From Symploca sp. SIO2E6 (GTDB lineage Bacteria > Cyanobacteriota > Cyanobacteriia > Cyanobacteriales > Coleofasciculaceae): a DNA stretch of 33,684 nucleotides. The position numbers were made by a program, and so were the translations under genes. Every line of letters starts with the position of its first letter. The stretch's first letter is position 1. The stretch spans positions 12,145 through 45,828 of the forward strand of contig JAAHGR010000015.1 of NCBI GenBank assembly GCA_010672425.1, read 5' to 3'. Shown in pieces: positions 1-33,684 of the stretch. The notes beneath the pieces are model-generated. The model saw nothing but the letters and a program-made list of their open reading frames with translations, had not been told where the DNA came from and did no database searches.

Positions 1-955
1 TGGAAAGGATATTATTAGAAGGTAAGCTGCCAGCCTGACCTAACACTGCTCCATTATAAGGATTGAGTTTAAACAAGCCGTTATCTGTACCAACCCACAC
101 ACTATTATCTTGAGCAAAGCTGATAGACATCACATTGCGTCCTCTCATAGGAGTAACCGAACGCAACACTTCTCGAGTTAAAGGGTCAATAACTAGTAAA
201 CTGTTGGGAGTTCCTACCCAAAGCATTCCTTGTCGATCCAGGGCTAGGGTTTGCACTATAGTACCCGGTAGATTAGTAATGCGACCGATAATCAGAGCAC
301 TGGCAGTATCTACTCGTACCAATCCTTGAAGAGTGCCTACCCACAGTTGTCCTTCCTCGTCCAAGGTTAAAGCATTGGCACTAACTCCCGGTAGTTCTTG
401 CAATGTAGTCATCAATAATCCTTGATCCGGACTAATCAGAGTCAAACCGCGATCACTTCCTACCCAAAGATAACCTCGACGATCAGTTAATAGGGATAAT
501 ACCCGGTTGGAGGGTAAGGTGAAATTGTAGGCGGTAACTTCATCGCTGCGGGGGTCTACCCGCACCACTCCTTCATAAGTTCCTACCCAAATCCTGCCTA
601 CTCGATCTTGAGCTAAAGCACCAATTGTATAGTTAGGCAAACTAAAGCGAGCCAATACTTTACCCGTATTGGGGTTGATCCTCGCTAACCCCAGCCAGGA
701 ACCAATCCAGAGGTTACCAGTATAGTCCGGTTGCAGGGCACTCACCCGAAAATCGGCGGGTAGGGGTTCTGCTTCTTGCCGGATGCGATTAGGTGGTACA
801 GGATCACCTCCAGGAGGTGGTGGATCACCTACGTATCTGGGTAATGGTAACTCCTGGTTACTCTGCGCCAATGCTCCAATTCTGTACAGTGGCAAGTGGA
901 ACCATAGTAAGGTGATACTCACTATTAAACCAATACGGGCGGGTAAATATACCAT
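1..955 (-). CDS. Secreted beta-propeller protein (two-component-regulator propeller type), 5' part only
   Basis: The frame is open from ATG at 955 to the window edge, giving 318 codons, so the 3' end is missing. The start is supported by AGGAG seven bases upstream. Residues 1-31 look like a signal peptide (basic start, hydrophobic core, ALAQ at the end), followed by a proline-rich linker (about 38-50). At least six repeats of about 40 residues follow, each carrying an LWVGT or LWIGS motif followed by G-L-x-R-[IV]-[DN]-P. This is the pattern of the two-component-regulator propeller (PF07494-like), known from hybrid sensor kinases and from stand-alone periplasmic proteins. Whether a kinase or other output domain follows cannot be seen. 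It is divergent from rbcL across a 406 bp gap. The propeller assignment is firm; ligand and role are unknown. Confidence 0.8.
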   Translation of the reverse strand, partial: MVYLPARIGLIVSITLLWFHLPLYRIGALAQSNQELPLPRYVGDPPPPGGDPVPPNRIRQEAEPLPADFRVSALQPDYTGNLWIGSWLGLARINPNTGKVLARFSLPNYTIGALAQDRVGRIWVGTYEGVVRVDPRSDEVTAYNFTLPSNRVLSLLTDRRGYLWVGSDRGLTLISPDQGLLMTTLQELPGVSANALTLDEEGQLWVGTLQGLVRVDTASALIIGRITNLPGTIVQTLALDRQGMLWVGTPNSLLVIDPLTREVLRSVTPMRGRNVMSISFAQDNSVWVGTDNGLFKLNPYNGAVLGQAGSLPSNNILS

Positions 956-1361
956 CACATTGCTCCTGATTTCTACTCTTGTTTAATAAAACTTAATTAA
1001 TGGTTGCAATTGTTAATAATACATAAAATAAACTTATACAATTCTCAAGAATATTTGAAGTTGCACTTATCCAATTCCTGATATAGTAACAAAATGATTA
1101 AGAAATAATGTATTACCTAGGATGCAAGGTTTGTGGGCAGCAAAATTATCTATTTTAGATATTTTGTTGTCAATTTAACCTGTCCGTGGTATTCCCAGGC
1201 AAAAGCCAAGAAAGGGGAAAGAAGGGTGTGGTGTTGCATCCAGTAAAAGGCTAATTTTAGCAGCTTTTGACAAGATTTTAGTTCTGATTCCCAAAAATCT
1301 ACAACACAAGCAAATCGACTTAAACTGTCGCAACATTATTGTGTCTTCAAGGAAGAAAAGC
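956..1361 (+). promoter_or_regulatory. Intergenic leader and probable promoter region of the rbc operon
   Basis: This 406 bp AT-rich gap lies between divergent genes and must hold the rbcLXS promoter, which in cyanobacteria usually lies far upstream of rbcL. A hairpin (AAAAG/CTAA paired with TTAG/CTTTT) lies at 1245-1268. A TTGACA hexamer sits at 1267-1272 but has no convincing -10 box at the right distance. I see no clean RbcR (CbbR-type) or NtcA site. The ribosome binding site AAGGA at 1349-1353 fixes the rbcL start. Exact promoter elements cannot be placed by eye. Confidence 0.4.
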
Positions 1362-2792
1362 ATGGCTTATTCATCAACTAAAACTCAGTCGAAAGCTGGG
1401 TACGAGGCCGGGGTAAAGGATTATAAATTAACTTATTACACTCCGGATTACACTCCTAAGGATACGGATATCCTCGCAGCTTTTCGCATGACCCCCCAGC
1501 CTGGGGTTCCTCCTGAAGAAGCTGGTGCAGCAGTAGCAGCTGAGTCTTCTACTGGTACCTGGACTACAGTATGGACAGACTTGCTCACAGACCTTGATCG
1601 TTACAAAGGTCGTTGCTACGATATTGAGTCAGTTCCAGGGGAAGACAACCAATACATCGCTTTTGTTGCCTATCCATTAGATCTGTTTGAAGAGGGTTCT
1701 GTCACCAACATGTTGACCTCAATCGTAGGTAACGTGTTTGGTTTCAAAGCCCTGCGTGCTCTCCGTTTGGAAGACATGCGGATTCCCATTGCCTACCTCA
1801 AGACCTTCCAAGGCCCACCCCACGGAATCACCGTAGAGCGGGATAAGTTGAACAAGTATGGTCGTCCCCTGCTAGGTTGCACAATTAAGCCTAAGCTTGG
1901 TCTATCTGCTAAAAACTACGGTCGTGCAGTTTACGAATGTCTACGGGGTGGTCTAGACTTCACCAAAGACGACGAAAACATCAACTCTCAGCCCTTCATG
2001 CGCTGGCGCGATCGCTTCCTCTTTGTTCAAGAAGCTATTGAGAAAGCCCAAGCAGAAACCGGTGAAATTAAAGGTCACTACCTTAATGTAACCGCTCCCA
2101 CCTTTGAACAAATGATGGAGCGTGCCGAGTTTGCCAAGGAAATCGGCACACCAATCATCATGCACGACTACCTCACCGGTGGTTTCACCGCTAACACCAG
2201 CTTAGCCCGGTGGTGTCGTAGCAACGGTGTGCTACTGCACATCCACCGTGCGATGCACGCGGTAATCGACCGTCAGAAGATCCACGGCATCCACTTCCGG
2301 GTGCTCGCCAAGTGCTTGCGGATGTCTGGTGGTGACCACCTCCACTCCGGTACTGTAGTTGGTAAGCTCGAAGGTGAGAAAGGCATCACCATGGGTTTTG
2401 TTGACCTAATGCGGGAAGACCACGTTGAGCAGGACCGGGAACGGGGAATTTACTTCACCCAAGACTGGGCATCCATGCCTGGTGTCATGCCGGTAGCTTC
2501 CGGTGGTATCCACGTTTGGCACATGCCAGCGCTGGTAGAGATCTTTGGTGATGATTCCTGCCTACAATTCGGTGGTGGTACCCTAGGTCACCCTTGGGGT
2601 AATGCTCCTGGTGCTACAGCCAACCGCGTCGCTTTAGAAGCCTGCATCCAAGCGCGTAACGAAGGCCGCAACCTGATGCGCGAAGGTGGCGATATCATCC
2701 GCGAAGCCTGCAAGTGGAGCCCAGATCTAGCAGTTGCTTGCGAACTGTGGAAGGAAATCAAGTTCGAGTTCGAGGCGATTGATACCGTCTGA
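1362..2792 (+). CDS. rbcL: RuBisCO large subunit (form IB)
   Basis: The product is the 476-residue large subunit of ribulose-1,5-bisphosphate carboxylase/oxygenase, which fixes CO2 in the carboxysome. Full-length landmarks are present: [10 protein letters not shown] with active-site lysines 176 and 178, and [14 protein letters not shown] with the carbamylated lysine at 202 and metal ligands D204 and E205. [15 protein letters not shown] and the SGGIHVWHM segment follow. The ATG at 1362 is chosen over an in-frame GTG at 1341 because AAGGA lies 8 bases upstream and because family members begin [17 protein letters not shown]. It leads an operon with rbcX and rbcS. Codons are typical of a highly expressed gene. 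Nothing is truncated. Confidence 0.99.
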
Positions 2793-2887
2793 GACAATGT
2801 AAAGTGTGAAGTAGGGAGTAAGCTGAATGCTGAATGCTCCCTCTCCACCCTTAATACTTGATACAGCAAAGGGCACCGGGTCAGAAG

Positions 2888-3277
2888 ATGGATCTAAAAC
2901 GAGTTGCTAAAGACACTGCCAAGACGTTGATTAGTTACCTCACCTATCAAGCACTGCGGGTTGTCCTGGATCAATTGAGAGAAACAGACCCTCCCCGAGC
3001 ATTTTGGTTAAATTCCTTCTCCTCTCGGCACAGCATCCAAGATGGAGATGCTTATCTAGAGGAATTGCTTCGGGTGAAACAGGATCTGGCCTTTCGGATC
3101 ATGACTGTGCGACAACATTTGGCGGAGGAAGTGACCGACTTCTTACCAGAAATGGTTTGCACTGGTATTCAGCAGTCGAACATGGAACATCGGCGTCGGC
3201 ATTTAGAACGCATTACGCAACTTACCATTCCTGAACCCCCAACTCCTCCTGAACAGCAAACTGATACGGAAGCCTGA
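2888..3277 (+). CDS. rbcX: RuBisCO assembly chaperone RbcX
   Basis: RbcX is a small homodimeric chaperone that binds the C-terminal tail of RbcL (the EIKFEFE segment, present at the end of the neighbouring rbcL) and helps form the RbcL8 core. This copy has 129 residues. The start MDLKRVAKDTAKTLISYLTY and the segments FWLNSFSS and FRIMTVRQHLAEEVTDFLPE match the family. A TTG-started frame from 2858 would add ten unconserved residues, so ATG 2888 is chosen. The C-terminus is rich in proline, threonine and glutamine, as is common in RbcX. It sits between rbcL and rbcS in the classical cyanobacterial order. Confidence 0.97.
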   Translation: MDLKRVAKDTAKTLISYLTYQALRVVLDQLRETDPPRAFWLNSFSSRHSIQDGDAYLEELLRVKQDLAFRIMTVRQHLAEEVTDFLPEMVCTGIQQSNMEHRRRHLERITQLTIPEPPTPPEQQTDTEA

Positions 3278-3338
3278 TATCATATCAGCCTGAAAGCCCA
3301 CAGTTACGACTGACGCACCAGACGCACCAGACGCACCA
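3274..3338. repeat. Small palindrome and 9-bp tandem triplet between rbcX and rbcS
   Basis: CTGATA-TCA-TATCAG (3274-3288) is a perfect palindrome overlapping the rbcX stop codon. GACGCACCA is repeated three times without change at 3312-3338. The 172 bp gap to rbcS has no other recognisable signal. The palindrome could affect message stability between rbcX and rbcS; this is inference. Confidence 0.6.
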
Positions 3339-3449
3339 GAAGTTTTTATCATGGGCAATTATGCCGACATGATATGAGAAGGTGAAACCGATGCGGCTGA
3401 TTACCGCCAATTGCACACCTAATATTGCAACACAACCTAAGCATTAACC

Positions 3450-3788
3450 ATGCAAACATTACCTAAAGAACGTCGTTACGAAACCCTTTCCTACTTGCCA
3501 CCCCTGAGCGATTCCCAGATCACCAGGCAAGTAGACTACATTTTAGAGCAGGGTTTCATCCCAGCCATCGAGTTCAGCGAGTCTTCTGAACCAGAACAGC
3601 ACTATTGGACATTGTGGAAACTACCCTTGTTCCATGCTCGCACTTCCAAAGAAGTATTAGGAGAAGTAGACGAGTGTCGTTCCGAATACCGCGACTGCTA
3701 TATCCGCGTTGTTGGTTTCGATAACGTGAAGCAATGTCAAGTTCTCAGCTTCATTGTCTACAAGCCAGGTACCAACCGTAGGTACTAA
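3450..3788 (+). CDS. rbcS: RuBisCO small subunit
   Basis: The product is the 112-residue small subunit that caps the L8 core of RuBisCO. The start [19 protein letters not shown], the [13 protein letters not shown] helix-strand, the [11 protein letters not shown] segment and the C-terminal end of the family fold are all present, at the usual length for a cyanobacterial RbcS. No RbcS-like repeats or linkers of the CcmM type are fused to it. It is the last gene of the rbcLXS operon and is followed 37 bp later by a strong hairpin. No clear Shine-Dalgarno precedes the ATG, which is common in cyanobacteria. Confidence 0.98.
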
Positions 3789-3825
3789 AAGGCTGCTGGC
3801 TACAATACCCTGATATTAATGTGAC

Positions 3826-3854
3826 AAGAGAGGTAGCTCGCTACCTCTCTTTTA
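3826..3854. terminator. Bidirectional rho-independent-type terminator between rbcS and a convergent gene
   Basis: AAGAGAGGTAG and its complement CTACCTCTCTT form an 11 bp stem with a four-base loop, followed by TTTT on the + strand. The left side is preceded by few A residues, so the U-tract for the - strand is weaker. The stop codon TAG of the minus-strand gene (3841-3843) lies inside the right arm. Confidence 0.75.
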
Positions 3855-4446
3855 ATAATGTTTCAAACTTGGAAATCATTTCTCTTAACTTGGATCGGTC
3901 GTAACCATTAATATAGTAAAGATAAACTTCTTGGCTATCTTCTGGGTGATAGCGAAATGGTATTTCATGCTTTTTCATCCCAAATTTATTGACATACAGT
4001 TTACCAGGATTTGGGAAAAAACCCGTTCCAAAACAATAACCACCTTTGTTAGACAATAAATCTTTATAGAGTATTCTGAACAGCATCAAAACAGCTGTAG
4101 ACTGCCTGTAATCTTTCCGAACTGCTAACCTATTTCCTTCGATCGCCAATGGATCTTGTTTAATAAAGTCCAATAACTCATGATAGCGTTCTAGCTCAAA
4201 TTTACCCTGAAATCTACTGCAAACTCTCAGGCATCCCACTAATGTATTCTGGTCAAAAACTCCTAACCAAGTTGCAACTTGATCATAGTCATCGCATAAC
4301 ATCTTACCTTGTGGAAGATTTTTAACGTGTAAACCACTGGGATTATCTGCTCGCAGTTCCCATTTTAGTTCTTTAACCAGAACTTCATAAGCTATTTTTT
4401 TTGCTTCAATTATCTCCTCTTCCTGAGCCAAAACTCTCGCTTTCAT
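3841..4446 (-). CDS. LuxI-like GNAT acyltransferase (candidate N-acyl amino acid or autoinducer synthase)
   Basis: The protein has 201 residues. The N-terminal half resembles acyl-homoserine-lactone synthases of the LuxI type and FeeM-like N-acyl amino acid synthases. It shows W29 in LKWELR, the acidic cluster CDDYDQ (D52, D53, D55), ATWLGVFD, the LVGCLRV strand with R74, and the IEGNRLAV segment (E103, R106), which matches the ExxRxAV motif of these families. The C-terminal half has the YCFGTGF and GKLYVNKFGM segments expected of the GNAT core. Family knowledge suggests transfer of an acyl group from acyl-ACP or acyl-CoA to an amino compound; the substrate cannot be read from sequence. No LuxR-type regulator is adjacent. 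The ATG has no strong ribosome binding site. The LuxI-like fold is likely; true signal synthesis is a guess. Confidence 0.6.
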   Translation of the reverse strand: MKARVLAQEEEIIEAKKIAYEVLVKELKWELRADNPSGLHVKNLPQGKMLCDDYDQVATWLGVFDQNTLVGCLRVCSRFQGKFELERYHELLDFIKQDPLAIEGNRLAVRKDYRQSTAVLMLFRILYKDLLSNKGGYCFGTGFFPNPGKLYVNKFGMKKHEIPFRYHPEDSQEVYLYYINGYDRSKLREMISKFETLLKER

Positions 4447-4486
4447 TATCTTTCAAATGCATCTTAGCTTAACTAGAGAGCCAGAG

Positions 4487-4576
4487 AGAGTATTCCTAGA
4501 AACCGGGTTTCTTGCAAAAATAACGACGAAATATCAGGACTTTTTCCAAAAAAACCGGTTTCTAGACCGATACTCT
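4487..4576. repeat. 90-bp inverted repeat with AGAAACCGG arms
   Basis: The ends AGAGTAT and ATACTCT are perfect complements, and just inside lie TAGAAACCGG and CCGGTTTCTA. The left arm itself contains the palindrome AGAAACCGGGTTTCT, which recurs twice at 30420-30490. It looks like a small dispersed palindromic element between the LuxI-like gene and the EF-hand gene. The remainder of 4447-4690 is low-complexity CTTGTC-type sequence. Confidence 0.6.
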
Positions 4577-4690
4577 AGCGTAGCAAGGCGGAAATAACTG
4601 AACAGCTAAAATCTCCTTGTCCCCCTTGTCTTCCTTGTCTTCTTTCTCTCTCTTGAGATGCTCAAAGAATTCTGGCTAGCTGCACTAGTA

Positions 4691-5233
4691 TTAATAGGAT
4701 CCAAACAACCAGTTTCCTGGGTTACTTGGGTCATCACTGTGATGGAATTGCCTGACTAATTCGACAAACTCGTCTTTACTAAGGTTTCCATCACCATTGA
4801 GATCTAACTTAGGAAAAACTTCTGCTGCTAATTCCTCAGGAATCCGCCAACTCCGATAAAATATTTTGTATTCTTCAAGACTAATAGTTCCATTTCCATT
4901 TAAATCTAATAGCTCGAATATCTGATTAGCAAGGTCAATCACCGTTTGATACATATCTGGGCTATTGATACGGTGGTCACCATGCTCAAGCCACTCTGCT
5001 AGTTCTACTGTGCCATCATTGTTTTTATCTGCATCCTTTTGCAAATGCTCCCAGTCTTCGATAAATTTAGCATGGAGCTGCTCGTATGATGATGAGCCAG
5101 AAGTTAAGTTACGCGCTTCGGCAACATTTTGGAAGATTGCCTCAAAATCGTTTTTGTCCACCACGCCATTCCCATTGGCATCATAAACCTGAAAAAGCCG
5201 CGTCCACTTTTTCGTTTGCAGTTCCGTAAGCAT
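4691..5233 (-). CDS. Four-EF-hand calcium-binding protein
   Basis: The protein has 180 residues and four canonical 12-residue EF-hand loops: D18-D29 (DANGNGVVDKND), D69-E80 (DKNNDGTVELAE), D110-E121 (DLNGNGTISLEE) and D144-E155 (DLNGDGNLSKDE). All carry acidic residues at positions 1, 3 or 5 and 12 and glycine at 6, so all four should bind Ca2+. The spacing (long helix between hands 1 and 2) is that of the sarcoplasmic calcium-binding protein/calerythrin class, not of calmodulin. There is no signal peptide or membrane segment, so it is probably a cytosolic Ca2+ buffer or sensor. Similar proteins occur singly in cyanobacteria; the partner is unknown. It is transcribed alone, divergent from the DUF3352 gene. 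Confidence 0.9.
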   Translation of the reverse strand: MLTELQTKKWTRLFQVYDANGNGVVDKNDFEAIFQNVAEARNLTSGSSSYEQLHAKFIEDWEHLQKDADKNNDGTVELAEWLEHGDHRINSPDMYQTVIDLANQIFELLDLNGNGTISLEEYKIFYRSWRIPEELAAEVFPKLDLNGDGNLSKDEFVELVRQFHHSDDPSNPGNWLFGSY

Positions 5234-5392
5234 AATTTAACCTCCTCAATTGTTTTTTGCCCTACAGAGTAAAATCTAGGGAAATTGTATCATCTCATTG
5301 CCACCTAAGTAATACTCAGAAGACTGAGTAGCACTTGTAGCTCTCCTAGGGTGGGCAAAGGTCGAAGGTTGAAGGGAAAGCTGGGAACTATT

Positions 5393-5430
5393 CAATTTAA
5401 CAATTTAACAATTTAACAATTTAACAATTT
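5393..5430. repeat. 8-bp tandem array (CAATTTAA)
   Basis: There are four full copies and one partial copy of CAATTTAA, lying 60 bp upstream of the DUF3352 start. The rest of the 258 bp gap 5234-5491 shows no clear gene or operator. Confidence 0.9.
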
Positions 5431-5491
5431 GCAAAAGTCGTTGCTGAGGTACTATGGGGTATGAATATAAGCGATTGCCGTCGGAACCATC

Positions 5492-7225
5492 ATGAAGTTA
5501 CGCTCGTTATTTTATAGCCTGGTTGCCATCGTTATTGTACTCCTGCTGAGTGCTGGGTGGGGCTTTTTCTGGTTAACTTCCCAGAATCCACTGAATTTAC
5601 TCGAAGAAATGCCTCTGAGCAAACCGACTGCTGCCATCTTTGTGCCGAAACAATCATCAGTAATGACCTCATTGATGGTACATCCGGATCGTTTGGAGGA
5701 ATTTCGGCAACTAGTAGCTTATCCCTTGAATCGACGGCAATCCCGTGCTCAATTGAACCAACTGGAAAATAGTCTGCTGGCAAATACCAGTGTTGATTTA
5801 GACTATCGACGAGATATCCAACCTTGGCTAGGGGATGAAATAACTCTAGCGGTAATCTCCTTAGACTATGACCGCAACCCAGAAAATAGCCTGCAACCTG
5901 GGTACTTGCTAGCTGTTACCACCAAAGATGCAGAAAAGGCGCGGGAGTTTTTGCAACTGTTTTATTCCAAGCAAGCAATCGCTGGTACTGTAGATATTGC
6001 TTTTGAACAGTACAAAGGTGTTAACCTGATTTACCGCCGTCCTTTAGGAACAGTGGCAGCATCGACTATCGCTACTAACCCCAGCAACATACCAGAAACC
6101 TTAACCAGTGCCGTAGTAGGCGAGCGCTTTGTCTTATTTGCTAATCATCCCAAAGTATTGAAAACTGCCATTAATAATGTCCAAGCGGCCAATCTTAGTT
6201 TAGATAATAATGCTATTTACCAACAAACATTACAGACCCTCACCGGACCAAGAATTGGTCTTGGCTTTGTCAATATCCCCGCTTTAGGGGCTTGGATTTC
6301 CCATCAACCAACCCCAGTACAAGATAGCTTGCAGAGTTCCGAGACTCTAGGTATTGCTCTGACTTTGAATCGTCAGGGGTTACTCGCACAAACCGCTTTA
6401 CTTGGTATCCAGCCAAGTGATCTCAGTCTCAATCCAGTCCTAGAGGAGCCAGTCAAGGCTCTAGAATATATTCCAGCTACCAGTGCTTTAGCTGTTGCCG
6501 GTACTGACTTAAACCAATTTTGGGATCGTCTGTCTACAGGAGTCGCAAGGGATGAACTGCTCAAAACACTCCTCAACCAATCCCTTACCCGTTTACAGTC
6601 TAATTTGAAGGTGGAACTACCTCAGGATATTTTCAGTTGGGTAGAAGGAGAATATGCGATCTCACAGTTGTCTCGTACCGATAAAGCTAATCCAGATTGG
6701 CTTTTTGTTGTCGAAAAAACCGATAAAGAAAAAGATATTGAGTCGATCGAGTATTTAGACAATCTTGCCAAACAACAGGGACTGAGTGTCGGGATTCTGC
6801 CTTTAGGGGAACAAACTATTACTGTCTGGACAAAATTGACAACATCTGCGAAAGGAGCTGGTAAAAAAAACCGCTTGATGAGGTTAGAGGCACAAGTGTA
6901 TGGAGTTCACGCAGCAGTAGGAGATTACGAGATTTTCAGCAGTTCAGTTGATGCCATGGATCAAGCATTAGGGGGAAGAGTCAATTCTCTGTTAAACAAT
7001 AAGAACTTCCAAGAAGCGATTGCCCCATTACCTCATCCCAATGACGGCTACTTGTATATCGACTGGCAAAAAAGTGAAACTTTTCTCAAGGAACAGTTAC
7101 CAATCGTGCGAGTATTGGATTTAGTAGGAGAACCCTTATTTGAGCATTTGCGATCACTTAGTCTTAGTAGTTACGGTATCGATAATGGCATTCAACGGAG
7201 CGATCTATTTTTCCGTTTAGATTAA
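5492..7225 (+). CDS. DUF3352 family membrane-anchored protein
   Basis: The protein has 577 residues. One hydrophobic segment at about residues 5-30 should anchor it in the membrane with the rest outside the cytoplasm. The following region (SKPTAAIFVPKQSSVMTSLM, then RRDIQPWLGDEITLAVI, then LLAVTTKDAEKAREFLQLF) matches the cyanobacterial DUF3352 family, which spans nearly the whole length. Function is not established for the family. The gene stands alone between the divergent EF-hand gene and the convergent polysaccharide export gene. ATG 5492 begins with a typical MKLR start. The length is normal for the family, so it is intact. Confidence 0.85.
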   Translation: MKLRSLFYSLVAIVIVLLLSAGWGFFWLTSQNPLNLLEEMPLSKPTAAIFVPKQSSVMTSLMVHPDRLEEFRQLVAYPLNRRQSRAQLNQLENSLLANTSVDLDYRRDIQPWLGDEITLAVISLDYDRNPENSLQPGYLLAVTTKDAEKAREFLQLFYSKQAIAGTVDIAFEQYKGVNLIYRRPLGTVAASTIATNPSNIPETLTSAVVGERFVLFANHPKVLKTAINNVQAANLSLDNNAIYQQTLQTLTGPRIGLGFVNIPALGAWISHQPTPVQDSLQSSETLGIALTLNRQGLLAQTALLGIQPSDLSLNPVLEEPVKALEYIPATSALAVAGTDLNQFWDRLSTGVARDELLKTLLNQSLTRLQSNLKVELPQDIFSWVEGEYAISQLSRTDKANPDWLFVVEKTDKEKDIESIEYLDNLAKQQGLSVGILPLGEQTITVWTKLTTSAKGAGKKNRLMRLEAQVYGVHAAVGDYEIFSSSVDAMDQALGGRVNSLLNNKNFQEAIAPLPHPNDGYLYIDWQKSETFLKEQLPIVRVLDLVGEPLFEHLRSLSLSSYGIDNGIQRSDLFFRLD

Positions 7226-7244
7226 TTCCCCTCTCGATTGCGGC

Positions 7245-7312
7245 AGATCCCCGACTTCTTTTTTCGGTTTGTCCCGTTAGTTAAACCTCTTCAACCGAGA
7301 AGTCGGGGATCT
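7245..7312. repeat. Inverted repeat with AGATCCCCGACTTCT arms (terminator-like)
   Basis: A perfect 15 bp arm at 7245-7259 (AGATCCCCGACTTCT) is complemented at 7298-7312, with a nested TCGGTT/AACCGA pair. This is a widespread cyanobacterial dispersed repeat and could end transcription from the DUF3352 gene. Directly after it lies a solo TACCAAATCCGC end (7315-7326) of the miniature element family seen complete at 16524 and 20076. Confidence 0.75.
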
Positions 7313-7341
7313 CATACCAAATCCGCTTATTCTACCCCCGA

Positions 7342-7394
7342 TAACAAATAACAAATAACAAATAACAAATAACCAACAACCAACAACCAACAAC
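7342..7394. repeat. Heptamer tandem array (TAACAAA/CAACCAA)
   Basis: Four copies of TAACAAA run into TAACCAA and two copies of CAACCAA. It ends at the 3' end of the polysaccharide export gene, whose stop codon is at 7398-7400. Confidence 0.9.
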
Positions 7395-7397
7395 ATT

Positions 7398-8528
7398 TCA
7401 ATTGAAAACATCAAAAAACCTGATGAAACTAAAGATATTGGCAAAGGGTTGAGTAATAAAATTAAGGGCAAAATTAAGCTGACCAATGAGGTTACGACCA
7501 ACAATGATCACATCGTTATCTTGGAGTGGAACATCTTGGGAAACATCACCCACAAGAGCAGCTTTGCCATTTAGTTGTTGGGTAACAGCTCTACCAGTTT
7601 CTGGATCAAAACGAATTAGGGCAATAGCATCGATCTTAACTCCATCAGGATTAGGAGAGATCGCGGTTAAAGCATCAACAAAGGTACTACCATTAGGCAA
7701 ATTTACGTTACCGATTCTCTCATTAGCGTAGCTCAAAACCCGGATATTGATTTGCTGCTGAGAAACATTAGAGCGAGAAATTAGGGTACGGTCATAATCA
7801 TTAGTTGTGCCAACCTCGATCTTCAACACAATCACCGCATCACCATCCTGAAGGCGCAAATCCGGTACACTTGTCCCATTTTGCAGGGCACTAAACAAGT
7901 CAAACTGTTGCTCGATAATGGAATTATCTGGTAAACGACGACGCACAACAATAGTTCGTAAGTCAGCTTCAGTTGTCGTACCACCAGCCTGTTGTAGGGC
8001 ATCAGGGAGTATCGTCCCCGCAGGGAGTGTATAATAACCTGGTTGAACTACCTCTCCCGTCATTGTTACCTTAGCTGGACGCAAACCTGCTAGTGCGACG
8101 ATCGCTTGAGGATCTACCACAAATTCATTCAAGCTAGCCTCAATTTTTTGTTTAACTTGTGCTAAGGTCAGTCCTAATACTGGTACTTTCCCTACCAACG
8201 GGATTAAGATATCTCCTCCAAGATCAACATCATCTTGAAAACTGAGATCGGGAAAGTTGAGTATCTGTACTTGAATCGAATCTCCTATTCCTAGGCGGTA
8301 GAGATTAAACTCAGAGGGTGAACTATTGCGAGGTGGTTGTTCTGGGTAACCCAGAGGCGGAATGGGATTATCAAAGTCCAAGTTATTAGGATTAAACGGT
8401 TCATCAGAAGAAAAAACCGGCACTTGAGCATAGCTGTTGGAAGGCAGAAGGCAGAAGGCAGAAGGCAGAATGTAGAATGTAGAATGTAGAATGCAGAATG
8501 TAGAATGTAGAATGTAGGAGATTCTCAT
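7398..8528 (-). CDS. Wza-like polysaccharide export protein with repeat-encoded N-terminus
   Basis: The protein has 376 residues. The body is a periplasmic polysaccharide export protein: the Poly_export region at about 74-150 (YRLGIGDSIQVQILNFPDLS, PLVGKVPVLGLTLAQV, L..FVVDPQ) followed by SLBB-type segments (VTMTGEVVQPGYYTLPAG; DALQQAGGTT). It should form or gate an outer-membrane channel for exopolysaccharide. Residues about 5-30 are encoded by eleven heptamers and read as repeated ILHSTFC/ILPSAFC blocks that nevertheless make a hydrophobic, signal-peptide-like stretch ending in SYAQ. No Shine-Dalgarno precedes the ATG; the upstream bases are another heptamer array. No other start fits before the conserved core. 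The next gene upstream, also minus strand, is exosortase-associated, which fits a shared envelope role. Confidence 0.85.
   Translation of the reverse strand: MRISYILHSTFCILHSTFYILPSAFCLLPSNSYAQVPVFSSDEPFNPNNLDFDNPIPPLGYPEQPPRNSSPSEFNLYRLGIGDSIQVQILNFPDLSFQDDVDLGGDILIPLVGKVPVLGLTLAQVKQKIEASLNEFVVDPQAIVALAGLRPAKVTMTGEVVQPGYYTLPAGTILPDALQQAGGTTTEADLRTIVVRRRLPDNSIIEQQFDLFSALQNGTSVPDLRLQDGDAVIVLKIEVGTTNDYDRTLISRSNVSQQQINIRVLSYANERIGNVNLPNGSTFVDALTAISPNPDGVKIDAIALIRFDPETGRAVTQQLNGKAALVGDVSQDVPLQDNDVIIVGRNLIGQLNFALNFITQPFANIFSFIRFFDVFN
8441..8517. repeat. Eleven-copy heptamer array inside the 5' end of the polysaccharide export gene
   Basis: On the + strand there are four copies of AAGGCAG followed by seven of AATGTAG (one of them AATGCAG). 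Seventy-seven bases is not a multiple of three, so the array is read in all three phases in turn and yields a seven-residue protein period. Gain or loss of one or two units would shift the reading frame of the gene. Confidence 0.95.
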
Positions 8529-8560
8529 AAGTAATAAGTAATAAGTAATAAGTAATAAGT
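8529..8560. repeat. Heptamer array (AAGTAAT) immediately upstream of the export gene start
   Basis: Four copies of AAGTAAT plus AAGT begin at the base next to the start codon of the polysaccharide export gene, taking the place of its ribosome binding site region. Confidence 0.9.
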
Positions 8561-8652
8561 CAAGAGTTTATTTATTCCATCAATTTTGAACTTTGTTTGC
8601 GTAGCATGGTAAGCGAAGCGAGGCAAACTTTGAATTCGCCATCAGACACTCA

Positions 8653-9420
8653 TTACTCTTCCCTTGGTCTCCCAGCAAAAGGACCGGTCATCAGAGTTGA
8701 CTGAATCAATTTTCCTAGAGATTCTGCTTTTGGTAATGACTCTTCAATTTTACCTAAAGGTTCAATGGGGATTTGAAAGCAAACCGCAACCCAAGGTACT
8801 CTTCTACGACGCAACTGAGCAAGTTGATCACTCCAAAACCAATGGCTGGGAACAGAATAACCTCCTTCTGGTGAAGCATACCATTGCACCATCGCAAAAG
8901 TCTGCTGTCCATTCCAGGCGCGAAATAAACGTGCTCTTACCTGAGCCATCGAGGTTGTCGGTTCTGAGGTTTCAGCAGTAAACAAGAGTTTGGTGTAGGA
9001 ATCTGTCTTCCATTTCCCATTTATTTGTCTTCTGGCGTAGGTTTGAAAAAATCCGTTGATATCTGCCCACTCAACCTGTGGTTGTGACTTAGGACCATTT
9101 TGGGGAAGTAGCAGCAGAATCACTGGTTTTTGCTTGTCTTGCTGGATTGTCTGAAAAGACCATTTATTACCACCAATACTCAAGGTTATCTGTTCTAAGG
9201 TTTGCCAATCAGGAATCTCCAGTCCTTGGTTGCGGATAGCTTTGATTTGCTTAAGGTTCGTTACTGATGGTAGCTTTGCCCAAGGCCAGTTTCCCTTCCA
9301 GTAACCAGGTACTGCCCCAACTCCCACTAGGACTAACAAAAAACCTACTACAGCAATTCTGGAAAGATAGACGCGGAGACGCGGGGACGCGGGGACGCGG
9401 GGAGATTGATTTTCATGCAT
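8653..9420 (-). CDS. Cyanoexosortase system-associated protein (EpsI-like)
   Basis: The protein has 255 residues. A membrane segment at about 20-38 is followed by VPGYWKGNWPW and a periplasmic region with GLEIPDWQTLEQ, LSIGGNKWSFQ, ILLLLPQNGP, QVEWADINGFF and a late SHWFW segment. This arrangement is that of the EpsI-like proteins that accompany cyanoexosortases, membrane proteases that process and sort PEP-CTERM-type proteins to the cell surface. The exosortase itself is not in the window. Residues 5-17 (QSPRVPASPRLRV) are encoded by an 8-bp GC-rich tandem repeat, so the N-terminal extension is probably not conserved. The ATG overlaps the stop of the upstream permease gene by eight bases (ATGCATGA), which supports this start and translational coupling. 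Confidence 0.75.
   Translation of the reverse strand: MHENQSPRVPASPRLRVYLSRIAVVGFLLVLVGVGAVPGYWKGNWPWAKLPSVTNLKQIKAIRNQGLEIPDWQTLEQITLSIGGNKWSFQTIQQDKQKPVILLLLPQNGPKSQPQVEWADINGFFQTYARRQINGKWKTDSYTKLLFTAETSEPTTSMAQVRARLFRAWNGQQTFAMVQWYASPEGGYSVPSHWFWSDQLAQLRRRRVPWVAVCFQIPIEPLGKIEESLPKAESLGKLIQSTLMTGPFAGRPREE
9370..9401. repeat. 8-bp tandem repeat (GACGCGGG) in the 5' end of a CDS
   Basis: Four copies (the first ending in A instead of G) lie within the first 20 codons of the exosortase-associated gene. The same unit, inverted, occurs in non-coding sequence at 25493-25523. Confidence 0.9.
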
Positions 9421-10432
9421 GGTGGCGAAAATACTGAATTCTGGGGTCTAGAAAAGCGTAAGAGATATCTACCAACAGATTGATGAGTACAAAAGCTACA
9501 GCGACAAAAACTACGCCCCCTTGTACCACAGGATAATCCCGTGCTAAAATCCCTTCGTAAATCCAGGAGCCAATTCCTGGCCAAGAGAAAATTGTTTCTG
9601 TGAGGATAGCTCCACCAAGGAGTTTACCAAACTGTAAACCAATAATGGTTACTACTGGTAACAGGGCATTTTTCAAGGCATGTTTCAAAATTACCCACCG
9701 TTCCAAAACCCCCTTGGCTCTTGCCGTGCGGATGTAGTCTTGTGAGAGTACCTCTAGCATGGCGCTGCGGGTAATGCGAGCCAGGATAGCCAGAGGAATT
9801 GTACTCAGGGTCAGTGCTGGTAAAATCAGGTGAGCCAGTACATCCATCAAGGCTGTCATATTTCCCTGGAGTAGGGTATCCAACAAATAAAAGCCAGTAA
9901 TTGGTTGGAAATTCAATCCTACCTCAACACTGATGCGTCCACTGGGAGGCAGCCAGTTTAAGTTAACAGCAAACAAATAGATAAGAAGCAGTCCCAGCCA
10001 GTAGACTGGCATGGAGACACCCAAAAGAGAGCCACTCATAGTTAGGTTATCCCAGGGACTATTTTTCCGCACTGCTGCCAAGACTCCAGTAGAAATACCC
10101 AACGCGATCGCGATTAACATTGCCACTAAGGATAACTCAAAAGTAGCAGGCCAGCGGGTCTGAATTTCCTCGGTTATGGGAATACCGCTGATAATGCTAG
10201 TGCCAAATTCCCAACGCAGCAAATTCCAGAGAAAAGCTAGATACTGTAAGGGTAGGGGTTCATTCAAACCCATCCTTTCTCTAAGGAGCTCCACTTGTTC
10301 AGGAGTAGCTCTCTCTCCCAGCATTACTACTGCTGGATCACCGGGAATTAAGTGCAAGAAACAGAAAACTAAGAGAGTAATTCCTAGTAGTACAGGTAGT
10401 AAGTTGAACAAGCGTCTAGTAATATAGCCCAC
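9413..10432 (-). CDS. ABC transporter permease, DppB/OppB type
   Basis: The protein has 339 residues with six predicted membrane helices and the family landmarks: ITRRLFNLLPVLLGITLLVF at the start, HLIPGDPA, the LRWEFGTS segment, the EAA-loop signature RTARAKGV, and a C-terminal FVLINLLVDISYAFLDPRI. It is one half of the membrane channel of a peptide/nickel/glutathione-type importer. The partner permease (DppC), ATPases and solute-binding protein are not here; cyanobacteria often scatter these genes. It is the first gene of a minus-strand run and overlaps the exosortase-associated gene by eight bases. Substrate is unknown. Confidence 0.93.
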   Translation of the reverse strand: MGYITRRLFNLLPVLLGITLLVFCFLHLIPGDPAVVMLGERATPEQVELLRERMGLNEPLPLQYLAFLWNLLRWEFGTSIISGIPITEEIQTRWPATFELSLVAMLIAIALGISTGVLAAVRKNSPWDNLTMSGSLLGVSMPVYWLGLLLIYLFAVNLNWLPPSGRISVEVGLNFQPITGFYLLDTLLQGNMTALMDVLAHLILPALTLSTIPLAILARITRSAMLEVLSQDYIRTARAKGVLERWVILKHALKNALLPVVTIIGLQFGKLLGGAILTETIFSWPGIGSWIYEGILARDYPVVQGGVVFVAVAFVLINLLVDISYAFLDPRIQYFRHHA

Positions 10433-10462
10433 ATTCGGCGTCCTCCAGTATCACACTACAGG

Positions 10463-10490
10463 TTTTAGATTTTAGATTTTAGATTTTAGA
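10463..10490. repeat. Heptamer array (TTTTAGA) upstream of the permease gene
   Basis: Four perfect copies of TTTTAGA. Further right, at about 10548-10580, is a partial copy of the GTAGGTTGGGTT-type dispersed repeat found complete near 16817, 17092 and 30144. Confidence 0.9.
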
Positions 10491-10605
10491 ATTGAATCAA
10501 TACAAGCCCAAGTCTTCTCTCAGGATAACCGAACACCCAAGGGCATTTGTGTTGGGTTATGAAGAAAGCTAACCCAACCTACGAAAACTGGATTCGCAAT
10601 GAGTA

Positions 10606-12087
10606 TCAAAAAAAGGAATGTAGTCTGGTACTAAGCAATTCACCTTTGCGAGAAAACACCTGAACCTGTAAGCTATTGAGGTCAGTTGTAACTCGCGTAA
10701 AATTATCTGTTGACCAGACATAATCAGCATTGACCACCTCATAGCTTACTTCTGATGTAGTGGGTAGCTTACCACTTAAAATAAAAGACAGAGCTTGAGG
10801 ATGGGGATAAGGCCAAAAGAAAGAAGAAGAAATAATTGAAATTATCTTAAAATCCGGGTCATCGGGACTGACTAATTCTGCTGACATGGAAGCATGTACA
10901 TCTCCTGAGAGGAAGACCACTCGCTTGATGTGCTCCTGTCGAATCAACTCCAGAATCTCAGTCCTTTGCTGAGGAAACCCTGCCCATTTATCCTCACTAC
11001 CCGATTTTAAATCTGGAAAAAATGGCACTGCTGAAACCACAAACTTGACTCTACCTGAGTCATTAGCCAGCCACTCCTTCAGAGCTGATAACTGTTCGGT
11101 ACTGATGATTTCTCTCTCTGGTAGGTTTTGACTCAGATAACGCTCAGTTCTGGTATCTGTAACAAAAAAATCACTACAACCGTCACTGTAATTATACCAA
11201 AGCTTTGTCGCTACACCAGTAATCCGATTACCGGATACTGCAAATAGAGGACTATGACTAAGTTGATAGGTGAGATAGGAGTGAATTGCTGCTGGGTACT
11301 TAGTTACCCAATCCTTTTGGGAACTATTTGATGGCCAGTTATCTTCAATTTCATGATCATCAAGGGTCATATAGGTAGGAACACGACTCATTAATTCCCT
11401 GATGTAGGGCTGAGAAAATACATCCTGATAGCGGCGATTGTATTCATCTAGTGTAGTATCAGCCTGCACAACATTCAAGTCATCAGCATAAATCTGGTCT
11501 CCAAGCATCAGCAGCTGGTTGATAGTTTCTCCCCCATTCATTTGTTCAAGTATTGTTCTAAAGATCTTATCTCCTCGATCATCAAACCAAGAACCGCCAA
11601 ATAAACGCAACAAATAGCGACAGGAACCAAAGATAAAGGCACGAGCACGGAGATTATCAGCAGAAGCAGTGGTGAATTTTGCCCGGTTAGCTTGGCTCCA
11701 ATCAAGAGCATAGTCTGAACCGAACGCTTCTAGTTCTAGTTCCGAGAAAAACCAACCCATTTGATACTCATATTCAGTTTCAGGCAATAAATCACTGAAG
11801 ACAATAACTCCAGTCATATCAAAGTTAGGGCTCATTTTAAAGAATTTCGGCTCACTAAACTGAGAAGCACCTACAGGACGTAACCTGGCAACTCCGAAAC
11901 ATCTTCTAGGGACAAGAGTACCCTGATTGGGCAACCCCAAGGGTATCCAGGAAAAGATTCTGTTACCAAACTGGGATGAATCCTTCAAGCGTCGGGTGAT
12001 TTTGAGTCTACCTCGTCCCCAAATACGAACAGAGTTAGCACTAGTTGCTCCGACAATTGGTCCAACTGTCAAGGGATTTACTTGCAT
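10606..12087 (-). CDS. PhoD-like metallophosphatase
   Basis: The protein has 493 residues. It has an N-terminal beta domain (about 1-140; VGPIVGATSANSVRIWGRG) and a metallophosphoesterase core with the PhoD order of motifs: FGSCRY (153-158), LGDQIYADD (195-203), TLDDHEIEDNW (241-251) and LSGDVHAS (393-400). These supply the metal-binding aspartate, asparagine and histidine residues. PhoD enzymes hydrolyse phosphodiesters and monoesters using Ca2+ and Fe3+. Most PhoD proteins have a Tat signal; this one has none visible, so it may act in the cytosol or leave by another route. No Pho box was recognised upstream. It is a single-gene unit. Confidence 0.85.
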   Translation of the reverse strand: MQVNPLTVGPIVGATSANSVRIWGRGRLKITRRLKDSSQFGNRIFSWIPLGLPNQGTLVPRRCFGVARLRPVGASQFSEPKFFKMSPNFDMTGVIVFSDLLPETEYEYQMGWFFSELELEAFGSDYALDWSQANRAKFTTASADNLRARAFIFGSCRYLLRLFGGSWFDDRGDKIFRTILEQMNGGETINQLLMLGDQIYADDLNVVQADTTLDEYNRRYQDVFSQPYIRELMSRVPTYMTLDDHEIEDNWPSNSSQKDWVTKYPAAIHSYLTYQLSHSPLFAVSGNRITGVATKLWYNYSDGCSDFFVTDTRTERYLSQNLPEREIISTEQLSALKEWLANDSGRVKFVVSAVPFFPDLKSGSEDKWAGFPQQRTEILELIRQEHIKRVVFLSGDVHASMSAELVSPDDPDFKIISIISSSFFWPYPHPQALSFILSGKLPTTSEVSYEVVNADYVWSTDNFTRVTTDLNSLQVQVFSRKGELLSTRLHSFF

Positions 12088-12105
12088 ATAAAAGCCTAGT
12101 TATAG

Positions 12106-12167
12106 GGTGGGCATTGCTTATCAACATGTGAGCAATTACTAGGGAAGTTAGACAAGCAATGCCCACC
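12106..12167. repeat. 62-bp inverted repeat (GGTGGGCATTGCTT arms)
   Basis: Perfect 14 bp arms at 12106-12119 and 12154-12167 surround 34 bp. It looks like a small dispersed element of the GTGGGCATTGC type. Confidence 0.7.
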
Positions 12168-12180
12168 ACAGCCGTGAAGT

Positions 12181-12274
12181 TATAGCAACCGCCACAACGG
12201 TTAGGACAATAAGTTTAGCTCAAAATAATAAAAGATGTTAATCTGATGTCCTAATGACTCTGGCGGATGCTATA
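12181..12274. repeat. Possible 94-bp miniature element with TATAGCAACCGCCA ends
   Basis: The left end TATAGCAACCGCCA matches the complement of the right end TGGCGGATGCTATA at 13 of 14 bases. TA flanks both tips, as expected for IS630/Tc1-mariner-type target duplication. No transposase is present, so it would be non-autonomous. Confidence 0.5.
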
Positions 12275-12288
12275 TTATAGCATATAAT
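12268..12288 (+). promoter_or_regulatory. Palindrome and -10-like hexamer ahead of the hydrolase gene
   Basis: TGCTATA-T-TATAGCA (12268-12282) is a perfect palindrome, followed by TATAAT at 12283-12288. No good -35 box is seen at the usual spacing, so the promoter is tentative. It lies 57 bp upstream of the ATG. Confidence 0.35.
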
Positions 12289-12345
12289 GAACAGACTCTG
12301 ATAAATTCGGATTCTTCAGCCAGCAATCAGTCAAGGGGATTAAGT

Positions 12346-13377
12346 ATGGCTTTTGAATGGAATGACTTTGTGCTGAAGCTTAAAAACACTGAGATTGAAT
12401 TTCAGCACTTAAAAAAAGCGCAGCTTGCCCAAGCTATCCTCGAGTCGGGACGAGGTACGTCTGATTTGTTCAAGTTGCACGGTAATCCTTTTGGGATGAA
12501 GTATCGTCCTGAAATTAGAGCAATAGCAATTCCTGTTACCTATACAGCAAGTAATGGCGTAGAAGACATTTACTGCAAGTTTGAAACCCTTCAAGATGCT
12601 GTTGATGGGTATTGGGTTTTTATTGATCGACCTGTGTATTCTGGATGGCGTACAAGTATTGCTTCTCCTGAAGAGTACATAGAATTCATTGCCTTTGCTG
12701 GTTACATTGGTGGCAATTCCGAAGCCAAGCAGGCATATGTTGATAAAGTGATACGTCTGTTTGAAGAAGCATCAGAACTTCTCAAGGTTTCACCGGACTC
12801 CAACACGGAAGCAATTTGGCAAAAAAATGGCGTTCTTCTTGAGATTGGTCACGGTACATTACCAAGTGGTACGTTTGACCCAGGTGCAGTCGGTGTCAAC
12901 TCAAAGAACGAATATGAACTGAACGTGATTGCAGCAAGAGCGGCGCAAAATATTATTAGGAGGGCTGGTGTACCTTGTGATGTCACGGATGCAGTTGCAA
13001 GTCTCTATACCATTGGCAGGCGAGCCGCTGGATACGACGTGTTTTGCTCAATTCACCACAATAGTGCTTCAGGTCGTGCTCAAGGTGCAGAAGTTCTCGT
13101 TCATGATCGCAAAGCAGACCCTGAAGATTTAATGCTCTCGAGAATGATGAGTGCGGAAATTGCATCGGAATTAGGTATACGAGACCGCATCGCAGGAGGG
13201 CGAAATCCCCGGCTGCGATTGGGAGTGTTGAGTGGGGCAGAAGACACTGATGTTTGAGTTGCAGTACTAGCTGAGGTTTATTTCATTCATGTTCGTGTGC
13301 CTGATGTCATTGACTGGAGTACAAGGGGTGGGCAAGCAATAGGTAGAGCAATTTTGGATTGGCTAAGAGCTAATTAG
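12346..13377 (+). pseudogene. Bifunctional peptidoglycan hydrolase (glucosaminidase + amidase), interrupted by an in-frame TGA
   Basis: The intact frame encodes 303 residues up to TGA at 13255-13257. Residues 1-145 look like an endo-beta-N-acetylglucosaminidase domain (QAILESGRGTSDL with the probable catalytic E33; GNPFGMK). Residues 163-303 are an N-acetylmuramoyl-L-alanine amidase (Amidase_3) with zinc ligands H169 (EIGHGT), E189 and H237 (SIHHNS). After the TGA the same frame stays open to TAG at 13375-13377 and reads on with VAVLAEVYFI, which is the expected AVLxExxFI strand carrying the catalytic glutamate. The likely change is CGA to TGA. The amidase should therefore be inactive unless the stop is read through; the glucosaminidase half may still work. 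A sequencing error is the alternative. Confidence 0.75.
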
Positions 13378-13409
13378 GGTTAAGTCTTGGTGCTCTTGTG
13401 GAACTTTGG

Positions 13410-13428
13410 AACGGGCATCTTGCCCGTT
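13410..13428. terminator. Hairpin AACGGGCA-TCT-TGCCCGTT between convergent genes
   Basis: A perfect eight-base stem with a three-base loop lies between the hydrolase (+) and murE (-). There is no U-tract on either side, so it may be a dispersed repeat that also serves as a transcription barrier. A related hairpin, GGGAGCA-TCT-TGCTCCC, occurs at 25321-25337. Confidence 0.45.
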
Positions 13429-13441
13429 CAATCTAAGTTGG

Positions 13442-14935
13442 TTAAAATCGCTCAGCTAAAGCCTCTCTTGCTTGCTCTCGATCATCAAAGTGGATTTTTT
13501 CAGTACCCAGAATTTGATAGTCTTCATGTCCTTTACCGGCAATTAACACCCCATCTCCCGGCTGAGCCTGTAAGATAGCGTTGCGGATGGCAGTGGCGCG
13601 ATCGCTTATTACTATTGGTTCTATAGTGGCAGGAATACCTGCTAAAATATCCTGCAAGATTTTTTCTGGGTCTTCTGTACGAGGGTTATCGGAAGTTACC
13701 ACCGGCACATCAGATAGTTCTGCGGCAATTTTACCCATTTGAGGACGCTTGGTGCGATCGCGATCGCCTCCACAACCAAAGACACAAATTATCTTACCTT
13801 TAATAAAGGGTCGTGCTGCGGTAAGCATATTCTGTAAACTATCTGGGGTGTGAGCATAATCGACAATCACACTAATCTCCTGTTTCGGCTGGATTTCGAC
13901 TCGTTCCATCCTTCCAGGTACACCGGGAAATTTTGGTAGTGCTGCTACGATACAATCTAAATCTAGACCTAAATGGAGAGCAGCTCCTACTGCTGCTAGC
14001 ATATTGGCAATATTAAACTGACCAACTAAAGGTAAACTAAAGGGTGCTTCCCCTGCGATGGTATGCAGTTTACCACTGACTCCATTGGGCTCATAGTTCA
14101 AATCACTAGTCCACAAGTCGGCGGCTGAATTATTCACACTGTAGCTCCAGACTTGCTCTGCATCCAACTTTTCGATTAACCTTTTACCATAAGGGTCATC
14201 GGCATTAATGACTGCTCTACCCTGAAGATAATCAGGACTAAACAATAGCGCCTTGGCGGCGAAATAATCCTCTAAGTCCCGGTGGAAGTCTAAATGGTCT
14301 TGGGTAAGATTAGTAAATACCGCAACTTCAAAAGGACAACCCAGGACTCGACTTTGCGCCAAGGCATGAGAACTCACTTCCATCACCGCCAGCTGGCATC
14401 CGGCTGTGACTGCGGCACTAAGCTGCTGTTGTAATTCCACAGCAAAGGGTGTAGTATAAGCTGCCGTTTGCTCAAAACCTGGCCAGCGAGTATAGAGTGT
14501 ACCAAATAGCGCAGTTGGTTGCGGTGGCTGGGCACAAGAGAGCAGATATTCAATCAGGAGGGTAGTGGTAGTTTTACCGTTAGTACCAGTAACTCCCACT
14601 AGTTGTAGCTGCTGAGCCGGGTAGCCGTAGAAACCGGTTGCTGCTTGAGCACAAGCTGTAGTTATGTTTTCTGCTGTAACGACACAAGCATTCCCCTGGG
14701 GAGGACATTTAGCCGCAGCCTGAGGAGAAACTATAGCAGCGATCGCACCTGAAGCGATCGCACTTTCCCAAAATTCCCCACCATCTACCCGGGTTCCCTG
14801 CATACCAATAAATAAATCCCCTGGTTGGCAGGCATGGGAATTGGTAGAGAGTCCCTTCACCTCCTCATCTAATGCTGGATGGCTGGGTATTGCCACAATA
14901 TTGCTAATTTTAGCTAATAATTCGCGTAACTTCAT
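13442..14935 (-). CDS. murE: UDP-N-acetylmuramoyl-L-alanyl-D-glutamate--2,6-diaminopimelate ligase (MurE)
   Basis: The enzyme adds meso-diaminopimelate to UDP-MurNAc-L-Ala-D-Glu in the cytoplasmic stage of peptidoglycan synthesis, using ATP. It has 497 residues with the Mur ligase order: N-terminal UMAG-binding domain (LSTNSHACQPGDLFIGM), P-loop GVTGTNGKTTT (114-124), a probable carbamylated lysine in YFAAKALLF (K228), VDYAHTPDSL, and DNPRTEDP (416-423), the motif that selects meso-DAP over lysine. The frame extends upstream to 15031, but ATG 14935 is preferred because GGAG precedes it and the length then matches the family. The gene directly upstream on the same strand encodes a thioredoxin-fold protein, 181 bp away. 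Confidence 0.97.
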   Translation of the reverse strand: MKLRELLAKISNIVAIPSHPALDEEVKGLSTNSHACQPGDLFIGMQGTRVDGGEFWESAIASGAIAAIVSPQAAAKCPPQGNACVVTAENITTACAQAATGFYGYPAQQLQLVGVTGTNGKTTTTLLIEYLLSCAQPPQPTALFGTLYTRWPGFEQTAAYTTPFAVELQQQLSAAVTAGCQLAVMEVSSHALAQSRVLGCPFEVAVFTNLTQDHLDFHRDLEDYFAAKALLFSPDYLQGRAVINADDPYGKRLIEKLDAEQVWSYSVNNSAADLWTSDLNYEPNGVSGKLHTIAGEAPFSLPLVGQFNIANMLAAVGAALHLGLDLDCIVAALPKFPGVPGRMERVEIQPKQEISVIVDYAHTPDSLQNMLTAARPFIKGKIICVFGCGGDRDRTKRPQMGKIAAELSDVPVVTSDNPRTEDPEKILQDILAGIPATIEPIVISDRATAIRNAILQAQPGDGVLIAGKGHEDYQILGTEKIHFDDREQAREALAERF

Positions 14936-14971
14936 TGGAGCAACTCCTGATCCTTGATATTTTTTACAAAC

Positions 14972-15024
14972 AGCGGCGGGAAGTCCATTCCTTCCAGGGG
15001 TGGGAAGAATAGCCACCCGCCGCT
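14972..15024. repeat. Inverted repeat in the murE leader (AGCGGCGGG arms)
   Basis: AGCGGCGGG at 14972-14980 pairs with CCCGCCGCT at 15016-15024, and a second stem (ATTCCTTCC with GGGAAGAAT) lies inside. On the minus strand this would form a long stem-loop about 40 bases ahead of the murE start. It could be a small mobile element or an RNA structure. Beside it (15030-15060) are degenerate GTCATTAGTCATTGGTCATT repeats. Confidence 0.6.
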
Positions 15025-15116
15025 TTGTCATTAGTCATTGGTCATTTGTCCTTTGTAGGCTTTGACTAATGACGCTTGTATCCCACGTAATGCAAGTATG
15101 GGATGAGCTTAACTGC

Positions 15117-15389
15117 TTATTTTGCCTCATCTCCTGGTAAATATTTCTGTAATATTCGCTTCAATTGGGGTATATTAACCCGGGGAGAAGGGCGAGGTAG
15201 CATTTCCTCCTTACCGTCCTTATTGCGGCATAGTACCGGTACTTCATACTGATAAGCACTGAACCAATCCTCCCTAGTGGTAATATCTCGTACCTCTAGC
15301 TCAAGATTCAAGCCTTGAATCTGTTCTAGTTTTTCTTGTAGTCCCTCGCACAAATGGCAACCGGGTTTGCTGTAAAGAATTAATTGCAT
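15117..15389 (-). CDS. Glutaredoxin-like thioredoxin-fold protein
   Basis: The protein is 90 residues. It begins MQLILYSKPGCHLCEGL, a beta strand followed by a CxxC redox centre (C10, C13), and has a cis-proline context in EVPVLCRN and a C-terminal helix. This fits the small glutaredoxin-like (DUF836) family of cyanobacteria. It may act in thiol-disulfide exchange; the partner is unknown. It is read in the same direction as murE and could share a transcript, although an inverted repeat lies between them. It is intact. Confidence 0.85.
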   Translation of the reverse strand: MQLILYSKPGCHLCEGLQEKLEQIQGLNLELEVRDITTREDWFSAYQYEVPVLCRNKDGKEEMLPRPSPRVNIPQLKRILQKYLPGDEAK

Positions 15390-15429
15390 ATTGTTAAGAA
15401 TATGTTAGATACTTAGATATTGATCATAA

Positions 15430-16479
15430 TCAAACTCCACTACCGATAAAGCGATCAGATTGGGCAAGTTCTTCATCCAGTGTTGTAATATCCCCAATTT
15501 CGTCAATTGAATCTCCTTGCTTGACCACAACACAGTCACCTGAGAAGTGTAAGCAAAAGAACCGAGAGTTGAATTGTGCATTTTTCTGATCAGTCATTAA
15601 TATCTCAAGCTCACGCAGCAGAAATAGACTATGAGTAGCAAGAAATACTTGGATACCTGTTTTACTTAGACTCACGATACTCCGAGCTACTTGTTTAATG
15701 AGAAGCGGATTGAGATTTGCCTCAGGCTCATCCCAGAATAAGAAACCCTTGTCCATTAATACTCCAGTTGCAATTAAACGAGCCAACATTGCTAACTTAC
15801 GCTGGCCTTCTGCAACCAGGGGCATCTCAAATCGACCACGCTCATTCTTCAAATAAAAACGCCCATTCTTATCTAGATAAATTGAGCCACCCATTGCTTG
15901 TTCAAGGGGAGCTAACAATTCTTGAATTTTTTTCTCCTTAGGTCCTCGCTGTAAAGGAGCACCTAGGAGTATACAAGTGTCCCGCCAAGTCTCTTCAAAT
16001 TCAAGGTAATGACCTTCGTACACTGCAACAAAATTTGGGAAAATACTAAGCAGCTCACGAGTTGGAATATAGGCTGGTGAAGTGTCAAGCCAAGCTTCTG
16101 AGATTTGCTCTATTAGCACTTCGGTTTTACTGTTTGTTGAAAAACTAAATTCAAAATTGAACTGGTCATCTTCAAATCTCAGCTTAATGTCACATCTCTC
16201 ACGTCCTTGCTTTCGTCGAGCAAGCCGTCCCAGAGATTGAGGCCGAAATACATTGATCAGCTTCTCTGCTAGACGAATTTGCATTAAGGATTTTGTTGGT
16301 GTATTGTTTGTTGGCTTGCGGCTTTCTTCCCAACTGGTTGCCAGTGCTGAATAGGCTACTTGAAGAAGATGCGTCTTCCCCGATCCGTTTTCTCCAACTA
16401 TTACATTTAGATATTTGGAGAATCGGAGATCTGCACGAGGGAAAACCGTGAAGTTTTTAATGCTTAGGTTATTTAGCAT
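15430..16479 (-). CDS. AAA-family ATPase of the RecF/SMC-like OLD class without nuclease domain
   Basis: The protein has 349 residues. Walker A is GENGSGKT (29-36), an ABC-type signature lies in [11 protein letters not shown] (222-232), Walker B is [13 protein letters not shown] (D250, E251), and the switch histidine is in ATHS (281-284). This is the AAA_15/AAA_21 type found in RecF-like and OLD-like proteins. There is no TOPRIM domain, and no obvious nuclease or effector gene is adjacent, so a complete OLD, Gabija or PARIS system is not supported. The start [13 protein letters not shown] is typical of the class. The role may be DNA repair or phage defence; it stands at the edge of the accessory island. 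Confidence 0.8.
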
Positions 16480-16523
16480 CGATTACTATATGCCTGAATC
16501 TATTGAGCTAGAAGCTGAAGTCA

Positions 16524-16639
16524 TACCAAATCCGGTTTAGTCACACCCGTTTTGAGACAATCGCTAAACCCAGTAGAGACGTTGCATGCAACGTCTCTAC
16601 TGGGTGGATATAGCGTGTTTATGTATACCGGATTTGGTA
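16524..16639. mobile_element. Miniature element, TACCAAATCCGG family (copy with 36-bp central palindrome)
   Basis: The ends TACCAAATCCGG and CCGGATTTGGTA are perfect complements. The element is flanked by TCA on both sides (16521-16523 and 16640-16642), a 3-bp target duplication. The centre (16569-16604) is a perfect 36-bp palindrome with core GTTGCATGCAAC. There is no coding capacity. The TNA-type 3-bp duplication fits mobilisation by an IS5/IS1031-type transposase, which is inference. Confidence 0.8.
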
Positions 16640-16816
16640 TCATATTACATATTCTTACATCTACTCCTTTTGTGGATTGTATCCTTCTTTCCCAAGAATT
16701 ACGCGAACTTCCCATGATTGCTGGCATCTAAGCCGTTAAGCACCGTACTCTGGGAATCCTCTACATTGGTAAAACCAGAACACTACGCGATCGCAGATAT
16801 TGTAGTTCTTGTAGTA

Positions 16817-17090
16817 GCGTGGCACACCTAAAAATGTAGGTTGGGTGTAACGTTCGCGTAGCGTCTCCGAAGGAGAAGTGAAACCCAACACAACCCGCTC
16901 CAGCGTTGGGTCTCGTTGCCTCGACCCAACCTACATCTATTCAATCATTTTAGGTGTACCTCAGATCTTGCACCTGATATTGAAAACCGGATTTTGAGCA
17001 AAATTACAACGAATTTAATAGGGTTTCAGCTTCTCAAAATCCGGTTTTTTCGTTTTTTTGGGCTTGGTGCAAGATCTGAGTTTATCACGC
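16817..17090. mobile_element. GTGGCACACCTAAAA element carrying a nested 123-bp element
   Basis: The left end GCGTGGCACACCTAAAA (16817-16833) is mirrored by TTTTAGGTGTA (16948-16958), after which the 123-bp element at 16959-17081 interrupts it; the mirrored end resumes as ATCACGC (17084-17090). Inside are GTAGGTTGGGTGTAA and its complement, a common cyanobacterial repeat. A related element with the same left end lies at 30144-30250. No protein is encoded. Confidence 0.6.
16959..17081. mobile_element. 123-bp miniature element, copy A (inverted relative to copies B and C)
   Basis: The ends are CCTCAGATCTTGCACC and GGTGCAAGATCTGAGT, with an inner pair AAAACCGGATTTTGAG/CTCAAAATCCGGTTTT. Its reverse complement matches the copies at 20904 and 21128 nearly base for base, and all three are exactly 123 bp. 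The flanks GTA/TTA are an imperfect 3-bp duplication. A degenerate single end (GTGCAAGATGTGAGT) lies at about 17309-17323 inside the truncated PIN gene. Confidence 0.85.
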
Positions 17091-17091
17091 C

Positions 17092-17173
17092 AGTAGGTTG
17101 GGTGAAACGGAGTGAAACCCAACGCAACACACAAGAAGTGTTGGGTTACGAAGAAGGCTACACCCAACCTACT
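17092..17173. repeat. 82-bp inverted repeat of the GTAGGTTGGGT family
   Basis: AGTAGGTTGGGTG at the left pairs with CACCCAACCTACT at the right, with GTGAAACCCAACGC and GTGTTGGGTTAC inside. It follows directly on the composite element. Together, 16480-17299 contains mobile and repeat sequence only; I see no gene in it. Confidence 0.7.
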
Positions 17174-17299
17174 TATTCCTTTTGTCGATTGCAAGCCCAA
17201 CCTGGACTAATGTATCTTCGTGCGATCGCAGTTAATCAGTCAGTCAGAAAATATAAACTCTTTTCTTGAATATAAACGTCCGTTGGTGAATCGTTACAA

Positions 17300-17611
17300 T
17301 TAATAGTGCAAGATGTGAGTCAACCCATTTTCTGATGTAGGCTCAACTCTGAGCAAATGCCTCGTTCGTCTTAGCAGAATAGCCTGTTCCGCGATCGCTT
17401 CTGTCAAGTTAAATACCGTGGCATGGCTAATGAATTCCCTGGCTTTGGTATGGGATTCAGGGTTAGTCGCAAACTGTCCCCAGCCTAAAAACTCGATTTT
17501 GGTTATGATAGAAATCTTAAAGCTATCGGCGAGGATGGCGTGGATAGACTCGTCATCTGTCAACCCGTTGAAGTAGTAGATAATGATGTTGGTGTCAATT
17601 AAGTAAGCCAT
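17300..17611 (-). pseudogene. PIN-domain toxin (VapC-like), 3' end replaced
   Basis: ATG 17611 begins MAYLIDTNIIIYYFNG, the first strand of a PIN domain with catalytic D6; E40 in ITKIEFLGW is the second acidic residue. VapC-type toxins are RNases. A full protein has about 130 residues and ends with a strand-helix unit carrying two more aspartates. Here the frame leaves the family after AILLRRTRH (residue 85) and reads 18 unrelated residues to a stop, so the last catalytic residues are missing. The foreign tail contains a 27-bp sequence also found at about 20872-20898, followed by a degenerate end of the 123-bp element. The ATG overlaps the TAA of the upstream antitoxin remnant. Confidence 0.7.
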
Positions 17612-17840
17612 TAGAGCCAACCTTCGCGAGTGCTTGCCAAGTAATCATCAATGACTTGTTTGGGTTGGTGGGAAATGCCGAAAAAAGGTCGCGGATCGAA
17701 GGGCGGCGGCTGTTGTGCCTCTGGTGCTTCAATTGCTTCCTCTTGCATCAGTTGTGTTAACACCAACTGCACAAGCTTGAGTTTATCTTCAGGGGATAGG
17801 GCAGCAATGGAGGGAACAATTCAGCGATTGATGTATACAT
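17611..17840 (-). pseudogene. Antitoxin remnant paired with the PIN toxin (frameshifted)
   Basis: ATG 17840 opens MYTSIAELFP, then one base is missing near 17809-17815. After the shift the frame reads IAALSPEDKLKLVQLVLTQL and ends with DDYLASTREGWL and TAA at 17613-17611, overlapping the toxin ATG. The total of 230 bases is one short of a whole number of codons. The AALSPEDKLKLVQLVLTQL segment is typical of small cyanobacterial antitoxins that precede PIN toxins. The gene is too broken to be listed as an ORF but is clear when the two frames are joined. Confidence 0.6.
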
Positions 17841-17842
17841 GG

Positions 17843-18070
17843 TTATTGCTCTCTAGGGATTGACTTTATGCTATTGGTAGCTGGATTGGCGATCGCCCAA
17901 AGAATACTGCCGAGTTGTTTTTGGTCTTGTTCAATCATGCCGATCGCGATTTCTCCTATTTTCCAGAATAGCAGCCATTATCGGATCGCGTACAAAGTCT
18001 CGTGGTGTTTGGGGTTGGGCTTGGAACGTTTGCTGGGTTTCTACATGGGAATACCTATCGAGAAACAAGG
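17843..18070 (-). pseudogene. Decayed small ORF upstream of the antitoxin remnant
   Basis: Two frames join at about 17957: one reads FLDRYSHVETQQTF and later PRDFVRDPIMAAILE, the other reads KIGEIAIGMIEQDQKQLGSI and then WAIANPATNSIKSIP, ending at TAA 17843-17845, two bases before the antitoxin ATG. No start codon fits clearly. The protein is not recognised. It appears to be the 3' part of a third gene of the same decayed unit. The stretch 18071-18191 shows nothing else. Confidence 0.4.
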
Positions 18071-18191
18071 GAACAGGGAGCAGGGTGGAAGTGGTATCTA
18101 GAAGAGTGCAGTTATTTTCCTATTGCTTGCAATCCCAATTACTTTTTGCTAATATCATTAATAATAGAGAAGGTGTGCGCATATAAACTAT

Positions 18192-18210
18192 CTAACACCT
18201 AACACCTAAT
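18192..18210 (+). repeat. Heptamer-based inverted repeat, left arm, flanking the Uma2 gene
   Basis: CTAACACCTAACACCTAAT ends one base before the Uma2 start codon. Its exact complement is at 19180-19198, right at the Uma2 stop codon. The arms are built of CTAACAC-type heptamers. Confidence 0.9.
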
Positions 18211-18211
18211 T

Positions 18212-19180
18212 ATGGTTCAACTTCAACCGTCCCAATCCAGGCAAAAATCTTTGCCCACAATGTATGATTTACCTAGCGAAGACCCGGAGGAACCTGGTTT
18301 AGTGGACGAATTTCATGATGTACAACCGAATTTATTGAAAAATACCTGTCAATCTCCTAATTACTCTCAGAAGGATTATTTTAGTGCTAAAGATCTCAAT
18401 CTGTACTATGATCCGGAGCATCTCCAGTGGTACAAGCGACCAGATTGGTTCTTAGCCTTGGGTGCTCAGCGGAGTAGAAATCAGCAAGAATTACGCTTGA
18501 GCTATGTAATGTGGCAAGAAGCAGTAGCTCCATTTTTGGTGGTAGAGTTGTTGTCCCCCGGAACAGAGGACGAAGATTTGGGATTGACAGAGCGCAAAAA
18601 GGAAAAACCACCAACGAAATGGGAAGTATACGAAAAAATTCTACAAGTACCTTATTACGTTATCTACGATCGCTACGACAAGAATTTTCGCGCTTTTGTG
18701 TGGCAATCGGGGAAATATAAAGAATTAGAGTTATCCAACGGAAGACTGTGGTTAGAAGAGTTAGGGTTGGGTTTGGGTTTATGGGAGGGGAATTATGAGG
18801 AAGTAGAAGGAAAGTGGTTGCGCTTTTACGATAGCATGGGCAATTGGATTCCCACGTCAGAGGAGAGAACTGAGCAAGAACGAAGAGCTAAAGAACAAGA
18901 ACAGCAAGCTAAAGAACAAGAACGAATACGTGCTATCCTAGCTGAGGATGCTCGTGATCGCGAACGACTTGCTAAAGAACAAGAACAGCAAGCTAAAGAA
19001 CAAGAACAGCAAGCTAAAGAACAAGAACGACAACGTGCTATTCTAGCTGAGGATGCTCGCGATCGCGAACGACTTGCCAAAGAACAAGAACGACTAAGGG
19101 CAGATAATGCAGAAGTTACGATCCAACAGTTACGCGATCGCTTGTTAAAATTGGGGGTTGATCCCAATAGCTTACCTTGA
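18212..19180 (+). CDS. Uma2-family PD-(D/E)XK endonuclease with coiled-coil tail
   Basis: The protein has 322 residues. The N-terminal 210 residues are a Uma2 (DUF820) restriction-endonuclease-like domain: KRPDWFLALG (D78), FLVVELLSPGTEDEDLG (E112), KWEVYEKILQVPYYVIYDRY and KELELSNGRLWLEELGLGLGLWEG. Residues about 218-310 form a charged coiled coil of repeated KEQEQQA and AILAEDARDRERLAKEQE blocks, encoded by near-identical DNA repeats that may vary in copy number. The end QLRDRLLKLGVDPNSLP is typical of the cyanobacterial members. Uma2 proteins are very numerous in cyanobacteria and their role is unsettled. The ORF is bracketed by a perfect 19-bp inverted repeat that lies one base from its start and overlaps its stop. 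No Shine-Dalgarno is present. Confidence 0.85.
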   Translation: MVQLQPSQSRQKSLPTMYDLPSEDPEEPGLVDEFHDVQPNLLKNTCQSPNYSQKDYFSAKDLNLYYDPEHLQWYKRPDWFLALGAQRSRNQQELRLSYVMWQEAVAPFLVVELLSPGTEDEDLGLTERKKEKPPTKWEVYEKILQVPYYVIYDRYDKNFRAFVWQSGKYKELELSNGRLWLEELGLGLGLWEGNYEEVEGKWLRFYDSMGNWIPTSEERTEQERRAKEQEQQAKEQERIRAILAEDARDRERLAKEQEQQAKEQEQQAKEQERQRAILAEDARDRERLAKEQERLRADNAEVTIQQLRDRLLKLGVDPNSLP

Positions 19181-19198
19181 TTAGGTGTTAGGTGTTAG
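19180..19198 (-). repeat. Heptamer-based inverted repeat, right arm, flanking the Uma2 gene
   Basis: ATTAGGTGTTAGGTGTTAG starts at the last base of the Uma2 stop codon and is the exact complement of 18192-18210. Nothing else is recognised up to 19387. Confidence 0.9.
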
Positions 19199-19387
19199 GT
19201 ATATTGACTCATTACTTTTGACTACAATAACAAAAATGTACGATGACTATAACTATTTCATCTTATCGCCTCCTCAACCGATGGCAATAACTGCTGCATC
19301 AGCCCTTTTTTGTTTGCTCTGAGGGTCAGATTTTCTCCTCCCACTCCCTCGCATCCCGAAACTCAGGAAAGTGCAGCTTCAGCACTA

Positions 19388-20575
19388 TCATACTTCACCT
19401 CCTTGCTGGCTTTCCCAGTCAACCATTACCCCATCGTTAAACAACTCATGCAGCTTTGCCTGAAGTAGTTTTTTATCCGGGAGTTGTAGCTCATACTGAG
19501 CGATCAGAGTAGGCGACAAATTGCGCGATAGGGCATATTCCACCACCTCATCATCCTTATCACGGCACAGCAACACCCCAATACTGGGATTTTCGTGGGG
19601 CTTTTTGACATCACGATCCAGCGCTTCGAGATAAAAATTAAGCTGTCCGAGGTGTTCCGGGGTAAACTTGCCGATTTTTAACTCAAACGCCACCAACGCA
19701 CACAGATCCCGATGGTAAAACAGCAAGTCGATAAAAAAGTCCTGACTTCCCACCTGCAAACGGAAGTTCTCGCCCATGAAGATAAAATCTCCCCCCAACT
19801 CCAAGATGAAAGTCTTCATGTGTTGCACGAGAGCTTTTTGCAGATGACTTTCGGAATGTTCCGGTGGCAGACCCAAAAACTCCAGTACATAACTGTCTTT
19901 GAACGTATTGCCACCAAGGCTGGGGTGTAATTCTCTCAGCACTGCTGAGACTTTTGGTTTGTCCAGCATGGTACGTTCAAATTGGGATGCGTTAATCTGG
20001 CGATCCAGTTCGCGGGATGAATAGCGCTTCTGAATGCAAAGGTTCAGATAGAACTCCTGTTCTTCCTTGGTTTTATACCAAATCCGCTTTTAAAGGTACA
20101 ATATCACAATTGGCTCAAGCCTTTGATATAGGATGATTTGGTCGATATGGGTAATCAGCCTATGTAAACCGGATTTGGTATTACACCGGGAAAAGATCAT
20201 CGTGTTGTGAGTCCACGGCAATTTTATCGTCAGTGCTGCTAGTTTCTCCTCCCCCTGGTATGTCTCATAAAACTGCTTCATCCGCCAGAGATTTTTGTCA
20301 CTAAAGCCCTTTGCCTCTGGATCATTTTGGGCAATATATCGCGCCAGTTCGCGCACAACCCCCTTACCCCATGCTTCAGTCTTGACCTTGTGGCTGATGA
20401 TTTCGCCAATCTGCCAATACAGCTCAATTAAAGCCGCATTGACTTGAGCAAAGGCTTTCTGACGAGATGCCTGGATCTGCCGCAACACCTCATCAAAGAT
20501 TGCATCGGTATTGGACGCGGTAACGGCTTGTTCTGTGGGCGGGGTGGTCGGTGGGGTATTTTTCTTACTGCTCAT
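19388..20575 (-). pseudogene. DUF1016/YhcG-type PDDEXK nuclease, split by a miniature element
   Basis: The N-terminal part from ATG 20575 contains the DUF1016_N region (FAQVNAALIELYWQIGEII, GWGKGVV-type EAWGKGVVRELA, FSDKNLWRMKQFY). The C-terminal part (to 19388) contains the nuclease core: FFIDLLFYHRDLCALVAFELK with catalytic D and ExK, then GQLNFYLEALD and IGVLLCRDKDDEVVEYAL. Between them lies the element at 20076-20180. Removing it and one TTA copy joins NTMIFSRC directly to KTKEEQEFYLNLCIQKRYSS. The insertion is 108 bp including the duplication, so frame is kept, but a stop in the element (about 20090) ends translation. DUF1016 proteins associate with restriction-modification and toxin-like loci. 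The ATG overlaps the upstream stop by four bases. Confidence 0.85.
20076..20180. mobile_element. 105-bp miniature element, TACCAAATCCG family, inside the DUF1016 gene
   Basis: The ends TACCAAATCCG and CGGATTTGGTA are complementary. TTA at 20073-20075 and at 20181-20183 is a 3-bp target duplication, and the uninterrupted gene can be rebuilt exactly by removing 108 bp. The core differs from the copy at 16524-16639; only the ends are shared. Confidence 0.85.
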
Positions 20576-20853
20576 AGATCTCCAGTCCCGAAATCTCCCG
20601 CCCCTGAAAGCCGATCCTGGCGTTGTTCACGCTGCCAAGCGATTGGATTGGCAATGTCACCATAGGGATTTAGGGAAGCCGCCTGTGCCAAAGCCTCCGC
20701 AAGGCACTCCCTTTTCTGGTGTTTGGCCGTGGGTAGGACGGGGTTGGCCTGTGCTTTTTGCTCTAGGTAGATGGCATAATTCAGCAATTCCGTCTGCAAT
20801 GCGGGGGGCAAGGCAGCGGCATGGTGTTGAAGTTGTTGTAAGATGCTATTCAT
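20572..20853 (-). CDS. DUF2281-like small protein (antitoxin-type)
   Basis: The protein has 93 residues and starts MNSILQQLQHHAAALPPALQ, followed by ELLNYAIYLEQKAQ; this amphipathic start is that of the DUF2281 family, whose members often precede PIN or nuclease genes and behave like VapB-type antitoxins. The C-terminal half (IANPIAWQREQRQDRL) is not recognised. Its stop TGA overlaps the ATG of the DUF1016 nuclease (ATGA at 20572-20575), and its own start overlaps the stop of the upstream small ORF in the same way, so the three form one translationally coupled unit. A role as partner of the nuclease is inference. Confidence 0.6.
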   Translation of the reverse strand: MNSILQQLQHHAAALPPALQTELLNYAIYLEQKAQANPVLPTAKHQKRECLAEALAQAASLNPYGDIANPIAWQREQRQDRLSGAGDFGTGDL

Positions 20854-20903
20854 AGTTTGGTCTCCCGCTCATTTTCTGATGTAGGCTCAACTCTGACCAT
20901 CCA

Positions 20904-21026
20904 ACTCAGATCTTGCACCAAGCCCAAAAAATCCAAAAAACCGGATTTTGAGAAGCTGAAACCCTATTTAATTCGTTGTAATTTTGCTCAAAATCCGGTT
21001 TTCAATATCAGGTGCAAGATCTGAGT
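20904..21026. mobile_element. 123-bp miniature element, copy B
   Basis: The ends ACTCAGATCTTGCACC and GGTGCAAGATCTGAGT are perfect complements, with an inner AAAACCGGATTTTGAG inverted pair. It is flanked by CCA on both sides (20901-20903, 21027-21029). It is nearly identical to copy C in the same orientation and to copy A inverted. Confidence 0.88.
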
Positions 21027-21127
21027 CCAAGGCACTTCATTACCTGTATCAACAAACTCAGTCAACTCGCTACCCTCTACATAAAAAGGACGCATGATTT
21101 CTGCTGCTGCCGCCAAGCAATGTTTTA

Positions 21128-21250
21128 ACTCAGATCTTGCACCAAGCCCAAAAAATCCAAAAAACCGGATTTTGAGAAGCTGAAACCCTATTGAATTCGT
21201 TGTGATTTTGCTCAAAATCCGGTTTTCAACATCAGGTGCAAGATCTGAGT
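21128..21250. mobile_element. 123-bp miniature element, copy C
   Basis: The termini and length are the same as in copy B, flanked by TTA on both sides (21125-21127, 21251-21253). It sits just past the stop codon of the HAD-kinase gene and so may also act as its 3' hairpin. Confidence 0.88.
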
Positions 21251-21256
21251 TTAACG

Positions 21257-22438
21257 TTATTCTAAGTTCCATAACTTTTGAAGTGCATCCTTAACTGTTT
21301 TTATTTTTTTCGAGTCTGATGCATGAGTGATTTCACTGTGTTGTAACTGATATGAAAGCCAAACTTTATAACTTATTTTTGCCATTTTTTGATGCTCAAC
21401 ACTAGGGACGCATCCTTTATAGACAGAAAAATATCCTGAGTCCAGCATTGATTTTTCACGACTGTTCTGGCATAACAATTCTTGTGCCCAATAGTAGTCA
21501 ATCCATCTAGAGCCAAAATTACATGCTTCTAAATCAATAAATGCAACTTCATTTTCACAAGTCACAATCATATTATAATTGTCAGCAGAAAATACAAGCA
21601 AACTCTCTTCCGCGTCATTAAATATATTTAATTTTAGAGCCAAGTCTACTGACTCGAATTTAATTAAATGTAGACGGGCTAATGCCACACCAGCTTTAAA
21701 TATAGAATCAAGTCTTTTTCTACCTTTCAAGGACGAAATACTGACTCCTTCAATGAATGTTTTTAGAATTGCTAAACCATTTACTGCGACCAAATCAGCA
21801 ACATTATGATAGAAATTATTTTTTGCTACACATAAGAAAGTAATAATTTTGTCTCTCACTAGATTATTTGAGCATACTCTCAATTTAAGTTTACTTTGAT
21901 CGTCTAAATTGAAAATAAATACTGGTGATGTTCCAAGATCTGTAGAGTCTTCAAATCCTTTTAGAAATCGGATATAATTTCCTTTTAATCTTGATTGAGA
22001 AGCAACAAAGTAGTTTAAAATATCTCGTAGCACTTCGAGCCATGATTGCTCCGTCCAAAAAATACCTTGCATATCTTCATCAGATTTAGGCAAGTTCTTG
22101 GTCTTGTCATCAACGAGTAGACCAATCTTATACATTTTCATGAAGTCAACTTTAGGAACTCCGCAACAGCAAATAATATCTTCTATGAGATCTAGTAATT
22201 GTTTTTGTAGAAGCCATTCTTGTATAGTAGCTCTTGCTTCCTTAGGTCTTGATGTTAGAATAAAAACATTAGTAAACAATCCAGATACAGAGATAAGTTC
22301 AGCAATCCCTTTGCGAATCGGAGAAATAGAAATAGAAACAGGTGAATATAGGAACTCAGATTTATCCATTCTACATTCCTTAGCGAAGGATAAGTCGGTA
22401 CAAACTCCATCAAAATCAAATGCAATATTTTTATTCAT
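21257..22438 (-). CDS. HAD-type phosphatase domain fused to an aminoglycoside-phosphotransferase-like kinase domain
   Basis: The protein has 393 residues. Residues 1-145 are HAD-like: motif I DFDGVCTD (D8, D10), motif II LTSRP (T62-S63), lysine in PKVDFMKMYK, and motif IV LLVDDKTKNLP (D110, D111). Residues about 150-390 resemble the APH/choline-kinase fold: FIEGVSISSL hinge, AGVALARLH helix, a catalytic-loop-like FSADNYNMIV (D286, N289) and the metal-binding AFIDLEACNFGSRWID (D302). The usual histidine of the loop is serine here, so kinase activity is uncertain. The start overlaps the stop of the upstream TGT-like gene by four bases (ATGA), so the two are coupled. The pair is visibly more AT-rich than the core genes, suggesting transfer. 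Substrate is unknown. Confidence 0.65.
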   Translation of the reverse strand: MNKNIAFDFDGVCTDLSFAKECRMDKSEFLYSPVSISISPIRKGIAELISVSGLFTNVFILTSRPKEARATIQEWLLQKQLLDLIEDIICCCGVPKVDFMKMYKIGLLVDDKTKNLPKSDEDMQGIFWTEQSWLEVLRDILNYFVASQSRLKGNYIRFLKGFEDSTDLGTSPVFIFNLDDQSKLKLRVCSNNLVRDKIITFLCVAKNNFYHNVADLVAVNGLAILKTFIEGVSISSLKGRKRLDSIFKAGVALARLHLIKFESVDLALKLNIFNDAEESLLVFSADNYNMIVTCENEVAFIDLEACNFGSRWIDYYWAQELLCQNSREKSMLDSGYFSVYKGCVPSVEHQKMAKISYKVWLSYQLQHSEITHASDSKKIKTVKDALQKLWNLE

Positions 22439-23235
22439 TTCAAAATACTTTTTATCACATCAATGTTATTTGTCGCTTGCTGAATAACTAGCTTATTATA
22501 CGGTGAATTAATATCTAAAGACTTTTTTTCATATGGACCGAGGTTAGAGATTTTATAATTTATGTCTTTGATGGCTGCCATTATTGGTAGCGACGTATCA
22601 ATGCTCTTTATAAATTTATGTTCTATCTGATAAAGAAGTTCACTTGGATGAGCTAAACCAAACAGGTGAATTTTTACAGTTGGGTAATGTTCAGCAAGCC
22701 AATTACAAATATCTATTCTTCTTTTGATAAAGATCTCCAATGTGTTGTTGTTACCTCCTGTCTGAGTAAATATATCAAAAGGAATACGATATGGAACTCC
22801 AATTCTGGAAATATAAGGTATTTGCAAAAGCTCTTGAAATGCATGACGCCAGCTTTTGAAGTCTGCTCCATGAACAACTCCTAAAATTTTAGTTTCGGGA
22901 TAAAGCTCACTGTGCTCAAAAGCTTTAATAAATTCGTTAGTTAAGTTGAGTGTAGAGTCTCCGTCACCTAAAACTTCAGGAGGTGTTACTAGATCAGGCT
23001 TCAGTTCAGATGCAATAAATAACAAATCAGTTGTTAACTTTTGGTCATACCAGGGTATTTTAAGCTCAGAATCGATTAAACCGTATTTTCCTGATAAAAT
23101 AATCAGAGGCTTATTAAGTCGTATACTCTCATTGACGACAAATTTGATTCTTCTACTTATGTATCTTTGACTTGCAGGCAATAACACTTCATCTGTTCTT
23201 TTATCCTTACTACAAGTTGTACATATATATTCCAT
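22435..23235 (-). CDS. TGT-like (queuine/DpdA-type) transglycosylase candidate with DUF6884-like N-terminus
   Basis: The protein has 266 residues. Residues 1-70 carry CTTCSKDKR, a run of helices, then LIILSGKYGLIDSELKIPWYD, the LSxKYGLxxxxxxxxYD pattern of DUF6884/YaaA-like proteins. From about residue 78 the features of a tRNA-guanine transglycosylase barrel follow: LKPDLVTPPEVLGDGDST, LGVVHGADFKSWRHAF, YISRIGVPYRIPFD, VKIHLFGLAHPSELL and FIKSIDTSLP, the last likely holding the active-site aspartate. It is much shorter than tRNA TGTs and lacks an obvious zinc site, closer to the short DpdA-like enzymes that place 7-deazaguanines in DNA. No queuosine precursor genes are in the window. It heads the two-gene operon with the HAD-kinase fusion. 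The assignment rests on motif reading only. Confidence 0.5.
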   Translation of the reverse strand: MEYICTTCSKDKRTDEVLLPASQRYISRRIKFVVNESIRLNKPLIILSGKYGLIDSELKIPWYDQKLTTDLLFIASELKPDLVTPPEVLGDGDSTLNLTNEFIKAFEHSELYPETKILGVVHGADFKSWRHAFQELLQIPYISRIGVPYRIPFDIFTQTGGNNNTLEIFIKRRIDICNWLAEHYPTVKIHLFGLAHPSELLYQIEHKFIKSIDTSLPIMAAIKDINYKISNLGPYEKKSLDINSPYNKLVIQQATNNIDVIKSILK

Positions 23236-23254
23236 GATAATTGCTTGTCTGGAT

Positions 23255-23372
23255 TGAGGATATTTAGGAAAATTATGGACTTCTAAGGTCAGAGCTCAGC
23301 GGCGGCACGAATCTTTCGGATAAGCCCAAGCGATCACCAGCACGTCCGCTGCACTGCCTGGTGTGTTATTCG
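23255..23372. other. Unassigned structured intergenic block
   Basis: Between the TGT-like gene and the PIN-like toxin lies a GC-richer block with CAGCGGCGGCACG near the left and CGTCCGCTGCACTG near the right, partly complementary, ending in GGTGTGTTATTCG. It differs in composition from the AT-rich genes beside it. It could be a recombination-site-like or dispersed palindromic element; I cannot name it. Confidence 0.3.
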
Positions 23373-23475
23373 TTCATCCTAAATCAAATTGTCAAATGTG
23401 GCAACCCAGGGACGGACAGCACCGAATTACAACTATGGAATAAAGAGGCGACTTACGCCTTTATAGCTATTAATA

Positions 23476-23830
23476 TCAAGTACAATTTCCACCCTTTCGA
23501 ATTACACAACGCTCTCGATACTCGGAATCATTCAGTAGACGGTCAGCATTTCCAATAGTAACAACTGGCAGTGACAAGAGAAGTAATCTCCTCACGCATC
23601 ACTTGTTCTAAAGAGTTCTCGCCCTTCATACTGCGATTAGCAGTCAACAAAATCATCTGATTTGACTGGGCTAACTGCCAAACTACTCGATCATTACTAT
23701 TAATTGGTAATTTTATCCCATCAAATGTAATGAATCGGATAGGAGTCCAATCAAGCCAACCGCCATTCAGGATACTGCCAGCAAGAAGCACTGCATGTCC
23801 TTCTAAGTTATGATCAATCAAAAAATTCAT
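23476..23830 (-). pseudogene. DUF5615-type PIN-like toxin, frameshifted near the C-terminus
   Basis: ATG 23830 opens MNFLIDHNLEGHAVLLAGS, with DRVVWQLAQSNQMILLTANR and MKGENSLEQVMREE, the pattern of DUF5615 PIN-like proteins, thought to be RNase toxins. After REEITSL the frame ends quickly at 23543. The next frame, from about 23585, continues with the expected SLPVVTIGNADRLLNDSEYR and runs to TGA at 23478-23476. A single-base change near 23580-23590 therefore truncates the gene at 95 residues. The ATG overlaps the stop of the DUF433 antitoxin gene by four bases. Confidence 0.7.
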
Positions 23831-24201
23831 GACCGGACTTCAAACTTAGCTTTCGCTGCTTGTAGTTTTGCTCGAACAGCTTCCTCACCAGGTTTTACTG
23901 GTTGGGCTGCAAGTCGGGAAATCAAATCACGATTTTTTTCCTCGTAATACCGCTGAAGTTCTTCAGCTTCCTTGAGAACGAGCTGATACTCAACCTCGAC
24001 TTCAGCACGATTTTTTTCAATATAGGTAAGGGCAGCATTAATTTGTTCATTCGTTAGGTTAAATAGACCACGAATGAATTTAGAAGGATATTGGGCTCTT
24101 ACATAGTCCATTACATCGTAGAGAGTGATACGTATACCTGCGATCGTGAGTCCCCGCTCTGTCCTAATAATTTCTGGATGTTGAGTAGGTGCTGAAACCA
24201 T
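23827..24201 (-). CDS. DUF433 antitoxin-type protein
   Basis: The protein has 124 residues. The segment IIRTERGLTIAGIRITLYDVMDYVRAQ is the DUF433 winged-helix-like domain, followed by FNLTNEQINAALTYIEKNRAEVE and a charged helical tail (LKEAEELQRYYEEKNRDLISR). DUF433 genes are the usual partners of DUF5615 PIN-like toxins, and the order here (antitoxin first, ATGA overlap with the toxin) is the standard one. It probably binds both DNA and toxin. The gene is intact although the toxin is frameshifted. Confidence 0.8.
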   Translation of the reverse strand: MVSAPTQHPEIIRTERGLTIAGIRITLYDVMDYVRAQYPSKFIRGLFNLTNEQINAALTYIEKNRAEVEVEYQLVLKEAEELQRYYEEKNRDLISRLAAQPVKPGEEAVRAKLQAAKAKFEVRS

Positions 24202-24236
24202 ATCTAGTCTTCACTAAACTACCGATTCAATTATAC

Positions 24237-24953
24237 TCAAAGTTTCGCTACACCCCACCGTTGTCCTTTGTTTACTGGAACGGTAACTACAGCTAAGATG
24301 AAATCATAACCATCCTCCCCATCAAAAATATTCTGAGGTGATGGCACTCCTGTGTTCTCGTCAATCGGGTGAAAGGGGTTCAACTCTAAAATACCATCCT
24401 TGCTGATGACAGGACTTTCCCTTCCTTGACGAAATCTTTGATAATAGTTTTGCCCAGGTTGATCTCTTTCCTCTCGCCATGCTTTTACCCATGCTGATGT
24501 TATCAATGCGGTAAAGAGGGAATCTTGATTAATGAGGATAGAAATAGCACCCCAGGTTTTCTTGAAAAACTTGTCCTCACTCGTAAATAGACCCTCAGCC
24601 TTGGACAACTCTTTCACTTCCAACTTGAGTTGTTCAGTAAAATCTTGACAACTAAGTTTTTGCTGGAACTCAATCACATAGGCTTCTCCCATGTTTGGAC
24701 TAGAGAAACCCTGATCAAGATCTGGGGAAAGAACCATAGTATATAGTTCATTGGGTAATGGAATGTCAGTAGGCGAAGAATAGCTGCCATATCTGATGGG
24801 CGCAGTTACTTTTTGTTTGTCACCCATGAGCAAGTGAGCTTCTCTCCAACGCTTCCTTACCAAATCCAACGGTTTTTGTGTCGAACCATCTTGCCACAGT
24901 AGAGAGCCTATGAGCAGCACACCACCTTTAATCGTTTCTCCTGTTTTATCCAT
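24237..24953 (-). CDS. Uncharacterised protein beginning GVLLIGSLLW
   Basis: The protein has 238 residues and no membrane segment or signal peptide. Early segments are GGVLLIGSLLWQDGS, RKRWREAHLL and APIRYGSYSS; later come YTMVLSPDL, GEAYVIEFQQ and WGAISILINQDS. The GSLLW opening followed by a PIRYG segment recalls gamma-glutamylcyclotransferase-like folds, but I cannot assign the family with any confidence. It is transcribed in the same direction as the DUF433 gene, 35 bp upstream of it, so it may share its transcript. It is full-length as far as can be told. Confidence 0.65.
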   Translation of the reverse strand: MDKTGETIKGGVLLIGSLLWQDGSTQKPLDLVRKRWREAHLLMGDKQKVTAPIRYGSYSSPTDIPLPNELYTMVLSPDLDQGFSSPNMGEAYVIEFQQKLSCQDFTEQLKLEVKELSKAEGLFTSEDKFFKKTWGAISILINQDSLFTALITSAWVKAWREERDQPGQNYYQRFRQGRESPVISKDGILELNPFHPIDENTGVPSPQNIFDGEDGYDFILAVVTVPVNKGQRWGVAKL

Positions 24954-25642
24954 TTGACCGATATTACAGATATGTAAAGATATTGGGAATTGGGAATTGG
25001 TTTTTTTTAATTCTAAAGATTTTTTATCACCTCTTGACTTTTTCTGCTACTTTTGGGATTATATCTAATAATGGAGTAGTTGTGCACATATAAAGTCAAA
25101 AGAGACTGATAGCTTCTTTAACTCTGTGAACTCTGTGCCTTTGTTCTACCTCCTCCAACACCTACAAGATAGCGATCGCGTAGCGCAAACGTCTCACTCG
25201 CTAGTGATGAGGGATGATAGAGAACAATTACAGGATATTTGAGAAGCGATCGCCTAACCAACATTTACCAAGACGCAATTGCCTTCGGCACCAGCTTGCG
25301 CTGATCGCAAATTCAGTAGTGGGAGCATCTTGCTCCCTAGAATGACACCCCAGCAATAGAATTACACCCAAGTGAGAGTCGTGCGGAATGTCAGATTAAA
25401 CTCAATGAGATAAACTCCATTCTCCTTATCTCCCTTGTCTCCCTTGTCTCTCCCATCCGGGTGAGCGAAATTTTGTGTGGGATTTCCATTCTCCGCGTCC
25501 CCGCGTCCCCGCGTCCCCGCGTCTGCTGAATCGTTTCCCCACCCCTTTTTTCGCTCACCCCTCCCATCCCCCCATCTCCCCATCTCCCCATCTCCTCCTT
25601 TAGAATGAGATCAGACTGAGCAACCTATTCCCTGAAAATTCT
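24954..25642. other. 690-bp non-coding stretch with simple repeats
   Basis: I see no gene here. It contains GGGAATT heptamers (about 24985-25000), two HIP1 octamers, a hairpin GGGAGCA-TCT-TGCTCCC at 25321-25337, CTCCCTTGT repeats (25425-25455), an 8-bp GCGTCCCC array at 25493-25523, and a CCATCTCC run at 25563-25600. It separates the accessory island from conserved genes and must hold the promoter of the AbrB-type gene, which I could not locate. Confidence 0.7.
25493..25523. repeat. 8-bp tandem array (GCGTCCCC)
   Basis: There are about 3.6 copies. The complement of this unit encodes part of the N-terminus of the exosortase-associated protein at 9370-9401. Confidence 0.9.
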
Positions 25643-26809
25643 GTGGTTTGGAAAATTCTTCCTTCAACTAAATCCCCAGGTGTAAGCTATCGAGAGCAAC
25701 TCACCCAATGGAAACAGCAAACTGTAACAAATTGGCCAAGGATACAAAAAATTACCCAACAGTTAGTACTAGCTATCTTGGCTGGCTTACTCTTCGATTG
25801 GCTGAATATTCCTGTCGGTTGGTTACTCGGTCCAATGATCATGGGTATAGTTTATGCAACTATCCAAGGTAGTCCCCAACCCCTGCCTCCTGTGTTTATG
25901 ACCCTGGGGAAAGCAACCATTGGCCTTGCTACTGCGGTTCGCTTTTCTCCAGAAACTCTTAGTGTAGCCATCACTTATGCTATTCCGATACTAGTATGTG
26001 TTCTACTCACAGGTAGCCTAAGTTTATTCCACGGTTACCTATTATCCCGCTGGGCTGGCATTGATCGCGTTACTGGTTTGTTAGCTTTTATACCTGGTGT
26101 CGCTTCTACGATTGTTGCTATCGGCGATGAAATGGGAGCTGATGCCATTTCTGTTGCTGTACTTCAGTATCTGCGAGTCTTATTAGTTGTTTTAGTTATA
26201 CCAAGTGCCGCAGGCTTAATTTTTCCAGCACATCCAGTTACCGAAGTTACAGCTAGTGTTGCCATCGATGGCCACTTGCCCATGCCCATGTGGTGCAACC
26301 TCTTGGTACTAGCTGGATGCTGTAGTGTGGGGATTTGGGGAGGGAAGCGACTGCGCTTGCCTGCAGCGGGACTTTTAGGCCCGATGATAGTAACCTTGGT
26401 AGCATTTTGGGAACTGCCATATCAAATACAAGTACCTCAATGGCTATTTGCTACGGGATTGTTATTTGTGGGAGTTTCTATTGGTTTTAAATTTAATCGG
26501 CAAGCTGCCCAAAAACTCTTGAAAGCAGTGTTAATCGAGGTGGGTTTGGTCTTGACACTCATTGTTCTTTGTTTAGGAGTTGGCTATGAATTCCACGTAC
26601 TCACCCAAGTTGACACCATCACCTCGGTTTTAGGATTCACTCCTGGGGGAATTGAAGCCATGATTGCCACTGTGATGCAGCTGGGTGGTGATCCTGGATT
26701 AGTGCTGGCAATGCAAATGTCTCGCATGTTAATGATTATTTTGCTCGGACCATGGTTAGTGACTTTTTTGATCAAAACTGGGAAAGGAGAATTGAGAATT
26801 GAGAATTGA
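25643..26809 (+). CDS. AbrB-family integral membrane protein (AbrB duplication family)
   Basis: The protein has 388 residues and about ten hydrophobic segments. Two similar halves each contain a GWLLGPMI or GLLGPMI motif and a segment like LGFTPGG or LAFIPGVAS followed by an acidic residue (IEAMIA; GDEMGADA). This is the membrane AbrB duplication family, annotated as regulator of AidB expression or ammonia monooxygenase-like, and not the SpoVT-AbrB DNA-binding family. Its transport substrate is unknown. The only start that fits is GTG 25643; no ATG occurs before the first membrane helix and no clear ribosome binding site is present. The last residues (GELRIEN) and the stop are encoded by GAGAATT heptamers, so the native C-terminus has probably been replaced. 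Confidence 0.8.
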   Translation: MVWKILPSTKSPGVSYREQLTQWKQQTVTNWPRIQKITQQLVLAILAGLLFDWLNIPVGWLLGPMIMGIVYATIQGSPQPLPPVFMTLGKATIGLATAVRFSPETLSVAITYAIPILVCVLLTGSLSLFHGYLLSRWAGIDRVTGLLAFIPGVASTIVAIGDEMGADAISVAVLQYLRVLLVVLVIPSAAGLIFPAHPVTEVTASVAIDGHLPMPMWCNLLVLAGCCSVGIWGGKRLRLPAAGLLGPMIVTLVAFWELPYQIQVPQWLFATGLLFVGVSIGFKFNRQAAQKLLKAVLIEVGLVLTLIVLCLGVGYEFHVLTQVDTITSVLGFTPGGIEAMIATVMQLGGDPGLVLAMQMSRMLMIILLGPWLVTFLIKTGKGELRIEN

Positions 26810-26866
26810 GAATGGGGAATTCCCAATTCCCCATTCCCAATTCCCCATTCCCCATTCTAAATTCCC
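26789..26866. repeat. Heptamer array in both orientations between the AbrB-type gene and dusB
   Basis: GAGAATT repeats run into a GGGGAATTCCCAATTCCCC hairpin and then CCCATTC/CCCAATT units. The array spans the end of the AbrB-type gene and stops one base before the dusB ATG. It may form a hairpin between the two genes. Confidence 0.9.
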
Positions 26867-26867
26867 A

Positions 26868-27875
26868 ATGTCCCATTACTCCCCCAAATTGCAACAAAGA
26901 CTCACTACTCCCCTCAAGATTGGCTCCGTTGAAGTCAACAGCCGAGTTTTACAATCACCCCTATCTGGAGTCACGGATTTAGTGTTTCGCCGACTAGTGC
27001 GGCGTTATGCTCCAGAATCGATGATGTACACAGAGATGGTACATGCCTCAGGACTGTGTCATGCTAAAGAATTACCTAAGATTATGGAAGTAGACCCCAA
27101 CGAAAAACCCATTAGTATCCAATTGTTTGACTGTCGTCCCCATTTCTTAGCAGAAGCAGCCCAAAAAGCTGTAGCTGAAGGAGCAGATACAGTAGATATC
27201 AATATGGGTTGCCCTGTCAACAAAATTACCAAAAAAGGTGGCGGTTCTTCCCTCTTGCGGCAACCAGAAATTGCTGAGGCAATTGTGCGTACTGTAGTCG
27301 AGGCGGTTCGAGTACCTGTAACCGTGAAAACCAGAATTGGTTGGAATGATGATGAAATCAATATTCTGGAATTTGCTCAACGGCTCGAAGATGCGGGAGC
27401 ACAAATGCTAACTTTGCATGGACGCACGAGAGCTCAGGGTTATAATGGTTCTGCTAGGTGGGAGTGGATTGGACGAGTGAAGGAAATTCTCTCGATTCCA
27501 GTTATTGCTAATGGGGATATCTTTTCTGTAGAAGCAGCACTCAAATGTCTAGAAGAGACTGGAGCCGATGGAGTAATGTGTTCCCGGGGAACCCTAGGCT
27601 ATCCCTTTTTAGTAGGAGAAATCGACCATTTTCTGAAAACGGGACAAAAGCTAACACCGCCAACAACAGTGACCAGACTCCTGTGTGCCCGAGAACATCT
27701 ACAAGCTCTCTGGGAGTATAAAGGCGATCGCGGTATTCGTCAAGCCAGAAAACACCTGGCTTGGTATTCCAAAGGTTTTCCTGGTGCAGCGGAATTACGC
27801 CAGCAGTTAAGCAGGGTTGAGACAGTGGAACAAGGTGTAGAGTTAATTAATCAAGCTATTGTAGGTTGGGTTTAA
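26868..27875 (+). CDS. dusB: tRNA-dihydrouridine synthase (DusB type)
   Basis: The enzyme reduces uridine to dihydrouridine in tRNA with FMN and NADPH. It has 335 residues. Family motifs are PLSGVTDLVFRRLVRRYAPE, TEMVHASGL, IQLFDCRP, the catalytic cysteine in DINMGCPVNKITKKGGGSSL, VTVKTRIGW, LTLHGRTRAQGYNG, VIANGDI and the phosphate-binding GVMCSRGTLGYPFL. The frame is open upstream to 26799, but those 23 residues come from the heptamer array, so ATG 26868 is preferred. No Shine-Dalgarno precedes it. The product is complete. Confidence 0.93.
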   Translation: MSHYSPKLQQRLTTPLKIGSVEVNSRVLQSPLSGVTDLVFRRLVRRYAPESMMYTEMVHASGLCHAKELPKIMEVDPNEKPISIQLFDCRPHFLAEAAQKAVAEGADTVDINMGCPVNKITKKGGGSSLLRQPEIAEAIVRTVVEAVRVPVTVKTRIGWNDDEINILEFAQRLEDAGAQMLTLHGRTRAQGYNGSARWEWIGRVKEILSIPVIANGDIFSVEAALKCLEETGADGVMCSRGTLGYPFLVGEIDHFLKTGQKLTPPTTVTRLLCAREHLQALWEYKGDRGIRQARKHLAWYSKGFPGAAELRQQLSRVETVEQGVELINQAIVGWV

Positions 27876-27915
27876 GAATGCAACCCAACAAAGCAGTTTT
27901 AGTCGTGTCACCGCA

Positions 27916-28606
27916 CTACAACTTACTGCTATCCTTTGCTTCAAACAGATGAGGTTTAATGAGCAAACTAACTCCAATTGCCCAAGCGGCTGATACCAGC
28001 CAACCTGCCAAAATATCACTAGGATAGTGAACACCTAAGTATAGCCTCGTCCAGGCTATCACTAAGACAAACCAACCTCCCACGATCAAAACCAGCCACC
28101 GCCATGTACTCTGCCAACTCAAAATTACCAAAGCTGCTACCAGTGCCATAGTGTAGATAGCATGTCCACTGGGAAAGGAGTAGCTAGACTGATGTGCAAG
28201 GGACTCCCACAAATGGGGACGTGCTCTTTGGATCAAAGACTTCCCTGTAGTTTTAATTACGTTGGCTGGATGAAGCAAGAATCCCACGTGCTTACAGCCG
28301 TGGGAGTGTCAAAATACTACCAAGCATCGTCATCAACCAATAGGCTAGCGATCGCCAAGAGCCTTGTTTCAACAATACCAACATCGTTACCATTGCCCAG
28401 GGAAGCACACCCAACCATAACCCAAACTTCGTCAGCGTCTTGGCAATAGCATCCGATTGTGGGTTAGCTGTTGCTTGAATTGCCCATAAAATCGTTTCAT
28501 CCCCCAGGATACCGCCCGATTTCCCCCACACTTGATAAGTAAGTAATCCAAAAATCAATAATGGAAAAATCACTCCTAGCAGCACAGAGCGCCAATTATT
28601 ATTCAT
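27916..28606 (-). pseudogene. PAP2-type membrane phosphatase, broken by an IS-end scar
   Basis: The N-terminal part (ATG 28606) has membrane helices LLGVIFPLLIFGLLTYQVWG and LPWAMVTMLVLLKQ, ending AYWLMTMLGS. The C-terminal part has the PAP2 motifs KSLIQRARPH (the KxxxxxxRP motif), YSFPSGHA (PSGH) and WTRLYLGVHYPSDILAGW (SRxxxxxHxxxD type). Removing 28264-28315 joins MLGS to NVIKTTGKSL in frame, restoring a protein of about 215 residues. The 52-bp insertion shifts the frame and brings a stop after PRL. PAP2 enzymes dephosphorylate lipid phosphates such as undecaprenyl pyrophosphate or phosphatidic acid. The fragment from 28287 alone lacks the first helices. Confidence 0.85.
28264..28315 (+). 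mobile_element. 52-bp scar resembling an IS200/IS605 (IS1341-type) right end
   Basis: GAAGCAAGAATCCCACG, a short loop, then CGTGGGAGTGTCAA is the hairpin found at the right end of many cyanobacterial TnpB-bearing IS605-family elements. Only this end remains; there is no transposase. No target duplication flanks it, as expected for this family, which moves as single-stranded DNA. Confidence 0.65.
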
Positions 28607-28914
28607 CACCGTTGAACCACATAAGCCAATTCTTTATCCTCAGCTCTCCTCTGTCAAATTATAGTTCAGTACTTGCTCGCGTTTGTGCGCTCACAAAAGT
28701 CAAAAAATCAATGCCAAAGGGAGACGAAGCAGAAGGTGTAGGGTATGGCTGGCGATTTTGGCGGTAATGTGAACACATAAGTAATTGTGAAGTTCTATTA
28801 CGGCAAGTTGTTAAGCTGTATTTCAATTGACCCCAGATCCCTAGATCTTGCTGAGATTAGCTTAAAGGTCGTGATACGATGCACTCCGTAACTCTAAAAA
28901 GATTGGGAGAAAAC

Positions 28915-30138
28915 ATGCCAGCACTAAGGGTTGCAGTTGTTGGTTCAGGACCGGCAGGTTCTTCTGCTGCGGAGATTTTGGCAAAAGCTGGAATCGAAAC
29001 TTATCTGTTTGAGCGTAAGCTAGATAATGCTAAACCTTGCGGCGGTGCAATTCCGCTGTGTATGGTCAGTGAGTTTGAACTACCGCCAGAAATTATTGAC
29101 CGGCGAGTCAGAAAAATGAAGATGATCTCACCCTCTAATGTTGAGGTGGATATCAATCTCATCAATGAAGACGAATATATTGGTATGTGTCGCCGTGAGG
29201 TACTAGACGGCTTCATGCGGAATCGCGCTGCTAAGTTGGGAGCCAACCTGATTAACGGCACAGTCCACAAGCTAGAGATTCCCACCAGTAACACCGAACC
29301 CTATACCCTTCACTATGCTGACCATTCCGATGGTAGTTTGAAAGGAGTGCAAAAAACTCTGAAGGTAGACCTAGTAATTGGAGCAGATGGAGCCAATTCC
29401 CGGGTTGCCAAGGCTATTGATGCCGGTGATTACAATTATGCGATCGCTTTTCAAGAAAGGATTCGTCTACCAGGTCCAATGATGGACTATTACGAAAACT
29501 TGGCAGAAATGTATGTGGGTGATGATGTTTCCCCAGATTTCTACGCTTGGGTATTCCCTAAATACGACCACGTTGCCGTTGGTACTGGTACGATGAAGGT
29601 GAACCAAGCCAAAATCAAACAGCTGCAAGCCGGTATTCGTGCCCGTGCTGCTAGTAAGCTGGTAGGGGGTGAAATCATCAAAGTAGAAGCTCATCCCATT
29701 CCAGAACATCCCAGACCACGTCGAGTTCGGGGTAGGGTCGCTTTAGTAGGAGATGCTGCTGGTACTGTCACCAAGTCTTCTGGTGAAGGGATTTACTTTG
29801 CTGCCAAATCCGCCAGAATGTGTGCCGAAACTATTGTCGAAACTTCCAACGGCGGTACTCGCATTCCCACAGAAAATGACCTCAAGCTGTACCTGAAGCG
29901 TTGGGATAAGAAGTATGGCATGACCTATAAAGTACTGGATATTCTGCAAAGAGTCTTCTATCGCACCGATGCTACCCGTGAAGCCTTTGTCGAGATGTGT
30001 GCTGACCAAGATGTCCAGAAACTAACCTTCGATAGCTATCTCTACAAAACAGTTGTACCGGCAAATCCTCTAATTCAGATGAAGATTACTGCCAAAACCG
30101 TTGGTAGCTTACTGCGGGGTAGTGCTTTAGCGCCTTAG
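28915..30138 (+). CDS. chlP: Geranylgeranyl diphosphate/geranylgeranyl-chlorophyll reductase
   Basis: ChlP reduces the geranylgeranyl chain to phytyl for chlorophyll and tocopherol, using NADPH. The protein has 407 residues. The FAD-binding Rossmann motif is VAVVGSGPAGSSAAEILAKA, followed by ETYLFERKLDNAKPCGGAIP, the second flavin motif VDLVIGADGANSRVAKAI, and GRVALVGDAAGTVTKSSGEGIYFA. An upstream in-frame ATG at 28879 would add 12 residues. ATG 28915 is preferred because GGGAG lies 6 bases before it and because family members start right before LRVAVVGSG. It is transcribed alone, divergent from the PAP2 remnant; the 300 bp upstream gap shows TTGACC at about 28829 with no good -10 box. Confidence 0.96.
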   Translation: MPALRVAVVGSGPAGSSAAEILAKAGIETYLFERKLDNAKPCGGAIPLCMVSEFELPPEIIDRRVRKMKMISPSNVEVDINLINEDEYIGMCRREVLDGFMRNRAAKLGANLINGTVHKLEIPTSNTEPYTLHYADHSDGSLKGVQKTLKVDLVIGADGANSRVAKAIDAGDYNYAIAFQERIRLPGPMMDYYENLAEMYVGDDVSPDFYAWVFPKYDHVAVGTGTMKVNQAKIKQLQAGIRARAASKLVGGEIIKVEAHPIPEHPRPRRVRGRVALVGDAAGTVTKSSGEGIYFAAKSARMCAETIVETSNGGTRIPTENDLKLYLKRWDKKYGMTYKVLDILQRVFYRTDATREAFVEMCADQDVQKLTFDSYLYKTVVPANPLIQMKITAKTVGSLLRGSALAP

Positions 30139-30143
30139 TCGTG

Positions 30144-30250
30144 GCGTGGCACAGCTAAAATGAGGGAATAGGTAGGTTGGGTGTAGCGATAGCGTAACCC
30201 AACACTCCTTGTGTGCTGCGTTGGGTTTCACTTCGTTACACCCAACCTAC
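30144..30250. repeat. Dispersed GTAGGTTGGGTGTA inverted repeat
   Basis: The left end GCGTGGCACAGCTAAAA matches that of the element at 16817. GTAGGTTGGGTGTA (30172-30185) pairs with TACACCCAACCTAC (30237-30250). It directly follows the chlP stop and may end its transcript. Confidence 0.65.
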
Positions 30251-30283
30251 AGTCCTGAGAATAATGTAATTTTTGAAAAGCAC

Positions 30284-30312
30284 TTGACAAATTGAAAAAT
30301 CATAGTAATAAT
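30284..30312 (+). promoter_or_regulatory. Probable promoter of the tRNA-Asp gene
   Basis: TTGACA at 30284-30289 is a perfect -35 box. TAATAAT at 30306-30312 provides a -10-like element at 16-17 bp spacing, about 20 bp before the tRNA. Confidence 0.55.
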
Positions 30313-30332
30313 AGAATACGGTTCGGAAGTTT

Positions 30333-30406
30333 GGGACTGTAGTTCAACTGGTTAGAGCACCGCCCTGTCACGGCGGAAGTTGCGGGTTCGAGCCCCGTCA
30401 GTCCCG
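30333..30406 (+). tRNA. tRNA-Asp (anticodon GUC)
   Basis: The 74-nt cloverleaf has acceptor arms GGGACTG and CAGTCCC with discriminator G, D-arm GTTC...GAGC, anticodon stem CCGCC/GGCGG with loop CTGTCAC (anticodon GTC at 30367-30369), and T-arm GCGGG-TTCGAGC-CCCGT. CCA is not encoded. All parts fit tRNA-Asp. Confidence 0.97.
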
Positions 30407-30419
30407 TTATTTGAAAGAA

Positions 30420-30490
30420 ATGCAAGAAACCGGGTTTCTGGGATAATTTTGGGTGGTAAACGAGATGTTAGCAAGAAACCCGGTTTCTCA
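30420..30490. repeat. Two copies of the AGAAACCGGGTTTCT palindrome downstream of tRNA-Asp
   Basis: GCAAGAAACCGGGTTTCT and GCAAGAAACCCGGTTTCT stand about 50 bp apart in the same orientation; each is a palindrome. The same palindrome is in the arm of the element at 4487-4576. They may serve as a terminator for the tRNA. The rest of 30491-30695 shows no gene. Confidence 0.75.
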
Positions 30491-30695
30491 ACTTTGCTCC
30501 CGCTTGCTTGCGCGATCTGAAGAGCAGCAGCGCTTGCGCTATCACATATCTTGTAGGTCGGGTTTAGCTGTTGGCCCGCCTAGTTGAATACACTCAGTTG
30601 GATACGCTCAATGGACGGTTTCTCAAACTCTGGTGCGATTAATTCTTGAAAATTTTTAATGATAATAGCAAAAAATAATCTCTTTGGCAACCAAC

Positions 30696-31619
30696 TTACA
30701 AAGCTTCGATATCTTCCCTAGACAGTTGGGTAATTGCCATAATCGTCTCTATATCTAAACCTTGTTGTTTACACGAACGAGCAATCGCTATTGTTCTTTG
30801 TTGGCTGCCTTGTTGGATACCTTGTTGAATACCTTGTTGGATACCTTGTTGAATACCTTGTTGGATACCTTGTTCGACACCCTCCTCTCTTGAGGTTGCC
30901 ACCACATTCTGTAAATCTCTGTAGTATTTCAAGCTATTTTCATAAGCCTCTTGCTCAACGGCAGAAAAGTTGGCGATTTCTGATATTTCAAATAACCGCT
31001 CAAAAACCACCTCTTGTAAAGCTAATGGTGGTTCTTCTAACCTCGATAAATGCCTCAATAAAAACAGCCACTTCTCAAAATGACTTTCTAACTCCTCAAC
31101 AGTTTTGGTAAACTTCGGTAGTTCCACATAGATAAATTTCAACTTATCATAGAATACCTCACATTTTTGATTTTTTAGTTCCACGATATGCAACAGTTCT
31201 GACTCGTCCTTATGGTCATCAAAGATAAAATCCAAGATACCAATCGTATATACAGAGGACAATTTATAGTTCCACTCTCCTTTCACCGCTTGTTCTTGAA
31301 TGGGAAAAGTGGCATAATAAACGCTCCGGTCTTTAAAGTAGTTTTGCTTAGCCTTTTGAAGCTCGACGATAAACTTTTCTCCAGTTTTGCTTTCACAATA
31401 AACGTCAAAGATTGCTTTGCGGTCTAGGGGAGTATTGCCCAGATTTTCGTTATTTCTGTAGCTGACATCTTGCACCTTATGTTCTGGAGGCAACATCACA
31501 TTCAAAAAATCGATCAATAGTGATTTGTTGGGTTCAGTACCGAACAACCGTTTGAATCCGAAGTCGGTGAGTAAGTTGATATATCGGTCTTGATAAGGAT
31601 AGTGGTTTTTAACGGACAT
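30696..31619 (-). CDS. Rpn-family recombination-promoting nuclease (PD-(D/E)XK)
   Basis: The protein has 307 residues. The start RYINLLTDFGFKRLFG followed by LIDFLNVMLP and the catalytic segment AIFDVYCESKTGEKFIVELQ (D72, E86, Q88) define the Rpn/PDDEXK transposase-related nuclease family. FKDRSVYYATFPIQEQ and YTIGILDFIF follow as expected. Near residues 245-275 a GIQQ block is repeated five times, encoded by a 12-bp DNA repeat (about 30812-30877), before the usual family tail (DIETIMAITQLSREDIEAL). Rpn proteins are related to RpnA of E. coli, a DNA nuclease that promotes RecA-independent recombination. The copy number of the GIQQ unit may vary without breaking the frame. It is a single-gene unit. 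Confidence 0.88.
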   Translation of the reverse strand: MSVKNHYPYQDRYINLLTDFGFKRLFGTEPNKSLLIDFLNVMLPPEHKVQDVSYRNNENLGNTPLDRKAIFDVYCESKTGEKFIVELQKAKQNYFKDRSVYYATFPIQEQAVKGEWNYKLSSVYTIGILDFIFDDHKDESELLHIVELKNQKCEVFYDKLKFIYVELPKFTKTVEELESHFEKWLFLLRHLSRLEEPPLALQEVVFERLFEISEIANFSAVEQEAYENSLKYYRDLQNVVATSREEGVEQGIQQGIQQGIQQGIQQGIQQGSQQRTIAIARSCKQQGLDIETIMAITQLSREDIEAL

Positions 31620-31779
31620 CAGTTATTGAGAATGTAGAATTTAGAATGAGTGAATTTATAATTAATATTGTAACACTGGGTAGTCCCCGGCTCTAAGCCG
31701 GTATACACTGGCAATAGGAAGATAGGAAGATAGGAAGATAGGGAGACAAGGACAACAAGGGAGATATTGACAATTTTCC

Positions 31780-31849
31780 ATTCCCAATTCCCAATTCCCA
31801 ATTCCCAATTCCCAATTCCCAATTCCCAATTCCCAATTCTCAATTCTCA
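31780..31849. repeat. Heptamer array (TTCCCAA), left of the SLH gene
   Basis: About nine copies of TTCCCAA end inside the last codons of the SLH lipoprotein gene. The unit is the complement of the GGGAATT unit at 33217-33340, so the gene lies between inverted arrays. To the left (31716-31745) are AGGAAGAT repeats. Confidence 0.9.
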
Positions 31850-33159
31850 AACGAGTTGAGTTTCTGTGCTTCAGAAGCAGATATGCCTTCTCCTTGGGAA
31901 CCGATATACCAAAGTACTGCTGCTGTCTCAGCGCGAGTCACTGCTTTCTTCGGCTGGAATAAGGTGGTATAACCTAACAAGCGGCGGATATTGGCAGATT
32001 CTCCATTTTGGAAATCGGCTAATACGGCTCGCAATGCCTTAGGATCAATTTTGGCAGTATCCTGAAAACCCCAAGTTTGCTCAACTGCTTCAACTGAAGC
32101 TTTAGGTAATACCTGACGGGTGTCTAGAGGGACTTTCCACAAGATAAGATTTTCCCTAGTTAAGGGAGCATCTGGACGAAAGGTTACTGCTGTAGCGTTA
32201 CCACTCAGAGGACTAGAAATCAATCCTGCTTCTGCTAAGGCTTGAATACTGGGGAAATCGGGATCAGTGCTGGGTACATCTTGGAAAGCTGGCTTAGCTG
32301 TTGCTGAAGCTAGACGAATTTGCTTTCCTGGACTGTTAGTATGCAGCTGATTATTCGCCGCTACTAACCACCGCGCATAGTCGCGACGGTTGATGGTTTG
32401 ATTCGGTTCAAATTTTTTGCTACTCTGAGTATCTGGGTTATCTTCAGAGTTAGATGCCTCAACGGTTAATACTCCCAAAGCTGCCAAATCCTCGATGTAC
32501 TGACGCAATTGTTGGGGAACTTGGTCAAGGTCACTGAAATCCTGCGATTCTGTTGAAGATTTCTGGGGTTCTTCTGGTTCTGAGTCAGGTTGCTGTTGTG
32601 GTTCCTCTGGTTCTGAGTCAGATTTCTGTGCTGTTGCTGGCTCGGTATTAGGGGTATACTTAATGGCAAATTCTGTCAAGCTGCGGTTGGTTTCAGTTAC
32701 TGGTTGAGAGTTGTTATTGCGATCATACGGAATCGATACCGTAACTTCCCACTCCTGATTACTAGCAACAAAAGTACCCTCAGCATCCTCTTGTGGTTCA
32801 GAGATAATTTTCCAGTTATTGGACTCGAAGGCTTCTTGGTAAAAGCTCAGGATAAAATTGGTGGGGTCAGAGGATGACCAAATCGTCAGCTTACCTGGAG
32901 TTTCTGCTTCCTTGAGAGACTCAACTTTCTCTAACTGAGCCTGAGGATAACGCATCTGGGAAGGAAAATCCTGAGGTAATTGCTCTGATTTTGATATCTG
33001 AGAGTCGCTGGTAGCTGACTCAGCAGATATACTTTGCTTATCTTGGAGATTAGGGTCTGCGGCAAAGAAACGCTCAAATTCTTTGCTACAAGAGGTTAAC
33101 AAACTCAGTAGGCAAGTAGCTACAATAGCAAATCGGCCAGGATGTTGATCGAACAGCAC
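31840..33159 (-). CDS. S-layer-homology domain lipoprotein
   Basis: The protein has 439 residues. A signal sequence ends in a lipobox (LLTSC, C24), so it should be lipid-anchored in the envelope. Residues about 70-165 form an unnamed region common to cyanobacterial members ([20 protein letters not shown]). A low-complexity linker with repeated SEPEEPQ follows (about 180-205). Then come SLH-like repeats: [11 protein letters not shown]...[43 protein letters not shown]...[17 protein letters not shown], and a last copy with [23 protein letters not shown] repeats bind cell-wall polymers and link the outer layers to peptidoglycan. The last residues (LNSFEN) and the stop lie in the heptamer array, so the C-terminus is repeat-derived. 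Confidence 0.85.
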
Positions 33160-33216
33160 AGGTTTTCTAGAGCAAGGATCTCAACTCCTAAGCTAACGCA
33201 AATTGGGGGGAATGGG

Positions 33217-33340
33217 GGATTGGGAATTGAGAATTGAGAATTGGGAATTGGGAATTGGGAATTGGGAATTGGGAATTGGGAATTGAGAATTGGGAATTGG
33301 GAATTGGGAATTGGGAATTGGGAATTGAGAATTGGGAATT
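33217..33340. repeat. Heptamer array (GGGAATT/GAGAATT), right of the SLH gene
   Basis: About 17 copies run without interruption, followed by CCTTGTCTT 9-mers (33343-33380) and CCACACTCC-type repeats (33381-33415). The 356 bp gap 33160-33515 is almost all simple repeat; small frames across it are repeat-derived and not genes. Confidence 0.95.
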
Positions 33341-33515
33341 TCTTCCTTGTCTCCCTTGTCTTCCTTGTCTTCCTTGTCTTCCCACACTCCCCACACCTCC
33401 CACACTCTCCACACTACTAGTAGTATTGTGTAGGGACGCGCCTGCCTTTATCATGCGGTGTAGAGATATTGGCGGTGTCTTTATTGATGATCGCAGTAAC
33501 GTTGCGGAGAAATAG

Positions 33516-33684
33516 ATGGTTTCCAAGAACGAAAATTCGATAGTGAGTAATGAGTCTCCTGAATTAGCTAATTCGACAGTAGAGGATACTGAGCCAGAAA
33601 AGTCAACGGTTGGCCAACAACAGCAACAACCAACATCTGGTGGCTCTAGCTTCTGGCAGCAAACACGGGATAATCTACAAATTA
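33516..33684 (+). CDS. 5' part of an unidentified gene
   Basis: ATG 33516 directly follows an in-frame TAG and is preceded by GGAG seven bases upstream, so the start is well supported. The 56 visible codons read MVSKNENSIVSNESPELANS, an acidic region, a QQQQQ run and then SSFWQQTRDNLQI at the window edge. The N-terminus is low-complexity and probably disordered, so the family cannot be told. The 3' part lies outside the window. Confidence 0.65.
   Translation, partial: MVSKNENSIVSNESPELANSTVEDTEPEKSTVGQQQQQPTSGGSSFWQQTRDNLQI

Follow-up and report, generated by a model that had tools for sequence, protein, structure and literature searches.

In the marine filamentous cyanobacterium Symploca sp. 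SIO2E6, the export signal of a polysaccharide exporter appears to be written in a 7-letter DNA repeat, which looks like settled coding sequence with no switching seen. Comparison of sequences suggests that a dispersed heptamer repeat of the STRR type probably came to serve as the 5' end of the coding sequence in an ancestor of the genus, and that it now encodes a Sec signal peptide. The window analysed was a stretch of 33,684 nucleotides, in which the exporter locus comprises the following features.

7398..8528, minus strand: polysaccharide export protein of the Wza/OPX type, 376 aa, ATG start (open reading frame, Pfam and Wza chains in the PDB)
8526..8528, minus strand: ATG start of the exporter, common to all three Symploca genes (alignment)
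8440..8516, minus strand: coding array of 11 units over codons 5-30, the putative signal-peptide region (unit parse and TRF; collinear over eight units with both sister genomes)
8440..8467, minus strand: four TGCCTTC units, of which the sister genomes lack three (unit parse and alignment)
8424..8435, minus strand: SYAQ, a candidate signal-peptidase site at which the cut would fall between SYA and Q (sequence; SYAQ or NYAQ in both sister genes too)
8527..8560, minus strand: 4.9 copies of TACTTAT on the coding strand, 5' untranslated and abutting the ATG, length not conserved (TRF and alignment)
7341..7395, strand unassigned: heptamer array of 7.9 copies of ATAACAA just past the exporter stop codon, where the synteny block ends (TRF)

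The exporter and its heptamer-coded N-terminus

The predicted protein contains a Poly_export domain (PF02563, residues 77-146, 60.9 bits against a cutoff of 28) and an SLBB domain (PF10531, residues 153-234, 58.9 bits against a cutoff of 27), the two domains required of OPX/Wza family members. Its best solved relatives are Wza chains (PDB; best E 7.9e-17).

Nucleotides 13-89 of the gene as assembled (window 8516-8440) were parsed into 11 consecutive 7-nt units. On the coding strand these run as three TACATTC, one TGCATTC, three TACATTC and four TGCCTTC, and the array is covered by three overlapping TRF rows with scores of 87, 102 and 95. The longest pure period-7 run within it is 31 bp; as shuffling the bases of the 1.2-kb region 300 times gave a maximum of 17 bp, the array is not attributable to chance. 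A run of 31 bp is also the median of the 201 pure period-7 runs of at least 21 bp in 800 kb of Symploca sp. SIO1C2.

The original prediction was of 11 seven-bp units over codons 5-30 that encode a signal-like N-terminus. The unit parse and TRF confirmed the former, and the translation, which ends in SNSYAQ, agreed with the latter. On this sequence the array-coded peptide would be a cleaved signal, cut at the candidate site listed above. The most hydrophobic 15-mer in the first 40 residues has a hydropathy of 1.46, compared with 1.33-2.21 in five ordinary orthologues; hydropathy alone is no proof of a signal, because the mature part of the exporter holds a more hydrophobic 15-mer (1.88). A lipoprotein signal was considered and rejected, no lipobox being visible by eye.

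The way in which heptamers are translated suggests how such a peptide may arise. Computed translations indicate that a stop-free heptamer array reads as one cyclic heptapeptide, identical in all three frames because 7 leaves a remainder of 1 on division by 3. Peptides from the pyrimidine-rich strand are hydrophobic (CATTCTA gives HSTFYIL and CCTTCTG gives PSAFCLL), and the opposite strand of these heptamers gives stops or charged peptides. Since the same peptide is read in every frame, slippage within the array yields a similar peptide and affects the frame of exit alone. A stop-free heptamer array with its pyrimidine-rich strand beside a gene as coding strand would be a ready-made hydrophobic stretch, to which no more than an ATG and an exit in the right frame need be added. 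Following capture, the reading frame would hold the unit number, so that units would be kept or changed in threes.

Comparison with sister genomes and other orthologues

Full-length matches to the exporter were found in Symploca sp. SIO1C2 (G004) and SIO2C1 (G005), with 83-84% identity. The N-termini of these orthologues, which read MKISYILHSTFLILHSSFSLLPSIALA..NYAQ in SIO1C2 and MRIFCLLPSTFCILHSTFSFLPSIALA..SYAQ in SIO2C1, are also heptamer-encoded, but are shorter and more degenerate than that of the window. The start codon and the first eight units (codons 1-23) align without gaps across the three genomes, and the reading frame is kept in all three copies. Past unit eight, a hand alignment gave the window copy three additional TGCCTTC units (21 nt) and a loss of approximately 30 nt, which encode IALA..EVQ in the sisters. 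The distance to SYAQ is 9 nt shorter in the window copy (net -9 nt), the gain and the loss each being a multiple of three. This frame-keeping is weak evidence, as it concerns one inferred length difference in three genomes and would be expected by chance in about 1 case in 3.

In codons 1-23 the three Symploca pairs differ at 10, 10 and 13 of 69 nucleotides, and in the mature part at 161 and 145 of 1023 and 180 of 1029. The upstream spacer barely aligns among the three genomes and holds different arrays. The coding array has thus diverged roughly like the rest of the gene while the spacer barely aligns, which argues that it evolves as coding sequence and not as a freely slipping tract. Ratios of amino-acid-changing to silent codons were 5:2, 6:3 and 8:3 in codons 1-23, and 50:86, 50:77 and 70:82 in the mature part. 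The excess of changing over silent codons in the former indicates that length and hydrophobic character have been kept there, and not sequence. Signal peptides usually keep their character rather than their sequence.

A search of the family returned orthologue-level matches in 17 of 20 genomes, and in an order-wide search of 148 genomes a threshold of E <= 1e-90 was passed by 30. The orthologous loci compared numbered 47, with 17 from the family, 24 from the order-wide search and six from named contigs. A 7-bp periodic signal region was present in three of these, all Symploca (SIO2E6, SIO1C2 and SIO2C1), and a heptamer-coded signal region in none of the remaining 44; the open region was too short to show a signal at L233, L245 and L042. 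Periodic DNA lies just before the likely start at seven further loci of the 47, and two more have a periodic linker behind the signal (one 7-bp, one 8-bp). By eye, no array-coded signal peptide was seen in seven paralogous loci (L131-L133 in SIO2E6, L136 and L139 in SIO1C2, L137 and L138 in SIO2C1), a reading that covered these seven, with weaker paralogue matches outside it. At the paralogous exporter L133:634-800 (contig G000:C851 of SIO2E6), a long heptamer array runs into the first three codons.

Expression, phase variation and the choice of start codon

The TACTTAT array upstream of the exporter is pure over 34 bp (100% match) and extends over the first two ATG bases; given its position before the start codon, it is incapable of changing the frame. 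It had been predicted that these upstream heptamers replace the ribosome binding site. The array does abut the ATG, but no replaced site was seen: AGGA, GGAG and GAGG were looked for in the 25 nt before the common ATG and occur in none of the three Symploca genes, and the array itself is not conserved. It is unlikely that expression is tuned by this array, via promoter spacing or the 5' untranslated region, and that the coding array is incidental, although the purity of the upstream array, its contact with the ATG and its variation across the three genomes would suit such a role. The model for such tuning is Haemophilus influenzae hmw1A, where, in the available text of PMC8262952, 7-bp tandem units comparable with the 8527-8560 array stand 5' of a surface-protein gene, and unit number in the promoter alters expression. 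The hmw1A heptamers differ from the exporter coding array in that they lie upstream of the coding region, in 14 to 24 units with a demonstrated effect at the transcript level. TAACTGA repeats of Beggiatoaceae and cyanobacteria, for which a translational role near start codons has been proposed, likewise stand directly before an ATG with no Shine-Dalgarno sequence, but are of another unit and mostly non-coding (excerpts of PMC4679880). Against tuning, SIO1C2 has no more than a short, degenerate form of the TACTTAT array and SIO2C1 has none, so that it is not a conserved control element.

Switching of the exporter through slipped-strand events that add or remove one or two heptamers within the signal codons, as occurs with the pentamers of Neisseria opa, is less probable again. 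The architecture is the same in both cases: in opa, which encodes an outer-membrane protein, the CTCTT repeats lie among the codons for the leader peptide (PMC3745409, in part), and the exporter array, too, has a unit length indivisible by three within the 5' coding region. The gene is predicted from its sequence to act in surface polysaccharide export, and the window array exceeds its sister counterparts in purity and length, with a longest pure run of 31 bp against 23 and 20 bp. When unit changes were simulated in silico, adding or removing one or two units gave products of 36-83 aa and a change of three kept the exporter, in line with the original prediction that one or two units break the frame and three do not. 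The on/off switching proposed on that basis found no support. Both sister orthologues keep the reading frame and share the first eight units of the window copy, no out-of-frame exporter copy was found among the three Symploca genomes, and no other-frame start lies upstream to restore reading after a slip. The array is also interrupted and lacks the long pure tract of an opa-type phase-variable locus, its pure run amounting to 4 units compared with the 14 to 24 heptamers of the variable hmw1A promoter (PMC8262952, available text). The opa pentamers switch at approximately 1e-3 per cell per generation, according to the same portion of PMC3745409, whereas the exporter has interrupted heptamers in which no variation was seen. 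A search of the open-access literature found no report of phase variation by cyanobacterial heptamers, which is a weak negative. Phase variation was rejected as the main explanation because no variant was seen, the array is interrupted and its units are collinear in the sisters.

There is little chance that the start has been misplaced, such that the array is open 5' untranslated DNA and translation begins downstream of it. This is the commonest picture in comparable cases: read by eye, six other long open frames among the array matches listed show a plausible ATG that the array adjoins or stops short of, and in the Dus gene at 26799 the array is followed by MSHYSPK. At the exporter, however, another in-frame ATG is met only after 125 codons, where it falls within the export domain; the sole near alternative is a GTG five codons past the array, which would leave no signal, and the upstream ATG and the collinear codons are common to the three genomes. 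The GTG could in principle start a leaderless protein. A start downstream of the array was rejected, no in-frame ATG lying between array and domain. Least credible of all is an assembly error in repeat copy number. The SIO2E6 source assembly (G000) is fragmented (1437 contigs), but an array of matching design occupies the corresponding position in two sister assemblies, and the exporter frame is open.

Dispersed repeats and array-derived N-termini

The exporter array is a coding case of an STRR-type repeat rather than a typical member. It resembles the STRR repeats of filamentous cyanobacteria (Calothrix, Nostoc/Anabaena), which have 7-bp units and are dispersed and, as a group, mostly intergenic; three tandem heptanucleotides are cited for Calothrix PCC 7601, and 68% of the G-rich heptamer repeats of Nostoc PCC 7120 are intergenic (available sections of PMC4692102). 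The array shares with them the 7-bp tandem unit and the dispersed copies, these being evident from the searches described below. It departs from their mainly intergenic position, as it is coding and keeps its frame in three genomes, and the same sections of PMC4692102 describe no signal-peptide-coding repeat.

A 1-kb query of the exporter region gave 54 matches in SIO2E6, mostly to the repeat stretches of the query. In 800 kb of SIO1C2, TRF reported 254 rows with a period of 7 or 8 (overlaps unmerged, positions relative to mechanical ORFs of at least 100 aa). These comprised 198 intergenic rows, 16 in the first 60 codons, 26 internal and 14 near an ORF end. With 198 of 254 rows intergenic, coding use is exceptional. 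The 16 early-codon rows belong to 13 ORFs, the majority of which are short or have an ATG immediately behind the array.

One of the 13 is a conserved FMN-dependent dehydrogenase with array-coded first codons (SIO1C2, L157:521-1633). The dehydrogenase was matched in four of the five genomes searched, and its N-terminus is repetitive and of differing length in all four (L157, L249, L250 and L251). Some of the repeat units contain ATG, giving starts in all three frames from successive units. A further gene with an array at its 5' end is the upstream neighbour of the exporter.

8653..9420, minus strand: cyanoexosortase B system-associated protein (TIGR04533), upstream neighbour of the exporter (NCBIfam E 5.8e-87)
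9370..9403, minus strand: 8-bp array of 4.2 copies over approximately codons 6-18 of the neighbour (TRF; N-terminus of the sister genes unrelated there)

The TIGR04533 gene is directly upstream of the exporter in both sister genomes too. Elsewhere in SIO2E6, an AraC-type gene (L128:2553-2969, minus strand) has its C-terminal half only, the N-terminal half having been lost at an array (2916-2963); longer AraC-type copies are present in SIO1C2, SIO2C1 and genome G012. The heptamer array joins the AraC-type remnant to the end of an upstream ORF, which we take to be sugar-kinase-like.

Arrays rewrite the 5' ends of several Symploca genes, a pattern that comes from few cases and is not a rate. With array-derived 5' ends in the neighbour and in two genes elsewhere, the wider story is one of repeats rewriting N-termini and not of a demonstrated switch. 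More tentatively, short tandem arrays may be an evolving source of N-termini in the genus: rearrangement or expansion would remove an old 5' end and supply a start and a frame-independent peptide, which, depending on unit and strand, would be a hydrophobic signal, a charged lead or a polar tail. The exporter would then be an old, settled case and the TIGR04533 gene a recent one, with the FMN-dependent dehydrogenase and the truncated AraC-type regulator as others.

The window holds 13 merged arrays, 11 of them of period 7 or 8. Two of these 11, the exporter array and 33208-33382, have both flanks in a sister locus, the other nine lying at synteny ends; units are present at the exporter array in both sisters, and at 33208-33382 in SIO1C2 only, where they are fewer. 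Gene order is scrambled relative to SIO1C2 and SIO2C1, and 7/8-bp arrays fill three tight junctions of blocks that lie on different SIO1C2 contigs (7312-7379, 26785-26818 and 31709-31853). The exporter synteny block stops beside the octamer array 9370-9403 (junction at 9367-9403), and other junctions are without such an array. Another array (26787-26875) lies between a membrane-protein gene and the Dus gene; the mechanical Dus ORF includes it, and the MSHYSPK that follows looks like the true start. Further 7/8-bp arrays lie at 5393-5430, 31780-31850 and 33208-33340, one with 19 copies (TRF).

The locus offers a concrete test of whether cyanobacterial heptamers slip at meaningful rates, and a demonstration of switching would add a free-living cyanobacterium to the bacteria with phase-variable surface polysaccharide. 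If the origin of the exporter signal from a captured repeat is true, the gene would illustrate clearly how repeat DNA from between genes can be turned into a working targeting signal and afterwards be held by the reading frame. The rule that an array of 7-bp units encodes one peptide whichever frame is read may help to explain why repeats are tolerated at gene starts.
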